This document shows, in pieces, positions 1-64,000 of a stretch of 64,000 nt of DNA (within the stretch, counting starts at the first letter, position 1; each line of letters starts with the position of its first letter). The position numbers were made by a program, and so were the translations under genes. Under the pieces are notes generated by a model that saw nothing but the letters and a program-made list of their open reading frames with translations, was not told the origin of the DNA and searched no databases. The DNA is taken from NCBI RefSeq assembly GCF_003063295.1, contig NZ_MUXF01000001.1, forward strand, positions 310,001 to 374,000. Reading direction: 5' to 3'. The stretch comes from Arcobacter lacus (GTDB taxonomy: Bacteria > Campylobacterota > Campylobacteria > Campylobacterales > Arcobacteraceae).

Positions 1-2305
1 CAATTATAATAGAGTTTGCATTTGGTAAGTGAATTCCTGATTCAACAATAGAAGTTGCAAGTAAAATATCAAACTCTTTGTTTTCAAAGGCTTCTATGAT
101 TTTTTCAGCCTGTTCTGGTTTTATTTGAGAGTGAATAATATCTATTTTGATATTTGGAACAATAGCTTCTATATCTTTTTTCTTTGCTTCAATTGATGCT
201 ATGTTGTTGTGAACATAAAATAGTTGTCCACCTCTTCTTTTTTCTCTTAAAATTATCTCTTTGATTAGTTTTTCGCTGTACTCTTTTACATAAGTTCTCA
301 CTCCCAATCTTTCACTAGGAGGCGTAAGAAGTGAACTCATACCTTTTAGTTTTGATAAAGCTAAGTTTAAAGTTCTTGGAATTGGAGTTGCACTCATAGA
401 AAAAATATGTACATCTTCTCTTAATTGTTTTAATTTCTCTTTTTGTTTTACTCCAAATTTATGCTCTTCATCGATGATAACTAAAGCTAAATTAGAAGTT
501 TTTATATCAAGTAAAGAGTGTGTTCCAATAACAAGTTTTATATCACCATTTTCTAAACCTTTTTTGATACTTGTTTTTTCTTTGGCTGTTGTTTTTCCAT
601 CAAGCTTAGCAACTCTTATTCCAAAACTTTCAAGTCTTTTTTGAATACTATGATAGTGTTGAGTTGCCAAAAGTGTTGTCGGACATACAAATATAGTTTG
701 ATAACCGTCTAAAATAACTGCCAATAAAGCATTCATAGCAACTTCTGTTTTTCCAAAACCAACATCACCTGAAAGAAGTCTATCCATAACTCGACCGCTA
801 CTTAAATCATCAAAAATCTCTTTGATACTTCTTTTTTGGTCTTTTGTATATTCAAAACCTGCACTTTTTTGGAAATCTTCAAGAACTTTTTTATCTGTAT
901 TGATTTTAATACCATTTACAAGTTCCCTTGCAGCTGCTAGTTTGATAATATCATTTGCAATAGCAAAAAGTTTATCTTTTACTTTCTCTTTTAGTTTTGC
1001 AAAACTTCCTTTTCCAAGCTTATCAACAACAGCATAAGAACTTCCATCAGCAACATATCTATCTATTAAATCAAGATTTTCAACAGGAACTAAAAGTTTA
1101 TCTTCTCCTTGATATTGAATAATTACAAAATCTCTTTTTGCACCCATTACAGTAACTGGTTCAATTCCTTTATATTGACCAATTCCATATTTTTCATGTA
1201 CCACAAAATCATTATATTGTAACTCATCAAGAACAAGTTTTACTTTTTTCTTTCTTCGTTTTTTTACTTCTTTATTTAAAGAGATTATTACTTCGTCATC
1301 TGAAACTAAATTTAAAATATAGTTTTCAAAAACATAATTAATATTTTTATCACTTAAATCTAAATCATAACCTTTTACTTTTGCTTCACTTCCACTAATT
1401 ATTGTGATTTTTTTATCATTATGAAAAGAGATAAACTCTTTTACATTTGCTGGATTTATCTCTTGATAATTTTTGCTATTGTAAATCTGAGGTGTAAGTA
1501 AAAACTTATCTTTATTTACTCTTTTTTCTTCAAAAACATAAACTTCTTCAAGCTCATCTAAAGCATCTTGAGTGATAAATGAACTCATTTTTTGAGGTAA
1601 ATACTCTCCAAGTTCTCCTAAATACCAAAATCCTAAAGAGTGAATATCTTTGATAAAAGCATCACTTGAAACAGTTTGAATTTGTTCATTTATCTCTTCA
1701 AAAGTTGCTTCATCAAGAGCAAGAAAAGCTGGATTTATAGAAAAGCTTTCAATCTCTTCTTTTGAAGATTTTTGGTCTTCAATATCAAACTTTCTGATAC
1801 TTTCAACCTCATCATCAAACAAACTTACTCTATATCCAAAATCACTTCCTAAAGGACAAATATCTAAAATATCACCACGAAGTGAAACTTCACCTTCACT
1901 TGTAACAATATCTACAAAATAGTATCCCCAATTGTATAGTTTACTTTTTAACTCTTCAAGATTTAATCTATCTGCAAAATTTATAGTAAAACTTTCAAAA
2001 CATTTTTCTTTTGGAAGAGGATAAGAGATTGTTCTTATTGGAGAGATTAGGATTTTATCTTGTTTTTTGTATGAATAAAAATCACCTAAAGTTTTAGTTA
2101 TTTCATGTAGTTCTTCACTAAAGGAAAGTAAGTCATCTCCAAAATTTGCTCTAAAATCAGCTAATAAAAAAGGTTTAAATCCTAAGTAAGAAACTATATC
2201 AGAAGCTATTTGAGCTTGTCTGTCATCATTTACGATTAAAAGCTGACACTCTTTTAATCTTTTTTCATCTTTTAAATTTTTTAAAAATTCATAAATATTT
2301 TTCAC
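1..2305 (-). CDS. mfd: Transcription-repair coupling factor Mfd (N-terminal part; C-terminus beyond window edge)
   Basis: Mfd is an ATP-driven DNA translocase that removes stalled RNA polymerase from lesions and recruits UvrA. Translating the minus strand from a GTG start at 2305 gives about 768 residues, open at the window edge. Visible parts are an N-terminal UvrB-like module, a CarD-like RNA-polymerase-interaction stretch (VVHEKYGIGQYKGIE, near residue 372), and a helicase core with Walker A SGDVGFGKTE (near 510), IIDEEHKFG (near 610) and SMSATPIPRTL. The start is GTG: the upstream small gene's TAG stop shares its G with this codon, which implies translational coupling. The final helicase motifs and the UvrA-binding C-terminus lie outside the window. 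The identification is secure. Confidence 0.95.
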   Translation of the reverse strand, partial: MKNIYEFLKNLKDEKRLKECQLLIVNDDRQAQIASDIVSYLGFKPFLLADFRANFGDDLLSFSEELHEITKTLGDFYSYKKQDKILISPIRTISYPLPKEKCFESFTINFADRLNLEELKSKLYNWGYYFVDIVTSEGEVSLRGDILDICPLGSDFGYRVSLFDDEVESIRKFDIEDQKSSKEEIESFSINPAFLALDEATFEEINEQIQTVSSDAFIKDIHSLGFWYLGELGEYLPQKMSSFITQDALDELEEVYVFEEKRVNKDKFLLTPQIYNSKNYQEINPANVKEFISFHNDKKITIISGSEAKVKGYDLDLSDKNINYVFENYILNLVSDDEVIISLNKEVKKRRKKKVKLVLDELQYNDFVVHEKYGIGQYKGIEPVTVMGAKRDFVIIQYQGEDKLLVPVENLDLIDRYVADGSSYAVVDKLGKGSFAKLKEKVKDKLFAIANDIIKLAAARELVNGIKINTDKKVLEDFQKSAGFEYTKDQKRSIKEIFDDLSSGRVMDRLLSGDVGFGKTEVAMNALLAVILDGYQTIFVCPTTLLATQHYHSIQKRLESFGIRVAKLDGKTTAKEKTSIKKGLENGDIKLVIGTHSLLDIKTSNLALVIIDEEHKFGVKQKEKLKQLREDVHIFSMSATPIPRTLNLALSKLKGMSSLLTPPSERLGVRTYVKEYSEKLIKEIILREKRRGGQLFYVHNNIASIEAKKKDIEAIVPNIKIDIIHSQIKPEQAEKIIEAFENKEFDILLATSIVESGIHLPNANSIII

Positions 2306-2610
2306 TATTTTTCTACTTCTACTAACTCAAATTCATTTGTATTTTTATCATAATAATATGCTGGGTATGGTGTTTCATTTAATAAAAAAATCAAATTTGC
2401 ACTTTTAAAATTTGTTTTTTGAAGACCTTTTTTAAATACTTCTAAAATATAAGCTTTTGTTGAAAAAGTAGTTGTTGTCGAGTGTCCTGTATAAACAAAC
2501 TCTTCTCCTTCTACATTTTTAAAACCCTCTTTTTTTAAGTGTTTTTCAAATTTTTCTTTATCTTCTAACTCAACTACATCTAATAAAATTAAAACTTCGA
2601 TTCCATTCAT
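2305..2610 (-). CDS. Conserved hypothetical protein, translationally coupled to mfd
   Basis: This is a 101-residue acidic, soluble protein without signal peptide, membrane segment or a motif I recognise. It starts MNGIEVLILLDVVELEDKEK and carries a Thr run (HSTTTTFSTKAY) near residue 45. Its stop codon overlaps the mfd start by one base, so the two are co-translated. Short proteins in front of mfd are found in related genomes, but I cannot assign a function. The ATG start is the only reasonable one: upstream is an AT-rich promoter region shared divergently with the coiled-coil gene. Confidence 0.75.
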   Translation of the reverse strand: MNGIEVLILLDVVELEDKEKFEKHLKKEGFKNVEGEEFVYTGHSTTTTFSTKAYILEVFKKGLQKTNFKSANLIFLLNETPYPAYYYDKNTNEFELVEVEK

Positions 2611-2729
2611 AAATATTGCCTAAAAATTTTTCGCAAATTCTAACATATATAAACTTTTATCCATTTATTACTATATTATTGCTATTTTTATAATATAATA
2701 TTTTACTAATTTTTTTAGAGGGATTTTTT

Positions 2730-3107
2730 ATGAATTATGAACTACTAAGTAAAATTGCTATGAAAGAGTCTGATGCACTGAAAAAAGAAGTTGCAATTTT
2801 ACAAAAAAGAGATGATCTTTTAAACTTAGAAATCACAAATTTAAAATCTATGATAGAAATAATAGAGAAAGAAAAAACTGAATTAAGAGAAGAAAGAAAC
2901 CATTTAAAAAATGAAAAAAATACTTTAAATGCTGAAAAATTACTTCTAATAGAAGAAAGAAAAAGCTTAGAAAAAGAAATAATATCTTTAAAAAAAGATT
3001 TAGACTTTTTGAGAAAAACTACTCATATGGAAGATATAAAAGATATTCAAAAAGAGAAAAAAGAAGAGATTCAACAAAAACAAACCTCTTTTGAGTTTTA
3101 TTCGTAA
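2730..3107 (+). CDS. Small coiled-coil protein of unknown function
   Basis: The protein has 125 residues, is highly charged and is rich in Lys, Glu and Leu. Residues from about 12 to 108 show continuous heptad-like spacing of Leu/Ile (LLNLEITNLKSMIEIIEKEK and onward), predicting one long coiled coil. There is no signal peptide or membrane helix, so it is probably cytosolic. A TATAAT-like element lies near 2690 and a GAGGG ribosome-binding site precedes the ATG. It is a single-gene unit, divergent from the mfd pair and convergent with the DUF445 gene. Low-complexity coiled coils give unreliable homology, so no role is proposed. Confidence 0.7.
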   Translation: MNYELLSKIAMKESDALKKEVAILQKRDDLLNLEITNLKSMIEIIEKEKTELREERNHLKNEKNTLNAEKLLLIEERKSLEKEIISLKKDLDFLRKTTHMEDIKDIQKEKKEEIQQKQTSFEFYS

Positions 3108-3124
3108 CAGATTTTTTAAATCTA

Positions 3125-3832
3125 TTACGATATTAACATACCAATAAGTCCGAACAATCCACCAAAAACTGCACCCCAAAGTACAAGCCAACTTAAATGT
3201 TCTTTTATCATATTTTGAACTATCTCTTTTACCATTTTAGGAGTTAACTCTTCTAGTCTTGTATTTACAATTTTGCTAATTTTTTCATATATTTCATCAT
3301 TGAAGTTTTTTGATTTTATTACTTCATTTACAATAGTTAAAAATGATGGTGAATTTGATATCTCTATCATTGAAATTTGTAGTTTATTTATAAAAGGTTC
3401 TTTTAGCGGTTCAAGAGCGCTAGCACCTCCAAACATAGCTAACATTCCACCAAAAGGAGATTCAACAACAGATTCTTTTAAAGAGTAAAATGCTGGAGTA
3501 AAATCAACTTGATTTAATATTTTTTCAAAATCAATACTATTTTTACTATTTTGAACTTCCTCTTCAAAAAATTTTGCTAAGTTCTCTTTTGTAAAAAATT
3601 GATTCATTATCAAATCATGAATAGATATTTTAAAAGCTGTGAATTTGCTCTCTATTACACCACTTCCGTATAAAAAAGGGATTTTTTCAAATAACATATA
3701 AATAGCAAGTGAATTTGTAACTGCGCCACTTAAAGCAAAAAGTCCAACCATAAAAACAAGATTATTCCCATTTGAATAACCATAAGCCATAACTAAAACA
3801 GCTATTAAGTTTGTAATATCACCCTTATTCAT
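3125..3832 (-). CDS. DUF445 family membrane protein
   Basis: This 235-residue protein has the DUF445 layout. Hydrophobic segments at the N-terminus (about residues 8-45) contain the family-typical stretch GAVTNSLAIYMLFEK. An amphipathic, mostly helical middle follows, and one C-terminal membrane helix (LSWLVLWGAVFGGLFGLIG) ends the protein. DUF445 members are inner-membrane proteins whose biochemical role is not known to me. The gene stands alone: it is convergent with the coiled-coil gene and divergent from the OlsF-like gene. An AGGGAGAT ribosome-binding site sits just upstream of the ATG. Confidence 0.85.
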   Translation of the reverse strand: MNKGDITNLIAVLVMAYGYSNGNNLVFMVGLFALSGAVTNSLAIYMLFEKIPFLYGSGVIESKFTAFKISIHDLIMNQFFTKENLAKFFEEEVQNSKNSIDFEKILNQVDFTPAFYSLKESVVESPFGGMLAMFGGASALEPLKEPFINKLQISMIEISNSPSFLTIVNEVIKSKNFNDEIYEKISKIVNTRLEELTPKMVKEIVQNMIKEHLSWLVLWGAVFGGLFGLIGMLIS

Positions 3833-3892
3833 AATATCTCCCTATAAAAATAAGATTTTATCATATTTTTTTTAAAAAGTTTTTTTGTTTTC

Positions 3893-3926
3893 TTGTAACT
3901 ACTTTGTAACTTTAATTTCTTAAAAT
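3893..3926 (+). promoter_or_regulatory. Candidate PhoB-type box and -10 element upstream of the OlsF-like gene
   Basis: TTGTAACT occurs at 3893-3900 and again at 3904-3911, an exact direct repeat with an 11-bp period, the spacing of classical Pho boxes. A TAAAAT -10-like hexamer follows at 3921-3926, about 10 bp after the second repeat, which is the usual placement when PhoB replaces a -35 element. The repeat is directly visible. PhoB control is inferred from the spacing and from ornithine lipids being phosphate-starvation lipids in many bacteria. Confidence 0.45.
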
Positions 3927-3947
3927 TCTCTAATTTAGGAGATATAA

Positions 3948-5651
3948 ATGATTGATATACAAAAAGAGATAGAAAAAAAGTTTCCAAAAATAAAAGAGAA
4001 AGAAAATGTTCTTAAAAAATCGTTATTAAAAATAGCAAAAAAAATAGTTCATGAAGATTCTATAAATCAGTTTTTATCACAAAACTCTCATTTAAAAGGT
4101 TTTGATTTTGTAGATGCTGTTTTAGACTATTTTGATTTTGATTACACAGTTTCTAGTAATGATTTACAAAATATTCCATCAACAGGAAAAGTTATAATAA
4201 TTGCAAATCATCCATTAGGTGGACTTGATGCTTTATGTTTATTAAAACTTGTTGGTCAAATAAGAAAAGATGTAAAGATTTTGGCAAATGACTTTTTAGT
4301 TGGATTTGAAGCTTTACACTCTCTTATGATTCCACTTGATAATTTCAAAGATAGACAATCAAAAGAGAGTATAAAAAAGATATATGAAGCTTTAAAAAAT
4401 GAAGAAGCTATCATCATTTTTCCAGCAGGAGAAGTAAGTCGTGCAACACCAAAAGGTGTAAAAGATCCAGCTTGGAATAAAGGTTTTTTAAATTTTGCAA
4501 AAAATAGCAATTCTGCGATTTTACCAATATTTTTAGATGCAAAAAACTCTAAAACTTTTTATACTATTTCACTTATAAACAAAACTTTTTCAACACTTTT
4601 ATTATCAAATGAGATGTTTAATAAAAAATCAAAAAATATAAATATAAAAATTGGACAAATAATCCCAAGTGAAAACATAACTCCAAAAGGTTTAAATAAA
4701 GATTTTTTAGTAAATTTATATAAAAAACATCTTTATGCACTAAAAAAAGGAAAAAAATCATTTTTTGAAACACAAAGTGCAATAGCACATCCAGTTAGCA
4801 AAATTGATTTATACAATGAACTAAAAAAGTCTCCACTTTTAGGACAAACAAATGATGGGAAAAAAATATATTTATATGATTATGTAGAAGATTCTATTGT
4901 ATTAAAAGAGCTTGGAAGATTAAGAGAGATATCTTTTAGAAAAGTTGGAGAAGGTGTAAATAAAAAAAGAGATATTGATAAATACGATGTTTATTATCAA
5001 CATATAATTTTATACGATAAAAATGAGTTGGAAATTGTAGGAGCTTATAGAATAGGAAAGTCTGATATGATATTTAAAGAGTTTGGAACGAAAGGGTTTT
5101 ATTCTAATACTTTATTTCAATTTAATGATGAATTTATGTTCTATTTACAAAACTCTATTGAACTTGGACGAAGTTTTGTACAACCAAAATATTGGGGAAC
5201 AAGAGCCTTAGATTATCTTTGGTATGGAATTGGAGCTTATGTAAAAGCAAATCCAAATATAAAATATATGTTTGGTCCAGTTTCAATTAGTGGTGCTTTT
5301 CCAGCAATTGCAAAAGATATGTTGGTTTTTTATTATAACTACTATTATTCAAGTGAAAAAAACTTGGTTGAAGCTAGAACTCCATTTTCTTATTCAAGTC
5401 ATATCCATGATATAAAAGAGTTTTTTACTCTTGAAGATAAAAAACGAGATTTTAAATCTCTAAAAATTGCTTTATCAAATATTGGTGTAAATGTTCCAAC
5501 TTTATACAAACAATATAGTGAACTAACACTTGATGATGGTGTAAAATTTTTAGATTTTAATATTGATAAAAATTTTGGTGACTGTATTGATAGTTTTATT
5601 TTAGTAGAAATTGATAAAATCAAAGATAGCATGAAACAAAGATATATGTGA
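3948..5651 (+). CDS. Bifunctional acyltransferase, OlsF-like (putative ornithine lipid synthase)
   Basis: This is a two-domain protein of 567 residues. Residues about 80-265 are a PlsC-type O-acyltransferase with NHPLGGLD (His88, Asp94, spacing one longer than the common NHx4D) and FPAGEVSR (158-165). Residues about 290-520 resemble the OlsB/hemolysin GNAT-type N-acyltransferase (GRLREISFRKVGEG, ELGRSFVQPKYWG near 404, FGPVSISG). This order matches OlsF, which N-acylates ornithine and then O-acylates the lyso-lipid to give phosphate-free ornithine lipid. I see no membrane helices, so peripheral inner-membrane location is likely. AGGAG precedes the start. Its stop abuts the stop of the convergent helicase gene. 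The architecture is clear; the acceptor amino acid is inferred. Confidence 0.75.
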   Translation: MIDIQKEIEKKFPKIKEKENVLKKSLLKIAKKIVHEDSINQFLSQNSHLKGFDFVDAVLDYFDFDYTVSSNDLQNIPSTGKVIIIANHPLGGLDALCLLKLVGQIRKDVKILANDFLVGFEALHSLMIPLDNFKDRQSKESIKKIYEALKNEEAIIIFPAGEVSRATPKGVKDPAWNKGFLNFAKNSNSAILPIFLDAKNSKTFYTISLINKTFSTLLLSNEMFNKKSKNINIKIGQIIPSENITPKGLNKDFLVNLYKKHLYALKKGKKSFFETQSAIAHPVSKIDLYNELKKSPLLGQTNDGKKIYLYDYVEDSIVLKELGRLREISFRKVGEGVNKKRDIDKYDVYYQHIILYDKNELEIVGAYRIGKSDMIFKEFGTKGFYSNTLFQFNDEFMFYLQNSIELGRSFVQPKYWGTRALDYLWYGIGAYVKANPNIKYMFGPVSISGAFPAIAKDMLVFYYNYYYSSEKNLVEARTPFSYSSHIHDIKEFFTLEDKKRDFKSLKIALSNIGVNVPTLYKQYSELTLDDGVKFLDFNIDKNFGDCIDSFILVEIDKIKDSMKQRYM

Positions 5652-7781
5652 TTATCTATAATGCATTTGTTTGTAACCTTCAAGCCTTTTTTTGTAAGCA
5701 GAGTTTAACATCGCATTTTTTGAATCAAGAAAATCAATTGCCAAACACTCTTGATTTCCTCTTCCAATTCTTCCTAAATATTGAATCAATCTTCCATAAT
5801 AAGAGATTGGTGTTGCAAAAAGAATAGTATTTAAGTGTGGAAAATCTATTCCCTCACCAAAATAAGAAGTTGTTGCAAGAATAAGGGATTTAGTTTTTAC
5901 TAAATTCATATTTTCAACTTGCTCTTTTTTATTTAAACTTCCATGAACACTTATATAATCAATATTCTCTTTTTGCAACAAATTTTCTAAAACATTTATA
6001 TGTTCTATTCTGTCTGTTAAAAGTAAAATCTTTCTATCTATATTTTTCTTTATTATGTCAACTATTAAATTATTTCTATCTTCATCAATACAAAGTTCAT
6101 TTATAATAGTTGCATAGTTATCTGCATTACTTACAAATTGCGTTCTGATTATTTGTAGTTTATTTGTATGTGTTTTTTTCTTTTTATACTCATAAGATAT
6201 TTCACCTAACTGTTGAAATAAAATTGGTTGAAGTTCATCTTTTCTATTTGGAGTTGCACTAAGTCCTAAAATGTATTTACCTTTAAAACTTTTTATAATT
6301 TGTTCAAAAGTAAGTGCAGGAATATGATGGCACTCATCAACTATTACAAAAGAGTAGTTTTCTATAATTTTTGGGTCATTTTTCAAACTTTGCATAGTTG
6401 CAACATCAATTTGACCATTTAATTTATTAAATCCTTTTCCTAAATATCCAATATCTTTTTTGTTGTATCCAAAATAATCCACAAATCTTTCAATCCACTG
6501 ATTTAAAAGCATATTTTTATTTACAACGATTAATGTTGTACAAGCTCTTATTTCAAATATTTTTGCTCCAAGCAGAGTTTTTCCAAATCCAGGAGGTGCA
6601 ACACAAATAGAGTAATCAGATTTTTTAATCTCTTTTATTGCTTCATTTTGTTCTGGGCGTAAGTTAAAAGTTACTGTTTTAGTCTGGATTTTATTTAAAA
6701 CTCTTTTATCAACAAAAGAGTATGAAACTGCATTAACATTAAAAAAATCTATTAAAGTCTCTTTTAATCCTCTTGGAAGCATCAAAAAATTTTCATTCTC
6801 TTCAAAAGACCTAATATATTTTGGAGTATTAAAAAGTGGTTTTCGCAAACTTAATAAAACTTTTATTTGAGGATTTTCAAAAGTTGCAAATGATTTTAAT
6901 TTACTTATTAGTGATTTTGATAAATTTAAAGTTGGAATATAGATATAATCTTCTAAAATAATTTCGATTTTTTCAAGTGGAAATTCAATCTTTTTTAAAT
7001 CTTTTTGTATATTTGTTGAGTTTGGAACGTCAGCAAAATTAGAAATTGTTTGTTTTGAAACCTTTGAAACATTTGCTAAAACACTCCATTGGTCTTCATA
7101 AATTTTATTTGTATTCATATCAATAAAAACTGTTCTATTTTTATCTCTATGTTTTAAATGAAGTGGCAGTTCTATACAATTTCCCAAATTTTCTTTTGTA
7201 GCAAACTCTTTATTTGGATAAGTTTTTGCACTAATATTTGCTTTTTTCAAAAGATATAAAGCAAAATTAAAAGCTATTTTTGAAGAGATTTCTTCTTCAA
7301 AAAATACCCAAACAAAAAGTGAATTATAAGAGCTAAGTTCATAATATGCTTTTATATTTAAAGAGTTTAGAGCGATTTGTAGTTTAAATTTATCTTCATC
7401 AGCTATTTCGAAAACTACAAATTTAGACATATTTTTTTGATTTATACAATAACTTGCTAAAAAAAGATTTCCTCTTAAATGCTCTTCTATTTCATAATTT
7501 GTTAAAGGAGTATAATCTTCCCCTTGAAAAGTCTTTGTTACAGGAAAGAATCCTTGTTTTGAACCATCACGACTAACCCATTTTTTTGCATAAATATCAA
7601 ATCTTGCAACAAATAATGATTTAAAAAGTTCAATCTTTTCATTTTTAGAAAAACTCTTTTTTTGATTTGAAGTAGCTTTTTCTTTTATCTGATTTGTTAG
7701 AAAAGCTATCTCTTCTTCAATTTTAGTTTTTTGAATATATAGTTCTTCTAATCTTTTTTCAAGAGTTTGCATCATAACCAA
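5652..7781 (-). CDS. TOTE-type primase-like / SF2 helicase fusion with degenerate primase motifs
   Basis: The protein has 709 residues. A short coiled coil (about 5-38) is followed by an archaeo-eukaryotic-primase-like domain of the TOTE conflict-system type (about 48-240), seen in FVARFDIYAKKWVSRDG, LSSYNSLFVWVFF and LGNCIELPLHLKHRDKNRTV. A DEAD/DEAH helicase fills about 370-709: APPGFGKT near 395, VDECHH near 482, LSATPNRKDE, and QYLGRIGRG near 670. The helicase motifs look intact. The primase positions do not: residues 125-127 read EIA where an acidic D-x-D is expected, and the Gly/His-rich loop reads SSYNSLF (150-156). The 5' end overlaps the 3' end of folC by 23 bp, so it is co-transcribed with housekeeping genes. 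There are no nuclease or transposase neighbours. Confidence 0.8.
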   Translation of the reverse strand: MVMMQTLEKRLEELYIQKTKIEEEIAFLTNQIKEKATSNQKKSFSKNEKIELFKSLFVARFDIYAKKWVSRDGSKQGFFPVTKTFQGEDYTPLTNYEIEEHLRGNLFLASYCINQKNMSKFVVFEIADEDKFKLQIALNSLNIKAYYELSSYNSLFVWVFFEEEISSKIAFNFALYLLKKANISAKTYPNKEFATKENLGNCIELPLHLKHRDKNRTVFIDMNTNKIYEDQWSVLANVSKVSKQTISNFADVPNSTNIQKDLKKIEFPLEKIEIILEDYIYIPTLNLSKSLISKLKSFATFENPQIKVLLSLRKPLFNTPKYIRSFEENENFLMLPRGLKETLIDFFNVNAVSYSFVDKRVLNKIQTKTVTFNLRPEQNEAIKEIKKSDYSICVAPPGFGKTLLGAKIFEIRACTTLIVVNKNMLLNQWIERFVDYFGYNKKDIGYLGKGFNKLNGQIDVATMQSLKNDPKIIENYSFVIVDECHHIPALTFEQIIKSFKGKYILGLSATPNRKDELQPILFQQLGEISYEYKKKKTHTNKLQIIRTQFVSNADNYATIINELCIDEDRNNLIVDIIKKNIDRKILLLTDRIEHINVLENLLQKENIDYISVHGSLNKKEQVENMNLVKTKSLILATTSYFGEGIDFPHLNTILFATPISYYGRLIQYLGRIGRGNQECLAIDFLDSKNAMLNSAYKKRLEGYKQMHYR

Positions 7782-8931
7782 TCAAAGTTAAAAATTTTTC
7801 AACAACTAAAAATGAACCAAATACTAAATACTCTTCATTTTTTTCTATTTTTATTGTCTTATTATTTGCTAATTCTAATTGTTTTATTAGTTTTTCTAAC
7901 TCTTCTTTTTCTACTATTCTTTTATCTTCAAGTTCTATTATTGTAATTGTTTTAATTATAGGTTTTAATATTTTTAAAACAGTTTCATAATCTTTATCTT
8001 TGTAAGAGTTATAAATAAGATTTACTTTTTTATTTTTAAACTCATTTGCTAAAACTAATGCAGCAAGTGGATTATGTCCAACATCAACAGTTACATTTTT
8101 TAAAACTTTTTGGCATCTTCCAAAAAGTGGTGTATCATCAAAAAGTTTTAAATCAAGTTCAATTTTCAATTCATTTAAACAAGCGATTACTAAATGCAGA
8201 TTTCTTTTTAGAAAAGTTGCAAATTTAGGATTTAATTCATATTTATCAAACTCTTTAACTTCAATGATTTTTATATCTTTGTTTCTTTGTTCTTTTATTT
8301 GCTCTTTTACTTTATATGCTGTTTCTAAAACTTCAGGAAAAACTTGATAACCAATAAGCATTTTGTTATCAGCTGAACGCATTTTAGTTGAGGCTATTTC
8401 TTCAACTGTATTCCCTAAAAAGCTTTGATGGTCAAGTCCAATAGTTGTAATTAGTGAAAGATTATTTTCTACAACATTTGTAGCATCAAATTCTCCACCA
8501 AGTCCAGCTTCTAAAACTAAATAATCAAAATCTTTTGATAAATAAAAAGCCAATAGTGTTGTATATTCAAAATATGTTAATTTTTCTAAAAGTTCTATTT
8601 CAAATAACTCTTGTAAAAATTTGTGAGCAATTTCCAAATTTTCATCACTAACATCATTTCCATTTATCCAAATTCTTTCATTGAATTTTAAAATATGAGG
8701 AGAACTATAGTGTAAAACTTTGAAATATTTTTTGTGTAAATAATGAGCTAAAAATCGTCCAGTACTTCCTTTTCCATTTGTTCCAACAATATGAATTACA
8801 AAAGGAAGTTTTATTTTCGTTGAAAGTTTATTCCAAGAAGACCTTACTATCGTAAAATCTATCTTGTCATAATAAAGAGTTTTATATTTTAAAAACTCTT
8901 CTAAATTTACTTTTTTTAAATCAAGTTTCAT
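7759..8931 (-). CDS. folC: Folylpolyglutamate synthase / dihydrofolate synthase FolC
   Basis: FolC adds glutamate to dihydropteroate or folates using ATP in the cytoplasm. The 390-residue protein has the Mur-ligase-type P-loop GTNGKGST (50-57), the ligase segment EAGLGGEFDATNVV, TTIGLDHQSFLG, and DVGHNPLAA in the C-terminal domain. The C-terminal domain is short compared with E. coli FolC, as is common in this phylum. It lies 2 bp after the LptE-like gene and overlaps the start of the helicase fusion, so leuS, lptE, folC and the helicase form one minus-strand run. Confidence 0.93.
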   Translation of the reverse strand: MKLDLKKVNLEEFLKYKTLYYDKIDFTIVRSSWNKLSTKIKLPFVIHIVGTNGKGSTGRFLAHYLHKKYFKVLHYSSPHILKFNERIWINGNDVSDENLEIAHKFLQELFEIELLEKLTYFEYTTLLAFYLSKDFDYLVLEAGLGGEFDATNVVENNLSLITTIGLDHQSFLGNTVEEIASTKMRSADNKMLIGYQVFPEVLETAYKVKEQIKEQRNKDIKIIEVKEFDKYELNPKFATFLKRNLHLVIACLNELKIELDLKLFDDTPLFGRCQKVLKNVTVDVGHNPLAALVLANEFKNKKVNLIYNSYKDKDYETVLKILKPIIKTITIIELEDKRIVEKEELEKLIKQLELANNKTIKIEKNEEYLVFGSFLVVEKFLTLIGYDANS

Positions 8932-8933
8932 AT

Positions 8934-9458
8934 CTATTTAAAAGATTGTACTGCAATTCTTGATACGATTTCACTTACAGCTTGGTCAGAAGCTTTAGTA
9001 ATAGCATCATATCTATTTGCATCAGTGATTGTTCCACCTATGTCAACAGCAAAGTCATATTCTCCGTCAACTGTAAATGATTTTTTTATTCCATTTTCTT
9101 TTCTATAATAATCAACTTTTATGAAAACTTCTGCTTTATATAGTTTATTATACCCTTTAGCATCATACTGTAATGCACTCATTCTAACAGAATTTATTCC
9201 CAAATTCATAATTACATCAGCATCATTTTCATTATTTACCATATTTGAATCAAGTTTTTGAATCAAAATTTTTGTAACAGCATCTTTCACTAAAACAGAG
9301 TTTTTAGGATCTTCTAAACTAACATCAAGTTTTACATAAACATTTCCAGCCATCTCTTTTTTTGCATAATAAGTTGATGGTTTATATCCACAAGCGACAA
9401 ATAAGAAAGCCAAACTTACAGAAAAAATAGTTAATAAAACTTTTTTTGTATGAAACAT
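8934..9458 (-). CDS. lptE: LPS-assembly lipoprotein, LptE-like
   Basis: This 174-residue protein has a lipoprotein signal peptide: Lys-rich start, hydrophobic core, and lipobox ending FVAC with acceptor Cys23 followed by GYKPS. That GYxPS beginning of the mature part is typical of LptE-type lipoproteins. The rest is a small alpha/beta domain (VKLDVSLEDPKNSVLVKD and KASDQAVSEIVSRIAVQSFK). LptE plugs the LptD barrel in the outer membrane during LPS insertion. The placement directly after leuS and before folC is the arrangement in Campylobacter relatives. LptE sequences diverge strongly, so the name rests on signal peptide, size and synteny. Confidence 0.72.
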   Translation of the reverse strand: MFHTKKVLLTIFSVSLAFLFVACGYKPSTYYAKKEMAGNVYVKLDVSLEDPKNSVLVKDAVTKILIQKLDSNMVNNENDADVIMNLGINSVRMSALQYDAKGYNKLYKAEVFIKVDYYRKENGIKKSFTVDGEYDFAVDIGGTITDANRYDAITKASDQAVSEIVSRIAVQSFK

Positions 9459-9460
9459 AT

Positions 9461-11926
9461 CTATCCTTTTATTACAAAGTTCACAAGTTTATTTGGAACA
9501 ACAATCTCTTTTAAAATTTCACTATTTTCTAACCATTTTGCAGAAGCAATTTTTGCTTTTACTAAAATTTCATCTTTTGAAGTATCTGGAGCAACTTCAA
9601 TCTCACATCTTTTTTTACCATTTACTGTTACTGCTAAAACTATTGATTCAAGTGCAAAAACTTCTTCTTTTAGTTCAATTTTTCCATCAAAATTTTTCAA
9701 ATCAAACAGTTTTTTTGATAATTCCCAACAAGCATGAGGAATAATTGGTTCTAAAATATTTGTTAAAATATAATAACCTTCTGCCCAAATACTATCATTT
9801 TTTTGAGTTTGAAGCGCATTTAAAGCTTCCATACAAGAAGCTATTAAAGTATTAAAAGTATAAGTTTTTGTAAATACTTCATTTGATTTTAATAATGCCT
9901 CATATACTTTTTTTCTTGCTTCTTTTTCTTCTTTACTTAAAGCTGAATGGTCTATTGATTTAAAATTATCTAATCCATTTTGATTTACATTTTCTGCTCT
10001 TTCAAAGAATTTTTTTATAAATCTAAAAGCACCTTCAACAGCACTATCATTCCACTCTAACTCTTTTGTTGGAGGAGCAGCAAAAAGAATAAATAATCTT
10101 GCAGTATCTGCACCATATTTGTCAATAATCAAATCAGGATCAACTACATTTCCTTTTGATTTTGACATTTTTGCACCATCTTTTAAAACCATTCCTTGAG
10201 TAAGAAGTTTTTTAAATGGTTCACTTGAATTTGTATATCCTAAATCTCTTAAAACTTTTGTAAAAAATCTTGCATATAAAAGGTGTAAAATCGCATGTTC
10301 AATTCCACCAATATATTGATCAACATCCATCCAATAATCACTATCTTCTTTTGATATTCCAACTTCATTCCATTTTTTATTATCAGTTGCATATCTTAAA
10401 AAATACCAAGATGATTGAACAAAAGTATCTAAAGTATCAGTTTCTCTAGTAGCTTTTTCTCCACATTTTGGACAAGTACAATGTTTCCAAGTTGGATGAG
10501 TATCTAAAGGATTTCCTTCTCCTGTAATTTCAACATCTTCAGGTAATGCAACTGGAAGATTTTCAATTTTTTCAGGAACTAAACCACATTTTTCACAATG
10601 AATAAATGGAATTGGTGCTCCCCAATATCTTTGTCTTGAAACACCCCAATCTCTTAACTTATAATTTACTTTTTTAATCCCAAAAGAATTTTGTTCAAAA
10701 TGATAAATTATTGCTTTTTTAGCTTCAGTATTTGTAACTCCAGTAAAATTTTCACTCTCTATTAATCTTCCTTCTGCTGTATAAGCTTCTGTTTGATTTT
10801 CAATAATTCCATCTGGTCCAACAATAACTTGTTTTATTGGTAAATCATATTTTTTTGCAAATTCAAAATCTCTTTGATCATGTGCTGGAACTGCCATAAC
10901 AGCACCTCCACCATAAGAACTTAATACAAAGTTTGCAACCCAAACAGGAATAGTTTTTCCTGTTAATGGATGCATTACTTCAATTTCTAAATCAATTCCT
11001 TCTTTTTCTTGAGTTGCTCTATCTCTTTCTGGAATTTTTTGCATAGCTTTTATAGCTTTTATTTTTTTCTCAGGTAAAAGATTTTTTTCAACTATATATT
11101 TAACTATTGGATGTTCAGGAGCAAGTGCAGAATAAGAAACTCCATAAATTGTATCAGGTCTTGTTGTAAATACAAAATATTTTGTAAAAGCTCTTTCTAA
11201 TTTTGCTTTTGATTCTTTTGATAAATCAAATTTAAACTCTAAACCTTCACTTCTTCCAATCCAATTTTCTTGCATTGTTAAAACTTGAGAAGGCCAATCT
11301 TCTTTTAATTTTTCTAAATCATCAAGTAACTCTTGTGCATATTTTGTAATACCAATATAATATCCTGGCATCTCTTTTTGTACAACTTCAGTTCCACATC
11401 TCCAACAACATCCTTCTTCAAGTTGTTCATTTGCTAAAACTGTTTGATCATGAGGACACCAATTTACAGTTGCAGATTTTCTATAAATGATTCCTGCTTC
11501 ATACATTTTAATAATAAATTCTTGTTCCCATTTTGTATAAAGCTCATCACTAGTTGCAAACTCTCTATTTTTTGAAAAAGATAAACCTAAAGATTTTAAT
11601 TCATCTCTCATATAATCAATATTTTCATAAGTCCATTTTTTAGGATGAAGTTTATGTTTTATTGCTGCATTTTCTGCTGGCATTCCAAAACTATCCCAAC
11701 CAATTGGGTGTAAAACATTAAAATCTGATTTTCTAAAATGTCTTGCAAAAGCATCACCAATACAATAGTTTCTAACATGTCCCATATGGATTCTACCACT
11801 TGGATATGGAAACATACTTAAAATATATTTTTTCTCTTTTGTTTTACTACTGCTTGGCTCAAAAGATTGATTCTCACTCCAAAAATTTTGCCATTTTTTT
11901 TCAATATCTTTTGAAATATATTCCAT
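9461..11926 (-). CDS. leuS: Leucyl-tRNA synthetase
   Basis: The enzyme charges tRNA-Leu. It has 821 residues, the usual bacterial length. Class I signatures are HMGH (47-50, within [13 protein letters not shown]) and [10 protein letters not shown] near residue 585. The CP1 editing domain lies between them ([27 protein letters not shown]), and CPHDQT and zinc-finger-like CEKCG / CPKCG pairs are visible. The start codon overlaps the stop of the upstream DUF6394-type gene by one base. The downstream LptE-like gene begins after 2 bp. Confidence 0.97.
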
Positions 11927-12270
11927 TAAAAATCTTCCTTATCTTGACTTTTTGCACTTTCAATTAAAGCAAGAGCTATTGAAAAAATATTTGCTACTAT
12001 AGCTCCAATTGCTAATGATATAGCCAAAGGTAAATTGTTTGTAAAAGTAAGTACAAAGAATGATGGAATTAAGTGTAAATCTGCAACTAAAGAACTAGCT
12101 AATAACTCAGCTGCAAGTAAATTTTTAACACCTAGTTTTAATATTGTTGAAATCACATTTACACTTGCCGCAATAAATAAAGCTATTGCATTTGGCTCAT
12201 ATAAAAAACCTGCTGTCGTAGTCAAAGACATTAGTGAAAAGAAAATATATATTACCTTACCCCAGTCCAT
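11926..12270 (-). CDS. Small integral membrane protein (DUF6394-like)
   Basis: The protein is 114 residues, nearly all hydrophobic, with about three to four predicted membrane helices (starting [20 protein letters not shown]) and a charged C-terminus ([11 protein letters not shown]). It is coupled to leuS by a one-base stop/start overlap. I associate this small protein in front of leuS with the DUF6394 family of Campylobacterota, but from memory only. Function is unknown. It is divergent from motA, with about 146 bp of AT-rich promoter region between. Confidence 0.65.
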
Positions 12271-12385
12271 TTTTATCCTTTTTTATTTTTTATCAAAGTT
12301 AAGATGATAACTAAAAAATGTTAAAAAATTGCTTTTCATTTATCACTAATAATATTACAGCAAATTTTTAATAATTATTAGATAA

Positions 12386-12416
12386 TATAATATACAAAAA
12401 ATTATCAGGATATTTT
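12386..12416 (+). promoter_or_regulatory. Sigma70-type -10 element and ribosome-binding site for motA
   Basis: A perfect TATAAT lies at 12386-12391 in a very AT-rich stretch without a clear -35, as usual in this phylum. An AGGA ribosome-binding site is centred near 12408. No sigma28 or sigma54 flagellar promoter was seen, suggesting housekeeping expression of the stator genes. Confidence 0.5.
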
Positions 12417-13175
12417 ATGGATTTATCAGTACTTATAGGTATGATTGGTGCGGTTGCTTCTATTTCAATTGGTGACTTAATGGAGGGAGGAAATCCTCTT
12501 CACGTTCTTCATTTTTCATCTTTTCTTATTGTTATTCCAACAGCTATGTTATCTGCTGTAACAGCGACTGAGTCACATGCAATATCTGCAGCTTTTAAAG
12601 AATTTAAGATGATATTTAAAAAGTTGCCTATAAATTTTGAAGCTAGAATTGATGAATTAGTCGAATATGCAATTACTGTTAAGAAACAAGGTGTTCTTGC
12701 TTTAGAAAAAGATGTTCAAGTAATAGAACATGAATTTTTAAAAGAAGCTTTGAGTATGGTTATTGATGGTTCAAAAGAAGAACAAATTGAAGAATCTTTA
12801 GAACCAGTTATAGAAGAAACAGAGCACTATTATCACAGTGCATCTCATTACTGGTTGCTTGCTGGAGAAACATGTCCTACAATGGGACTTGTTGGAGCCG
12901 TTTTAGGACTTATTTTAGCTTTACAAAAATTAGATAATCCAGCAGAAATGGCAGCAGGAATTGCAGGAGCATTTACAGCAACTGTTACGGGGATTGCTGG
13001 TTCATATATGTTTTTAGGTCCTTGGGGATTAAAAATGAAAGCAAAAGGTCACGTTATAGTAAAAGAACAACAATTAATTTTGGCTGCAGCAAAAGGTATG
13101 GCTAGAGGTGATGCACCAGGTGAATTGAAACTAAAATTAACAAAAATGGTAACAGCAATGCCATTAAAAGTTTAA
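12417..13175 (+). CDS. motA: Flagellar motor stator protein MotA
   Basis: MotA is the peptidoglycan-independent half of the proton-driven stator. It has 252 residues with four membrane helices: two near the N-terminus (LIGMIGAVASISIGDLMEGG, FSSFLIVIPTAMLSAVTATE), a cytoplasmic domain (about 60-145) carrying torque-generating charged residues, and two C-terminal helices with the conserved CPTMGLVGAVLGL and TATVTGIAGSYMFLGPW. MotB starts 3 bp after its stop, so the pair forms one operon. Confidence 0.95.
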   Translation: MDLSVLIGMIGAVASISIGDLMEGGNPLHVLHFSSFLIVIPTAMLSAVTATESHAISAAFKEFKMIFKKLPINFEARIDELVEYAITVKKQGVLALEKDVQVIEHEFLKEALSMVIDGSKEEQIEESLEPVIEETEHYYHSASHYWLLAGETCPTMGLVGAVLGLILALQKLDNPAEMAAGIAGAFTATVTGIAGSYMFLGPWGLKMKAKGHVIVKEQQLILAAAKGMARGDAPGELKLKLTKMVTAMPLKV

Positions 13176-13178
13176 TAC

Positions 13179-13934
13179 ATGGCAAAAAAGAAATGTAAAT
13201 GTGAATGTCCAGCAGGTGAAAAATGGGCAGTTCCTTATGCAGACTTTCTTAGTTTATTACTAGCTTTATTTATTGCACTTTATGCACTTGCTTCAGTAAA
13301 TGTTGAGAAACAAAGAGCACTAAAAGAAGAATTTATGAAAATATATAATTTTGCAGCTTCTGATACTATAAAAGAACAAGAAGAAACAGAAAAATCAATG
13401 ACAACTGATCCTACAAATGAACCTGATGAAGGAAGAAAACCTATTGTTCCACCTCTTTCTAAACAAAATGAATTAGAAAATAAAAATGCAAAGGGAGGAA
13501 ATTTATTAGAGTTATCTGATGGAACTTTTATGAGTGTTCCTGCTCACTTAGTATTTGAATCAGGAAAAGCGGAATTAACAGGTAATGATTCAGCAGATTT
13601 TCTAAAAAAATTAGCACAACTTATTTCTGCAATGCCAAGTGACACAGAAATAAATGTAAAAGGTTATGCTGATGATAGTGAAGTTAATAAATCTCGATAT
13701 AGAGATGCTTTAGATTTATCAACTGCACGTGCAAACAATGTTATTAGAGAACTTTTAAAATATAATATTCCTAGCAATAGATTATATTCAAGTGGCTATG
13801 GCTCAAATAAATCTGGAAATTTAAAAGATAAAAAAGTTGTTGTATTTGAATTACAAACAATGCAAAAAGTAGAAGAAGGTAATGTAGATTTAGAAACAAT
13901 ATTTAACAACATGAAAGATAATGGGCAACAGTAA
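13179..13934 (+). CDS. motB: Flagellar motor stator protein MotB
   Basis: MotB anchors the stator to peptidoglycan and carries the proton-binding Asp. The 251-residue protein begins with a Cys/Lys-rich cytoplasmic tip (MAKKKCKCEC), then one membrane helix containing VPYADFLSLLLALFIALYA, where Asp22 is the proton acceptor. A plug and linker region follows (about 48-110), then an OmpA-type peptidoglycan-binding domain (about 115-235: VKGYADDSEV, LSTARANNVIREL, YSSGYGSNK). It is co-transcribed with motA and followed after 5 bp by a small membrane protein gene. Confidence 0.95.
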   Translation: MAKKKCKCECPAGEKWAVPYADFLSLLLALFIALYALASVNVEKQRALKEEFMKIYNFAASDTIKEQEETEKSMTTDPTNEPDEGRKPIVPPLSKQNELENKNAKGGNLLELSDGTFMSVPAHLVFESGKAELTGNDSADFLKKLAQLISAMPSDTEINVKGYADDSEVNKSRYRDALDLSTARANNVIRELLKYNIPSNRLYSSGYGSNKSGNLKDKKVVVFELQTMQKVEEGNVDLETIFNNMKDNGQQ

Positions 13935-13939
13935 TAATT

Positions 13940-14344
13940 ATGAAAGAGAAAAGAAGAATTCTTTGGCCAAAGTCAAAATGTTGTTTAAAAAAATTTCTTG
14001 ATTTAGAGTTTCTTGCAAAATATGGTTCAATAGCTGTTATAATTGGTTCAATAGTTGTACAATCATTAAATATAATGGAAAATAAAAACTTTGAACTATC
14101 TTTTTTTTCAATAATAGTTAATCTATTTTTTTTAGTTGTAGTTTTAACAAAATTAGAAATTCTAAAAATTGATTCTTTGGAAAAATATTTGGATGGCTTA
14201 CTAAAGATTATGATATTTATATTTCTTTTAAATTTTGTTGCTTATTTATCAACTACAAACTTAATTCAAAATTATGTATATGCACCATTAAGCTTTTTAG
14301 GTGCATATTTTTTCTTTTTATTGCTGTATAGAAAGTCTATTTAA
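13940..14344 (+). CDS. Small four-helix membrane protein in the mot operon
   Basis: This 134-residue protein has a basic N-terminus (MKEKRRILWPKSKCCLKK) followed by about four membrane helices (near residues 30-47, 55-75, 92-110 and 113-130). I do not recognise a family. It begins 5 bp after motB, so it is very probably part of the stator operon. Its last 8 bases overlap, tail to tail, with a small gene on the other strand. A stator accessory role is possible from position only. Confidence 0.65.
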   Translation: MKEKRRILWPKSKCCLKKFLDLEFLAKYGSIAVIIGSIVVQSLNIMENKNFELSFFSIIVNLFFLVVVLTKLEILKIDSLEKYLDGLLKIMIFIFLLNFVAYLSTTNLIQNYVYAPLSFLGAYFFFLLLYRKSI

Positions 14345-14516
14345 AGACTTCTTTTAAAGCGTTTCTTCTATCTTTTATAGAACTTTGTTGTGTTTCTTTA
14401 TTCTCCACTATTTCTTCTTCGACTTTTTTATTGCTATCAATTATTTTAAAAATAATAGTAGCCAAAAGAATTAAAAGTACAACTGTAATACCTATTAATA
14501 CTTTACTAGATTTCAT
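14337..14516 (-). CDS. Short single-pass membrane protein downstream of secF
   Basis: This is a 59-residue open frame on the minus strand. It has a basic start (MKSSK), one membrane helix (VLIGITVVLLILLATIIFKI), and a charged tail of about 35 residues rich in Lys and Glu (SNKKVEEEIVENKETQQSS) ending RRNALKEVFK. A GGGT-type ribosome-binding site lies about 8 bases before the ATG. It follows secF by about 70 bp, so it may be read with the sec genes. Composition and membrane-anchor layout look like a genuine gene, but I cannot name it. A YajC- or SecG-like helper is only a guess. Confidence 0.55.
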   Translation of the reverse strand: MKSSKVLIGITVVLLILLATIIFKIIDSNKKVEEEIVENKETQQSSIKDRRNALKEVFK

Positions 14517-14536
14517 AAATTTCTAACCCTTGTTTC

Positions 14537-14568
14537 AAGCACTCAAAGACTTTCCTCTTTGGATGCTT
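14537..14568 (+). terminator. Imperfect hairpin, possible terminator of the mot operon
   Basis: AAGCACTCAAAGA (14537-14549) can pair with TCTTTGGATGCTT (14556-14568), with one mismatch and one wobble, around a 6-base loop. On the plus strand it is followed by TATACTTTTTTA, a weak U tract, so it could end motA-motB transcripts. On the minus strand there is no U tract. Confidence 0.35.
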
Positions 14569-14585
14569 TATACTTTTTTAATATG

Positions 14586-15554
14586 TTAAATTGTTCCTTG
14601 TTCATACATTGAACGAAGTTTTTCTTTATCTTTTTTTCTTTTTATTTTTTCTGCTTCTTTATTTCTATAATCATCAACAGAGAAACCAAAGAATTTTAGG
14701 AAACTTGAAACGAAATAAATAGATGAATATGTTCCAATTATAATTCCCACAAATAAAGTAAATGAAAATGCATAAATAATTTCACCACCAAAAATAAGCA
14801 TCGTTGTTACAACAAATAAAGTTGAAAGTGACGTTAAAATAGTTCTTGATAAAGTTCTACTAACTGATTCATTAATAATTTTATCTAAATCTTTTTCTTT
14901 TGTTATTTGAACTTGTTCTCTAATTCTATCATTAACAATAATTGTATCATTTATCGTGTATCCAATTAGAGTTAAAAGGGCAGCAATCATATCTAAGTTA
15001 ATATCTACTTTAAATAAACTTAAAAGTCCTAAAGTAATGATGATATCATGAATAAGACCTAAAATAGATGCAATAGCAAATCTCCACTCAAATCTCCAAC
15101 CAATATATATCAATATTGCTGCTAAAGCTAAAATTAAAGATGTAACACCTTTTTCTCTAAGTTCAGCACCTACTTTTGAACCAACCATATCAATTTTTCT
15201 AATCTCGAAATTTCCTGTTGGAACTAGAATTTTATTCATTTCATCACTAATATCATGACTTAAATCCGAACTAGTACCCGTAATTCTGATTGTTAATTCT
15301 TCAGCTGAACCAAACTCTGTTACAACTGCACTTGCATATTTTGTATCTTTTAAAACTTCTCTTATTTTTTCAATAGGTGCAGTTTGATCATATTTTACTT
15401 GAACAATTGTTCCACCAACAAAATCAATACCAAAGTTAAAACCTCTTGTAAAAACTAATACTAATGAAATAATCATCAAAATAGTTGAGAAAATCAAGAA
15501 AGGCCACTTTTTACCCATAAAATCATAGATTTTTTTCTGATTAAAAATTTCCAT
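14586..15554 (-). CDS. secF: Protein translocase subunit SecF
   Basis: SecF works with SecD to use proton motive force for late steps of Sec export. The 322-residue protein has an N-terminal helix, the conserved FGIDFVGGTIVQV (about 41-53), a small periplasmic P1-like domain, and five C-terminal helices (including YIGWRFEWRFAIASILGLIHD and IAALLTLIGYTINDTIIVNDR). The tail is basic and Lys-rich. The start overlaps the secD stop by one base. A second secF is not needed: the gene is intact. Confidence 0.96.
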   Translation of the reverse strand: MEIFNQKKIYDFMGKKWPFLIFSTILMIISLVLVFTRGFNFGIDFVGGTIVQVKYDQTAPIEKIREVLKDTKYASAVVTEFGSAEELTIRITGTSSDLSHDISDEMNKILVPTGNFEIRKIDMVGSKVGAELREKGVTSLILALAAILIYIGWRFEWRFAIASILGLIHDIIITLGLLSLFKVDINLDMIAALLTLIGYTINDTIIVNDRIREQVQITKEKDLDKIINESVSRTLSRTILTSLSTLFVVTTMLIFGGEIIYAFSFTLFVGIIIGTYSSIYFVSSFLKFFGFSVDDYRNKEAEKIKRKKDKEKLRSMYEQGTI

Positions 15555-17119
15555 TATTTAACTCCAAACCATTTTTTATGGTCTTTATCTTTTACAATTT
15601 TTGGTAATATTGCTTGATAAATACCTTGTGTTCCTAAAATTGATGTTAACATTGAAGTTAAAATACCAATAGCAATAGTTACAGCAAAACCTTTAATTGG
15701 TCCTGTTCCATAAGCATATAAAACCATAGCAACTAATAAAGTTGTAATATTTGCATCAACAATCGCCCTCATTGCATTAGAATATCCATCTTCAATAGCT
15801 TTTGGTATTGTTGCACCTGTCCTTAAAACTTCTCTAATTCTTTCATTAATAATAACATTTGCATCAATTGCCATACCAATTGTAAGAATAATTCCAGCCA
15901 TTCCAGGAAGTGTTAAAGTCGCACCAAATAGAGCAATTACTCCAATAATAATGAAAATATTTGCAACTAAAGCAACATTTGCAATAAGCCCTGCTCTTCT
16001 ATAATAAGCTATCATAAATAGAAAAATCAAAACTGTACCAGAAACTAATGCTAACATAGAAGCTTTTATTGAATCAGCTCCTAAAGATGGTCCAACACTT
16101 CTTTTTTCTAGTAATGTTACACTTGCAGGAAGTGCTCCACTTTTTAAAGCAATTGCAACATTTCCAGCTTCAGCAACTGTAAATCCACCAGAAATTTGCC
16201 CTGTTCCTCCACCAATTCTTTCATTGATATTTGGAGCAGAATAAACTTTTCCATCAAGTACAATAGCCAATCTTTTACCTACATTTTTTGCAGTAAAATC
16301 TCCAAAAATTCTTGCACCAGCTGAATTTAGTGTAAATCCAATCACAGGTTGATTTTGTTGACTAAATGAAACATGTGCATCAACAATTTGACTACCATTT
16401 AAAATAGGTATCTCTTTTACAAGATATTTAACATTTGGATTATTAGTATCTTCTAAAATCAAATCACCATAAGCTGCTGCTTGAGAAGATGTCATACTAT
16501 GTACTTGACTTGCTCTATCTTCATCAACTGCCATTAATTCCAAATTTGCAGGTTTAGAAATAAGTTCACGTGCAGATTTTTCTTCTTCTGCTGTTTTTAT
16601 TCCTGGAAGTTGAACAACAATATCTGTTTCACCTTGTCTCAAAACTGTTGGTTCAGACAAACCAAATTGGTCAAGTCTATTTCTAATAGTTTCAACAGCT
16701 TGAGAAACAGCAAAATCTTTTGTCTTGATTTCATCTTCTTTAGTTAGTTTTATGTGATATTCTAAATCATTTATTGAAATATCCAATCCATTTATTTCTT
16801 TTAACATAGTATCCATTTTAGGTATTTCATCTTTATCTAAAACAGAAAAAGTGATAATATCATTTGAAATAGTTAATCCATCAATTAAAAGTTCTTCATC
16901 ATCTGAAAAATATTTTATTGATGTTGCTACTGATTTTATTTTTGAAGTTACCGCTTCGTGAGTATTTACACCTAAAAGTAAATGTAAACCACCTTGAAGG
17001 TCTAATCCTAAAGATATTTTTTTACCGTGTTCTGTTTGAAATAAAGATGGAATTGACAATGCAATACCAAAAATAATACTAATAAGAAAAATTACGAGTT
17101 TATAATTAAAAATTTTCAA
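15554..17119 (-). CDS. secD: Protein translocase subunit SecD
   Basis: SecD is the larger partner of SecF. The 521-residue protein has an N-terminal helix, DLQGGLHLLLG (40-50), a large periplasmic P1 head with VETIRNRLDQFGLSEP and VQLPGI, and a C-terminal bundle with LPGMAGIILTIGMAIDANVIINERIRE split over two helices. It is shorter than E. coli SecD (615), typical of this phylum. It follows yajC by 66 bp and overlaps secF by one base. Confidence 0.96.
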   Translation of the reverse strand: MKIFNYKLVIFLISIIFGIALSIPSLFQTEHGKKISLGLDLQGGLHLLLGVNTHEAVTSKIKSVATSIKYFSDDEELLIDGLTISNDIITFSVLDKDEIPKMDTMLKEINGLDISINDLEYHIKLTKEDEIKTKDFAVSQAVETIRNRLDQFGLSEPTVLRQGETDIVVQLPGIKTAEEEKSARELISKPANLELMAVDEDRASQVHSMTSSQAAAYGDLILEDTNNPNVKYLVKEIPILNGSQIVDAHVSFSQQNQPVIGFTLNSAGARIFGDFTAKNVGKRLAIVLDGKVYSAPNINERIGGGTGQISGGFTVAEAGNVAIALKSGALPASVTLLEKRSVGPSLGADSIKASMLALVSGTVLIFLFMIAYYRRAGLIANVALVANIFIIIGVIALFGATLTLPGMAGIILTIGMAIDANVIINERIREVLRTGATIPKAIEDGYSNAMRAIVDANITTLLVAMVLYAYGTGPIKGFAVTIAIGILTSMLTSILGTQGIYQAILPKIVKDKDHKKWFGVK

Positions 17120-17185
17120 TTTTTTTCCTTAAATCAGGTTAAAAAGGTGCTTTAAGATATGTAAAGAATACATATCTTAGAAAGT

Positions 17186-17449
17186 TTAGTCTTCTAAAAG
17201 TTTTGCTACAAACTCTTTTATTAGCTTCATCTCACTTCCATCGTTATTTTTTACTAGAAAATATGTCTCTTCTACTTTAACAACTTCTACCATTAAGCCA
17301 CCATTTGTTACAATCTTATCACCTTTTTTTAAATTAGCAACCATATCTCTATGAGCTTTCGCTTGTTTTTGTTGTGGTCTAATTATTAAAAAATAAAAAA
17401 TAGCAAACAATGCAACAAGAGGTAACAATGAACTTACTAAATCATTCAT
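17186..17449 (-). CDS. yajC: Preprotein translocase subunit YajC
   Basis: The protein has 87 residues with one N-terminal membrane helix (LVSSLLPLVALFAIFYFLII), the family hallmark RPQQKQAK, and a small cytoplasmic domain (LKKGDKIVTNGGLMVEV). It is a Sec accessory that copurifies with SecDF. It heads the yajC-secD-secF run and is divergent from lnt, with about 28 bp between the two starts, so both promoters must be compressed into or overlap coding sequence. Confidence 0.95.
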   Translation of the reverse strand: MNDLVSSLLPLVALFAIFYFLIIRPQQKQAKAHRDMVANLKKGDKIVTNGGLMVEVVKVEETYFLVKNNDGSEMKLIKEFVAKLLED

Positions 17450-17477
17450 CTAATTTCCTTTTTAAAAGTGGTTTATT

Positions 17478-18710
17478 ATGTTTTTGCTAAAACGGGAATA
17501 TTTTATCCAAAACTTTATAATAAAAGGCTTGTTCACTGCAATTTTATTAAGTTTGTTTATTTACTTAAGTTATTTTGATATTGAAATAAAGATTATCAAT
17601 ACATTAATTGGTCTTTTAGGTATATACTTTTTACTTACAATTCCTAAAAAAGCTCTATTTATAGCAGGATTTTTTACTGGTATTTTATGGTGTAATTGGA
17701 TGAGTGTTAGTTTACAATACTACGATTTGAAATATTTAACTCCTGTTTTAATCCTTGGAATTGGTTTAGTTTATGGAATAATTTTTTATTTATTTGCCTT
17801 TATAGACAAACTTACTATTAGAATATTGATGGTTTTTGGATTTACCTTTTTTGCTCCTTTTGGCTTTAATTGGATGAAATTTGAATTGTTATTTATAGAT
17901 TCTTATATAAGCACTTCAAAAATAGCTTTTGCTTTGATACTTATCTCTTTTTATTTTATTATTAAACTAAAAAAACATAAACTTTTAGGAATTATTCCTC
18001 TTTTATTTATTTTTGACTTTGGAAAGGGAACTTATATAGATACTCCAAAAGCAAAAATTTATATGCCACAAATGTATATAAATCAAGATTTAAAATGGCA
18101 AAAAGAGTACCAAAAAGAGTTAAATGCAAAAAATATTGAGGAAATACACAAAGCAATAGATTTAAAAAAAGATTTAGTAATATTACCTGAAACTGCTTTT
18201 TCAACTGCATTAAATAGAAATATTGTTTTACTAAATGAGTTAAAAAATCTATCTTTTAGTATCGATATAATTACAGGTGCTTTATATGTTGAAAATAATC
18301 AAATATTTAATGCCACTTATCATATAAGCAATGGTGAAGTAAAAATCGCTCAAAAAGTTGTGCTTGTTCCTTTTGGTGAAAAAATTCCACTTCCTAAATA
18401 TTTTGTTGATTTGATAAATAAAACTTTTTATAACGGTGCGCAAGATTATACAGAAGCTTCAGAACCAACTGATTTTGTAGTTTTAGGTGAAAAATATAGA
18501 AATGCTATTTGTTATGAAGGAACAACTGATACAATCTATGAAAATTTAGGTGATACAAGATATATAATAATGACTTCAAATAATGCTTGGTTTACACCTT
18601 CGATTGAGCCAACACTGCAAGATTTGCTTTTAAAATATTATTCAAAAAAATATCAAGTTACAGTTTTTCATATAGTAAATGGAAGTCCTAATAAAATCTA
18701 TCGTCCATAA
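17478..18710 (+). CDS. lnt: Apolipoprotein N-acyltransferase Lnt
   Basis: Lnt transfers the third acyl chain to the N-terminal Cys of lipoproteins at the inner membrane. The 410-residue protein starts with about 170 residues of membrane helices, then a nitrilase-type periplasmic domain. The catalytic triad is visible: Glu in LPETAF (near 237), Lys in VPFGEKIPLP (near 301) and Cys in NAICYEG (near 346). It is shorter than E. coli Lnt (512), mostly at the C-terminus, which ends NGSPNKIYRP without an obvious last helix. It is divergent from yajC, an arrangement I know from Campylobacter. Nine bases separate its stop from that of the DUF4105 gene. Confidence 0.92.
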   Translation: MFLLKREYFIQNFIIKGLFTAILLSLFIYLSYFDIEIKIINTLIGLLGIYFLLTIPKKALFIAGFFTGILWCNWMSVSLQYYDLKYLTPVLILGIGLVYGIIFYLFAFIDKLTIRILMVFGFTFFAPFGFNWMKFELLFIDSYISTSKIAFALILISFYFIIKLKKHKLLGIIPLLFIFDFGKGTYIDTPKAKIYMPQMYINQDLKWQKEYQKELNAKNIEEIHKAIDLKKDLVILPETAFSTALNRNIVLLNELKNLSFSIDIITGALYVENNQIFNATYHISNGEVKIAQKVVLVPFGEKIPLPKYFVDLINKTFYNGAQDYTEASEPTDFVVLGEKYRNAICYEGTTDTIYENLGDTRYIIMTSNNAWFTPSIEPTLQDLLLKYYSKKYQVTVFHIVNGSPNKIYRP

Positions 18711-18719
18711 GTACTGAGT

Positions 18720-20528
18720 TTAAAAGTAGAACATAACTCCTACTTTTACTCTATCTTGTTTTTCATATAAATCATCATTTATATATTTTAAATTTAAAGC
18801 TAAATTTCTATGCATTTTATAAGTAGTAAAAGCTTCAAATTGATTGTTTTCTAAGCTTTTATTATATTTATCGTAAGTGTAATTTACTCCAATATTGAAG
18901 TTTTCAATCCTATTTGTAATAAATCCAATATTTACTCCAGCTGAATATAATTGGTCATTCCCTTTATAATAGATATTTGAACCTAGCATTGAGTAGATAA
19001 AATCTTTATCATTTCCAAAGCTAATTCCCACTTCTGGTTTTACTTTAAAATAATCTTCTTCATCTTTAAAATGTTCATAACCAACATCAATTCCCCAAGA
19101 AATTGGTTTAAATATCATATCTTGTGGAGAGTATGACTTTATTTTTAAAAGTGTAAATCTATCAAGTTTCACATCTTTATCTTTTTGTTTTTTAAAATTT
19201 AATTCAAAAAAATCAATATATGCACCTTGTAAATATCCATCAACAATATCATACATATCATTGTATGCTGGTTTTATACTTGCTTCAAAACTATCATTTG
19301 AATCATAAAATAAACCAATTCTAGCAGAATCATGAGAAATAAGTGGATCAAGAGGTGATTTTATGTTATAAGTTCTTGTTTGTTTATAAGCACTTCGCTC
19401 TTTTAAAAGTTTTAAATAGTTTTTTATATACTCTTTTTTTTCAGTTCCATCTTCTGAACGTTGATATTGAGTATAAGCAATCTTAAAATCTAAATATGAG
19501 ATTTTATCACTTTGACTTAAACTATCTGGTAGTTCTATTTCATCACTTATATAAGCTTTTAAAAACTCTTTATTTTCTATCTCTTCATTTAAAATATGTT
19601 TCATCTTTTTCAAATTTGAGTATCTATATCTTGAATCAACTATCAAACCATCATATTTTGTTAATATTTTTATAGTATCAAGTGGAATTGCTTTAAAATC
19701 AAAATAACTAACTAAATCTAAACTTGGTCTTGCAATTTCCAATAACCATAAAACATTATATGAACAATTTTCTTTGAAAAAATAGTAATTTGCATAAGAA
19801 TCTTTTAGTTCCCAAGTATGAAGAACAAGTTTATTTATCTCTTCTTGAGATAAGTTTAAATCATACTCCCAAACATCTCTTTGTTCAAGGTTGTTATACT
19901 CTTTTATCTTTTCATAATATGGCATTATTGAATATCTTCCTTCATATCCACCAAATAGTCCATTATAAGCAAAAATCAAACCATTTTTTTCATCTGTTTT
20001 TGCTGCATAATTTATAGCATTTGAAATAAGTGGTGTTTCTTTATCTGCTCCAACTTTCAAAAAAGTGTGTCCATACATAGAAGCTGGTGAATTTATATGA
20101 GCAGTAGGGAAAACGATAGTTACATATTTTGCATCTGTCAGTTCCAAAAACTTGTCTAACTCTTCACAAGAATATGGAACTATTTTTTCTTCTAAAGTTG
20201 GAATATTTTCTTTTAGCCACTCTACTCTTAAAGGAAATCTACATAAAACATTATTTGTTCCAGTTTCCAAAGAATTTATAGTTTCAAATAACTCTTCTTT
20301 TAAATCTTCTTTTCCATTATTTGATATAAAAAAGTTAGTTGAATCTATTTCACTAATACCATTTCTGTAGTGCAATAATTTTGCCCAATAAGAATTTTCA
20401 TAAAGTTTATGTTCTTCGATATAATTTTTTAGTTCTAAAGAGTTTGAAGCTGAGAAAAAAAGAGAAATAAGTATAAAATACTTAATTCCTCTTTCTATAA
20501 AATTAGATGTATTTTGCAATTGAATCAA
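18720..20528 (-). CDS. DUF4105 (Lnb N-terminal-type) protein with predicted outer-membrane beta-barrel tail
   Basis: This 602-residue protein has an N-terminal hydrophobic export segment (YFILISLFFSAS, about 17-28) and a papain/NlpC-like DUF4105 domain in the first half, with the conserved His in SMYGHTFLKVG (His154) and Cys in FKENCSYNVLWLLE (Cys255). The last 200 residues alternate polar and hydrophobic residues in beta-strand fashion (SWGIDVGYEHF, GVNIGFITNRI, LALNLKYINDD) and end VGVMFYF, a terminal aromatic typical of outer-membrane barrels. To my recollection DUF4105 is the domain of Lnb, the lipoprotein N-acyltransferase of Bacteroides. The substrate of this protein is unknown. The start overlaps the 3' end of the DUF3015 gene by 26 bp. 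Confidence 0.82.
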   Translation of the reverse strand: MIQLQNTSNFIERGIKYFILISLFFSASNSLELKNYIEEHKLYENSYWAKLLHYRNGISEIDSTNFFISNNGKEDLKEELFETINSLETGTNNVLCRFPLRVEWLKENIPTLEEKIVPYSCEELDKFLELTDAKYVTIVFPTAHINSPASMYGHTFLKVGADKETPLISNAINYAAKTDEKNGLIFAYNGLFGGYEGRYSIMPYYEKIKEYNNLEQRDVWEYDLNLSQEEINKLVLHTWELKDSYANYYFFKENCSYNVLWLLEIARPSLDLVSYFDFKAIPLDTIKILTKYDGLIVDSRYRYSNLKKMKHILNEEIENKEFLKAYISDEIELPDSLSQSDKISYLDFKIAYTQYQRSEDGTEKKEYIKNYLKLLKERSAYKQTRTYNIKSPLDPLISHDSARIGLFYDSNDSFEASIKPAYNDMYDIVDGYLQGAYIDFFELNFKKQKDKDVKLDRFTLLKIKSYSPQDMIFKPISWGIDVGYEHFKDEEDYFKVKPEVGISFGNDKDFIYSMLGSNIYYKGNDQLYSAGVNIGFITNRIENFNIGVNYTYDKYNKSLENNQFEAFTTYKMHRNLALNLKYINDDLYEKQDRVKVGVMFYF

Positions 20529-20943
20529 TTACATTTGCAGAAGTTACATTTTCACTAGAGTAAATTTCTGAGAAATTAGCTTGTAATTTAGCTGAAAATG
20601 CATTTGTATCTTCAACATTCATAAGTTTTGCAACTGTACTTAAAGTTTCACCATGTCCAGCTGAAATATCCATAGCTAATTCATCCATGTTTTCATTTAC
20701 GAATTGATTTAATTTGTCATTTGATACAAAGTTATTTGGTTTATTACAATTTGAAGTACCACTTGAAATACCAAAAGTTTGTGTTCCAGAAGTTCCATTT
20801 GTAGTTGCAGCTAAAACTTGTAATACTGTAGTGTTTTGATTTTTAAGAATAATTGAACCAAGTCCACAACCAGTATTTGTATTATTTGCATAAAGCGAAG
20901 TCGTAAGACCAACTGCTGCTACTAAAGTAACAAGTTTTTTCAT
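20503..20943 (-). CDS. DUF3015 family secreted protein
   Basis: From the ATG at 20943 the protein has 146 residues. That start is preceded by AGGAG at the right distance and begins a clean signal peptide (MKKLVTLVAAVGLTTSLYAN); an ATG 24 bases upstream lacks these features. The mature part has the DUF3015 pattern: GCGLGSIILKNQN, VLQVLAATTNGTSGTQTFG, SSGTSNC, with a likely disulfide pair. It is presumably periplasmic. Function is unknown. Its 3' end overlaps the DUF4105 gene by 26 bp, so the two are co-expressed and probably act together. Confidence 0.85.
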   Translation of the reverse strand: MKKLVTLVAAVGLTTSLYANNTNTGCGLGSIILKNQNTTVLQVLAATTNGTSGTQTFGISSGTSNCNKPNNFVSNDKLNQFVNENMDELAMDISAGHGETLSTVAKLMNVEDTNAFSAKLQANFSEIYSSENVTSANVIDSIAKYI

Positions 20944-20998
20944 AAATTCTCCTTTTTTGAAAGTCATTAATGATATACAATTTCATTTATAAATAGGC

Positions 20999-22249
20999 TT
21001 AAATACTAAACTGTTTACTTATTTCTTCTATTATGTTACTTTTTGATAAATTATCTTCAATTTGTAAATCAAAAGCAAAATCTAAAATTTTTTTAAATTT
21101 TTCAGAAGGAACAAATCCTAATTTTATTAAATCTTTTCCTAGAATTAAGGGCTTTATAGGAGTATTTAAAATATCTAAATTTTTTAATATTTCAAGAATT
21201 TTTAATGAAATTTGATTTTTAAAAGCTTGATTTAATACTATTAAATCTTCAAGTTTCAATTTTAAAGAGAGTCTTTTTAATATTTTTATATCATTTGTTA
21301 AATTTGTTTCATTCAAAATCAAAATATTTTTTATAAACTTTTTATCATCAGTTAAATTTTTTATAAAAGAAAAAGTTTCATCTTCATTCATCCCTTTACA
21401 TAAACAACTATAAAATAGATACAATTTTCTAAAATCATCATAATTTTTATCTTTTAAAATAAAAGCTAAATTATCAATCTCTTCTAAGTTTTGTTCAATA
21501 TTCATAATATTAAACTCTTTTAAAAGATTCAAACCAAATGAAGGTTTTTTTGATTTTAAAAAAAGTTTTTTTAACTCTTCAAAAATTCTCTCTTTTGGTA
21601 AAAATTTTAATTCACCACTTGATACTATTTTTTTGCAAAGTATTTTTGTATTTTCATCTATTTTAAATTCAAATCTTGAAGCAAATTGTACACTTCTATA
21701 AACTCTTAAACTATCTTCTACAAACGTTTTATCATCTATGTGTTTTATAATTTTATTTTTTAAATCATTCATTCCACCAAAAGGATCTAAAATCTCATTT
21801 TTAAAATAGTCATATCCTATTGCATTTATAGTGAAATCTCGTCTTATTGCGGCTTCTTTAAAAGATAAATTTGCATTAGTAGAAACTTCAAAATCAGTAT
21901 GAGAATTCCCTACTTTTTTTTCAATTCTAGGAAGAGAAAAATCAAAATCATATTCATCAATTTTTAAAGTCAAAACTCCAAAACTTTTTCCAACAAGGTT
22001 GACATTTCCAAATTCTTTTAATGATTTTTCTAATATTTCTAAAGAGTCAAAATTAAAAATCTCTACATCATAATCTTTAATTTTTTTGTTTAAAAAGCTA
22101 TCTCGTACACAACCACCAACAAGAATAGGCTTTGAACCTAACTCCTGTAAATCGTTTAAAATTCTAATTAATATTTTTGGTAAATTAATTTTTATTATAT
22201 TGATAAACCTCTTGTTTTGGATAAGGAATGGAAATACCAATCTCATCAA
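20999..22249 (-). CDS. cca: CCA tRNA nucleotidyltransferase / poly(A) polymerase family
   Basis: The 416-residue class II nucleotidyltransferase adds or repairs the CCA end of tRNAs. LVGGCVRDSFL (43-53), the acidic catalytic set IKDYDVEIF (Asp59, Asp61) and RRDFTINAIGYD are visible, followed by the helical RNA-binding body. The start is uncertain. The two in-frame ATGs at 22249 and 22246 give a 65-bp overlap with mscS, and I see no later ATG, GTG or TTG before the conserved GG motif, so the long form is kept. Confidence 0.85.
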   Translation of the reverse strand: MMRLVFPFLIQNKRFINIIKINLPKILIRILNDLQELGSKPILVGGCVRDSFLNKKIKDYDVEIFNFDSLEILEKSLKEFGNVNLVGKSFGVLTLKIDEYDFDFSLPRIEKKVGNSHTDFEVSTNANLSFKEAAIRRDFTINAIGYDYFKNEILDPFGGMNDLKNKIIKHIDDKTFVEDSLRVYRSVQFASRFEFKIDENTKILCKKIVSSGELKFLPKERIFEELKKLFLKSKKPSFGLNLLKEFNIMNIEQNLEEIDNLAFILKDKNYDDFRKLYLFYSCLCKGMNEDETFSFIKNLTDDKKFIKNILILNETNLTNDIKILKRLSLKLKLEDLIVLNQAFKNQISLKILEILKNLDILNTPIKPLILGKDLIKLGFVPSEKFKKILDFAFDLQIEDNLSKSNIIEEISKQFSI

Positions 22250-23075
22250 ATGTTGTTTTAATACTTTCTAAAAGTTCAGCTTTAGTACTTGCAAAATCAG
22301 AAGATTTAACCCAAACATTTATTGTAAGATTTACAGAACTATCAGCAAGTTCTGTTACATTAATTCCAACTGCTTTATCTTTTAAAACTTTTGAATTTTC
22401 ATTTATAATATTTGCTAAAACTTCTTTTGCATGTTTTATATTATCTTCATAAGAAATTCCAACAATTATATCAACTCTTCTTGTATCATTTGCATTTACA
22501 TTTGTAATACTTCCAGCAGTAATAGAACTATTTGGAACAATAATCTTTTGATTATCTGCTGTTAAAAAAACTGTATTAAAAATAGTAACTTCAGTAACAA
22601 TTCCAGTAACTCCACTTGCAATTACATTATCTCCAACTTTAAAAGGTTTGAATATAACTATCATAACTCCTGAAGCAAAGTTTCCTAAAGAGTCTTTTAA
22701 TGCTAAACCAATAGCAAGACCAGCTGCTCCAAGTATTGCTAAAAATGAAGTTGTAGCAATTCCTAATTTATTTAAAGCTGCTATTATAACAACTGTTAAT
22801 AAAGCATAATAAACGATATTTTCTAGAAATTTTACTAAAGTTTCATCGATTCCATTTATTCTTCTTAAAACTTTTCCTAAAATAGCAACTATCTTATTTA
22901 CAATCCATTTTCCAATAAAAAATATTAATAAAGCAACAATAAATGAAAAAACATGACTTGCTATAACTTCTACAATGTTATTTGGAATATATGACTTCAA
23001 ATCTCTTGTGATGACATCAACATTTTTTTCTATTGATTTTTCTATTGTTTTACTTATCTCTTTTTCTATTTCCAT
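22185..23075 (-). CDS. mscS: Small-conductance mechanosensitive channel, MscS family
   Basis: This inner-membrane channel of 296 residues opens under membrane tension. Three membrane helices occupy about residues 40-135. The pore helix carries the Gly/Ala pattern LAILGAAGLAIGLALKDSLGNFASGVMIV. The beta domain follows (FKVGDNVIASGVTGIVTEV, VPNSSITAGSITNV), then the C-terminal alpha/beta part. It is of ordinary MscS length. It lies between proS (11 bp upstream) and cca (overlapping) in a minus-strand run. Confidence 0.92.
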   Translation of the reverse strand: MEIEKEISKTIEKSIEKNVDVITRDLKSYIPNNIVEVIASHVFSFIVALLIFFIGKWIVNKIVAILGKVLRRINGIDETLVKFLENIVYYALLTVVIIAALNKLGIATTSFLAILGAAGLAIGLALKDSLGNFASGVMIVIFKPFKVGDNVIASGVTGIVTEVTIFNTVFLTADNQKIIVPNSSITAGSITNVNANDTRRVDIIVGISYEDNIKHAKEVLANIINENSKVLKDKAVGINVTELADSSVNLTINVWVKSSDFASTKAELLESIKTTFDEIGISIPYPKQEVYQYNKN

Positions 23076-23086
23076 AAAAGCCTCTT

Positions 23087-24790
23087 TTATTTAACTAATT
23101 CTAAGATTTTAGAAATAACTTCATCTACTTTTACATCAATTTTTTCTAAAGTTTTTCTATCTACAATTTCAACTAAACCATCTTCTAATTTTTTACCAAT
23201 TACAACTGCATATGGAAAACCTAAAAGTTCAAAATCACTCATTTTAAAACCAAATCTAGCATTTATTCTATCGTCTAAAATTGTACTAAGTCCAGCTTGT
23301 TTTAATTTAGAGTAAAGTTCTTCTCCAACTTTTGATTCTTCTTCTTTTTTTGAATTAGAAACAATAATGTCAACCATAAAAGGAGCTGTTGCTTTTGTCC
23401 AAATACAACCTTTATCATCATGGTTTTGCTCAATTACAGCAGCAACAAGTCTTGAAACTCCAATTCCATAACATCCCATAATAAATGGTTTTGCTTTTCC
23501 ATTTTCATCTAAGAAATTTGCATTCATAGCACTTGAATATTTAGTTCCAAGTTGGAAAATATGTCCAGCTTCAATTCCTTTTGTATAAGATAACTTTCCA
23601 CCACAACAAGCACAAATATCACCCTCTTGAACTGCAACTAAATCTGCAAAATTCAAATCTTCCATTGAAGTTAAATTAACACCTTTTAGATGATAGTTTT
23701 CTTCATTTGCACCACAAACTAGATTATTGTCTTCTTTTAATTCATTATCGATTACTACAGTATAATCTTTTAGTCCTACTATTCCACAATATCCAGGAAC
23801 TAAACCAACATTAATGATTTCCTCTTCTGTAGCATCTTCTAACTCTAAAGCACCAACTGCATTACAAGCTTTTGTTTCTTCAAGTTCATCTACTCCTCTT
23901 ACAAAAAAAACAACAATGTCTTTTCTATTTTCATAAACTGCTTTTTTTATTACAGCTTTCATTGAATAGTATGAATCTGCATTTAAAAAAGTGCTTACTT
24001 CTTCAATTGTTTTACAATTTGGAGTTTCAATTTTTTCAATAGCTATTGTTTCAAGTTTTTCTGATTTTTTAGGTTTTCTTGTCGCTGCTTCAATATTAGC
24101 TCCATAATCACAAGAATCACAAACAACTAAAGTATCTTCTCCACTATCAGCAATTACGTGAAACTCTTTTGAACCACTTCCACCAATTGCTCCTGAATCA
24201 GCTGCAACAACTCTAAAATCTAAACCTAATTTTGTATAGATTTTTTTATAAGTTGCTTCCATAAGATTGAATTCTCTTACTAAATCCTCTTCGCTTGAGT
24301 GAAAAGAGTATCCATCTTTCATTAAAAATTCTCTTCCTCTCATAAGACCAAATCTAGGTCTTGCTTCATCTCTAAATTTTGTATTTATTTGATAAAGATG
24401 AAGTGGTAAATCTTTGTATGAAGTGATTCTATTTTTTACCATATTTACAACAGCTTCTTCATTTGTTGGACTTAATACAAACTCACCATTTTTTCTATCT
24501 TTAAATCGAAGCATTTCTGCTCCCATAGTTGTAGCTCGTCCTGATTCTTGCCACAAAGTTAGTGGTGTAACAAAACCAAATTGAACTTCGTTTGCACCAG
24601 CTTCATCCATCTCTTCTTTTACAATAGCTCTAATTTTTTCTAAAACAATTTTTCCTAAAGGCATAAAATCATAAATTCCAGCTCCAGTTTGAGCTATAAA
24701 TCCACCTCTTACTAAATATTGATGAGATGGAAGTGTTGCATCATTTGGAGTCTCTTTTGTTGTTGGAATAAACATTTTACTAAATTTCAT
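23087..24790 (-). CDS. proS: Prolyl-tRNA synthetase (bacterial type with editing domain)
   Basis: The 567-residue class II synthetase has motif 1-like [19 protein letters not shown], motif 2 region [21 protein letters not shown], the inserted editing domain (about 225-390), and motif 3 with [13 protein letters not shown]. The C-terminal anticodon-binding domain is present. Gene order proS-hemA-polyprenyl synthase-DUF2018 is conserved in Campylobacter and Helicobacter. The ATG start gives the expected N-terminus [13 protein letters not shown]. Confidence 0.96.
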
Positions 24791-24806
24791 TTACTATTTC
24801 CCTATA

Positions 24807-26105
24807 TTAATTTTTTGATAAATGGTCACATTTATATCTATTTTTTGAAGTTGAATTCTCATTTAAAGAAAACATATTTTGAACAGTTCCTACAACTAAA
24901 TCACACTCCATATTTTTTGAAATATCTTTTAGCTGTTTTGCTGGATTGTGTAAATATTCAGTAATTACTGTTAAACATAATTTCCTAATATTTTCTTCAT
25001 CTTTTGAATCTATAAAACCTTTTTTAATAGCATTTTTTACTTTTTTATCTATTATTTCATTACCTTTTAAATAAAGATTTTTTACTATTGGTTCAATTTC
25101 AAGAGATTTTAACCATTCAAAAAACTCTAAAGACATACGACTTACTATTCCATAAGCAGTTTTTGCTTGTTCTGCTCTTAAACTCATATTTTCATTTACT
25201 ATATCTTGTAAATCATCAACAGAAAAGATTTCTAAATTTGACATAGATATATTTTCATCAATATCCCTTGGAACTGCAATGTCAAACCAGTATCTATTTA
25301 TATTTGAACTTGGTGCATTCTCTTTAGTAATTATTGGATATGGAGCTGAAGTTGCTGTTATCATAACTGGTGTTGTTATTAGTAATTGTGTTAATTTATC
25401 ATAAGACTCAACATTTACATGAACTTCAAAAGTTGAAGCTAAATTTTGGGCTTTTTTTGTATCTCTACTGATTATTGTTACATCAAATCCTGAAGTAATA
25501 AGATGTTTAACTGTAAGCTCACTCATCTCACCAGCACCAATAACAAGAGCCTTTACCCCTTTTGTATTTCCTATTATATCTTTTGCTTTTGAAACTGCTG
25601 TTGACGCAACAGAAACTGAACCTGTTCCTAAACTAGTTGCTGTTCGCACCTGTGCAGCACATTTAAAAGCATAGTGCATAACTCTTGTTATATTTAAAGA
25701 ACAATATCCTTTTGCTTGAGAAAATCTAAAAGCGTCTTTTAATTGACCAACTATTTGAGTTTCCCCAATAACAAGAGAATCAAGTGCAGAAGCTACTGAA
25801 AATAAGTGATGAACTGCACCATCTGCATCATAAATATCTGCTCTATCATATAAAACATCAAAATCAACTTTCGAATAAGTAGCTAACTTTTCAATAATAT
25901 CTTTTGAACTTTGTTTTATATTTAAACTTCTTGTGATTATTTCAACTCTATTACAAGTAGATAGTAAAATAGCTTCTTTTGTAATATCATTTTCCAAAAT
26001 TAGTTTTAAAAATCTATCTTTATCTTCATCACTATTAAAAGCTAGTTTTTCTCTTAATTTTATATCTGTATTTTTATGAGAAAAACTAATCACTAAATAA
26101 CTCAT
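24807..26105 (-). CDS. hemA: Glutamyl-tRNA reductase
   Basis: HemA reduces Glu-tRNA to glutamate-1-semialdehyde, the first step of C5 tetrapyrrole synthesis, here feeding haem and, with cobA, sirohaem. The 432-residue protein has STCNRVEI with catalytic Cys51, the Rossmann motif VIGAGEMSELTVKHL, and SVASTAVSKAKDI. The start overlaps the stop of the polyprenyl synthase gene by one base. Haem supply matters in this genome region because of the multihaem Nrf system. Confidence 0.96.
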   Translation of the reverse strand: MSYLVISFSHKNTDIKLREKLAFNSDEDKDRFLKLILENDITKEAILLSTCNRVEIITRSLNIKQSSKDIIEKLATYSKVDFDVLYDRADIYDADGAVHHLFSVASALDSLVIGETQIVGQLKDAFRFSQAKGYCSLNITRVMHYAFKCAAQVRTATSLGTGSVSVASTAVSKAKDIIGNTKGVKALVIGAGEMSELTVKHLITSGFDVTIISRDTKKAQNLASTFEVHVNVESYDKLTQLLITTPVMITATSAPYPIITKENAPSSNINRYWFDIAVPRDIDENISMSNLEIFSVDDLQDIVNENMSLRAEQAKTAYGIVSRMSLEFFEWLKSLEIEPIVKNLYLKGNEIIDKKVKNAIKKGFIDSKDEENIRKLCLTVITEYLHNPAKQLKDISKNMECDLVVGTVQNMFSLNENSTSKNRYKCDHLSKN

Positions 26106-27004
26106 TAAAACTCTCTTTCTATCATTGCTTTCATTATTTGTACTAGAGTTTGACTATTTTCTTCATCTTTAACTGCTTGAATAGCACTATTTCCAATCGA
26201 TTTTGCTTCTAAAATTGAATCTTCTAAAGCTTTTGTTATTTTTAGTTGTTCTTTTATCCAAAGAGATTCATCTTCTGATAACTCTTTTTTATATAAAGAT
26301 TCTAACTTAGTTTTATCTTCAACTCTTTCATAAAGATACAAATATGGAATAGTTACTTTTCCTTCTACAAAATCAAGCATTGCAGGTTTTCCCAAAGTTT
26401 TAGAATCCTGAGTAATATCCAAAATATCATCTATCATTTGAAATGCAAGTCCAAGATTTTTACCATAAGTTGCATATTTTTCTTCATCAAGATTTACTAA
26501 AATTGCTGCACTTCTTGCGCTTGCTTCTATTAAAGAAGCTGTTTTTTTATAAATCATATCAAGATATTTTGTATAAGATGTATTAAAACTTTGTGTTAAA
26601 TCAACATCCATCATTTCACCAATACTTAAAAGTGTTACTGCGTTTGAAATATGATAAGCAACTCTTTTATCCATTTGAGAAAGTTCTGTAAATGCACGTG
26701 AGTATAAAATATCTCCAAACATAATTGAAGTTTTATTATCATAAAGTGCATTTACACTAGGTTGTCCTCTCCTTGTATCAGCTTCATCAATAACATCATC
26801 ATGTAAAAGTGATGCTGCATGAATCATCTCAACAATTGCACACAACTTAATACTCTCTTCGTTTATCCCAGCAATTTTAAGTATAAGTTTTGAACGCAAC
26901 ATTTTTCCAGTTGCCAATTTATCTAAAAGTTCTAAACTTTTTTCATAATTACAAACTTCTACAAATTTTTTTATCTGATTTTTTACTAATTCTAACTCTT
27001 CCAC
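26105..27004 (-). CDS. ispB: Polyprenyl diphosphate synthase (IspB-like)
   Basis: The 299-residue trans-prenyl transferase has two Asp-rich motifs: LLHDDVIDEADTRRG (Asp69, Asp70, Asp73) and MIDDILDITQD near 190. The residues before the first motif are small or aliphatic (HAAS), consistent with a long product such as the quinone side chain, but chain length cannot be fixed by eye; a farnesyl or geranylgeranyl product is the alternative. It sits between hemA and the DUF2018 gene in a conserved order. Confidence 0.88.
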   Translation of the reverse strand: MEELELVKNQIKKFVEVCNYEKSLELLDKLATGKMLRSKLILKIAGINEESIKLCAIVEMIHAASLLHDDVIDEADTRRGQPSVNALYDNKTSIMFGDILYSRAFTELSQMDKRVAYHISNAVTLLSIGEMMDVDLTQSFNTSYTKYLDMIYKKTASLIEASARSAAILVNLDEEKYATYGKNLGLAFQMIDDILDITQDSKTLGKPAMLDFVEGKVTIPYLYLYERVEDKTKLESLYKKELSEDESLWIKEQLKITKALEDSILEAKSIGNSAIQAVKDEENSQTLVQIMKAMIEREF

Positions 27005-27014
27005 AAACAGCCTT

Positions 27015-27317
27015 TTATGAATCTAATCTACAAATAATCTCACCAGTAAACTCAACATAAAGACCTTTTTTCATAGCTTTTACTTTATCTTCATTTTCTA
27101 ATATATACTCTTTAATATGATTGTTTATATTAAATTCTTCACCTTTGTCTTCACTCATCATCATTTCTAAAACTGCTAATTTTTCTATTATTTTATCTAT
27201 CTCTTCTTCAACTATATCTTTTGAAGCTTCGTTTACAACATCAAAAAATTTAGATTTTGGGCTACCCATAAAAATATCATCTTCATCTTCGGTAAACCAA
27301 TCTTTAAATATCGACAT
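27015..27317 (-). CDS. DUF2018 family protein
   Basis: A 100-residue acidic, mostly helical soluble protein: starts MSIFKDWFTEDEDDIFMGSP and contains a central helix EEEIDKIIEKLAVLEMMMSE. DUF2018 is restricted to Campylobacterota as far as I know. The position next to the polyprenyl synthase and hemA matches Campylobacter and Helicobacter. Function is unknown. It lies 9 bp downstream of hisD and 10 bp upstream of ispB. Confidence 0.85.
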   Translation of the reverse strand: MSIFKDWFTEDEDDIFMGSPKSKFFDVVNEASKDIVEEEIDKIIEKLAVLEMMMSEDKGEEFNINNHIKEYILENEDKVKAMKKGLYVEFTGEIICRLDS

Positions 27318-27326
27318 AATTTTTCC

Positions 27327-28619
27327 TTATTTCTCTAATCTAACTCTTACAGATTTTGCGTGAGCTGTAAGACCTTCAGTGTCAGCTAAAATAGCACAAG
27401 CTTCTCCTAACTCATTTATAGCATTTTTAGAAAAGTTTATAATAGAACTTTTTTTCATAAAATTTTCTACATTTAATGGGCTATAAAATTTAGCTGTACT
27501 TCCTGTTGGAAGAGTATGATTAGGACCTGCTATATAATCTCCAATTGGTTCAGGAGTATTTTCACCTAAGAAAATTGCTCCTGCATGTTTAATAAATGGA
27601 AGTAGTTCAAAAGGATTCTTTGTCATAACTTCTAAGTGTTCAGGAGCAATTTCATTCATAAGTTCAATTGCTTCTTCCATATTCGAAGCAACAATTATTG
27701 CTCCTCTTTCATCAATTGATTTTCTAGCAATTGTTTCTCTACTTAAAGTTTTTAAATACTCTTCTACTTCATTACTTGTTAAACTAGCAACTTCATCACA
27801 AGTTGTAATCATAATAGAACTAGCCATTTCATCGTGTTCTGCTTGAGATAATAAATCAATTGCTAAATAGTGAGGTTTTGCTGTTTCATCTGCAAGTATT
27901 CCAATCTCACTTGGACCTGCAATCATATCAATATTTACTTCACCAAATACAAGTTTTTTAGCTGTTGCAACAAATATATTTCCAGGTCCTGTTATAACAT
28001 CAACTTTAGAAATAGTTTGAGTTCCATAAGCCATAGCAGCAATTGCACTTGCTCCTCCAACTTTATAAACTTTTGAAACTTTACATAAGTGACAAGCTGC
28101 AAGTAAAAGTTCATTTACTTCATTATTTGGAGTTGGAGTACATACAACTATCTCTTTTACTCCTGCAACTAATGCTGGAATTGCATTCATCAAAAGTGAA
28201 CTTGGATAAGCAGCTTTTCCACCAGGAATATAAAGTCCAGCTCTATCAACTGGAGTTACTTTTTGTCCTAAGATTGTTCCATTTGACTCAAAATCTATCC
28301 AAGATTTTGGAAGTTGTTTTTCATGATAAGCTTTAATTCTATTAAAAGCAGTATGTAAAGCAAGTCTTAATTTTTCATCAATATTAAGATATGCTTTTTC
28401 CATATCATCTTGTGAAATAAGAAGCTCTTCATCACTTTTAACTTCCCATTTATCAAACTTTTCAATATGTCTTTTTAAAGCAATATTTCCTTCATTTACA
28501 ATTTCATCAATAATATTTGAAACAATAGAAGAAACACCTTTTATATCGCTTTTTGCTCTTGCTAAAATCGATTCAAATTCAGCTTTAAAATTTGCATCTT
28601 TTGTATTTATAATTTTCAT
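27327..28619 (-). CDS. hisD: Histidinol dehydrogenase
   Basis: HisD performs the last two oxidations of histidine biosynthesis, with NAD and zinc. It has 430 residues, the family length. Signatures include VDRAGLYIPGGKAAYPS, GPGNIFVATAKK, DMIAGPSEIGILAD, SQAEHDEMASS (a zinc-ligand region) and AGPNHTLPTGSTAKF. It is separate from other his genes here. It lies 1 bp after aroK, so it is co-transcribed. Confidence 0.96.
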   Translation of the reverse strand: MKIINTKDANFKAEFESILARAKSDIKGVSSIVSNIIDEIVNEGNIALKRHIEKFDKWEVKSDEELLISQDDMEKAYLNIDEKLRLALHTAFNRIKAYHEKQLPKSWIDFESNGTILGQKVTPVDRAGLYIPGGKAAYPSSLLMNAIPALVAGVKEIVVCTPTPNNEVNELLLAACHLCKVSKVYKVGGASAIAAMAYGTQTISKVDVITGPGNIFVATAKKLVFGEVNIDMIAGPSEIGILADETAKPHYLAIDLLSQAEHDEMASSIMITTCDEVASLTSNEVEEYLKTLSRETIARKSIDERGAIIVASNMEEAIELMNEIAPEHLEVMTKNPFELLPFIKHAGAIFLGENTPEPIGDYIAGPNHTLPTGSTAKFYSPLNVENFMKKSSIINFSKNAINELGEACAILADTEGLTAHAKSVRVRLEK

Positions 28620-28620
28620 T

Positions 28621-29130
28621 TTATATTTTCCCTAAAATCTCTTTTATAATATCTTTTATATCTTTTTTTTCAACATCAACCACTATTTTTGCAACTTTTT
28701 CATACTCTTTAACTCTTGAATCATAAAGTTTTATTGCTTCTTCAATATTTTGTAAAAGTGGTCGTTTTTTTAATTTATTTTGAGCATTTGGTGCTTCGTT
28801 TATTCTATCTAGTATTCCTTGAAATGATGATTTTAGATAAACGACTTTTCCAATTTTATTTAAATTTTCTTGTTTATAAAATCCACCACCAGTTGAAATG
28901 ATAGTATTTGAGACATTTTTTTCTAACCATAAGGCAGTTTTTTTCTCTAAATTTCTAAAATATGGTTCACCTTCATCTTCAAAAATCTTTTTGATTTTTC
29001 TGTTTTCCATACTTTCGATTAAATCATCAGTATCTATTGCAAACATATCAGTTTTTTTTACTAAAGCTCTTGCAACTGTACCTTTACCAACACCCATAAA
29101 ACCAATTAATATTATATTTTTCTTTTTCAT
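28621..29130 (-). CDS. aroK: Shikimate kinase
   Basis: AroK phosphorylates shikimate in aromatic amino acid synthesis. The 169-residue P-loop protein has GFMGVGKGT (10-18), DTDDLIE, and the substrate-binding stretch FRNLEKKTALWLEK with TGGGF. The lid region KKRPLLQN is present. hisD follows after one base. The upstream gap to the PLP-enzyme gene is 53 bp with no clear terminator. Confidence 0.95.
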   Translation of the reverse strand: MKKKNIILIGFMGVGKGTVARALVKKTDMFAIDTDDLIESMENRKIKKIFEDEGEPYFRNLEKKTALWLEKNVSNTIISTGGGFYKQENLNKIGKVVYLKSSFQGILDRINEAPNAQNKLKKRPLLQNIEEAIKLYDSRVKEYEKVAKIVVDVEKKDIKDIIKEILGKI

Positions 29131-29183
29131 AGTGAAGGATTATATCCAAGTTTGTAATAAAGTTATATAAAGTAAAAATATTG

Positions 29184-30044
29184 TTATATTTTATATTTAA
29201 ATTTATATCTTTCAATCATAGATTTATTTCCCAAAACTCCACCTTGATGAATATATAAAAAAGTATATTTGTCTTTATTTTTTAAATTTTTTACATAATT
29301 TTGAAAAACTATCCAACCCAAACTATCATAAAGTAAATCAAATTCAATATTTGTTTGTTTTAAAATCTCTTTATGAATTTCATAAAATTCTTTGTATAGT
29401 TTTCCAAAATGATATTTTTTTTCTTTTTTTAAAATTTTAGGAAAATTTTCTTTTTCAAGTTCAAAAAATTGCTGTTTTAAATATTCATCATCTCCTACAC
29501 AAGAGCATGTTAAAACTTCAAAAGGTAAATATTTTTGTAAAAAAAGGGCCGTTGTTCCTGTACCACTTGGCAAAAAAATCTTTAGATTCTCAATATTTTC
29601 TTTTTTTGCCCAATCTTTTATCTCATTTGCTAAAAGTTCTATTCCCAAAGAAGCCTCTTTTACAGCTCCACCTTCACAAATAAAAAGTTCATCATGATTA
29701 AAGCTTTTTGGCAAATCACCAACTATTAAATTCATACCATTTTTAACTGCTTCTTTATAATTACCATTTGGATTCTCTTTTAAAAATGAAGAAATATGAG
29801 AAACATAATAATCAAATTTTAGATTTTTTATTTTGCAAAGAACGGATAGTGAATACATAGCATTTGATTGAGCTGAACCATGAGATATGATTTTATTTAT
29901 TCCTTTTAAGTCATTTTTTAAAAAATAGTATAATTTTCTTGCTTTATTTCCTGAAAAATCAACATGGAGTAAATCATCTCTTTTTATAAAATATTTTTGA
30001 TTATTAAAAGATATCTCTTCTATTGGCGAATTAGTGTAGTTCAT
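29184..30044 (-). CDS. PLP-dependent enzyme, ACC deaminase / D-cysteine desulfhydrase family
   Basis: From the ATG at 30044 the protein has 286 residues. An upstream TTG at 30092 would add 16 unconserved residues and run into the exbB promoter, so the ATG is preferred. SGNKARKLYY holds the PLP lysine, and PSGTGTTALFLQKYLP resembles the phosphate-binding Gly loop. Length is below the usual 325-340 of the family. The likely reaction is deamination or desulfhydration of a small amino acid; the substrate cannot be told. It is divergent from exbB with about 66 bp between. Confidence 0.8.
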   Translation of the reverse strand: MNYTNSPIEEISFNNQKYFIKRDDLLHVDFSGNKARKLYYFLKNDLKGINKIISHGSAQSNAMYSLSVLCKIKNLKFDYYVSHISSFLKENPNGNYKEAVKNGMNLIVGDLPKSFNHDELFICEGGAVKEASLGIELLANEIKDWAKKENIENLKIFLPSGTGTTALFLQKYLPFEVLTCSCVGDDEYLKQQFFELEKENFPKILKKEKKYHFGKLYKEFYEIHKEILKQTNIEFDLLYDSLGWIVFQNYVKNLKNKDKYTFLYIHQGGVLGNKSMIERYKFKYKI

Positions 30045-30110
30045 AGCGAAAATTGTACCATTTATTAACAAAATTTCTGTACAATACACCAAAAAATAAA
30101 AAGGCTATTT

Positions 30111-30584
30111 ATGAATTTTTTTGAGTATGTTGATAAAGGTGGAGTCATCGTATATATTTTAATATTTTTAAATATTGTAGGTTTTACTATCATTATTTGG
30201 AAGTTTCTTGTACTTTTTAAAAAGAACTTACTTATTCTTCAAATCAAAGAAAATCTTGACAGAACTAAACCTCTTGAAGCTCAAATTGAATATGAAACAA
30301 AAAAATTAGAATCTGGACTTACAGTTATAAAAAATATTGCAATTATTTCACCACTACTTGGACTTTTAGGAACAGTTATTGGAATATACATTTTATTTGA
30401 TCAGATTACTTTAAAAGGATTAGGTGATCCTACAATATTCTCAGGTGGAATTGCTATTGCACTTATCACAACAGTTGCAGGAATTATCGTATCTATTCCA
30501 CATCAAATAGCTTACAATCACTTCATTTCAGCTATTGATACTATTGAAGTAAAAGCTAAAAAAGAGCTAGTTGGTCACATCTAA
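30111..30584 (+). CDS. exbB: MotA/TolQ/ExbB proton channel family protein
   Basis: The protein has 157 residues with three membrane helices (about 12-32, 75-95, 110-132). The family signature is in NIAIISPLLGLLGTVIGIY and GGIAIALITTVAGIIVSIPHQ. Its short length and the absence of tolA/tolB/pal neighbours favour ExbB over TolQ. It should form the energising complex with the next gene product, and TonB-dependent receptors later in the window are plausible clients. No tonB is in the window. Start and stop overlap exbD (ATGA-type junction). Confidence 0.85.
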   Translation: MNFFEYVDKGGVIVYILIFLNIVGFTIIIWKFLVLFKKNLLILQIKENLDRTKPLEAQIEYETKKLESGLTVIKNIAIISPLLGLLGTVIGIYILFDQITLKGLGDPTIFSGGIAIALITTVAGIIVSIPHQIAYNHFISAIDTIEVKAKKELVGHI

Positions 30585-30973
30585 TGAAAAGAAGAGAAGC
30601 TTTAGGCTTAGACTTAACTCCTGTTATTGACGTTGTTTTTATTCTTTTAATCTTTTTTATAGTAACAAGTGTATTTAAAAAAGAAGAACTTGCTCTTTTA
30701 CTTGATTTACCTACATCTAATGCAAAAGAGATGGAAGTAAAAGAGGGACAAATTTTTATAGAGTTAGGAAAAGACAAATTAGCAATTAAAGGAATAGAAG
30801 TATCATTTGATTCTTTAGAAGATAATTTAAAAGCTATAAAAAATAGAAATAATCCTGTAATTGTAAGAATAGATAAAAAAGTAGAATATGAAAGAGTTGT
30901 GAAAGTTTTAGATTTACTTCAAAAATATAGTTTAGTAAATCTTGCTTTAGTTACAAATGAAGAAAAAAAGTAG
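30584..30973 (+). CDS. exbD: ExbD/TolR family biopolymer transport protein
   Basis: The 129-residue protein has an N-terminal membrane helix with the proton-path Asp in LTPVIDVVFILLIFFIV (Asp16), then a periplasmic domain (VKEGQIFIELGKDKLAIKG, VRIDKKVEYERVVKVLDLLQ). It is coupled to exbB and convergent with the DUF779 gene, with the two stops adjacent. ExbD is chosen over TolR for the same contextual reasons as for exbB. Confidence 0.85.
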   Translation: MKRREALGLDLTPVIDVVFILLIFFIVTSVFKKEELALLLDLPTSNAKEMEVKEGQIFIELGKDKLAIKGIEVSFDSLEDNLKAIKNRNNPVIVRIDKKVEYERVVKVLDLLQKYSLVNLALVTNEEKK

Positions 30974-31363
30974 CTAATTGCTAGCTTTTTTTTCTTCTTC
31001 TAAAAGTTGTCTATATTCATCATCTGTAAAAATTCTAGATTGAGTTATAAACTGATAACCTAAATCTATTTCTAAAGAAAATGAGTTTCCAAAGGCTGAT
31101 TTTTCTTCTTTTACATCAATAGTTATAAAAGTTTGTTTGAAATATTCATATTGTTCATGATCTATAAAAAACTCACAACCACAAATTTCTCCCAGCTTTA
31201 TATTACGACTTGGAACTATAAAATCGCCTTTTTCATAACACATAGGAGCTGTTCCATCACAACAACCACCACTTTGATTAAAAACTAATTCTCCATGAAG
31301 TTCTTTTAGTTTTTCTATAACTTGGGCAGCTTTTGGTGTAACATCTAATCTTTTTAAAGCCAT
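30974..31363 (-). CDS. DUF779 domain-containing protein
   Basis: A 129-residue soluble protein: VTPKAAQVIEKLKELHG, FNQSGGCCDGTAPMCYEKGDF, GCEFFIDHEQYEYFK are typical of DUF779. The Cys-rich GGCCDG and downstream Cys suggest a metal site. DUF779 genes are usually next to aldehyde dehydrogenase genes, as here, and a maturation or partner role is commonly assumed. It is separated from the dehydrogenase by a strong hairpin. Confidence 0.88.
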   Translation of the reverse strand: MALKRLDVTPKAAQVIEKLKELHGELVFNQSGGCCDGTAPMCYEKGDFIVPSRNIKLGEICGCEFFIDHEQYEYFKQTFITIDVKEEKSAFGNSFSLEIDLGYQFITQSRIFTDDEYRQLLEEEKKASN

Positions 31364-31379
31364 TTTAGACTCCTTTTTA

Positions 31380-31407
31380 TAAGCCCATAATTTATCTTAT
31401 GGGCTTA
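31380..31407 (-). terminator. Perfect 11-bp stem hairpin between aldehyde dehydrogenase and DUF779 genes
   Basis: TAAGCCCATAA (31380-31390) pairs perfectly with TTATGGGCTTA (31397-31407) around 6 bases. It begins 9 bases after the dehydrogenase stop. In the direction of transcription it is followed by TATAAAAAGGAG, the DUF779 ribosome-binding site, not by a U tract. It is more likely an mRNA-stabilising or attenuating hairpin than a full terminator. Confidence 0.55.
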
Positions 31408-31416
31408 ATTTATATT

Positions 31417-32913
31417 TTAGAAAAATCCTAAAGCATTTGGACTATATGAAGTTAAAATATTTTTTGTATGTCTATAATTATTTAACATCATCATATGAGT
31501 TTCTCTTCCAATTCCAGATTTTTTATATCCACCAAAAGAAGCATGAGAAGGATACATATGATAACAATTTACCCAAACTCTTCCTGCTTCTATACCTCTA
31601 CTCATTCTATGAAGTTGATGTGCATCTCTTGACCAAACACCAGAACCTAAACCATAGATTGTATCATTTGCAATAGCAAGTGCTTCATCTTCATCTTTAA
31701 AAGTAGTAACTGCAAGAACAGGTCCAAAAATCTCTTCTTGGAAAATTCTCATTTTATTGTGACCTTTAAATAAAGTTGGTTGAATATAGAATCCATCTGG
31801 ATTAACTGAAGAATTATATGCATCTCCACCAACTAATAGCTCAGCACCTTCTTCTTTTCCAACTTTTAAATAACTTAAGATTTTTTCTTTTTGATTTAAA
31901 GAGCATTGTGCACCCATCATGCACTCTGTATCAAGTGGATTTCCAAGTTTAATTGCTTTTACTCTCTCTAAAACTCTTTTCATAAATGGTTCATATATTG
32001 ATTCTTGAATTAATGCTCTTGAAGGGCAAGTGCACACTTCACCAGAGTTAAATGCAAATAGCACTAAACCTTCTATTGCTTTATCAAAAAATTCATCATC
32101 TTCATCCATAATTGATTCAAAGAATACATTTGGTGATTTTCCACCAAGTTCTAAAGTTGAAGGAATAATATTTTCTGTTGCATATTGCATAATTAATTGT
32201 CCAGTTGTTGTTTCACCTGTAAATGCAACTTTTTTAATATCAGGATGAGTAGAAAGATATTTACCTATTTTTCCACCTGCTCCATTAATAATGTTTATAA
32301 CACCTTTTGGTAAAGCTTCTTGAATAATTTCCATTAAAAGTAAAATTGACATTGGAGTTGCACTTGCAGGTTTTAAAACTACACAATTTCCAGCTGCTAA
32401 TGCAGGAGCTAATTTCCAAGCAGCCATTAAAAGTGGGAAATTCCAAGGAATAATTTGAGCTACAACACCATAAGGTTCGTAAATTTCTTGAGAAATTGTA
32501 TTTTCATCTAAGTCAGAAACTGTTCCAGATTCTGCTCTTATAACAGAAGCAAAATATCTAAAATGATCAACAACTAAAGGAATATCAGCATTTAAAGTTT
32601 CTCTAACTGCTTTTCCGTTATCTAATGTTTCTGCAATAGCTAATGTTTCTAAATTTTTTTCAATTAAATCTGCTACTTTATTTAACATTGTACTTCTTTG
32701 TACAACTGATGTATGCTTATAAGATTCAAATGCCTTTTTAGCAGCTTGTATTGCTAATTCAACATCTTTTTCATTTGATCTAGGAATTTTTGTAAGAAGT
32801 TTTCCATCAACAGGAGAAATATTATCAAAATATTCACCACTAACAGGAGCGATCCACTCTCCACCGATAAAGTTTTCATATTGCGTTTTGTACGTTGGTC
32901 TTGCATAAATCAT
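31417..32913 (-). CDS. NAD(P)-dependent aldehyde dehydrogenase (AldB/ExaC-like)
   Basis: The 498-residue enzyme has PWNFPLLMAAWKLAPALAAGN, FTGETTTGQLI, LELGGKSP with the catalytic Glu, and FNSGEVCTCPSR with the catalytic Cys near residue 294. The C-terminus EAGRVWVNCYHMYPSHASFGGYKKSG is as in acetaldehyde/aldehyde dehydrogenases of the AldB/ExaC group. Pairing with DUF779 supports that group. It probably oxidises short aliphatic aldehydes in the cytosol. Confidence 0.9.
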   Translation of the reverse strand: MIYARPTYKTQYENFIGGEWIAPVSGEYFDNISPVDGKLLTKIPRSNEKDVELAIQAAKKAFESYKHTSVVQRSTMLNKVADLIEKNLETLAIAETLDNGKAVRETLNADIPLVVDHFRYFASVIRAESGTVSDLDENTISQEIYEPYGVVAQIIPWNFPLLMAAWKLAPALAAGNCVVLKPASATPMSILLLMEIIQEALPKGVINIINGAGGKIGKYLSTHPDIKKVAFTGETTTGQLIMQYATENIIPSTLELGGKSPNVFFESIMDEDDEFFDKAIEGLVLFAFNSGEVCTCPSRALIQESIYEPFMKRVLERVKAIKLGNPLDTECMMGAQCSLNQKEKILSYLKVGKEEGAELLVGGDAYNSSVNPDGFYIQPTLFKGHNKMRIFQEEIFGPVLAVTTFKDEDEALAIANDTIYGLGSGVWSRDAHQLHRMSRGIEAGRVWVNCYHMYPSHASFGGYKKSGIGRETHMMMLNNYRHTKNILTSYSPNALGFF

Positions 32914-33036
32914 CTTTTCTTCCTCTTTTTTATTTAAAGAAAAATTTCTTTTTCTTCATTCAAAAATTATACTCTTATTCCATAGCATTATAGTAACAAA
33001 TAAATAATGATTTTTATTTTTATAGGAAAGAAGTTT

Positions 33037-33062
33037 ATTTTAGGGAATTTATTCCCTAAAAT
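33037..33062 (-). terminator. Perfect 12-bp stem hairpin after fba
   Basis: ATTTTAGGGAAT (33037-33048) and ATTCCCTAAAAT (33051-33062) form a perfect stem with a 2-base centre, starting 2 bases after the fba stop codon. The following sequence on the minus strand (AAACTTC) has little U tract, so it may act as a 3' end stabiliser as well as a terminator. Confidence 0.55.
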
Positions 33063-33064
33063 AT

Positions 33065-34132
33065 TTAGTTTTTATTTAATGAACATAAATCCGAAAATGC
33101 AGTTTCAAGTCTAGCAATCATAGTTTCTTGACCAGCTCTTAACCATTTTCTTGGATCATAATAATTTTTATTTGGTTTATCTTCACCTTCAGGATTTCCA
33201 ATTTGCCCTTGTAAATATCCATGATATTTAGCTTCATAAGCTCTAACACCATCCCAAGTTGCCCATTGAGTATCTGTATCAATGTTCATTTTAATAACAC
33301 CATAAGAGATAGCTTCTCTAATTTCACTTAAAAGTGAACCTGAACCACCATGGAAAACGAAATCAACTGGTTTATCAGAAGTTTTTAATTTATCTTGAAT
33401 ATATTTTTGAGAATTATTTAAAATTTTTGGACTTAATACTACATTTCCTGGTTTATAAACTCCATGAACATTTCCGAAGCTTGCAGCAATTGTAAAATTA
33501 TCTCCAACTTCTTTCAATTTTTCATAAGCATAACAAACTTCTTCAGGCTGTGTATAAAGCAGAGCATTGTCAACATCACTGTTATCAACACCATCTTCTT
33601 CTCCACCTGTAATTCCAAGTTCAATTTCTAGCATCATATCAAGTTTAGTCATTTTTTTAAAATATTCAACACATGTTTCAATATTTTCTTCTAAACTCTC
33701 TTCACTTAAATCAAGCATATGAGAAGTAAATAAAGGTCGTCCAGTTTTTGCAAAGTGTTCAGCTCCAGCTTCAATTAATCCATCAATCCAAGGTAAAAGC
33801 TTTTTAGCTGCGTGATCTGTATGTAAAATTACAGGTATTCCATAAGCTTTTGCCATAGTATGCACATGGTTAGCACCACTTATTCCACCTAAAACTGCAG
33901 CATCACTAGTTTTTAAACCTTTACCAGCATAAAATCCTGCTCCACCATTTGAAAATTGAATAATTACAGGAGAATTAACTTTAAGAGCTGCTTCTAAAAC
34001 AGCATTTACAGAATCCGTTCCTACAACATTTACTGCTGGAATTGCAAAATTATTTTCTTTAGCATAAGCAAAAAGTTTTTTTGCTTCGCTACCTGTTAAA
34101 ACACCAGCTTTTACGATATCTAATACACCCAA
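33065..34132 (-). CDS. fba: Class II fructose-bisphosphate aldolase
   Basis: The zinc aldolase interconverts fructose-1,6-bisphosphate with DHAP and G3P; in Campylobacterota without phosphofructokinase it serves gluconeogenesis. The 355-residue length is that of the FbaA type. Zinc ligands are in PVILHTDHAAK, LEIELGITGGEEDGVDN, ASFGNVHGVYKPGNV and DFVFHGGSGS. The gene lies 10 bp after a PpiC-type chaperone gene, the same pairing as in Campylobacter jejuni. Confidence 0.95.
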   Translation of the reverse strand: MGVLDIVKAGVLTGSEAKKLFAYAKENNFAIPAVNVVGTDSVNAVLEAALKVNSPVIIQFSNGGAGFYAGKGLKTSDAAVLGGISGANHVHTMAKAYGIPVILHTDHAAKKLLPWIDGLIEAGAEHFAKTGRPLFTSHMLDLSEESLEENIETCVEYFKKMTKLDMMLEIELGITGGEEDGVDNSDVDNALLYTQPEEVCYAYEKLKEVGDNFTIAASFGNVHGVYKPGNVVLSPKILNNSQKYIQDKLKTSDKPVDFVFHGGSGSLLSEIREAISYGVIKMNIDTDTQWATWDGVRAYEAKYHGYLQGQIGNPEGEDKPNKNYYDPRKWLRAGQETMIARLETAFSDLCSLNKN

Positions 34133-34142
34133 ATTAATCTCC

Positions 34143-34952
34143 TTATTTGATTACGATTTTTGCATCTTTTCTTAAATCTTCAACTAACTCTTTGATTTTT
34201 TTATTAAGTGCATTTCCAATTAAAACTTGATTAATATTTTTTTCTACTTCAGCATAAGTGAAAGTTTTTGAAGGAAATTTATCTTTTAAATATATTACAT
34301 GATATCCAAATTGTGTTTTCACAGGAGTTTTTGTATAAGTACCTTTTGCTAAAGTTTTAACTGAGTTTCCAAATTCTGGAACCATTTGTTCAACTGCAAA
34401 TCTACCTAATGCTCCCCCAACTTTAGCAGAAGCTGTATCTAAAGATTTTTTTGATAATTCTTTAAATTTTTCAACTTTATTTGGAGCTTTGTCTAATTGA
34501 GAAATAATGTCTTTTGCTTCAGCTTCTGTTTTTACTAAGATATGACTTGCTTCAAAAGTTTCAGGTTCTACAAATTTTTCTTTATTTTTTTCATAGAAAT
34601 CTTTTTTATCTGCTTCTGTAACCTTAACTTTATCAATTTCATTTTTTTGCCAAACTTCAAGAGCTAAATTACTTTTTATTCTTTTCATAGCTTCTACATA
34701 TTTTGTATCTTTTTCAATTCCATCATCAATAGCGTGTTGTGCTATTAATTTCATATTTATAATTTGATCCAAAATTTGTGTTTTTGCTTCTTGAGGTACC
34801 TTATCAAAATCTATATTTGGATTTTGTAAAGCCATTACGATATCCTGTTTTGTGATGTTTTCACCATTCACTGTTGCGTAAGTAACATCTGCAGCATTTA
34901 AAACTGTCGCTAATGCAATAGATGCAACCAAACTCGAAACTATTTTTTTCAT
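34143..34952 (-). CDS. Periplasmic PpiC-type peptidyl-prolyl isomerase (PEB4/SurA-like chaperone)
   Basis: The 269-residue protein has a signal peptide (MKKIVSSLVASIALATVLNA, cleavage before ADV), a SurA-type N-terminal helical domain, a parvulin domain (about 128-232: ASHILVKTEAEAKDII, GGALGRFAVEQMVPEFGNS, TQFGYHVIYLKD), and a C-terminal helix. It assists outer-membrane protein folding. Position in front of fba matches peb4 (cbf2) of C. jejuni. It is divergent from the CosR-like regulator, sharing a 197-bp intergenic region. Confidence 0.92.
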   Translation of the reverse strand: MKKIVSSLVASIALATVLNAADVTYATVNGENITKQDIVMALQNPNIDFDKVPQEAKTQILDQIINMKLIAQHAIDDGIEKDTKYVEAMKRIKSNLALEVWQKNEIDKVKVTEADKKDFYEKNKEKFVEPETFEASHILVKTEAEAKDIISQLDKAPNKVEKFKELSKKSLDTASAKVGGALGRFAVEQMVPEFGNSVKTLAKGTYTKTPVKTQFGYHVIYLKDKFPSKTFTYAEVEKNINQVLIGNALNKKIKELVEDLRKDAKIVIK

Positions 34953-35120
34953 TTTATTCCTTAGAAATTAATTTTGTGATATTTTATCTTTTCATAGTTA
35001 ATAAATAGTTGATTTTTATATGTAATTATTATTTTTTATTCAATAATTTTATAAATTTTATTATTTAACTTAAAAAAGCTTTAAATTTTCGATTTTTTAT
35101 GTTATACTTCCGTCGAAAAA

Positions 35121-35142
35121 TTAAATTTAACTTAAATTTAAG
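35121..35142 (+). promoter_or_regulatory. Tandem TTTAAS repeat at the start of the CosR/HsrA-like gene (candidate autoregulatory site)
   Basis: TTAAATTTAA occurs at 35121-35130 and again at 35132-35141. Read differently, TTTAAC at 35126-35131 and TTTAAG at 35137-35142 are spaced by 5 bases, the layout I recall for HP1043/HsrA sites (TTTAAG-N5-TTTAAG). A TATACT -10-like element lies upstream at 35103-35108, so the repeats would lie just downstream of transcription start, next to the ribosome-binding site. Confidence 0.5.
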
Positions 35143-35149
35143 GATATTT

Positions 35150-35830
35150 ATGAGAATCTTAATTATTGAAGATGAAATTACATTAAACAGAACATTGCAA
35201 GAAGGTTTAACAGACTTTGGTTACCAAGTAGATACTGCAGAAAATTATAAAGATGCAGAATATTTTATTGATATTAGAAATTATGATTTAGTATTAACTG
35301 ATTGGATGTTACCAGATGGTGATGGAATTGAATTATGTAAAATTGTAAAAAATAGAAGTTCAAGAACTGCTGTTGTTATTATTTCTGCAAGAGATGATAA
35401 AGAATCAGAAATTGAAGCACTTAAATCTGGTGCTGATGATTTTATTAAAAAACCATTTGATTTTGATATTTTACTTGCTAGAATTGAAGCAAGATTAAGA
35501 TTTGGTGGAACAAATGTAATCGAAATTGATGATTTAGTTATCAATCCAGATGAAGAAAAGATTGAATATGCTGGTGAAGAGATTGAATTAAAAGGAAAAC
35601 CTTTTGAAGTTTTAACTCACTTAGCAAGACATAGAGATCAAATTGTTTCTAAAGAACAATTATTAGATGCTATTTGGGAAGAACCAGAATTAGTTACTCC
35701 AAACGTAATCGAAGTTGCGATTAACCAAATTAGACAAAAAATGGATAAGCCATTAAATATCTCTACTATTGAAACTATCAGAAGAAGAGGATATAGATTC
35801 TGTTATCCAAATGTAGCAGAGGATAGATAA
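35150..35830 (+). CDS. cosR: OmpR-type response regulator, CosR/HsrA orthologue
   Basis: The start at 35150 (AAGG ribosome-binding site, MRILIIEDE) gives 226 residues; an in-frame ATG at 35099 adds 17 unconserved residues. The receiver domain has acidic residues at 7-9 and Asp51 in LVLTDWMLPDGDG, and FIKKPFD holds the conserved Lys. The DNA-binding domain is almost identical to what I recall of C. jejuni CosR and H. pylori HsrA (GKPFEVLTHLARHRDQIVSK, DAIWEEPELVTPNVIEVAIN, RRRGYRFCYP). Those regulators are essential and control oxidative-stress and central genes, and are described as lacking the phospho-accepting Asp. Here it is present, and a histidine kinase gene follows after 13 bp. Confidence 0.9.
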   Translation: MRILIIEDEITLNRTLQEGLTDFGYQVDTAENYKDAEYFIDIRNYDLVLTDWMLPDGDGIELCKIVKNRSSRTAVVIISARDDKESEIEALKSGADDFIKKPFDFDILLARIEARLRFGGTNVIEIDDLVINPDEEKIEYAGEEIELKGKPFEVLTHLARHRDQIVSKEQLLDAIWEEPELVTPNVIEVAINQIRQKMDKPLNISTIETIRRRGYRFCYPNVAEDR

Positions 35831-35843
35831 CAATTTTTAAATT

Positions 35844-37130
35844 ATGGAAATAATGGAAAATAAAAGTATTTATAAACAGTTTTATAATAAATTGATTATA
35901 GCAACTTCTATTTTCATTATTGTTCTTTCTTTTATTTTTTATGAATACGCTAAAAACTCTTTTTATAATGATATTCAAGACAATTTACTTCGTCAAGCAC
36001 AGCAAATAGAAAAAAATTATATTTCTCCAGATAAATTTACTCCAGTGAGAACTGACATTCAAACTATAAACTTAATAAAAAGCCAGAAATTCAAAGGTAT
36101 TAATTTTTCTAATTTTAATAATAATGGAAAATACTATATTGAATTATTATATCCATTTGATTTAAAAGCAGGAGATTTTTTACAAATAACTAGAAATATA
36201 ACTTTAGAAAGAGATCTATTATATTCAATAATATTCAAAAATCTTTTTATACTCGCTATTCCTGGATTTATTTTGATGCTTTTATACTCTTTTGTAGTTT
36301 CAAGAACTTTATTAAAACCAATTATACAAATAAATAAAAAATTAGCAAATATGGATGAAAATTCTTTATCAAAAATTGATAAAAAAGATTTACCAATTGA
36401 GTTTCATTCTTTAGCAAATTCTATAAATTCTTTAACTCATAGAATTGGAACTTATGTAAAATTTAAAAAAGAATTATTTGTGGGAATTGCTCATGAATTA
36501 AAAACTCCACTTGCCGTTATGAAACTAAAAAATGAAGTTTTATTGAAGAAAAAAAGGGAAGTGAATCAATATGAAGAAGCTTTAAAACTTACTATAAAAG
36601 AGATAGATGATATGAATATTATGATTTCGTCTATTTTAGATATAGGAAGAACTGAAGGTGCACAATTTGAACAAGCAACAGATTTAGATTTAGTGGAATA
36701 TATTAAAAATAAAACAAATGATTATAAAATGCTAAGTGCACAAAAGAATATTGATATTTCTTTTTTCTCAAATGTAAATAAACTTGATGCTTCTATTCAA
36801 ATAACTCTTTTTAATCAAATATTACAAAATTTTGTACAAAATGCCATAAAATTTACTCCAAATAATAAATCAATATCTATAAAATTAAGAAAAACAAAAG
36901 ATGAAATAATTTTAACTGTTACAGATGAAGGTATCGGTATAGAGGGAAATACAGATTTATTTGCACCATTCAAAAAAATAGGAAATCAAAGTGGTGTAGG
37001 ATTGGGACTTTATTTAGCAAAAATTGCTGCAGAAGCACTAAAAGCTAGAATTTCTATAAATAATAGAAAAGATGACAAATCAGGATGTGTTGCAAAACTT
37101 ATTTTAAGCAACACATCAAAAAACAATTAA
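35844..37130 (+). CDS. Membrane sensor histidine kinase paired with the CosR-like regulator
   Basis: The 428-residue protein has two membrane helices (about 17-34 and 130-152) enclosing a periplasmic sensor of about 95 residues, a HAMP-like linker, an H-box VGIAHELKTPLAV with phospho-acceptor His217, and a catalytic domain with NFVQNAIKFTPN, VTDEGIGIEG and GVGLGLYLAK. All kinase motifs look intact. It starts 13 bp after the regulator gene on the same strand, so the two form a two-component operon. The sensed signal is unknown. Confidence 0.92.
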   Translation: MEIMENKSIYKQFYNKLIIATSIFIIVLSFIFYEYAKNSFYNDIQDNLLRQAQQIEKNYISPDKFTPVRTDIQTINLIKSQKFKGINFSNFNNNGKYYIELLYPFDLKAGDFLQITRNITLERDLLYSIIFKNLFILAIPGFILMLLYSFVVSRTLLKPIIQINKKLANMDENSLSKIDKKDLPIEFHSLANSINSLTHRIGTYVKFKKELFVGIAHELKTPLAVMKLKNEVLLKKKREVNQYEEALKLTIKEIDDMNIMISSILDIGRTEGAQFEQATDLDLVEYIKNKTNDYKMLSAQKNIDISFFSNVNKLDASIQITLFNQILQNFVQNAIKFTPNNKSISIKLRKTKDEIILTVTDEGIGIEGNTDLFAPFKKIGNQSGVGLGLYLAKIAAEALKARISINNRKDDKSGCVAKLILSNTSKNN

Positions 37131-37558
37131 TTAAATAAAGATTTATGCTCAATCTTTGTACATTTATTTTGTACGACATTAAGTCCTGATTCTTTTGCCT
37201 TTAAAGCAGCTTCATTGTTTGCTAGACCTAATTGAAACCAAACAGTTTTAACATCACCTCTTTTTATTGCTTCATCAACAATTAAAGCAATTGCATCAGG
37301 TTTTCTAAAAATATCAACCATATCAATACTAAACGGTATTTCGCTCAAGCTTCTATAAACTTTTTCTCCTAAAATAGTATCTTCTTTTGGATAAACAGGA
37401 ACTATTTTAAATCCAACACTTTGTAAATAAGCTGCAACTATATTTGAAGCTTTAGTAGGATCTGGTGAAAGCCCAGCTACTGCTATTGTTTTTGTATTTT
37501 TAAAAATTTCTAAAATTTCTTCACTTTTTGAATTAATTGTCGGGAATTCACACTCCAT
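37127..37558 (-). CDS. CoA-binding domain protein (YccU-like)
   Basis: The 143-residue Rossmann-fold protein has TIAVAGLSPDPTKASNIVAAYLQSVGFKIVPVYP and VWFQLGLANNEAALKAKESG, the signature of small CoA-binding proteins such as E. coli YccU. The biological role of this family is unclear. Its stop overlaps the kinase stop tail to tail by 4 bp. The DHH phosphoesterase gene lies 10 bp upstream on the same strand. Confidence 0.88.
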   Translation of the reverse strand: MECEFPTINSKSEEILEIFKNTKTIAVAGLSPDPTKASNIVAAYLQSVGFKIVPVYPKEDTILGEKVYRSLSEIPFSIDMVDIFRKPDAIALIVDEAIKRGDVKTVWFQLGLANNEAALKAKESGLNVVQNKCTKIEHKSLFN

Positions 37559-37568
37559 TTATTCTCCT

Positions 37569-38606
37569 TTATGATAAATTATCTAACTTTTCTTGTACAT
37601 ATTTTTTTACTTCTAAAATATCTATTGATTCTTTAAAATCTTCAAACTTACAACCACTCGCATTTACGTGACCTCCACCATTTGCAAGTTTTGCAGCAAG
37701 AAGAGAAACATCAAGTTTTCCATCAGCTCTAAATGAAGCGTTTCCTTTTTTATTTATATCAATAAAAAAATCATAATCACTATTTGCTCTTAGAAAAGTA
37801 TTTGCTGGAATTGAAATAGAGCCTAAACAGTAAGTTAGAAGCCCTTTTTGTCCTTTATAAAAAATTGTTAACTCATCTTTTATATCAGCTAAACATTTTA
37901 CAAGATAAACAGCACTTAGATTGTCTAAAGTATCATCAATATCATCAAGTTTTAAAAACTCTTTTTTCATAAAATGTACTTCATTATCAAGTTTTATATG
38001 TCCATTTTCTTCATCCAAAAACTTTATAGCATTTTTAAGTAAATAAAATTTAAACTCTCTATTCAAATTTGCAAATAAAATATTATTTATCTCTTTAACT
38101 TTAGTTATCATAGACATTAACACTTTTCCAAATTCAAAATTCTTTGTTTCATTTTCAAGCCAAATATCAACTGCGTTTATAGCTTTAACTAAAGGAGCTA
38201 AATAACTAATTGGAGCATTAAACTCCTCAACCATATAGTCATAAACTATTTGTGTTGCACATCTTTTATCATCTAAATAATACCAAGAAAATTTCTCAGA
38301 ACTTTTTTTACCAGTTATGTGATGATCTAATAATTGTAATTTTATATCAAATCCATCATTCAAAAGCTCATTTATATCTTTATCTAATTCTTCACTTTCT
38401 TGTAAAGTTAAATTTAAATCGCTAATAATAAAAAGTATTTTTTCATCTTTACAATTTTTTATATCATCAAGTACTTTTTTTATAGATAATTTTACTTCTA
38501 AACCATAATTTGCATTATAAAAAATAGCATCTTTAAAAAATTCATTAGTTACTAGTTGACAACCATAACCATCTAAATCTGTATGTGAAATATGAAATAA
38601 CTTCAT
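37569..38606 (-). CDS. DHH-family phosphoesterase
   Basis: The 345-residue protein carries metal-binding motifs HTDLDGYG (7-14), LLDHHITG (near 113) and, in the DHHA1 domain, LANGGGHVNASGC (near 310). This is the NrnA/RecJ-related layout of enzymes that degrade short RNAs or pAp; a strictly defined substrate cannot be read from sequence. It overlaps the Rrf2 regulator stop by one base, so the regulator may control it. Confidence 0.85.
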   Translation of the reverse strand: MKLFHISHTDLDGYGCQLVTNEFFKDAIFYNANYGLEVKLSIKKVLDDIKNCKDEKILFIISDLNLTLQESEELDKDINELLNDGFDIKLQLLDHHITGKKSSEKFSWYYLDDKRCATQIVYDYMVEEFNAPISYLAPLVKAINAVDIWLENETKNFEFGKVLMSMITKVKEINNILFANLNREFKFYLLKNAIKFLDEENGHIKLDNEVHFMKKEFLKLDDIDDTLDNLSAVYLVKCLADIKDELTIFYKGQKGLLTYCLGSISIPANTFLRANSDYDFFIDINKKGNASFRADGKLDVSLLAAKLANGGGHVNASGCKFEDFKESIDILEVKKYVQEKLDNLS

Positions 38607-39004
38607 TATGCAATATCTTTTAGAGTTAATTTTGATAAAAAATCATTTACTTTAAATTGTAGATTATTTAATAAAGGCCAAATTGTACAAAATTTTGCTT
38701 TATTATTTGGACAACTTTGTAAAGATGGTGAACACTCAAAAACCATAGGCATTCTTTCTTCAGCAGCTTCAACTATTTCCAAAACTGTAATATCTTCCAA
38801 AGGTTTTTTTAATAAAAATCCACCATTTACTCCTCTATGAGATATTACAAGTTCGTGTTTTGCTAGATTTTGCATAATTTTTGCTAAAAATGATTTTGAT
38901 ATATCTAATTCTTTTGATAAAACATCAACATTCTTTGGTTCACTGCTTTTTGCAATAGATATCAAAGAAAGTAATGCATACTCACTCTTTTTTGTTAATA
39001 ACAT
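38606..39004 (-). CDS. Rrf2-family transcriptional regulator with three conserved cysteines
   Basis: The 132-residue protein has the Rrf2 winged-helix start MLLTKKSEYALLSLISIAKS, recognition segment SKSFLAKIMQNLAKHELV, and the wing SHRGVNGGFLLKKP. Cysteines at 91, 98 and 106 (ECSPSLQSCPNNKAKFCTIW) probably bind an Fe-S cluster, but the spacing Cx6Cx7C differs from Cx5Cx5C of IscR. It is co-translated with the DHH gene and downstream of the rpsO terminator. Likely signals are iron, oxygen or NO. Confidence 0.88.
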   Translation of the reverse strand: MLLTKKSEYALLSLISIAKSSEPKNVDVLSKELDISKSFLAKIMQNLAKHELVISHRGVNGGFLLKKPLEDITVLEIVEAAEERMPMVFECSPSLQSCPNNKAKFCTIWPLLNNLQFKVNDFLSKLTLKDIA

Positions 39005-39075
39005 ATTATAAATTCCAATCTATTTTATTTTGTCTTTATTTTACAAGAACTATTATTAATACTTCTTATTGAGGC

Positions 39076-39115
39076 AAAAAAAAAGGGATTGTAGAAAACT
39101 ACAACCCCTTTTTTT
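39076..39115 (-). terminator. Rho-independent terminator of rpsO (usable in both directions)
   Basis: GGGATTGTAG and CTACAACCCC form a 10-bp stem with one mismatch and an AAAA loop, flanked by A-runs and T-runs on both sides. It lies 17 bp after the rpsO stop on the minus strand. Confidence 0.85.
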
Positions 39116-39131
39116 AATAAGAAATATAAAA

Positions 39132-39404
39132 TTATTTAGCTCTAATTCCTAAAGCACTTACAATATCAGTAAATCTAGCATAATCTGTTCTTTTTAAGTA
39201 TGCTAATAATCTTTTTCTTTTTCCAACCATTTTTAAAAGACCTAATCTTGAAGAGTGATCTTTTTTAAACACTTTTAAGTGCTCAGTTAAAACCTTAATT
39301 TGTTCGCTTAATAAAGCAATTTGAACTTCTGATGAACCTGTATCACCATCTTTTTTTCCGTATTTTGCAATAATAGATGCTTTTACTTCCTGATCTAAAG
39401 CCAT
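39132..39404 (-). CDS. rpsO: 30S ribosomal protein S15
   Basis: The protein has 90 residues, the usual S15 length, with the family pattern [41 protein letters not shown] and LKRTDYARF. It binds 16S rRNA helices 20-22. It is a single-gene unit with GGAGGT upstream of the ATG and a strong terminator after it. Confidence 0.98.
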
Positions 39405-39490
39405 TTTGACCTCCTAATAGGTATATGTGAATTTTTCATTTACAAAAATGAAACTGGATTCTATAAAAAAAATACTTTATTTTCGTTTAA

Positions 39491-40411
39491 TCAATTTAAT
39501 CTTTGCCAAGCTTCATCCAAGGATTTAACTCTGTTAGCAAATAAAAGAATTAAAGCAATATTAAACTTCGCAAGTTTTAATGTATTATTATCTGGATTTT
39601 TTATGATATTTAATGATTCTTCTAAAGTTATATTATTAAACTCTTCTCGATAGTCTATACCAAAATCTTTTAAAGAAAAACTACTTTCAATGATATTTTT
39701 GTCTTCTTTCATCCAATATTTACCATCTTTAAAAACTTCTGGACTTCCCTCACTACCTTTTAAAACTACGACCTTTTTAAAGTGAGAAGAGAAAATATCT
39801 AAATATTTTTGAACATAAGGTTTGTGAAAAGCTGTAGTCACTCCATATTCACTTAGACTTGGATTTAAAAGTCTTTCTACTGTATTAAAAGCTGTTCTCA
39901 AACCTAACTCTTGTCTTAAAGCTGTCATATCACTTAATTCTTTTAAATATTCTACCCTATTAAAATAATGAATATATTGACCTTGATCAATATGTAAAAA
40001 AATATCTTTTGTTGTTATTCCAACTTTTGCAGGTTGTAAATAATCACCTGAAATAACTAAATTTAGTCTTTTTACATCTTGGTTATTTTTATAAAAATTT
40101 TTTAAAACTTCTTCATATAATGGAAATAAAAATGGATTTTCACATCTTCCATCAAAAGAGTATCCAAGTTCGATAGAATCTTCTATTTTTTTAAATTTCA
40201 TAAATTTTCTAAGTGCTAAAATTGCACCTTTTAATTCTTCATTTGTTTCATATTTTGTTCTCCAACCTATCAAAAATGCTGCAGCTTGAGCAGGAGTTAC
40301 TTTATTTAATAATATTTGTTCTATTGCGTCAGCAGTTTCATCTATAGTTAAATCTTTATTTCCTTTTGGACCTGTTGCTACAGCTTTTATATATTTCTTA
40401 AAATTCATCAC
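39491..40411 (-). CDS. TrpD2-like / anthranilate phosphoribosyltransferase-related protein
   Basis: The 306-residue protein begins with the N-terminal helical domain typical of the fold (LTIDETADAIEQILLNKVTP, QAAAFLIGWRTKYETNEELKG). The phosphoribosyl-diphosphate loop GTGGD of true TrpD is absent; the equivalent region reads SFDGRCENPFLFP. LRQELGLRTAFNTVERLLNPSLS is conserved. This suggests the TrpD2/YbiB branch, reported to bind nucleic acids, rather than tryptophan biosynthesis. No trp genes are nearby. It is divergent from cobA. Confidence 0.75.
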   Translation of the reverse strand: MMNFKKYIKAVATGPKGNKDLTIDETADAIEQILLNKVTPAQAAAFLIGWRTKYETNEELKGAILALRKFMKFKKIEDSIELGYSFDGRCENPFLFPLYEEVLKNFYKNNQDVKRLNLVISGDYLQPAKVGITTKDIFLHIDQGQYIHYFNRVEYLKELSDMTALRQELGLRTAFNTVERLLNPSLSEYGVTTAFHKPYVQKYLDIFSSHFKKVVVLKGSEGSPEVFKDGKYWMKEDKNIIESSFSLKDFGIDYREEFNNITLEESLNIIKNPDNNTLKLAKFNIALILLFANRVKSLDEAWQRLN

Positions 40412-40568
40412 ATTCCTTATAATATAGGGGTTTATTAATATTTTGAAAGCATAATATAGTATTACTTAAATCACTATATACTTTTAATATATTCAATTTT
40501 ATAGTTTTTATTTATTAAAAATTTTTAGATATAATTATTTAAAATGATTTATATAAGGAATAATTATT

Positions 40569-41303
40569 ATGGCAAAAGTATATTTAACAGGAGCAGGTCC
40601 TGGAGATGTTGAACTTCTTACTTTAAAAGCCGTAAAAGTTATTCAAAATGCTGATATTTTAATCTATGATAGACTAGTAAATCCTGAAATTTTAGAACTT
40701 GCAAAAGAAAAATGTGAACTAGTTTATGTGGGAAAAGAAGATAAAAAACACACTCTTCCACAAGAAGAAATAAATGAATTAATTTATCAAGCTTCTTTAA
40801 AATATGAAAATGTAGTAAGGCTAAAAGGAGGAGATCCTTTTGTTTTTGGAAGAGGAGCAGAAGAAGCTTTATATTTAAAACAAAGAGGAATAAAATTTGA
40901 AATAATTCCAGGAATTACTTCAGCAATAGCTGTTCCAGCATATGCTGGAATACCTGTAACTCACAGAGGGCTTACAACATCATTTAGAGTTGTAACAGGA
41001 CATGAAAATCCAAAGAAAAAGATATCTCAAATAGAGTGGGAAACTTTTTTAAATGATGAAACGATAATTTTTCTAATGGGCTATCACAATATTGAAATAA
41101 TCTCTTCAAAACTTCTAGCCTTGGGAAAAAGAAAAGATTATCCATGTGCAGTAATTTCAAAAGGAACAACAAAAGAACAGCAAGTTGTAATTGGTACTTT
41201 GGAAAATATTGTGGAAAAATCAAAAAATCTACCAACTCCAGTTATGATTGTAATAGGTGAAGTAGTAAATCTAAAAAATCAAATAGCGTGGTTTAATATT
41301 TAA
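40569..41303 (+). CDS. cobA: Uroporphyrinogen-III C-methyltransferase
   Basis: The 244-residue SAM-dependent enzyme makes precorrin-2 for sirohaem or cobalamin. Signatures: LTGAGPGDVELLTLKAVKVI (3-22), YDRLVNPEIL, RLKGGDPFVFGRGAEE, PGITSAIAVPAYAGIPVTHRG and FLMGYHNIE. It is stand-alone, not fused to CysG dehydrogenase domains. Upstream, ATATAGT (40454-40460) and ACTATAT (40473-40479) form an inverted repeat of unknown meaning. Confidence 0.93.
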   Translation: MAKVYLTGAGPGDVELLTLKAVKVIQNADILIYDRLVNPEILELAKEKCELVYVGKEDKKHTLPQEEINELIYQASLKYENVVRLKGGDPFVFGRGAEEALYLKQRGIKFEIIPGITSAIAVPAYAGIPVTHRGLTTSFRVVTGHENPKKKISQIEWETFLNDETIIFLMGYHNIEIISSKLLALGKRKDYPCAVISKGTTKEQQVVIGTLENIVEKSKNLPTPVMIVIGEVVNLKNQIAWFNI

Positions 41304-41406
41304 TAACAAAAAATATTGAGTTATTAAAAAGCATAATTTATTTAAAACTCTTATACTTAGCTTTATTATGATACAATTATTTAACATCTAAAAATTATTT
41401 TATTGC

Positions 41407-41432
41407 TCTCTTAAAAATAGTAAGAGAAGGAG
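41407..41432 (+). promoter_or_regulatory. Hairpin abutting the ribosome-binding site of the GGDEF-EAL gene
   Basis: TCTCTTA (41407-41413) pairs with TAAGAGA (41421-41427) over a 7-base loop, and the 3' arm runs straight into the Shine-Dalgarno AAGGAG (41427-41432). Folding could hinder ribosome loading. The structure is visible; the effect is inferred. Confidence 0.4.
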
Positions 41433-41437
41433 AACGT

Positions 41438-43054
41438 ATGAAGTCTATTATCGAACCAAAAAATCTTTTAAAACTTATATCTGAATATTCCCCTGATATG
41501 TTATGGATAAAAGATTTGGAAGGTCGATATTTATACGCAAATACTGCAATTTGTGATGGCTTATTAATGGCAAATCCAGATGAAGTTTTTGGAAAGGATG
41601 ATGCTTTTTTTGGGAAAAGAGTAAGAGAAAATCATCCTAATGAGTTAGAATATCACACTTTTGATTCATGTTCTAACTCAGATAAAGAAACTTTATCAGC
41701 CATGAAGCCCTTAAGATTTATAGAACAAGGTAATATAAAAGGTAAATTGACTTATCTTGAAGTGGATAAAGCTCCTTTTTTTGATGGAAATGGAAAATTA
41801 GTAGGAGTTATAGGAACAGCAAGAGACATTACTGAAAAAATCTTGCTAAAAGAAAAAAATGAAAAATTAGCTTATTATGATCAACTAACTGCACTACCAA
41901 ACAGACAAAAAATTATTCTAGATATAAACACAAACTCTCCAACGGCCTGTATTGTTTTTAATATAGATGATTTTAAAGAGATAAATGACTTTTTTGGAAC
42001 AGAAAATGCTGATAAAATTTTACAAGACATTGCAAGTAGATTTTTAGATTATAAATATATTGTTTATAGAATTGATGGTGATGAATTTGCTATTTTATTT
42101 TATGAAAATTTATCAATAGAAGAATTAAAATCTCAAGCACAAAAAATATTAACTTTATTTGATGAAGAACCTTTTCATGTTGAAGATCAAGTTATTTCAG
42201 TTGGTTTTTCTGTAGGTATTGCCAGAGCTAAAGATAATTTATTAACAAAAGTTGATATTGCAGTAAATAATGCAAAAAATTCTTCATCTGACATATCAGT
42301 TTATGAAGAGAGTGAAAATATAGAAAAAAAATATAAACAAAATTTGGAAATGGCTACTTCAATAAAAGAAGCCATCTTAGAAGATAGAATAGTTTGTCAT
42401 TATCAACCATTAATTGATATTATATCAGGAGAAATTTACTCTTTTGAAACATTGGTTAGAATGATAGATAAAGATGGAAATATAGTTCCTCCTGTAAAAT
42501 TCTTAGATTTCTCAAAAAAAGTAAAACTCTATTCAAGTATTACAAAAAAGGTTGTAAAAGAAGCTTGTCAAACTTTCAAACATAGAGATGAAAACTTTTC
42601 TATTAACTTAAATATTGCAGACATAAAAGATAAAGAGACTGTTAAAGAAATAATTAGAAATATCACTGAAACAAATACAGCATCAAGAGTAACCTTTGAA
42701 ATTTTAGAATCAGAAGGTATTGAAAACTATGATGAAGTGATTAGTTTTATCAATCAAATTAAAGCATTAGGTGCAAAAATTGCAATTGATGACTTTGGTA
42801 CAGGATATTCAAATTTTGAACATCTTTTAAGACTTGATGTAAACTATATAAAAATCGATGGTTCACTTATAAAAAATATAGCATCTGATGAAAAACATAG
42901 AATTATTGTTGAAACAATAGTAAGTTTTGCTAGAAGGATTGGTATTAAAACTGTTGCAGAATTTGTTGCTGATGAACAAATCTTAGAAATAATTAAAAAA
43001 ATTGGTGTTAGTTGTGCTCAAGGTTATTATATAGGTAAACCTGAAAAACTGTAA
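41438..43054 (+). CDS. PAS-GGDEF-EAL protein (cyclic-di-GMP signalling), degenerate GGDEF
   Basis: The 538-residue cytosolic protein has three domains: PAS (about 12-130: SPDMLWIKDLEGRYLYAN, GVIGTARDITEK), GGDEF (about 140-285) and EAL (about 305-535). The cyclase signature reads IDGDEF (Asp213 in place of the first Gly), so cyclase activity is doubtful. The EAL signature reads ETL (337-339), keeping the metal-binding Glu; other phosphodiesterase residues are present (DDFGTGYSN, YIKIDGSLI), although the loop after VAE is FVADE instead of GVE. A phosphodiesterase with a regulatory GGDEF domain is the best guess. It is followed 5 bp later by a small secreted protein gene. Confidence 0.9.
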   Translation: MKSIIEPKNLLKLISEYSPDMLWIKDLEGRYLYANTAICDGLLMANPDEVFGKDDAFFGKRVRENHPNELEYHTFDSCSNSDKETLSAMKPLRFIEQGNIKGKLTYLEVDKAPFFDGNGKLVGVIGTARDITEKILLKEKNEKLAYYDQLTALPNRQKIILDINTNSPTACIVFNIDDFKEINDFFGTENADKILQDIASRFLDYKYIVYRIDGDEFAILFYENLSIEELKSQAQKILTLFDEEPFHVEDQVISVGFSVGIARAKDNLLTKVDIAVNNAKNSSSDISVYEESENIEKKYKQNLEMATSIKEAILEDRIVCHYQPLIDIISGEIYSFETLVRMIDKDGNIVPPVKFLDFSKKVKLYSSITKKVVKEACQTFKHRDENFSINLNIADIKDKETVKEIIRNITETNTASRVTFEILESEGIENYDEVISFINQIKALGAKIAIDDFGTGYSNFEHLLRLDVNYIKIDGSLIKNIASDEKHRIIVETIVSFARRIGIKTVAEFVADEQILEIIKKIGVSCAQGYYIGKPEKL

Positions 43055-43059
43055 ATTTT

Positions 43060-43446
43060 ATGAATAAGTTATTTTTTTTCTTATTGTTTTTGACAATTTC
43101 CCTTTGGGCAGTAAACTTAGAGATTCAAAAAGCTTTTGCTGTTGGGATTTTTCATGAAAATGAAACTGGTGAAAATGTACAACATACAACCACTACAACT
43201 CAAGATTATAATGGAACTTGTTATACTAAAATAGTAATTTTAGGAAATTACAATAAAAATACAAATGTTCAAGTTAAAATTGGTGATTCAATTGGAGTTT
43301 ATCAAAGTTATATTCCAATTTACAACAAATTAACTAAAAAAATCTTTGGATATGAGTTAACATTTAAACATCAAAATGTATCAAAAGGATATTTTGAAGT
43401 AAAAGTAAATAATAAACTTTATGATTCAAAAGTTTTTGTAAAATAA
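43060..43446 (+). CDS. Small secreted protein of unknown function
   Basis: The 128-residue protein has a signal peptide (MNKLFFFLLFLTISLWAVN). The mature part of about 110 residues is predicted mostly beta, with a Thr run (QHTTTTTQDYNGTCY), a single Cys, and Ig-like strands (VQVKIGDSIGVYQSYIPIYN, GYFEVKVNNKLYDSK). I recognise no family. It begins 5 bp after the GGDEF-EAL gene, so the two are co-transcribed, and it precedes the nrf operon by 84 bp. Confidence 0.65.
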   Translation: MNKLFFFLLFLTISLWAVNLEIQKAFAVGIFHENETGENVQHTTTTTQDYNGTCYTKIVILGNYNKNTNVQVKIGDSIGVYQSYIPIYNKLTKKIFGYELTFKHQNVSKGYFEVKVNNKLYDSKVFVK

Positions 43447-43460
43447 TTTAAATTTTTATC

Positions 43461-43500
43461 TGAATAATTATTCATTTTTTAAGTCTATTTAACTTATAAT
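43461..43500 (+). promoter_or_regulatory. Palindrome and -10 element upstream of nrfH
   Basis: TGAATAATTATTCA (43461-43474) is a perfect 14-bp palindrome, and TATAAT lies at 43495-43500. The palindrome centre falls about 40 bp before the probable start of transcription, a place favoured by class II activators. The half-site spacing (TGA-N8-TCA) is not that of FNR or CRP (N6), so the regulator is not named. Confidence 0.4.
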
Positions 43501-43530
43501 GTTTTATGTCTCTTAATATAAGGATATACA

Positions 43531-44064
43531 GTGGAAAAAAACAAAAAAATAATTATCTATGGAGCAATTTTAAGTGCTATTATTGCTACTGGATTGTTTT
43601 TTTACACAATGTATACTTCTTCAATGTTATCATATCTTTCTAGTGATCCTAAAGCCTGTATTAACTGTCATGTTATGCATTCAGCTTATACAACTTGGGA
43701 TAATAGCTCACATAAAAATGTAGCAAAATGTATAGACTGTCACCTTCCAGTGGGAGATGAAGTCGCTAAGTATACTGCAAAAGCAATCGATGGATGGAAT
43801 CACTCAGTTGCATTTACTTTAAATACTTACAAAAACAACATTAGAATAAGTGATAATGCAGCAGAACGTGTACAAGCAAACTGTGTAAGATGTCATGCTG
43901 GAGTGAGTGAAACTGTGCAAAAAAATGCGAGTTCTTATCACAACAAGGGAAATTTCGATAAAGATCGAAAATGTTGGGAATGTCACAAATATGTACCACA
44001 TGGAAAAGTTAGAAGTTTAATTTCAACTCCATATAGTTTGGGAATAAAAGAACACTTAAAGTAA
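43531..44064 (+). CDS. nrfH: Cytochrome c nitrite reductase small subunit NrfH
   Basis: NrfH is a membrane-anchored tetrahaem cytochrome c of the NapC/NirT family that passes electrons from menaquinol to NrfA. The 177-residue protein starts with GTG after AAGGA, has one N-terminal helix (IIIYGAILSAIIATGLFFYT), and four haem sites: CINCH, CIDCH, CVRCH and CWECH. The nrfA gene follows after 13 bp. Confidence 0.95.
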   Translation: MEKNKKIIIYGAILSAIIATGLFFYTMYTSSMLSYLSSDPKACINCHVMHSAYTTWDNSSHKNVAKCIDCHLPVGDEVAKYTAKAIDGWNHSVAFTLNTYKNNIRISDNAAERVQANCVRCHAGVSETVQKNASSYHNKGNFDKDRKCWECHKYVPHGKVRSLISTPYSLGIKEHLK

Positions 44065-44077
44065 GAAGGGGAATATC

Positions 44078-45568
44078 ATGAAAAAGTATAAATTTTTATT
44101 TGCAATTTCTATAATTGCGATAGGATTAATGACGGTATTATTGGCTTCAATCAATGAGAAAAAAGAAGAAAAAGAGAGTCTATTAGCTGTTCCAAAAATG
44201 GAAAAATGGGAAACAAAAAATGAAGAGTTTAGAAAGTTCTATCCAAGAGAATTTGATTCATGGAAACAAACAAAAAACTCAGATCAAATAGATGATATGT
44301 TAAAACTACATCCAGAAATGGTTGTTTTATGGGCAGGTTATGCGTTTTCAAAAGATTATAATGCACCAAGAGGTCACTTTTATGCGATTGACGATGTAAG
44401 TAATTCTTTAAGAACAGGTGCACCAACAGATAAAGAAAGTGGTCCTCTACCAAGTGCCTGCTGGACATGTAAATCGCCTGATGTTCCAAGAATTATGCAC
44501 GAACAAGGAAACAATGAATATTTCACAGGAAAATGGGCAAAATATGGTGCTGATATAGTAAATCCTATAGGTTGTGTAGATTGTCACAATCCAGAAACAA
44601 TGGAACTTCAAGTTGGAAGAAGTTATTTAAATGATGCTTTAAAAGCTGAAGGCAAAAGCCCTACTTTAGCAACAGCAACGCAACAAGATATGAGAACATT
44701 AGTTTGTGCACAATGTCACGTTGAATACTATTTCAAAAAAACTCCTTTAGAAAATGGTAAAACAGCTATGGCAGTAACTTTACCTTGGGCAAATGGAACT
44801 ACAGTTGAAGATATGGAAAAATATTATGACACAATTGAATTTAGTGATTGGGTACATCAAGTTTCTAAAACTCCAATGATAAAAGCGCAACACCCAGAAT
44901 ATGAAACTTGGAAAACAGGAGCTCATGGAAGAAATAATGTTTCTTGTGCAGATTGTCACATGCCATATACTCAAGAAGGTGGTATAAAATATACGGATCA
45001 TAAAATTGGTAATCCTTTAGAAAATATGGATAAAACTTGTATGAACTGTCACAGAGTTAGTGAAAAATCTCTATTAGCAAATATTCAAGATAAAAAAGCA
45101 AGAAAAGATGATCTTAACCAAAAAGCAATGGAACAAATTGTGGCTGCTCACTTAGAAGCTGGAAAAGCTTGGGAAGTTGGAGCAACACCAGAAGAGATGA
45201 AAGATATTTTGACTGATATTAGACATGCTCAATGGAGATGGGATTTTGCAGCAGCTTCTCATGCAGCATTTTTCCATGCACCAGAAGAGACTTTAAAAAC
45301 TTTAGGAACAGCTATTGAAAAAGCAGGAAATGCAAGAATCAAATTAGCTAAAGTTTTAGCAAAACATGGTGTAACAGATTATAAAGCACCTACAATTATT
45401 GATAAAAAACAAGCTCAAGAATTGATTGGTTTACCAATGGGAAAACTAATTGAAGAGAAAAAACAGTTTACAAACGGTTTACTTAAAGATTGGAAAAATG
45501 AAGCAGAACAAAAAGGGCTTTACAATCCAAAAAGTAGAGAAGGCGTAGAAACTAAAACTTCATATTAA
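44078..45568 (+). CDS. nrfA: Ammonia-forming cytochrome c nitrite reductase NrfA
   Basis: NrfA reduces nitrite to ammonia with six electrons in the periplasm. The 496-residue protein has an uncleaved or cleaved N-terminal hydrophobic segment (FLFAISIIAIGLMTVLLAS) and five haem-binding motifs: the special active-site CWTCK (128-132) and four CxxCH (CVDCH, CAQCH, CADCH, CMNCH). The lysine-ligated haem requires a dedicated lyase, and a CcsBA-type gene follows, as in Wolinella. AAGGGG serves as ribosome-binding site. A 12-bp hairpin follows the stop. Confidence 0.97.
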   Translation: MKKYKFLFAISIIAIGLMTVLLASINEKKEEKESLLAVPKMEKWETKNEEFRKFYPREFDSWKQTKNSDQIDDMLKLHPEMVVLWAGYAFSKDYNAPRGHFYAIDDVSNSLRTGAPTDKESGPLPSACWTCKSPDVPRIMHEQGNNEYFTGKWAKYGADIVNPIGCVDCHNPETMELQVGRSYLNDALKAEGKSPTLATATQQDMRTLVCAQCHVEYYFKKTPLENGKTAMAVTLPWANGTTVEDMEKYYDTIEFSDWVHQVSKTPMIKAQHPEYETWKTGAHGRNNVSCADCHMPYTQEGGIKYTDHKIGNPLENMDKTCMNCHRVSEKSLLANIQDKKARKDDLNQKAMEQIVAAHLEAGKAWEVGATPEEMKDILTDIRHAQWRWDFAAASHAAFFHAPEETLKTLGTAIEKAGNARIKLAKVLAKHGVTDYKAPTIIDKKQAQELIGLPMGKLIEEKKQFTNGLLKDWKNEAEQKGLYNPKSREGVETKTSY

Positions 45569-45571
45569 TAA

Positions 45572-45599
45572 AATTAAGAGAAGACTTCTTCTCTTAATT
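45572..45599 (+). terminator. Perfect 12-bp intercistronic hairpin between nrfA and nrfI
   Basis: AATTAAGAGAAG (45572-45583) and CTTCTCTTAATT (45588-45599) pair fully around a 4-base loop, starting 3 bases after the nrfA stop. It is followed by CTTTC, a weak U tract. It probably stabilises nrfHA mRNA or partly terminates transcription, so that the lyase is made at lower level than the reductase. Confidence 0.6.
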
Positions 45600-45617
45600 C
45601 TTTCAAAAAGAGTACAA

Positions 45618-48600
45618 ATGATTAATTTTTTAAAAAATATCTTTAGCATGCAAATTATGACTATATTTTTGATATTTATGGCTTTAGCTTGCGCAATTGC
45701 AACATTTGTTGAAAATGATTTTGGAGTTCTTGGTGCAAAATCATTTGTATATGGACAAACTTGGTTTGAATTTATTATGCTAATTTTAACAGTTGGAATA
45801 GCAGTTAATATTATCATTTTTAAAATGTATAAAAAAAATAAATTTTTTACTTTCTTAATTCATATATCAATAATTTTTATTTTTATAGGTTCATCAATGA
45901 CTAGATATCTAGGTTATGAAGCTGTTATGACAATTCCTGAAGGAAGTATGGAAAATAAAGTTTACTCTACAAATGAATATATACAAATAAAAATTTTGGA
46001 TAAAGATAGCGAAAAAAATTATGAAAAAGAGGTTATGATAACTCCTTTAAATCAAACAAAATTTGAATATGAAACTACAATAAACAATAAACCTTTATCT
46101 ATAAAATATAATAATTATGTAAATAATGCTATTGAAAAATTAGTTCCAAATCCTAATGGAAAAATTTCAATGGATATTTTATTATCAGAAACAATGGGAG
46201 CAAAAAATATTTTATTACAAGATAAAGAGAAATTTGATTCTAATTTTTTAACTTTTACACTTAATAACAATATAAAAAATGAAACTAAACCAACAATAAA
46301 TTTTGAAACTATAAATGATGAATTTTATTTGACTTCAAATTTGCAAACAACTTTATATTCTAATGATTTAGAAAATGAAAAAACTATAAATGCAAATACA
46401 CAAACAAAAATTGAAAAAAATAAAATTTATAAAATTGGACAAACTCAATTTAAAATTTTTGAAGCTTTAATGAATGGAAAACTTGAAGTTGTAAATAGCG
46501 ATAAAATGTTCGATAAAAGTGAACAAGTAAATGCTATTATTGTTGATTTAAAATATGATAATAAAATTTCGCAAATTCCTCTTTATAAAAAAGCTGATTC
46601 ATCTTTAGGTGCTACTCAAACACTATTTATAGAAGATAAAAAAATTGAACTTCAATGGGGAGCAAAAGAGATAGTTTTACCTTTTTCAATTTTATTAAAT
46701 GATTTTGTACTTCAAAGATACCCTGGTTCAAATTCACCTTCAACATATTCAAGTTTTGTAAAAATCTACGACCCAATAGAAAATACCTCTTTTGATTACA
46801 CTATCTTTATGAATAATGTTTTAGACTACAAAGGATATAGATTTTTCCAATCTTCATATAAAATGGATGAAAGTGCTACTATTTTATCAGTAAATAAAGA
46901 CCCAGGAAAAGTCCCAACTTACATTGGATATTTTCTACTTTTTTTAGGATTAATTCTTACTTTATTTGTAAAAAATAGTAGATTCTCAAAACTTATACAT
47001 AAAAGATATACTTTAGAAGATATCAAAAAATCATATTATTTGAAAAAGAGTTTGTGTTTAGTTATCTTATCTTTTTTTATCTTTTTACCACAAAAAAGTT
47101 TTACTCAAGATTTAGAACTAATTTATAATATAGACAAAACTCATAGTCAAAAATTCGGTTCACTTTTAGTTCAGGATTACCAAGGAAGAATAAAACCTCT
47201 TAACTCTTTAGCAATAGAAATATTAAACAAAACAACTAAAAAAAGTTTAATTGGAAATTTAGACGAAAACCAATTTTTTATTAGTATGATGATGTACCCT
47301 GAAATTTGGCGAACAATTCCTATTTATAAAGTTAAAGATGAAAATATTAAAAAACTTTTAGGACTTTCTATAGATAAATCTTATTTCTCTTTTGATGATG
47401 TTTATGACAAATATGGTGGTTATAAATTAGCAGATGAACTTGAAATCAGCAATAATAAAAGTGCTTCAAACAGAACAACTTATGATAAAGAACTAATAAA
47501 AATAGATGAAGCTTTAAATATATCTTATTCACTATTTAATGGCGATTTTTTCAAAGTTTTTCCTCTAAAAGATGATTTAAATAATAAATGGTTAAATATA
47601 ATTGAAGCGAATTCTTATGAAAATGAACAATCTTTACAAATAAACAATTTGGTTAAAAACTACTATTTTTCACTTTTAGAAAATAACTGGGAAAAGGCAA
47701 ATAATTATCTTGATGAAATAAAATCTTATCAATATAATCTAGCTTCAAATATCATTCCAAGTAAGATTAAGATTCAAGCAGAACTTCTTTTAAATAAATT
47801 TGATATTTTTGAAAGATTAATGCCTTTTTATCTAATTTTAGGAGTTATTCTTTTATTTATTGTTTTTATAAACATCATAAATCCAAATATAAAAGTAAAA
47901 AAAATCACAAAATTAACTTTTTATCTTCTAACTTTTGGTTTCATTTTTCATACTTTTGGATTAGCTTTAAGATGGTATGTTGCAGGACATGCACCTTGGA
48001 CAAATGGTTATGAATCTATGATTTATATCTCATGGGCAATTGCTATATCTGGAATAATTTTTTCAAAACAATCACATTTAGCTCTTAGTTGTACAGCCAT
48101 TTTAAGTGGAATTACACTTTTTGTTGCCCATTTGAGTTGGTTAGAACCTCAAATTACAACTTTAGCACCTGTTTTAAAATCATATTGGTTAACTATTCAT
48201 GTAAGTGTAATTACTGCAAGTTATGGATTTTTAGCACTTAGTTGTCTTCTTGGATTTTTTTCTTTAATTTTATATATTTTTGCAAATGCAAAAAATGAAA
48301 ATGAAAGATTTTTTAGAATATTACTTAGTATAAAAGAAGCCTCTCGAATAAATGAAATATCTATTTTAATAGGTATCATACTTTTAGTAATTGGTAATTT
48401 TTTAGGTGGAATTTGGGCAAATGAATCTTGGGGAAGATATTGGGCTTGGGATCCAAAAGAGACTTGGACACTTATTTCAATAATAATCTATGTAATAATA
48501 ATTCATTTAAAATATATAAAAGATGCTATCAATGATTATGTTTTAAATCTTTTATCCGTTATTAGCTATTTTAGTATCATTATGACCTATTTTGGAGTAA

Positions 48601-48731
48601 ATTATTTTTTAAGTGGAAAACACTCTTATGCAGCTGGAGATCCTATAATAATTCCATCTTTTGTATATATTGTAATTGTTATTATTGCTTTAATTATATT
48701 ATTTTCATTTAAAAATAGAAAAGTTTTATAA
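45618..48731 (+). CDS. nrfI: CcsBA-type cytochrome c haem lyase, NrfI-like
   Basis: This is a 1037-residue fusion of ResB/CcsB (about 1-460, with four membrane helices around a large periplasmic domain) and CcsA (about 740-1037). A central periplasmic segment (about 490-740) links them. The haem-handling WWD-like motif reads ANESWGRYWAWDPKETW near residue 935, and conserved His are in LRWYVAGHAPWTNGYES and LTIHVSVITASYG. It attaches haem to apocytochromes c outside the inner membrane. Its place after nrfHA matches nrfI of Wolinella succinogenes, the lyase needed for the CxxCK haem. It could instead be the general CcsBA of the cell. No nrfJ follows. Confidence 0.88.
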   Translation: MINFLKNIFSMQIMTIFLIFMALACAIATFVENDFGVLGAKSFVYGQTWFEFIMLILTVGIAVNIIIFKMYKKNKFFTFLIHISIIFIFIGSSMTRYLGYEAVMTIPEGSMENKVYSTNEYIQIKILDKDSEKNYEKEVMITPLNQTKFEYETTINNKPLSIKYNNYVNNAIEKLVPNPNGKISMDILLSETMGAKNILLQDKEKFDSNFLTFTLNNNIKNETKPTINFETINDEFYLTSNLQTTLYSNDLENEKTINANTQTKIEKNKIYKIGQTQFKIFEALMNGKLEVVNSDKMFDKSEQVNAIIVDLKYDNKISQIPLYKKADSSLGATQTLFIEDKKIELQWGAKEIVLPFSILLNDFVLQRYPGSNSPSTYSSFVKIYDPIENTSFDYTIFMNNVLDYKGYRFFQSSYKMDESATILSVNKDPGKVPTYIGYFLLFLGLILTLFVKNSRFSKLIHKRYTLEDIKKSYYLKKSLCLVILSFFIFLPQKSFTQDLELIYNIDKTHSQKFGSLLVQDYQGRIKPLNSLAIEILNKTTKKSLIGNLDENQFFISMMMYPEIWRTIPIYKVKDENIKKLLGLSIDKSYFSFDDVYDKYGGYKLADELEISNNKSASNRTTYDKELIKIDEALNISYSLFNGDFFKVFPLKDDLNNKWLNIIEANSYENEQSLQINNLVKNYYFSLLENNWEKANNYLDEIKSYQYNLASNIIPSKIKIQAELLLNKFDIFERLMPFYLILGVILLFIVFINIINPNIKVKKITKLTFYLLTFGFIFHTFGLALRWYVAGHAPWTNGYESMIYISWAIAISGIIFSKQSHLALSCTAILSGITLFVAHLSWLEPQITTLAPVLKSYWLTIHVSVITASYGFLALSCLLGFFSLILYIFANAKNENERFFRILLSIKEASRINEISILIGIILLVIGNFLGGIWANESWGRYWAWDPKETWTLISIIIYVIIIHLKYIKDAINDYVLNLLSVISYFSIIMTYFGVNYFLSGKHSYAAGDPIIIPSFVYIVIVIIALIILFSFKNRKVL

Positions 48732-48800
48732 AAATAAAAATCTTTTTATTTCGTAGCAACAAAATAGCATTTTTTAAGTTTCAAAAGAGTATTATTTTAT

Positions 48801-48948
48801 TGATCAAAGAGTTTTACTCTTACTTATCTCTCCTTAGTTAAAAATTTGTAGCAAATTTTTTTTAGGGTAAAACTCTGTTCAAAGGTCGTTCTATTTAAGT
48901 TTAAGTTTTATTCTCGTAAATGTTCTATAATCTTTTAATAAAACTTAA
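48801..48948. other. Structured intergenic region, possible non-coding RNA
   Basis: Between the convergent nrfI and serS genes are several inverted repeats: AGAGTTTTAC (48808-48817) with GTAAAACTCT (48867-48876), AAATTTG-TAG-CAAATTT inside it (48842-48858), and a perfect 12-bp pair TTAAGTTTTATT (48901-48912) with AATAAAACTTAA (48937-48948). A competing local hairpin AAGAGT-TTT-ACTCTT uses 48807-48821. No open reading frame of note is present. I recognise no known RNA family, and the strand is not decided. Confidence 0.35.
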
Positions 48949-48982
48949 AAAAAAAGGGAAGCTTTAAAACTTCCCTTTTTTT
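48949..48982 (-). terminator. Rho-independent terminator of serS (bidirectional)
   Basis: GGGAAG (48956-48961) and CTTCCC (48970-48975) with flanking A and T runs form an extended stem around CTTTAAAA. It lies about 20 bp after the serS stop and could also stop plus-strand transcripts from the nrf side. Confidence 0.85.
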
Positions 48983-49000
48983 ATCTCTTAAAATTTACTC

Positions 49001-50239
49001 TTACAAATATTTTTTAAGCACTTCTGGAATTTTTACACTTCCATCTTCATTTTGATAATTTTCCATAATAGCTAATAGTGTTCGTCCAACTGCTAAACTT
49101 GAACCATTTAAAGTATGAGCTAAAATATTCTTTTTATCTTCTTTATATCTAATTTTTGCACGTCTAGCTTGAAAATCTCTTGTATTTGAAATAGAAGAAA
49201 TTTCTCTAAATTTATTTTGTCCAGGTAACCAAACTTCTAAGTCAATAGTAACAGCTGCACTAAATCCTAAATCTCCACTACAAAGTTGAACTTTTTGATG
49301 ACAAAGTCCTAAAGAACTTAATAAATCACTTGCACAATTTACCATTTTTTCAAAAATTTCATCTGACTGTTCTTGTGAAGTAATAGCAACCATTTCAACT
49401 TTATCAAATTGATGTTGTCTTATAAGTCCTCTTGTATCTCGCCCTGCACTTCCTGCTTCTTTTCTAAAACAAGGTGTATATGATGTAAGAAGAAGAGGTA
49501 ACTCACTTTTATCAATGATTTCATCATTATAAAGATTTGTTAAACTTACTTCAGCAGTTGGAATTAGATATAAATCTTCACCTTCAATTTTAAATAAATC
49601 ATCAGCAAATTTTGGAAGTTGCCCAGTTCCTTGAAGAGTATTTGAGTTTGCCATAAATGGAACATACCATTCATTAAATCCTCTTTGTCTATTAAAATCA
49701 AGCATATAATTTATCAAAGCTCGCTCAAGTCTAGCACCTTCACCTTTAATTGCTGTAAATCTTGATTTTGCTAGTTTTACACCTCTTTCAAAATCTAACC
49801 AATCACAAGATAAATCCCAGTGCTCTTTTGGTATAAAATTAAAAGTTGGTTTTTCACCAATAACTTCCAAAATCACATTTTCATTTTCATCAACTCCAAA
49901 AGGAACATTTTCATCAGGCATATTTGGAACACTTAAAATAATAGAATTAAGATCATCTTCTAAAGTTCTAACTTCATCTTCTAACTCTTGCTTTTTTGTT
50001 TTTAAAGCATTGATTTTTTCTTGAAGTTCACTTATATCAAGATTTTCTTTTTTATATCTTCCAAACTCTTTTGATAGAAGATTTTGTTCGGCTGTAACAT
50101 CTTCCATCTCTTGTCTTTTTTGTTTTGTTTTTAAAGCTAAATCTTTTAAATTATTCAAAAGTGCGTTATCAACGCCTTTTTTTTGTAAAGCTTTTACTAC
50201 ATAATCAAAATCTTTTTGAAGTAATTTTATATCTATCAT
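49001..50239 (-). CDS. serS: Seryl-tRNA synthetase
   Basis: The 412-residue class II enzyme has an N-terminal coiled-coil arm for tRNA binding (about 27-105) and a catalytic domain with [35 protein letters not shown] and [20 protein letters not shown]. Length and start ([14 protein letters not shown]) are as expected. It is a single-gene unit upstream of the terminator at 48949-48982 and downstream of the metal-efflux pair. Confidence 0.97.
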
Positions 50240-50282
50240 ATTCGCTCTTTATGTAATTTTTGGGCAATTATATCTAAAAAAG

Positions 50283-51260
50283 TTACCATTCAAACTGAAA
50301 AGTTGTATGAACTATTTTAAATTTTTCTTTTAAATTGTGATTTATTTTATGTAAAATCTCTTCATAATCATCTAAATATTTTTTATCAATTTTCACATGG
50401 GCTGTCATATTATACATATCTTGAGTGATTTCCCAGATGTGTACATCATGTATTTCTAAAACTTTTTCATTTTTTTCAATATACTCTTGAACTTCTTTTA
50501 CATCAATAGGAGAACTTTCAAGTAAAGTATTTGTTGAATTTTTCAAAATATCAATTGCCCATTTTGCAATCACAAAAGCTACAATAACAGCTAAAATAAT
50601 ATCTATAAAATACCATGAAGTAAAATAGATAACTATATAACCTATAATAATTGCAACTGAAGATAAAGCATCTGTTAGCATATGAATAAATGCTGATTTT
50701 AAATTTATATTATCTTTATCTCCTTGCATTAAAATAACACCAGTAATAATATTTACAATAAGACCGATAATTGCAACTATCATTGCTGTTTTTATATCAA
50801 TAACTTGTGGATTTAAAAATCTTTCAATAGCTTCATAAATAATCCAAATAATTGATAATACGATAGTAATTCCATTTATAAATGCAGCTAATACCTCAGC
50901 TCTATAATAACCAAATGTTTTAGAAATCGGTGCTGTTTTACTTGCAATTATTATTGCGAATAGTGAAATAATCAAAGCAAAAGAGTGAGTAAACATATGA
51001 ATTGCATCAGAAACTAAAGCTAACGAATTTGATAAAAATCCATAAAAAAACTCTAAAAACATAGTTATTAAAGTGATACTTAAAGCCCATTTTAAAACTT
51101 TTTTATCAGTTCCTCTATGATCGTGAGTATGTCCTGCTACTCCATGATCATGTCCGCAACTATGCTCATGAGAATGATTGTGTTCCCCATGATGATTATG
51201 CTCTGTTTCTTTATCTAAAAAAGGTTTATGTTCATTTAATCCAAATCCACAATTTGCCAT
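50283..51260 (-). CDS. dmeF: Cation diffusion facilitator, DmeF-like (Co/Ni efflux)
   Basis: The 325-residue inner-membrane antiporter has a His-rich cytoplasmic N-terminus (residues 11-48, more than a dozen His), six membrane helices, and a C-terminal metal-sensing domain (VHIWEITQDMYNMTAHVKID). The transport site reads DAIHMFTH in helix 2 (Asp85, His88, His92) and HMLTD in helix 5 (His193, Asp197). His in place of the second acidic residue in helix 2 is what I recall of DmeF-type Co/Ni exporters rather than zinc exporters. It lies 11 bp after a CsoR/RcnR-family regulator gene, like dmeRF. Zinc export cannot be excluded. Confidence 0.8.
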   Translation of the reverse strand: MANCGFGLNEHKPFLDKETEHNHHGEHNHSHEHSCGHDHGVAGHTHDHRGTDKKVLKWALSITLITMFLEFFYGFLSNSLALVSDAIHMFTHSFALIISLFAIIIASKTAPISKTFGYYRAEVLAAFINGITIVLSIIWIIYEAIERFLNPQVIDIKTAMIVAIIGLIVNIITGVILMQGDKDNINLKSAFIHMLTDALSSVAIIIGYIVIYFTSWYFIDIILAVIVAFVIAKWAIDILKNSTNTLLESSPIDVKEVQEYIEKNEKVLEIHDVHIWEITQDMYNMTAHVKIDKKYLDDYEEILHKINHNLKEKFKIVHTTFQFEW

Positions 51261-51271
51261 TTTATATCCTT

Positions 51272-51571
51272 TTATTTTCCATATACTTTTATAATTTCAA
51301 GTAAATTATCAATTTGTGCTTCTGCATCTGCTTGAGTTCCATTTTTAATATTTTCTATCATATGCCCTTTTGCAAAATGTTCAACATATGAAGTAATCAT
51401 TCCTGTAACAGCTCCTTTTATTGCTGTTAATTGTCTAATAGTTTCATAAGGATCCTCTTCTAATTTAAATTTTTCATCATCAAATTTATTTTTTAAAGAG
51501 TGTATTTGTCCATGAATTCTGCTTATTCTATTTTGTAATTTTTTTCTTTCTACATCACAACAATATGCCAC
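51272..51571 (-). CDS. CsoR/RcnR-family metal-responsive repressor (DmeR-like) with unusual metal ligands
   Basis: The 99-residue all-helical DUF156 protein starts at a GTG after AAGGAA. Family pattern is clear: RISRIHGQIHSLKNKF, QLTAIKGAVTGMITSYV, KGHMIENI. The Cys that nearly all members carry in the second helix is Tyr42 here (EEDPYETIRQ), and the His/Cys after the GHxxE motif is Asn74. Instead there are Cys4 and Cys5 at the N-terminus and His65 near His70. It should repress itself and the adjacent exporter; an operator-like C-rich element lies over its promoter. Confidence 0.82.
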   Translation of the reverse strand: MAYCCDVERKKLQNRISRIHGQIHSLKNKFDDEKFKLEEDPYETIRQLTAIKGAVTGMITSYVEHFAKGHMIENIKNGTQADAEAQIDNLLEIIKVYGK

Positions 51572-51593
51572 ATTAGTTCCTTTTTTTTATTTT

Positions 51594-51617
51594 ATATACC
51601 ATAAGGGGTATAGTATA
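51594..51617 (-). promoter_or_regulatory. DmeR/RcnR-type operator over the promoter of the regulator-exporter operon
   Basis: Read on the minus strand: TATACTATACCCC followed by TTATGGTATATAA. It has a C-rich core with ATACC and GGTAT arms, similar to RcnR and DmeR operators (runs of C or G flanked by AT-rich inverted arms). TATACT can act as the -10, so binding would block transcription start. Confidence 0.55.
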
Positions 51618-51667
51618 ACTTTAAAACTTAAATTTTTATTTAATATCCATTCTCAATTACTTTAAGA

Positions 51668-51713
51668 TGCAACTAAGTTGCAAAATATATAATTTCATTG
51701 CAACTTAGTTGCA
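51668..51713 (+). promoter_or_regulatory. Paired palindromic operators upstream of TonB receptor 1
   Basis: TGCAACTAAGTTGCA (51668-51682) and TGCAACTTAGTTGCA (51699-51713) are perfect 7-1-7 palindromes with centres 31 bp apart. A TATAAT -10 element (51688-51693) lies between them. Two related pairs occur at 59609-59661 and 60885-60938. This is a repressor layout. Confidence 0.75.
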
Positions 51714-51739
51714 TTAATTTATATTATAAAAGGAAAATA

Positions 51740-53767
51740 ATGAAATCTAATCATACTAAACTCATAAAACTATCTCCTCTTCTTATCCCTTACATTTTAT
51801 TTGCACAAACAACAGTTCTTGATGAAATAGAAATAAAAGAAAAAAAAGAGATAAAAACAAATTCTATGAATATTGATTTAGAAAAAACAGAACAAGAGCA
51901 AGCAAACTCTTTTAAAGAAATTTTTAAAAATAATTCATCAATTGAGATTGGTGGAGGAGCTATAAATGTACAAAGAATATATTTAAGAGGAATTGAAAGT
52001 TCAAATTTAGATATTTCTCTTGATGGAGCAAAACAAGGTAAAAATATGTTTCAACATCGAAGTAATGAATTAGGAATTAATACTGATTTATTAAAAGTTG
52101 TAAATATAAAAACATCACCTGATGCAACTAAAAATTCTGCTTTAGGTGGAAGTATAGAAATGACTACAAAAGATGCCCAAGATTTTGTAAAAGGAAATAA
52201 AAATTATGGAGCTATTTTTAAAACGGGATACAATACAAATGCCAATCAAAAACTTGGTAGTGCAACAGCTTATCAAGTTTTTAATGATAATATAGGAGCC
52301 TATGCAAGTATAAGTGGAGTAAATAGCGATAATTATAAAGATGGAAATAATAATGAAGAGATAGCAACAGCCTATCATGATAGAGATTATTTATTTAAAA
52401 TAAGTATGTTAAATGCAAATGATCATGATTTAAGATTAACTATCAATCATAATGAAAACAGTGGAGATACAAGATGGAGGGGAACAGAATATAGACCTTT
52501 GCCATCAGAACTTGAAAAAATTGTTTCTTCTACTACAAACTATGCTTTACAACACAACTATAATCCTAGTAATTTAATAAATTTAGATACAGATTTAAAT
52601 TTAACAGATATAAGTTTAGAAAGAGAAGATGAAAATCAAAAATATGAAAATCAGAATATTGGACTAAAAGTACAAAATCATTTTGATTTTGATATTTCTT
52701 CAACTTCTAATAGAGTATCAATAGGAGCTCAACTTCAAAAGGAAAATGGTGAAGGTCCACTTGTTCCTCATAATTTAGATAAAAATATCACTCAATATTC
52801 AGATTTAGATACATCAACAAAGTCACTATTTGTACAAAATAGAACTGAAATTGGCTCTTTAGGTATAGATTATGGTTTAAGATTTGATAAATATGATTTT
52901 GAAACTGGTTTAGGAAAAGCAAGTGATGATACATTTTCTCCAAATGTAGGAGTTGATTATTCAATAACTCCTAATTCTTTAATATACGCAAACTATGGAA
53001 AAGCAAGTAGAATGACAGGACTTATTCCTTTCACTTGGACTCTAAATACTAAAATAGGTTCGACTTATTCAAAAGATTTAGAAGCAGAAAAATCTACAAG
53101 ATATGAAACAGGATATAAATATGAAAAAAGAGATACATTTTTAGATAATGATTACATAACTTTTAATGCGAATATTTTTAAAACAACAATAGAAGATTTA
53201 ATAGTATCAAAAGACACTAATTGTGTAAATGGAATTTGTGGAAGTGGAGAAGGAGGAAGAACTTTACAAGATATCTATAATCGTTCAGATGATTTTGAAT
53301 CAAAAGGTTTTGAATTAAAAGTTTCATATAGTTACGATATTTTTTCAACAACTTTAGGATATACACAAATTGATACAAATAATATAAATAGTGATACTGG
53401 TGGTGTTGTAGATATAAATGAAGATCAAAATATAAGAAGAGTTGGTGGATATGATAGTAAAAAATTTATTTGGAATAATGGTATTGAAATCACAAAAGAT
53501 TTAGCTATGGATTATACTTTAAATGCTGTATCTGGAACTGATGTCCTAGATAGTAATAACAATGAAATAAGAAGAGCAGGATATACAACTCACGATATAA
53601 ATATGAAATATAAACTAAATTCTGATTGGACTTTATTTTTAGCAGTTAATAACTTAACAGATAAACAATATGCAAAAGCTACAACAATATCTACAAAAAA
53701 CCAAGCTGATGTTTATAGATATGAAATGGGAAGAGATTATAGATTTGCTTTAAAATATGAGTTTTAA
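51740..53767 (+). CDS. TonB-dependent outer-membrane receptor 1
   Basis: The start at 51740 (AAAGGA, MKSNHTK) gives 675 residues; the in-frame ATG at 51698 lies inside the operator and is rejected. A signal peptide (about 1-25), TonB-box-like VLDEIEI, a plug domain (RIYLRGIESSNLDISLDGAKQG, ALGGSIEMTTKDA), and a 22-strand barrel ending YRFALKYEF are visible. DGAKQGKNMFQHR resembles plug sequences of some Campylobacter receptors, but I cannot assign the ligand. CVNGICGSGEGG (near 490) is a Cys pair in an external loop. It is monocistronic. Confidence 0.88.
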   Translation: MKSNHTKLIKLSPLLIPYILFAQTTVLDEIEIKEKKEIKTNSMNIDLEKTEQEQANSFKEIFKNNSSIEIGGGAINVQRIYLRGIESSNLDISLDGAKQGKNMFQHRSNELGINTDLLKVVNIKTSPDATKNSALGGSIEMTTKDAQDFVKGNKNYGAIFKTGYNTNANQKLGSATAYQVFNDNIGAYASISGVNSDNYKDGNNNEEIATAYHDRDYLFKISMLNANDHDLRLTINHNENSGDTRWRGTEYRPLPSELEKIVSSTTNYALQHNYNPSNLINLDTDLNLTDISLEREDENQKYENQNIGLKVQNHFDFDISSTSNRVSIGAQLQKENGEGPLVPHNLDKNITQYSDLDTSTKSLFVQNRTEIGSLGIDYGLRFDKYDFETGLGKASDDTFSPNVGVDYSITPNSLIYANYGKASRMTGLIPFTWTLNTKIGSTYSKDLEAEKSTRYETGYKYEKRDTFLDNDYITFNANIFKTTIEDLIVSKDTNCVNGICGSGEGGRTLQDIYNRSDDFESKGFELKVSYSYDIFSTTLGYTQIDTNNINSDTGGVVDINEDQNIRRVGGYDSKKFIWNNGIEITKDLAMDYTLNAVSGTDVLDSNNNEIRRAGYTTHDINMKYKLNSDWTLFLAVNNLTDKQYAKATTISTKNQADVYRYEMGRDYRFALKYEF

Positions 53768-53850
53768 AGTAAAGTTCCATTTGTCTTTGCAAGTTTAATT
53801 TTTGCTATTTTGGTTATAATTTCGCTTTTATATAAAAAAAGAGGAATTTT

Positions 53851-54390
53851 ATGTTAGAAGTTTTAATTTTGGCATTTGCTCTATCTATGGATGCATTTGC
53901 CGTTTCTATTGGGCTTGGAATAAAAAATAAAGCCTGTTTAAAAACACTTGCTTTAAAAGCTGGTTTGTTTTTTGGTATTTTTCAAGCACTTATGCCATTT
54001 TTAGGCTTTTTAGGTGGAATTGGATTAAGAGAGTATATTCAAGGATACGATAAAATCGTAGCATTTGTCTTACTTCTTGCTATTGGTGGAAAGATGATTT
54101 ATGAAGCATTTAATGAAAATGTAGAAGAAGAGATAAGTCAAATCACAAATAAAATTTTATTAACTTTAGCAATTGCAACAAGTCTTGATGCTATGGCTGC
54201 TGGATATAGTCTTCACTTATTTAATCTAAATATTTATTTATCACTATTTGTTATTGGGTTTACAACATTTATTATTAGCTATATTGGGGTTTATGTCGGA
54301 AGCCGTGGCGGTGAAAAATATGAAACAAAAGCTGAAATTTTAGGTGGAGTTGTTTTAATATTAATAGGTCTTAAAATTTTACTTTTTTAA
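53851..54390 (+). CDS. mntP: Manganese efflux pump MntP
   Basis: The 179-residue inner-membrane exporter is a tandem of two three-helix halves. Each half has the conserved acidic motif: SMDAFAVSIGLG (Asp near 12) and SLDAMAAGYSL (Asp near 112). FFGIFQALMPFLGFLGG and YVGSRGG are typical. It has its own promoter region after receptor 1 and ends with a 12-bp tail-to-tail overlap with the AraC gene. Mn export beside iron uptake genes fits Fe/Mn balance. Confidence 0.92.
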   Translation: MLEVLILAFALSMDAFAVSIGLGIKNKACLKTLALKAGLFFGIFQALMPFLGFLGGIGLREYIQGYDKIVAFVLLLAIGGKMIYEAFNENVEEEISQITNKILLTLAIATSLDAMAAGYSLHLFNLNIYLSLFVIGFTTFIISYIGVYVGSRGGEKYETKAEILGGVVLILIGLKILLF

Positions 54391-55305
54391 AATATCTTTA
54401 GGTCGTATTTTAAACTCTTTATAAAAAGCATTAGTGAAATTATTTGCAAACTTATAACCAACTTGCAAAGCTATTTCATTGATGTTGTATTCACCGCTTT
54501 GAAGCATATTTTTTGCAAGGTTCATTTTATGAGATACTAAAAGTTGATAAGGAGAAGTTTTATACATTTGTTTAAAACCTCTTTTCAATTTTACCTCACT
54601 TAAATGAACCATTTTTGCTAAGCCAACAATCGATGGTGGATTTTGTATATTATCCAATAATATCTCTTTTGCTTTTAAAATTGCCCTTTTATCATAATCA
54701 TTTAAAGTTATAATATCTTCATTATTCTGTAACTTTGAAATTTCTAAAGATAATAACTCAAAAATTTTACCTTGTTTGTATATGTTAGCTAACTCACCAA
54801 CAAGACTGCAATTTAATATATCATTTAATAAAAATTGAGATTGAATAGAAGTCAAATTAAAATCTAATAGTTGTAAGTTTTGTTTCTTAAAAAAATATTT
54901 TTCAACTAAACTTTTCTGAAAATTTCTTCTTAAAAAACTTTCATTTAAAATAAATCTAACTTGATTTATCTGTTTATCTTTAAACTCTCTAAAACCTTGT
55001 GTATTTTCAAACAATGATATTGTTGTAAATCCCTCTTTAAAAGGTAAAACTTTTTTATCACTATTTATATAAGTTGTATTTCCTTTGAGTGATATAGTAA
55101 TTACAAATTTTCTCTCTTCTTGTTTTGCTTCTAAAAAGATAGGTTTTTCTATATTATAGTTTGTTTTTAAAAATAAAAGCCCCTCTTGTATATGTATTTT
55201 TTCCATATAATCAGTTCCTATTTCAAAAGGAAAACTATTTTTTATGATGTTTTTTTCACAATTATAATTTGAACTAATCAAATCTTTTAAATAAAATTTA
55301 GTCAT
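54379..55305 (-). CDS. AraC-family regulator (PchR/YbtA type)
   Basis: The 308-residue protein has a C-terminal double helix-turn-helix (about 210-306: SIVGLAKMVHLSEVKLKRGF, INEIALQVGYKFANNFTNAF, FKIRPKDIL), and an N-terminal ligand-binding part of the PchR/YbtA kind (QEERKFVITISLKGNTTYIN, RFILNESFLRRNFQ). Such proteins activate siderophore-uptake genes when the ferric siderophore is present. It is divergent from the FyuA-like receptor with about 113 bp between starts, which makes that gene its probable target. Confidence 0.9.
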   Translation of the reverse strand: MTKFYLKDLISSNYNCEKNIIKNSFPFEIGTDYMEKIHIQEGLLFLKTNYNIEKPIFLEAKQEERKFVITISLKGNTTYINSDKKVLPFKEGFTTISLFENTQGFREFKDKQINQVRFILNESFLRRNFQKSLVEKYFFKKQNLQLLDFNLTSIQSQFLLNDILNCSLVGELANIYKQGKIFELLSLEISKLQNNEDIITLNDYDKRAILKAKEILLDNIQNPPSIVGLAKMVHLSEVKLKRGFKQMYKTSPYQLLVSHKMNLAKNMLQSGEYNINEIALQVGYKFANNFTNAFYKEFKIRPKDILKK

Positions 55306-55418
55306 TTTTACCTTTTCGAATAGAAATAAAACCTTTTAGAATATTTTTGATATTGACTATCACTTTTTTGAAGTATATACTAGAGCAAATAAATTTTATA
55401 TTAAAGGAGATATATCTT

Positions 55419-57416
55419 ATGTTTAAATCAAAAACTATTAATCTCTCTTTTTTAGCTTTTATATTATTGACAAATAACCTAATAGCAAAAGAAGAAACTA
55501 CAACTTTAGAAGCAATCACTGTAACAGCTCAAAAACAAGAAGAAAATGTACAAAAAGTGCCTATTTCTGTCTCTGTTTTTGATGAAATGTCAATAGAAGA
55601 TAAATCTATTGATAGTTTGGAAGATATTGCAAAATATACTCCCAACTTGATGCTTTATAATACTGGACAAGAAGGCTTAATAGTTCCTTCTATTAGAGGA
55701 ATAAGTGGAAATGTTTTATCTTATTCAACTCCTGTTGGGCTGTATGTTGATGGAGTTCCTACTACTAGTGCTTTTGGTTTTGATGATTCGTTAGGAGATA
55801 TTGAAAGAATAGAAGTTTTAAGAGGACCACAAGGAACTTTATATGGTAAAAATAGCGAAGCAGGAGTTATAAATATCATAACAAAACAACCAAATAATGA
55901 AACAAAAGGAAAAATCTTCTCAACAATAGGTAATGAAGGAAGAAAAGATATTGGATTAAATGTAAGTGGTCCAATAATAAAAGATAAATTTTATGTAGGA
56001 GTAGCTTATAAACATCAAGAAAAAGATGGTTTTATAAAAAACAATCTTACAAATGAATATGTAAATGACAAAAAAAGTGATTATGGAAAACTCATTTTAA
56101 GAGCCACTCCAACAGATAATTTAGATGTATCACTAATATCTTCAATACATAAAGAAGACAATGGTGACCATAATTGGGTGAGTTCAACAAACAATAAAAA
56201 CGAAGTTAATTCAAATTTAAAAGGAAGCTCTACTCCCAAAGATACAACTTTTGCTTTAAATGTAAATTATAATATCGATGAAAACTCTAAAATAAAATCA
56301 ATAACTACGAAAAAAGAGTATAAAGATAAAGCTGTTGCTGATGCAGATTTTAGTCCTTTAACTTTAAGACATATTTACAAAAACAATGAATTAAATACAA
56401 TCTCTCAAGAGTTTAGATATGAAACTATTTTAAATAAAACTCAAATTTTGTCTGGAATTTATTTAGATAAAAAAGATGATGATTTACATACTAAAATAGT
56501 AACTCCATTAAATCCAACAGGATTTGCAAATCCACAAGATATGAACTCAAAAAGTATAGGAGTTTTTACAAATATTATTCATCCATTAAATGAAGATTGG
56601 ACTTTAAATGCAGGAATTAGATATGACAAAGAAAAAAAAGAGATACAAGTTAAAAACACAACTATTGATTTAGAAAATAGTTATAACAGCATTTCTCCAA
56701 AAATTGGAATCCAATACAATATAAATGAAAATCAAATGAGCTATTTCACAATAGCTAAAGGTTATAGAAGTGGTGGATTTAATCCTTATGCTCCCTCAAA
56801 TAAACAAGCTTACGATGAAGAAAAACTAATTTCTTATGAACTTGGATATAAAGGAATGTTTTTTGATAATCGTTTAAAATTTAACACAAATATCTACTAT
56901 ATGGATATAAAAGATATGCAAGTGGAAGAAGCTCCAATAGCAGGAACAATTTATATGGTAAATGCTGCAACTGCAACTTCAAAAGGTTTTGAAATGGAGT
57001 TGGAAGGAGTAATTAGTGATGAATTAACTATGTTTGCAAGTGTAGGAGTAAATCAAACTACATTTGATAAATTTGAAGATTTAGCTGGTGATTATAGTGG
57101 AAATTATAATCCACTTGCTCCTAAATATAACTTCAATATTGGATCTTTATACAGAGCAAATAATGGTTTATATGCAAGAGCCGATTTTAATGGATATGGA
57201 AAAACATATTTTGACAAAACAAATACAAACTCACAAAAAGCTTATAGTTTAGTTGATACAAAAATTGGTTATGAAGCAGATGATTTTGATATATATTTTT
57301 ATGTAGATAATTTATTTGATAAAAATTATGATGCAATTGGTGCATATTTTAGTGGAACAACAACTCTTGTAAGAGAAGAACGAGAGTTTGGTATCAAATT
57401 AGCATATAGATTTTAG
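55419..57416 (+). CDS. TonB-dependent siderophore receptor 2, FyuA-like
   Basis: The start at 55419 (AAAGGAG, MFKSKTIN with signal peptide to about residue 24) gives 665 residues. TonB box: TLEAITVTA. Plug: YTPNLMLYNTG, SIRGISGNVL, VGLYVDGVPTTSAFG, IEVLRGPQGTLYGKNSEAGV. Barrel: YFTIAKGYRSGGFNPYAPS and the C-terminal VDNLFDKNYDAIGAYFSG to LAYRF. These stretches resemble the yersiniabactin/pesticin receptor FyuA. It heads an operon with a methyltransferase (9 bp on) and a permease. No palindromic operator of the other receptors is present here. Confidence 0.9.
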   Translation: MFKSKTINLSFLAFILLTNNLIAKEETTTLEAITVTAQKQEENVQKVPISVSVFDEMSIEDKSIDSLEDIAKYTPNLMLYNTGQEGLIVPSIRGISGNVLSYSTPVGLYVDGVPTTSAFGFDDSLGDIERIEVLRGPQGTLYGKNSEAGVINIITKQPNNETKGKIFSTIGNEGRKDIGLNVSGPIIKDKFYVGVAYKHQEKDGFIKNNLTNEYVNDKKSDYGKLILRATPTDNLDVSLISSIHKEDNGDHNWVSSTNNKNEVNSNLKGSSTPKDTTFALNVNYNIDENSKIKSITTKKEYKDKAVADADFSPLTLRHIYKNNELNTISQEFRYETILNKTQILSGIYLDKKDDDLHTKIVTPLNPTGFANPQDMNSKSIGVFTNIIHPLNEDWTLNAGIRYDKEKKEIQVKNTTIDLENSYNSISPKIGIQYNINENQMSYFTIAKGYRSGGFNPYAPSNKQAYDEEKLISYELGYKGMFFDNRLKFNTNIYYMDIKDMQVEEAPIAGTIYMVNAATATSKGFEMELEGVISDELTMFASVGVNQTTFDKFEDLAGDYSGNYNPLAPKYNFNIGSLYRANNGLYARADFNGYGKTYFDKTNTNSQKAYSLVDTKIGYEADDFDIYFYVDNLFDKNYDAIGAYFSGTTTLVREEREFGIKLAYRF

Positions 57417-57425
57417 AGGTTAAAA

Positions 57426-58415
57426 ATGCAAAATATAAACAACTATTTATCACTACTGTTAGCTCAACAAAAAACCGAGATTTTAGAACTAGCTTTAGAG
57501 TTAAAAATCTTTAAATTAATAGAAGAGAATATAAATACGATTTTTATAATCTCTTCAAAAATAAACATAAATGAACATAAAACAAAAATATTATTGGATA
57601 GTTTAGTTTTTATGGAACTTTTGGACATAAATCAAGATAAATATCTCAATACAAAATTTGCTAAAGAATCGTTTATTTATGGAACTTCTTCATATTGTGG
57701 TGATGTTTTTTTACATAGAAAACAGCTAGCTGAAAATGGTAAAAAAATGATGAAATCAATATTTGAAGAAAAAAAAGAGTTAGAAGATATGAAAACTGCA
57801 AAACTTTGGGCAAATGCTTCAAAAAAGTTTTTAAAACAAGAACAAAAAAATCTAATCGCTCCAATGGCAGTTGATATTATAAAAAATTTAAAAGAGTTTT
57901 CTAGCTTAAATAACATGTTAGATCTTGGTTGTGCTTCTGGAGTTATTGGTTTAGAAATTACAAAAAATCATCCAAATATAAAAACAACTTTATTTGATTA
58001 TGAAGAGGTTACAAACATAACAAAAGAACATATAAATGAGTATAACTTACAAAATAGAGTTTTTGTTTTAAGTGGAGATATTGAAAAAAATGACATTGGA
58101 AAAAATTATGATTTAATTTGGTGTAGTAATATTTTCTATTTCTTTAAAAATAAAAAAGAGGTAATAAAAAAAATTTATGATGCTTTAAATCCAAACGGTA
58201 TATTAGTAAGTTGTCATGTTGAAATCGATACAAAAAATAGTCTTGATGAAAATAGTTTTTTTTACTTTTTATCTTTAAATTTACAAGGTAAAAATATCTT
58301 AAAACCTATGGAATTATCTGATATATTTGAAGAAGTTGGATTTAAATCAATAAATTCATACACAACATATAAAACACCTATGACACCGAGTCAAATCCAT
58401 ATTTGTAAGAAGTAA
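57426..58415 (+). CDS. SAM-dependent methyltransferase in a siderophore-uptake operon
   Basis: The 329-residue protein has an N-terminal winged-helix dimerisation domain (about 8-85: ILELALELKIFKLIEENI, ILLDSLVFMELLDINQDKYL), as in small-molecule O-methyltransferases. A class I Rossmann domain follows, with motif I MLDLGCASGVIGLEI (Asp166-Gly172), ISGD-like LSGDIEKNDIG and YDLIWCSNIFYFF. The substrate is unknown. Between receptor and permease genes, a siderophore or a derived chelator is the obvious candidate. It begins 9 bp after the receptor stop and ends 3 bp before the permease. Confidence 0.85.
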   Translation: MQNINNYLSLLLAQQKTEILELALELKIFKLIEENINTIFIISSKININEHKTKILLDSLVFMELLDINQDKYLNTKFAKESFIYGTSSYCGDVFLHRKQLAENGKKMMKSIFEEKKELEDMKTAKLWANASKKFLKQEQKNLIAPMAVDIIKNLKEFSSLNNMLDLGCASGVIGLEITKNHPNIKTTLFDYEEVTNITKEHINEYNLQNRVFVLSGDIEKNDIGKNYDLIWCSNIFYFFKNKKEVIKKIYDALNPNGILVSCHVEIDTKNSLDENSFFYFLSLNLQGKNILKPMELSDIFEEVGFKSINSYTTYKTPMTPSQIHICKK

Positions 58416-58418
58416 ATT

Positions 58419-59594
58419 ATGAATCAACTAACTAAAAAAAATATTCTGTTTTCAATTTTATTTACAGCAATTTTAACTCCTATGATTTTTTTTGTCATGG
58501 GACTTCCTATGATTTTACAAATAAAAGGTTTTGATGCATCATTAATTGGAATTTTTCAATTAGCAGGTTTACCGATGATATTTAAGTTTTTAATGTCTCC
58601 ACCAATAGATAAAATAGTATTTGAAAAAAAACACTATAAGAAATGGACATTTTATATAGGAATATTATATATTTTACTTCTAATTATAATTAGTTTTTTA
58701 TCTTTAGAAAATAGCATTTATTCTGTTTTTATAGCTATTTTGATAACTGCATTTATTTCAACTTTTATGGATATTCCACTTAATGCTTTGGCTATAAAAA
58801 CTTTCACAAAAGAGCAAAGTTTAAGTGCAGGAAGTTATAAAATAAGTGCTTATAGTATGGCATCACTATTAGGTGGAGGAATCTTTTTACTTGTTTTTAA
58901 TCATCTTGGTTGGAACTTAACTTTTATTTTAATGGCTCTTTTGGTTCTATTTTCATTATTTGCTTTGTATTTTATAGAAGAAAATGATGAAATAATATAT
59001 GTAGAAAAAATCTCTTCAAAAAATATAATCACTTTTTTCAAACAAAAAGATATTGGTATTTGGATTTTTATTTTAAGTTTTTATTTTGTCTCAATAAGTG
59101 CTCTTTGGGTATTTATGAAACCATATTTGATTCACAAAGGTGTAAAACCAGATGATGTAGCTATTTGGGTTGGAATTTATGGAAGTTTCATAGCTATTTT
59201 AGGTGGAGCTTTAAGTAACTATATTGGGAAGAAGTTTTCAAAAAAGAATCTACTTATTATTTTTATGTTTTTTAATATTTTTAGTACAAGCCTTTTGATT
59301 TTTATTGAACAGTATAATCTAACATTTTATTATCTAATCATAAGTGTTACTTTTATAGCTTTAGCCATTGCTTTATCATCAGCTATAATTTTTTCTATGA
59401 TTATGGATTATTCAAGAAAAGAATCACGAGCTATTGATTATTCAGTTCAATCAAGTATTTTTTCATTTACTAGAATAATTTCTGCTGTAATCGCAGGAAT
59501 AATTGTTTCCAATTTTGGTTTTGACAAAATGTTTATTTTTGAACTATTTTGTTTAATTTTAGTCACTTTTGTTATCTATAAAAAGTATATTTAG
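58419..59594 (+). CDS. MFS transporter, RhtX/FptX/YbtX-like siderophore permease
   Basis: The 391-residue protein has about 12 membrane helices and belongs to the AmpG-like MFS branch (LTPMIFFVMGLPMILQIKGF, GIFQLAGLPMIFKFLMSPPID, SAGSYKISAYSMASLLGGGI). Members such as RhtX and FptX take siderophores across the inner membrane as single-component permeases. Operon position after a FyuA-like receptor and methyltransferase strongly supports that role. No ABC-type siderophore permease is present nearby. Confidence 0.85.
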   Translation: MNQLTKKNILFSILFTAILTPMIFFVMGLPMILQIKGFDASLIGIFQLAGLPMIFKFLMSPPIDKIVFEKKHYKKWTFYIGILYILLLIIISFLSLENSIYSVFIAILITAFISTFMDIPLNALAIKTFTKEQSLSAGSYKISAYSMASLLGGGIFLLVFNHLGWNLTFILMALLVLFSLFALYFIEENDEIIYVEKISSKNIITFFKQKDIGIWIFILSFYFVSISALWVFMKPYLIHKGVKPDDVAIWVGIYGSFIAILGGALSNYIGKKFSKKNLLIIFMFFNIFSTSLLIFIEQYNLTFYYLIISVTFIALAIALSSAIIFSMIMDYSRKESRAIDYSVQSSIFSFTRIISAVIAGIIVSNFGFDKMFIFELFCLILVTFVIYKKYI

Positions 59595-59608
59595 TAGTTG
59601 TATTAACT

Positions 59609-59661
59609 TTTAACTAAGTTGCATTTAGTAATATTTCATTCAATTTTGCAATTTAGTCGCA
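59609..59661 (+). promoter_or_regulatory. Paired palindromic operators upstream of the DUF1624 gene
   Basis: TTTAACTAAGTTGCA (59609-59623, two mismatches to the consensus) and TGCAATTTAGTCGCA (59647-59661) have centres 38 bp apart. TAATAT (59629-59634) between them is a probable -10. This is the same arrangement as upstream of receptors 1 and 3, but with weaker copies. Confidence 0.65.
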
Positions 59662-59678
59662 TTTAAAGGTCAAAAAAT

Positions 59679-60842
59679 ATGAATACTACTTCAACAACAC
59701 AACAACTAAATCAAAGACTCTTTTCGATAGATATTCTAAGAGGTTTTGTAATGGTTATTATGATACTTGATCATGTAAGAGAAACTTTTTTCCTTCATTA
59801 TCAGATGAGTGATCCTATGGATATTACATCAACAGATACTATTTTAATTATTTGTAGATTTTTAGCACATATTTGTGCCCCTACTTTTATATTTTTAACT
59901 GGACTTTCTGCATATTTATATATGCAAAAAGTTCAAAGTAAAAAAGAAACTTCTTGGTTTTTATTTACAAGAGGATTATTTTTAATCTTTTTAGAATTAA
60001 CTTTTGTAAATTTCGCTTGGACATTTGAGTTCCCGATGGAAAAACTATATTTACAAGTAATCTGGGCTATTGGATTTAGTATGATTTTTCTTTCAGTATT
60101 GATTTATCTTCCAAAAAAGATTCTTTTTATTCTTGCTATTATAATCATCTTTGGACACAATTTATTAGATTCTGTACATTTTGAAAAAGATTCTATTTTT
60201 TATATACCTTGGGCAGTTTTACATGAAAGAACTTGGATAGAGTTTTCACAAGATTTTAAAGTTAGAACTTCGTATCCTATTTTACCTTGGATTGGTGTAA
60301 TATCTCTTGGCTTTATAGCAGGAGAGTGGTTTAATAAAAATATAAATTTCCAAACAAGAAAAAACTATCTTCTAAAAACTACTCTTATTTTATTATCTAG
60401 TTTTATTGTGATTAGGTTTATAAATGTTTATGGAGATACACCATATATAAATTATGCCTCTATTTCAAATACTATTTTAAGTTTTTTTAATATTACAAAA
60501 TATCCTCCATCACTACTTTTTATTTTACTTACTTTAGGAATTTGTACTTTTTTACTTATGCTTTTTGAGAAATATCAAAACTTAAAATCAATTTCATGGT
60601 TAAAAAATTTTGGTGCAGCTCCTATGTTTTTTTATCTTCTTCATTTGTATTTTTTAAAATTTTTATATCTTAGTGCAGTTGCAATTTATGGTTTAAATCA
60701 AGGTCTATATTTTGGGTTTTCTCATACATGGCAAATGCCTTTATTATCGATTCTTTTTGCATTTATTTTATATTTTCCTACTAAATGGTATGCAAATTTA
60801 AAACAAAAAAGAAGAGATATAAAATGGTTAAAATATCTATAA
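59679..60842 (+). CDS. DUF1624 / heparan-alpha-glucosaminide N-acetyltransferase-like membrane protein
   Basis: The 387-residue inner-membrane protein has about 10 helices and the family N-terminus SIDILRGFVMVIMILDHVRE (16-35, with Arg21 and His32), ICAPTFIFLTGLSAYLY, YPILPWIGVISLGF and LKNFGAAPMFFYLLHLY. Relatives move acetyl groups across membranes to sugars. The acceptor here is unknown. It is a single gene with a complete operator pair of its own, matching those of two TonB receptors, so it belongs to the same regulon. Confidence 0.85.
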   Translation: MNTTSTTQQLNQRLFSIDILRGFVMVIMILDHVRETFFLHYQMSDPMDITSTDTILIICRFLAHICAPTFIFLTGLSAYLYMQKVQSKKETSWFLFTRGLFLIFLELTFVNFAWTFEFPMEKLYLQVIWAIGFSMIFLSVLIYLPKKILFILAIIIIFGHNLLDSVHFEKDSIFYIPWAVLHERTWIEFSQDFKVRTSYPILPWIGVISLGFIAGEWFNKNINFQTRKNYLLKTTLILLSSFIVIRFINVYGDTPYINYASISNTILSFFNITKYPPSLLFILLTLGICTFLLMLFEKYQNLKSISWLKNFGAAPMFFYLLHLYFLKFLYLSAVAIYGLNQGLYFGFSHTWQMPLLSILFAFILYFPTKWYANLKQKRRDIKWLKYL

Positions 60843-60884
60843 ATAAATCTTATATGAGCTAAACTTAACAAATTTTTCTTAAGT

Positions 60885-60938
60885 TGCGACTAAGTTGCAC
60901 TAAGTAATATTCTACTTTTATTTTGCAACTTAGTTGCT
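60885..60938 (+). promoter_or_regulatory. Paired palindromic operators upstream of TonB receptor 3
   Basis: TGCGACTAAGTTGCA (60885-60899) and TGCAACTTAGTTGCT (60924-60938) have centres 39 bp apart, with TAATAT (60905-60910) between. The first copy also contains a direct repeat AAGTTGC-GACT-AAGTTGC. Same layout as the pairs at 51668-51713 and 59609-59661. Confidence 0.7.
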
Positions 60939-60964
60939 TTTTATACTTAAGGAAAACAGATAAA

Positions 60965-63070
60965 ATGAAACCTATAAAAAATACAATTACTTATTCAATT
61001 TGCTTATCGATAAGTTTGCTATCACAAACTTTTGCTCAAGAGACAACAGTTTTAGATGAGATAAAAGTCTCAACTGAAAATAGCAATTATTCAACACAAA
61101 ATGATAACTACTACAAAACAAAATCACAATCAGCGACAAAAACTGATACTCCTATTAGAGAAACTCCTCAATCAGTACAAGTTGTTTCAAATGAGATTAT
61201 CAAAGAACTTAATGCAGTTAAAATAGAAGATGTTTTAGATTATACAAGTGGTGTATCAAGACAAAATAACTTTGCTGGTATGTGGGATAATTTTTCGATT
61301 AGAGGATTTGCAGGAAACGAAAATACTGGAATGAGTTTACTAAAAAATGGTTTTGCAGATAATCGTGGATATAACGCTCCAAGAGATACAGCAAATATTG
61401 AAAGTATAGAGTTTTTAAAAGGACCATCAGGTTCTTTATATGGAAATAGTGAGCCAGGAGGAACTATAAATATTGTAACAAAAGAGCCAAAGTTTACAAA
61501 AGAACATTCAATTAAAGCTGATGTAGGAAGTTATGATTTTTATAGAATGGCTTTAGATTCTACAGCTCCTATAAATGATAATTTAGCTTATAGATTAAAT
61601 GTAGCTACAGAAAAAAAAGGAAGTTTTAGAGATCATATTGAAAGTCAAAGATATGTTGTTGCTCCATCTTTACTTTATTCTATCAATGACGATACTTTTG
61701 TATCTTATATGGGAGAATTTATTGAACAAAAAGCTCCATTTGATAGAGGAATTGCTTTAATAGATGGAAAAAATGTAATGAATCCTAAAAATTTTCTTGG
61801 TAATCCAGATGATGGTGATGTAACACTTAAAAATCAAACTCATCAACTAAAACTAGAACACTATTTTTCTGATAGTTGGAGCAGTAGAATGGGAGTTGCA
61901 TATAAAAATAATAGCTTAAAAGGTTTTGGTTCAGAAGTTACTCCAGCAACAAAAATAACAACAGATAGCATAAATCTTCGTACAAGATATAGAAATTATA
62001 CTTCAGATGATATTCAATTTCAAGCTGATTTACAAAATGTTACTGATATAAAAGATGCTACAAATACTCTTTTATTTGGAGTAGAAACATATCGTTTTGA
62101 ACAAGATTCAATACTTTACACTAACAAAGATACAGTAAGAGTTGATAATATTCGTTCAAATCCTACTTATACAGTTTTAAAAACTGGATTAGGAAGTCTA
62201 AGCACAGACAAATATGAAGAGCAAAAAGGAATAGCTTTATTTGTTCAAGATGAAGTAGCTTATAAAGACTTTAGATTTCTTACGGGACTTAGATATGATG
62301 AAGTTAGAATGGATAATGTAAATCATCTTGATAGTAGCTCTGTAAAACAAAATGATTATGCAGTTTCTCCAAGAGTTGGAATTACATACCTAATAGATGA
62401 TATGTGGTCTGTTTATACAACATCTGGAACATCATTTAGACCAAATACAGGAACAGACATAGATGGAAAAACATTTGAATCTGAAAGAAGTGTATCAATA
62501 GAAACTGGTTTAAAATTTGAATCCGAAGATAAAAAAACTGGTGGAACTTTATCTTTTTACCAAATTGAGAAAAAAAATGTATTAGCAAAAGACCCAAATG
62601 ATGACTCATATTTTATTGCAACAGGAAAAGTTAAAAGTAAAGGTATAGAGTTTGATTTTAATGGAAAAATCACAGACAATATTAAAGCAAATTTCAACTA
62701 TACATATACAGATGCAAAAGTTGTAGAAGATTCTACTTATGAAGGAAATGAACTTTTAAATATTCCAAAACACACTTCAAGTGTTCTTTTAATGTGGGAA
62801 GATTCATTGTCTCTAAATAGCTCTTATGGTATAGGAACTGGTGTAACTTATGTTGGTAGAAAAGCAGGAAATGTAAATAATGATTTTTATTTACCAGATT
62901 ATACAACAGCAAAAATCGTTTCTTACTATAAAGTAAATAAAGAGTTAAATTTTAGTTTAAACATTGATAATTTATTTGATAAAGAGTATATCGCAAGTAG
63001 TTATGATGTATCTTGGCTTACAGTTGGTAATCCACGAACTGCAACATTAAGTATGACTTATAAATTTTAG
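60965..63070 (+). CDS. TonB-dependent siderophore receptor 3 (FhuA/FpvA type)
   Basis: The start at 60965 (AAGGAAAAC, MKPIKNT) gives 701 residues; the in-frame ATG at 60923 lies in the operator and is rejected. Signal peptide (about 1-26), TonB box TTVLDEIKVS, and plug with TDTPIRETPQSVQVVSNEII, VLDYTSGVSRQNNF, FLKGPSGSLYGNSEPGGTIN, the signature of hydroxamate-type siderophore receptors. Barrel: YAVSPRVGITYLIDDMWSVY, STGTSFRPNTG-like loop (TTSGTSFRPNTG), and C-terminal FSLNIDNLFDKEYIASSYD to SMTYKF. Likely ligand is a xenosiderophore of the ferrichrome or pyoverdine kind. Confidence 0.9.
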   Translation: MKPIKNTITYSICLSISLLSQTFAQETTVLDEIKVSTENSNYSTQNDNYYKTKSQSATKTDTPIRETPQSVQVVSNEIIKELNAVKIEDVLDYTSGVSRQNNFAGMWDNFSIRGFAGNENTGMSLLKNGFADNRGYNAPRDTANIESIEFLKGPSGSLYGNSEPGGTINIVTKEPKFTKEHSIKADVGSYDFYRMALDSTAPINDNLAYRLNVATEKKGSFRDHIESQRYVVAPSLLYSINDDTFVSYMGEFIEQKAPFDRGIALIDGKNVMNPKNFLGNPDDGDVTLKNQTHQLKLEHYFSDSWSSRMGVAYKNNSLKGFGSEVTPATKITTDSINLRTRYRNYTSDDIQFQADLQNVTDIKDATNTLLFGVETYRFEQDSILYTNKDTVRVDNIRSNPTYTVLKTGLGSLSTDKYEEQKGIALFVQDEVAYKDFRFLTGLRYDEVRMDNVNHLDSSSVKQNDYAVSPRVGITYLIDDMWSVYTTSGTSFRPNTGTDIDGKTFESERSVSIETGLKFESEDKKTGGTLSFYQIEKKNVLAKDPNDDSYFIATGKVKSKGIEFDFNGKITDNIKANFNYTYTDAKVVEDSTYEGNELLNIPKHTSSVLLMWEDSLSLNSSYGIGTGVTYVGRKAGNVNNDFYLPDYTTAKIVSYYKVNKELNFSLNIDNLFDKEYIASSYDVSWLTVGNPRTATLSMTYKF

Positions 63071-63109
63071 TAACTTTCGATATAATCCAAATAAAAAAAG
63101 GATTATGAT

Positions 63110-64000
63110 TTGAGAATTTTATCAGGTATTCAACCATCAGGAACTATTCATATAGGAAACTACTTTGGTATGATAAAAAAGATGATAGAGTCACAAAATG
63201 AAGGTGAACTTTTTGCATTTTTAGCATCATATCATGCTTTAACATCAGTAAAAGATAAAGAAGCTTTAGAAAATAATACTTATGAAGCAGCAATTAACTT
63301 TTTAGCGCTTGGAATGGACCCAGAAAAATCAACATTTTGGGTTCAACATGATGTAAAAGAGGTTCTTGAGTTATATTGGATACTATCAAATCATACTTCA
63401 ATGGGATTACTAGAGCGAGCACACTCATACAAAGATAAAACTGCACGAGGAATTGTTGCTGGGCATGGATTATTTTCATATCCAGTTTTAATGGCAGCTG
63501 ATATTTTATTATTTGACTCAAATATAGTTCCAGTTGGAAAAGACCAAATTCAACACGTTGAAATGACAAGAGATATTGCAACTTCATTTAATCACGCTTA
63601 TGGTAAAGAGATTTTTATTTTACCAGAAGCAAAAGTTGATGAAGTAGTTGCAACAGTTCCAGGAACGGATGGAGCTAAAATGTCTAAATCATATAACAAC
63701 ACAATTGATATGTTTACATCACCAAAACAAAGAAAAAAACAAGTTATGGGAATAGTAACTGACTCAAAAGAACTTGATGAACCAAAAGAGTGGGAAAATT
63801 GTAATATTTATACTTTATGTAAACTATTTATGAATGAAGATGAATTAAAAGATTTACAAAAAAGATATGCAACTCCAGGTGAAGGTTATGGACATTTTAA
63901 AATGACATTGCTTGATAAAATAAATGAATATTTTGCACCTTATGAAGAAAAAAGAGAATACTATTTAAACAACAAAAAAGAGGTAAGAGAGATTTTAGCT
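63110..64000 (+). CDS. trpS: Tryptophanyl-tRNA synthetase (3' end beyond window)
   Basis: The reading frame starts with TTG at 63110: the nearby ATG at 63105 is out of frame and hits a stop at once. An AAAGG site lies about 8 bases upstream. It gives 297 residues up to the window end, about 25 short of full length. Class I signatures are SGTIHIGNYFG (10-20) and [12 protein letters not shown] near 190. TATAAT at 63081-63086 is a probable -10. ATAATCC (63082-63088) and GGATTAT (63100-63106, covering the ribosome-binding site) form an inverted repeat. Confidence 0.95.
   Translation, partial: MRILSGIQPSGTIHIGNYFGMIKKMIESQNEGELFAFLASYHALTSVKDKEALENNTYEAAINFLALGMDPEKSTFWVQHDVKEVLELYWILSNHTSMGLLERAHSYKDKTARGIVAGHGLFSYPVLMAADILLFDSNIVPVGKDQIQHVEMTRDIATSFNHAYGKEIFILPEAKVDEVVATVPGTDGAKMSKSYNNTIDMFTSPKQRKKQVMGIVTDSKELDEPKEWENCNIYTLCKLFMNEDELKDLQKRYATPGEGYGHFKMTLLDKINEYFAPYEEKREYYLNNKKEVREILA

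Follow-up and report, generated by a model that had tools for sequence, protein, structure and literature searches.

A conserved DUF3015-DUF4105 gene pair next to lnt in Arcobacter lacus: a probable lipid-acyl enzyme borne on a predicted outer-membrane barrel

Gene organization at the locus

The window analyzed in this work is a stretch of 64,000 nucleotides from the genome of Arcobacter lacus, and the features that concern us here are listed in Table 1. Two genes on its reverse strand form a unit, in which the upstream gene, for a DUF3015 protein, is preceded by a GGAG site ahead of its start codon (ATG, 20943) and overlaps the start of the ORF for a DUF4105 protein. From its N- to its C-terminal end, the latter ORF is made up of a signal peptide, a DUF7843 domain, the Lnb_N domain, a helical linker and a predicted 12-strand barrel (DUF7840). 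The initial annotation had noted that the lnt gene lies only 9 bases from the DUF4105 ORF on the opposite strand, and this is borne out; however, the two genes are convergent, meeting tail to tail, and hence they do not constitute an operon. A scan of the locus for promoters and terminators gave results that were no better than those for shuffled sequences. In a scan of the sequence collection, the nearest named match was an Aliarcobacter MAG, with 62% identity.

Table 1. Features of the two-gene unit and of the adjoining lnt gene, with their positions in the window
Feature	Position	Strand	Basis and remarks
lnt, intact gene for apolipoprotein N-acyltransferase; converges on the module but is judged to lie outside it	17478..18710	+	NCBIfam, triad, synteny
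DUF4105 protein, predicted outer-membrane, 602 aa	18720..20528	-	ORF, Pfam and AlphaFold2; start (TTG, 20528) uncertain
Predicted 12-strand outer-membrane beta-barrel, residues 403-601, then terminal Phe602	18726..19322	-	AlphaFold2, Foldseek, amphipathicity, DUF7840
Lnb_N (DUF4105) catalytic-type domain, residues 125-291	19656..20156	-	Pfam, E = 1.6e-58; in 66/66 homologues
Cys255, presumed nucleophile	19764..19766	-	Invariant, 66/66; opens helix 255-266
His154, presumed catalytic base	20067..20069	-	Invariant, 66/66; directly before strand 156-160
DUF7843 domain, residues 41-107	20208..20408	-	Pfam, E = 2.3e-20; in 66/66 homologues
Secreted DUF3015 protein (146 aa), encoded by the upstream gene of the pair	20503..20943	-	Pfam, E = 4.5e-40

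Domain architecture and presumed catalytic residues of the DUF4105 enzyme

The assignment of the larger protein to the DUF4105 family, as proposed earlier, was confirmed by a Pfam search, in which the Lnb_N domain (PF13387) was detected with a score of 197.6 bits against a cut-off of 22.2. The same search placed DUF7840 at residues 394-601 (E = 7.6e-35), and the order DUF7843-Lnb_N-DUF7840 was identical in all 66 of the enzymes that were aligned. The same domain order is present in Pfam as an architecture that carries no assigned function. The histidine and cysteine that had been regarded as characteristic of the family were both found to be invariant in the homologues (Table 1), as were C96, C121, R217, W220, Y222, E240, and N254.

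His154 precedes Cys255 in the sequence, and in the AlphaFold2 model the cysteine is the first residue of its helix. This arrangement is that of the permuted NlpC/P60 (papain-like) branch (PMC12994826, PMC10318531, PMC7387801), to which the modelled enzyme would belong. Searches of the PDB with sequence profiles revealed no credible relative of solved structure, a Foldseek search of the whole enzyme against the PDB and viral libraries retrieved only barrels, which crowded out the head, and a profile comparison with YiiX of E. coli gave no alignment. The superfamily includes peptidoglycan hydrolases (PMC10318531), and the enzyme could on this basis be an outer-membrane-anchored periplasmic peptidase or amidase acting upon peptidoglycan or proteins. 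However, the two residues occur in the order typical of the permuted branch, the members of which that have been characterized act on lipids (PMC12994826, PMC7387801), and the nearest families are Lnb and Tox-Act1, so that we consider such an activity to be quite improbable.

Predicted barrel and topology

A structural model of the DUF4105 protein was obtained with AlphaFold2 using 66 natural homologues (mean pLDDT 92.6, pTM 0.89). In this model a signal-like helix at the N-terminus is followed by a mixed alpha/beta head, a helical linker (residues 305-379) and the 12 strands of residues 403-601. The suggestion made from the sequence, that about 200 C-terminal residues form a barrel ending in Phe, is thus upheld by the prediction. 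In Foldseek searches, the 12-stranded barrels NanC and KdgM were matched with TM scores of 0.67-0.68 on the target, and FapF and OMPLA were also retrieved. The amphipathicity of the strands (2.67) exceeded that of shuffled sequences (1.56 +/- 0.33; p about 0.0005), and the last residue was Phe in 50 of the 66 homologues and another aromatic residue (Tyr or Trp) in a further 13 (63/66 in all). The signal peptide was recognized by inspection only. The modelled protein therefore combines an even number of amphipathic strands, a C-terminal aromatic residue and a signal peptide, as would be expected of an outer-membrane beta-barrel. In such barrels with an even number of strands, both the N- and the C-terminus are periplasmic, and by this general rule the head should lie on the periplasmic side.

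OMPLA (PldA) of E. coli is also a 12-strand outer-membrane barrel, and the two proteins may have in common a role in phospholipid acyl hydrolysis. However, the active site of OMPLA is serine-based and sits on the barrel itself, whereas the DUF4105 protein is predicted to carry a separate, Cys-based head.

The DUF3015 partner and its pairing with the enzyme

Of the 298 Campylobacterota genomes that were sampled, 62 contained Lnb_N, which in 49 of them was a strong match (E <= 1.4e-47) and in the remaining 13 was present only in a diverged form. DUF3015 was found in 49 genomes belonging to 19 of the 58 genera, and these are exactly the 49 genomes with the strong-class enzyme. If the two proteins occurred independently, such agreement would be expected in one draw in 4e56 at the level of genomes and in one in 1e15 at that of genera, although kinship among the genomes makes both of these figures overstatements. 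Within the genus of the window the two proteins have been gained or lost together, with six genomes of this sample containing both and four containing neither. A wider set of 80 named loci was derived from Campylobacterota, Desulfobacterota-type bacteria ("Deltaproteobacteria"), Nitrospirota, and Gamma- and Betaproteobacteria. Upstream sequence sufficed for this comparison in 69 of the loci, and in 67 of these the DUF3015 gene directly precedes that of the enzyme on the same strand; 66 were identified by script, and the remaining one is a locus whose chosen enzyme start overlaps DUF3015. Among records from a plasmid database, the pair was present in eight of nine, the ninth being a copy flanked by ISAba1 and cut between the two genes. 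The conserved unit hence consists of DUF3015 and the enzyme bearing the DUF4105 domain and barrel; the pairing is near-obligate across phyla, and the two-gene module spans at least three bacterial phyla. The observation in the initial annotation of an Lnb-family head on a predicted outer-membrane barrel, paired with DUF3015, is real, more than chance and correctly located.

The pair-bearing genomes include those of Vibrio, Marinobacter, and Acinetobacter. No paper was found for Acinetobacter locus tags near ampC. Searches of the literature for DUF3015, DUF4105 or their Pfam numbers likewise found no paper on the pair, on its coupling or on the barrel topology, and the sole appearance of DUF3015 was in a table of expression data, as a Leptospira gene that was down-regulated. 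The module is therefore uncharacterized in the literature that was searched.

The DUF3015 protein has, by inspection, a signal peptide without a lipobox, and its C-terminal half is helical. In an alignment of 58 sequences, Cys26 and Cys66 were invariant, and an invariant CGxG motif is situated near the mature N-terminus. No credible relatives of solved structure were detected by sequence, and Foldseek gave no match for this protein. When the conserved N-terminal half was modelled alone it was not confidently folded (pLDDT < 50), which is compatible with its folding on the enzyme, but which may also simply reflect a shallow alignment.

These features may be read as those of a substrate, with the enzyme acting on DUF3015 by acylation, cleavage or thiol chemistry and the barrel serving as its exit or anchor. 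The near-strict one-to-one pairing with overlapping genes, the position of the CGxG motif and the lack of a confident fold for the N-terminal half modelled by itself are all in keeping with a modifying or export pair of this kind. However, as both cysteines are invariant, a plain disulfide is enough to explain them, and we regard this alternative as unlikely.

The neighbouring lnt gene

The product of the lnt ORF was recognized by the NCBIfam models PRK12291.1 (520 bits, cut-off 427) and TIGR00546 (149 bits, cut-off 132.9), and in an alignment it retains the Glu/Lys/Cys triad that corresponds to E267, K335, and C387 of E. coli Lnt. Its position (17478-18710) and intact triad had been correctly described, and the genome does keep an intact Lnt beside the Lnb-family enzyme. 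The functional meaning that had been attached to this adjacency was not supported by a comparison of related genomes. The lnt gene adjoins the module in most of the congeners that carry the latter, but this was seen only within the genus and family of the window, and among the 80 named loci an lnt profile seeded from Arcobacter-type sequences, which could miss a distant lnt, detected no lnt beside the module. In six congeners lacking the module, lnt converges directly with cca and is flanked on its other side by yajC-secD, which is the order of genes in the window minus the module; in further congeners the site is taken up by different genes or by a transposase. Since lnt directly abuts cca when the module is absent, the module represents a cassette at that site. 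A functional unit of lnt and DUF4105, which their adjacency in most module-bearing congeners might suggest, is largely refuted by this synteny and by the convergent orientation, and it is now highly improbable; lnt is a bystander and its adjacency is incidental.

All 298 of the Campylobacterota genomes contained Lnt, with scores over the curated threshold in 290, as did each of the 35 other module-bearing genomes tested. As Lnt is found in every module-bearing genome that was tested, the module does not replace it, and the possibility of an Lnt replacement was rejected.

Relationship to Lnb and other known systems

Lnb is an inner-membrane protein. The Lnb equivalog model NF051878 gave a score of only 17.7 bits with the DUF4105 protein (19.1 bits in the genome search) against a cut-off of 550, and the match was limited to the His-to-Cys core, with profile positions 44-148 aligning to residues 150-256. 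The protein is therefore a member of the family but not Lnb; orthology to Lnb was rejected, and the term "Lnb-type" applied earlier is not supported in the sense of Lnb function, also in view of the Lnt that accompanies the module. According to PMC12994826, which cites Armbruster 2024, the Lnb of Bacteroides is a lipoprotein N-acyltransferase. It shares with the enzyme described here the Lnb_N domain and a His and a Cys at matching spacing, but it stands in for a missing Lnt, whereas our protein occurs with a resident Lnt, a DUF7843 domain, a predicted 12-strand barrel and a DUF3015 partner. Displacement of DUF4105 proteins by Lnt has been described in three genomic contexts (PMC12994826), and the barrel-bearing form departs from this pattern.

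Two other relatives provide useful comparisons. Tox-Act1 is a permuted NlpC/P60 phospholipase acting on PG and PE and forms the sister clade of DUF4105 (PMC12994826). It likewise has a catalytic His and Cys, but it is a secreted antibacterial effector with an immunity gene, and neither a barrel nor DUF3015 has been described for it. In Staphylococcus aureus, the permuted NlpC/P60 protein LnsA can, with a partner, N-acylate lipoproteins (PMC7387801). LnsA/LnsB thus resembles what is proposed for the present pair, an acyl enzyme of the NlpC/P60 type that depends on a second protein, but it operates in a Gram-positive membrane, and LnsB is CAAX-protease-like and encoded away from LnsA.

Proposed function of the module

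As the known activities of the relatives, Lnb and Tox-Act1, are acyl reactions, they count in favour of an acyl reaction here, and by this analogy an outer-membrane reaction on the acyl chains of lipids or lipoproteins is plausible. One form that it might take, and the one raised in the initial annotation, is the editing of lipoproteins, with the enzyme N-acylating, deacylating or remodelling them after Lnt and Lol. The N-acyltransferase activity reported for Lnb (PMC12994826), that of LnsA with its partner (PMC7387801) and the weak contact of the Lnb equivalog model with 56 of the 66 family members all speak for this reading. However, since Lnt was present in all the genomes tested, outer-membrane lipoproteins would be expected to carry three acyl chains already; moreover, the score of the Lnb model is far under its cut-off, and lnt was seen to adjoin the module only within the family. 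We therefore regard lipoprotein editing as rather unlikely.

The presence of Lnt in all of the genomes tested also argues against a redundant Lnt role, and the product of the module is probably a lipid-acyl enzyme rather than a second copy of the known acyltransferase. We favour an outer-membrane-tethered, periplasm-facing cysteine acyl-hydrolase or transacylase, with DUF3015 as its obligate partner and lnt as a mere neighbour, and assign to this reading a probability of slightly under one half (about 0.45). By analogy, phospholipid would be the likeliest substrate. In such a reaction, His154 would activate Cys255, the cysteine would accept, in thioester linkage, an acyl chain of a glycerophospholipid, and the chain would then be passed to water or to an acceptor, as in phospholipase A or transacylase chemistry. 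DUF3015 would act as an obligate periplasmic subunit of the enzyme or as its acceptor.

A more specific version, which we put forward as a tentative possibility, is that of a two-protein outer-membrane machine working alongside Lnt, in which a barrel-anchored, Lnb-type Cys acyltransferase would transfer acyl chains of phospholipids from the outer membrane's inner leaflet to an acceptor of its own; DUF3015 would be an obligate subunit or that acceptor itself. If this is true, it would constitute a widespread and undescribed acyl-transfer machine in bacteria that also possess Lnt. The first function known for the DUF4105 family, that of Lnb, is recent and consists in replacing Lnt. The predicted barrel-borne head, the pairing with DUF3015 and the co-existence with Lnt imply that DUF4105 must have a second job, which probably lies in outer-membrane lipid homeostasis and which the tight pairing and the invariant cysteine make directly testable.

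Lastly, a gene for an alpha/beta-hydrolase (Hydrolase_4) accompanies the module in some other bacteria. No such hydrolase was found in the genome of the window by a search run without a positive control. In a minority of loci, 13 from Nitrospirota, Deltaproteobacteria-labelled bacteria and Gammaproteobacteria, it is encoded within the unit or beside it, and in several of these its gene and that of the enzyme share a few bases. Its product has a Cys after a signal-like N-terminus and by inspection resembles a lipoprotein; such an adjoining hydrolase fits with lipid turnover.

Duplication and diverged forms

In genome G186, a diverged DUF4105 copy was found together with an equally diverged DUF3015 (E = 3.2e-11), which suggests that the pair duplicates and diverges as one. 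A second DUF4105 copy in locus L080 is broken into two overlapping frames, and an intact pair is present nearby. The Campylobacterota also contain a second, diverged class of DUF7843-Lnb_N-DUF7840 proteins of 520-614 aa (loci L028, L029, L030 and L031; genomes G005, G021 and G042, among others), with which DUF3015 is usually absent. The genes for these proteins in L030 and L031 have small genes next to them, one of which in L031 encodes a secreted, PEGA-like protein.

Genomic surroundings

Outside the Campylobacterota, a lipoprotein-like alpha/beta-hydrolase (Hydrolase_4) recurs as a third gene of the module (loci L097, L101, L116, L119, L124, L127, L128, L129, L130, L131, L139, L141 and L142). 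The Acinetobacter pair adjoins a blaADC gene (L063 and L159). In pJ9-3, the DUF4105 gene and blaADC lie inside an ISAba1-flanked segment, and the enzyme gene therefore hitch-hikes with the beta-lactamase; DUF3015 is not carried along. Within the genus Arcobacter, gene content 3' of lnt varies (L145, L146, L153, L154 and L155); among the genes seen at this site are ones resembling TonB receptors and ones for a short-chain dehydrogenase or a transposase.

Coordinates of the features
Feature	Source	Position	Strand
Diverged DUF4105 copy	G186, C1	1301910-1303103	
Broken DUF4105 copy	L080	911-1847	-
Acinetobacter DUF4105-blaADC locus	L063 (pJ9-3)	80023-89708

Follow-up and report, generated by a model that had tools for sequence, protein, structure and literature searches.

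The cysteine at position X, in helix 2, has been described as absolutely conserved (PMC5146963) and as invariant (PMC7689651) in the CsoR/RcnR family of repressors. The 64,000-nucleotide stretch of Arcobacter lacus DNA analysed here (the window) contains a gene for a repressor of this family whose helix 2 has no cysteine. Given those descriptions, this absence, which extends to a whole clade of homologues, is the surprising point, and the question is how such a protein could still sense a metal. The answer that we find probable is that it is an autoregulated metal-efflux repressor with the CsoR/RcnR fold and a relocated cysteine site, for which Zn(II) would be the likeliest metal.

The Repressor Gene and Its Fold

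The gene lies on the minus strand (51,272–51,571, the stop codon being 51,272–51,274), begins with GTG, and encodes 99 amino acids. Its assignment to the CsoR/RcnR family, made at first from the letters of the DNA, was borne out by a PF02583 match of 46.9 bits (E 3.6e-12; Pfam cut-off 22.8). The protein reaches no curated subfamily, since its NCBIfam scores are 41.7 bits for RcnR (cut-off 138) and 36.8 bits for FrmR (cut-off 133). An AlphaFold model, built as a monomer from a 26-row alignment (in relatives, the metal site sits between protomers), has a mean pLDDT of 90.5 and helices at residues 5–31, 41–77, and 80–98. With unrelated helical proteins among the matches disregarded, chains of the CsoR family (CsoR, InrS, FrmR) top the rankings of both Foldseek and VIA-align; the latter superposes Streptomyces lividans CsoR on the model with a Z of 10.3–10.4 and an rmsd of 1.9 over 90 aligned residues, Z values of a size that is possible for any helical bundles. 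For the family assignment, the sequence match is firmer evidence than these structural values. By profile, above the Pfam cut-off, and by its three-helix fold, the repressor belongs to the CsoR/RcnR (DUF156, PF02583) superfamily.

Besides this gene, the host genome has one other PF02583 gene, which is of the CsoR type and encodes the Cys-His-Cys set (L001). A misannotated or frameshifted reading frame was ruled out, the frame being open and its start coinciding with an ATG or GTG in homologues. A plasmid-borne origin was rejected as well: all 74 plasmid records matched were below 60% identity, the best reaching 33%. A promoter-pattern scan was uninformative (17 found against 14.1 expected).

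Distribution of the Repressor Clade

Among the 104 genomes of the bacterial family, 32 match the repressor, 26 of them closely (E 3.8e-28 or better). Six further matches are weak (E 7e-7 to 4e-5), and canonical RcnR-like proteins are among them, as seen in the five that were inspected (L029–L032 and L104; the sixth is in G044). In the phylum, 58 of 397 genomes match, 19 closely (E 1e-35 or better) and 39 weakly. A scan of 84,980 species returned 19 loci, all Campylobacterota by title (Aliarcobacter, Sulfurospirillum, Halarcobacter, Nitratifractor, and others). No member was found outside this phylum in that one scan, which used two peptide patterns that divergent members could escape; we conclude that, within the limits of a pattern-based scan, the clade is so far found only in Campylobacterota. 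In the literature searched, from which many subscription papers were out of reach, there was no published clade without Cys X. A genome survey of A. butzleri lists csoR and CzcD (PMC10302510), and the parts of its text available to us make no mention of a loss of this cysteine.

The counts below refer to 36 clade rows, which comprise 34 different sequences. Rows that duplicate the window, or a protein or contig in the count, were excluded (L010, L033–L038, L041–L047, L052, L053, and L058); L036, L043, and L047 enter the counts under L057, L056, and L055, respectively, and L002 and L003 are the window itself. The canonical-type loci fetched (L029–L032, L060–L070, and L104) supplied 10 rows to a canonical alignment and 5 to the clade alignment and tree; L066, L067, L069, and L070 are repeats, and L061 and L064 fall outside the extracted set.

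The Operator and the Regulon

About 22 bases upstream of the repressor start lies an operator-like inverted repeat (51,594–51,617), TATACTATACCCCTTATGGTATAT on the minus strand, which is unique in the window, where none is expected. The operator to which the earlier note referred is thus present here, and it recurs at 35 of the 35 testable loci (L049, without upstream sequence, was excluded). In the superfamily, a tetramer binds a pseudo-palindrome with a G/C tract and comes off it in response to the effector; the matching observation for this repressor is the conserved operator. Its consensus over 22 positions is TATACTATA-CCCC-N(1-3)-TATAGTATA, in either orientation. With at most four mismatches of 22, it was found in 37/37 upstream regions, those of the 35 clade operons and of two unlinked CDF genes, and none of 100 shuffles per region equalled the value of the region. 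A site that departs from ATACTATACCCC-N3-ATAGTAT at one position at most is present in 14 of the 104 family genomes, all 14 within the 26 that have the repressor and none in the other 78. When three mismatches to the operator pattern were allowed, many chance-like sites appeared across the 104 genomes.

The strongest reason to place operator and exporter in the regulon of the repressor is given by two genomes, G088 and G089, in which the repressor has no adjoining exporter (as seen in L041 and L045, which cover the same contigs as L021 and L023). There, the operator stands 11–12 bases ahead of a CDF gene that lies on a different contig (L101, L102).

Several single sites were observed besides. 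In G032, one site with two mismatches lies at the start of a gene read as a molybdopterin-type oxidoreductase. At L019 (L038:3801-4097), where the repressor has no nearby exporter, the C-tract has been lost from the site (CTTCC), and no other of the 37 is as weak. A site three mismatches from the operator, CTACTATATCCTTCAATAGTAT, occurs at G000:C19:268046-268067 (L078), with near-unchanged copies in G003, G010, G012, and G029. Finally, a divergent pair of a canonical DmeR (His3-Cys35-His60-His64) and a DmeF-like exporter (L104:1994-3275) has an operator, ATACTATACCCCAGTATA, close to that of the repressor, and this resemblance invites the question whether the two systems cross-talk where they coexist.

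The Exporter Partners and the Metal

The repressor gene leads a unit of two genes. The second gene (50,283–51,260, minus strand) starts 11 bases downstream and encodes a CDF-family metal exporter of 325 amino acids (PF01545, E 7.8e-42; NCBIfam TIGR01297, 280.8 bits) with a His-rich N-terminus and, as read by eye, the motifs HX3H in TM2 and HX3D in TM5. The host genome has three CDF genes, and a histidine occupies the ligand position of TM2 in this one only (again by eye). Over the 36 rows, the partner is an HX3H CDF in 22 (including the window), an HX3D/HX3D CDF in 8 (2 of them unlinked), and a Cu/Zn permease of the SO_0444 family in 4 (L050, L051, L054, and L059, all over the NCBIfam cut-off); none was seen in 2 (L019, and L049 at a contig edge). 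The TM5 pattern missed 4 of the 21 HX3H locus rows (L009, L018, L025, and L056), for which HX3D is assumed. The HX3D/HX3D motif marks zinc CDFs. The view that the locus remains a unit for metal efflux stands, backed by the 36 homologues and by the conservation of both operator and exporter partners.

As to which metal is the signal, we lean towards zinc as the first choice, because the partners comprise two CDF motif types and SO_0444 Cu/Zn permeases and because Zur-like boxes adjoin the unit in the window (see below). In Shewanella, SO_0444 is needed under ZnSO4 or CuCl2 stress (PMC3219624), and a homologue in Nitratiruptor is induced by Cd and Cu (PMC10092412). Two facts speak against zinc. 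Firstly, the HX3H/HX3D motif of the window CDF is that reported for DmeF, which exports Co and Ni (PMC6044271). Secondly, SO_0444 also handles copper.

Co(II) or Ni(II) would be our second choice, and a rather unlikely one. The locus would then be a DmeRF system of the same architecture, with the window CDF as DmeF and the repressor as a diverged DmeR. Canonical DmeR-DmeF pairs of the same bacterial family do have a similar operator, ATACTATACCCC-AGTATA; separate true pairs of this kind, however, present in other members of the family, carry the full His3-Cys35-His60-His64 set (e.g., L104), and relatives of the repressor pair with HX3D/HX3D CDFs and SO_0444 permeases. The exporter itself gives a divided answer. 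It had been called DmeF-like, which the TM2/TM5 motif and an NCBIfam DmeF match of 145 bits support, but this score is below both the cut-off (250) and the score for ZitB (212 bits, itself below a cut-off of 408). ZitB-like and DmeF-like exporters both fall within the Zn-CDF group (PMC1868760).

Zur-like Boxes beside the Operon

Between the efflux operon and a divergent gene for a TonB-dependent receptor (51,740–53,767, plus strand; Pfam TonB_dep_Rec and Plug), which lies outside the operon, a palindrome scan found two Zur-box-like sequences, TGCAACTAAGTTGCA (51,668–51,682) and TGCAACTTAGTTGCA (51,699–51,713), both exact TGCAACTNAGTTGCA palindromes with further copies in the genome. The window has six such palindromes against 0.37 expected, the others being at 59,609–59,623, 59,647–59,661, 60,885–60,899, and 60,924–60,938; in pairs, they precede two TonB-receptor genes and an acyltransferase-like gene.

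Genome-wide, nine sites have at most one mismatch, and the reversed control gives none. The ones whose surroundings were read (a site on C5 excepted) are found ahead of znuA and a Fur-family gene (L111), next to zinc-type ABC genes (L112), ahead of a TonB receptor (L113), and in the interval that separates pyrC from a gene for PRA-CH/GTP-cyclohydrolase-II (L110). The last of these genes is a single reading frame (L110:536-1435, minus strand), adjoining the Zur-like box, whose N-terminus matches phosphoribosyl-AMP cyclohydrolase (HisI) and whose remainder matches GTP cyclohydrolase II (RibA). Exact copies of the palindrome occur in 70 of the 104 family genomes, and the control has none in all 104. 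From its copies and neighbours, TGCAACTNAGTTGCA is likely the Zur box of Arcobacteraceae. Such a box lies near the repressor at only 5 of 35 loci and most plausibly serves the divergent TonB receptor.

The Ligand Positions

The four ligand positions W-X-Y-Z correspond to His3, Cys35, His60, and His64 of RcnR. In the alignment that also holds the 36 clade rows, all five canonical Campylobacterota relatives have His/Cys/His/His at these positions, and C35, H60, and H64 are invariant in the 10-row canonical alignment. The window repressor has instead Cys4, Pro41, Phe66, and His70, so that only Z of the RcnR/DmeR set is retained; at X-Y-Z, where CsoR has Cys-His-Cys, it has Pro41, Phe66, and His70; and it departs from FrmR in its equivalog score, given above, as well as in lacking the cysteine at X, the mark of the superfamily. 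The incompleteness of both the CsoR and the RcnR set had been recognized in the earlier note and is now backed by 36 homologues. We file the protein as a variant working like RcnR/DmeR and not as a DmeR.

The column of the family's invariant cysteine falls within the codons for Asp40-Pro41-Tyr42 (51,446–51,454, minus strand) and holds Pro in 35/36 clade rows, Ala in one, and Cys in none, against Cys in 5/5 canonical relatives. The reported absence of the cysteine is therefore correct, but its place is taken by Pro41, and not by Tyr42, which comes one residue later. A cysteine elsewhere in helix 2 was seen in none of the clade rows examined. Position Y holds Phe in 18 rows, Tyr in 17, and Val in one. 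At W, 25 rows have Cys, 5 Gln, 4 Ser, and one each Asp and Glu. Residues present in 36/36 rows are Cys5, Glu8, Asp40, Tyr42, Glu43, and His65, together with the His at Z. Gly69 stands in the column of RcnR Glu63, where three rows have Glu.

Cys4 and Cys5 (codons at 51,557–51,562, minus strand) are the only cysteines of the window repressor. Proposed earlier as new ligands, they keep this standing as candidates for relocated thiolates, with Cys5 in 36/36 rows, but Cys4 is not invariant (25/36). His65 and His70, which belong to the stretch His65-Phe66-Ala67-Lys68-Gly69-His70 (51,362–51,379, minus strand), had been proposed alongside them. Both occur in all rows, yet His70 appears to be the old last ligand and not a new one. 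His65 may lie outside the His70 site, possibly in the second shell, since on an ideal helix the two residues point in directions that differ by about 140 degrees.

The Alignment of Helix 2

Which histidine corresponds to His64 of RcnR depends on how helix 2 is aligned. MAFFT aligns the clade with canonical members without a gap across this helix, the K-E-H-L of the early-branching clade members coincides with that of the canonical members, and in the models helix 2 starts at the X column in both cases (Pro41 in the window repressor and Cys35 in the canonical model). Moreover, the position of Asn74 is variable, with N in only 8 of 36 rows. From the coincident K-E-H-L, the matching helix starts, and this variability, we take His70 to be probably the retained last ligand and Asn74 not to be a ligand column.

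The earlier note had read Asn74 as the ligand after GHxxE, which needs a four-residue gap within helix 2. With such a gap, His70 and Asn74 would stand for the last two canonical ligands, helix 2 would be one turn longer, and His65 would be an added ligand. The modelled helix 2 is indeed longer (37 residues against 30 in the canonical model), and RcnR and the window repressor share a K-G-H string. All four observations of the preceding paragraph nevertheless count against the gap, and we regard it as improbable.

History of the Cysteine

The homologues do include another cysteine near the lost one. The X column itself has none, but the eight early-branching rows (L026–L028, L048–L051, and L059) all have a cysteine in the loop between helices 1 and 2, at residue 34 or 35, so that its number in the chain matches that of canonical Cys35; the loop has been lengthened. 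The alignment of homologues for which the earlier note had called thus bears out that note only in part. This loop cysteine is found in 0/28 crown rows. Conversely, Cys4 occurs in 0/8 early-branching and 25/28 crown rows. The three other crown members (L025, L039, and L040) have Cys5 as their single cysteine, so Cys4 cannot be essential throughout the clade.

In the tree, the 28 crown rows form a clade with 100/100 support, and the eight rows with the loop cysteine form an early-branching grade beside the canonical group. The tree is midpoint-rooted, its root falling on long branches between the clade and the distant canonical group; support for the branching order inside the grade is weak (88/72 to 96/77; a single fork has 94/95), and only the crown clade is strong. 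The simplest history would be an insertion between Cys35 and helix 2, which drove the old Cys35 out of the helix and into the loop, with Cys5 in all members; later, the crown clade would have lost the loop cysteine and gained Cys4. A bolder reading, which we hold only tentatively, is that the clade dropped the helix-2 cysteine and rebuilt its site from Cys5, Cys4, His70, and an oxygen or nitrogen donor to become a natural Zn(II) sensor, the intermediates with the loop cysteine recording the steps.

A Proposed Mechanism

In our proposal, the apo-repressor would bind the TATACTATA-CCCC-N-TATAGTATA operator and keep the repressor–exporter operon off. An excess of a divalent metal, most likely Zn(II), with Co(II) next, would then bind to the repressor. 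The cysteine sulfur would come from the N-terminus (Cys5, aided by Cys4) in place of position X in helix 2, and the site would be completed by His70 and an oxygen or nitrogen donor, either Asp40 of the neighbouring protomer (cf. Glu34 of RcnR) or His65. On binding, the N-terminus would become ordered, the DNA would be released, and the exporter would be made. The most economical proposal for the site is Cys5, Cys4, His70, and Asp40', because Cys4-Cys5 lie on the N-terminal arm while Asp40, Gly69, and His70 are found at the positions of RcnR Glu34, Glu63, and His64, respectively.

The N-terminal thiols might instead serve to sense something other than a metal, such as a persulfide, formaldehyde, or an oxidant. 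The cysteine pair could form a disulfide or an adduct, and the family includes the non-metal sensors CstR and FrmR (PMC5016687). However, a metal exporter gene is linked to 34 of the 36 rows, no partner detoxifying sulfur or formaldehyde was found in the gene contexts read, and three members retain a single cysteine, which together make such a sensor very unlikely. Least likely of all is that sensing was lost, leaving a repressor that acts constitutively or a copy in decay: the invariant cysteine is gone, and L019 is a lone copy with a weakened operator and no partner, but Cys5, His65, and His70 are kept in 36/36 rows across genera, and the operator and gene order are conserved.

Comparison with Known Systems

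The metal-sensing repressor proposed here most resembles the Co/Ni-responsive DmeR and RcnR (His-Cys-His-His). It shares with them the fold, an operator in which a C-tract lies between AT-rich inverted repeats, and, in the case of DmeR, an operon with a CDF gene; with RcnR, it also shares the last histidine column (His64, here His70) and an acidic residue before X (Glu34, here Asp40). It differs from both in having Pro41 at X, Phe or Tyr and not His at Y (residue 66), and Cys and not His at W, as well as in a five-residue insertion between helices 1 and 2 and a longer helix 2. Its identity to the five canonical Campylobacterota sequences is only 23–31%.

The likeness to CsoR, a Cu(I) repressor, lies in the fold (with the Z of 10.3–10.4 to the S. 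lividans protein, to be read as above); none of the CsoR residues at X, Y, and Z is retained, and the host has its separate CsoR-type gene. InrS, which responds to Ni through His-Cys-His-Cys, is also alike in fold (Z 10.1), whereas the repressor lacks the Cys at X and the His at Y and has His instead of Cys at Z. Its best sequence matches in the PDB are FrmR and the engineered FrmR E64H, which is responsive to Zn and Co and demonstrates that zinc sensing is within reach of the fold (PMC4528141). FrmR, however, uses Cys35 at X, and its zinc response was engineered.

If the clade works without the helix-2 cysteine, the allosteric switch of the family can be driven from the N-terminus, and the W-X-Y-Z rule, by which function is predicted, would be broken. 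The canonical proteins, those with the loop cysteine, those with the N-terminal pair, and those with a single N-terminal cysteine would be natural intermediates in the movement of a metal site. A natural Zn(II) sensor would join a family known for sensing Cu, Ni/Co, persulfide, and formaldehyde, and a probable regulator of zinc efflux would be added for Arcobacter-like bacteria. The repressor may thus show how metal-sensing sites get rebuilt in evolution.
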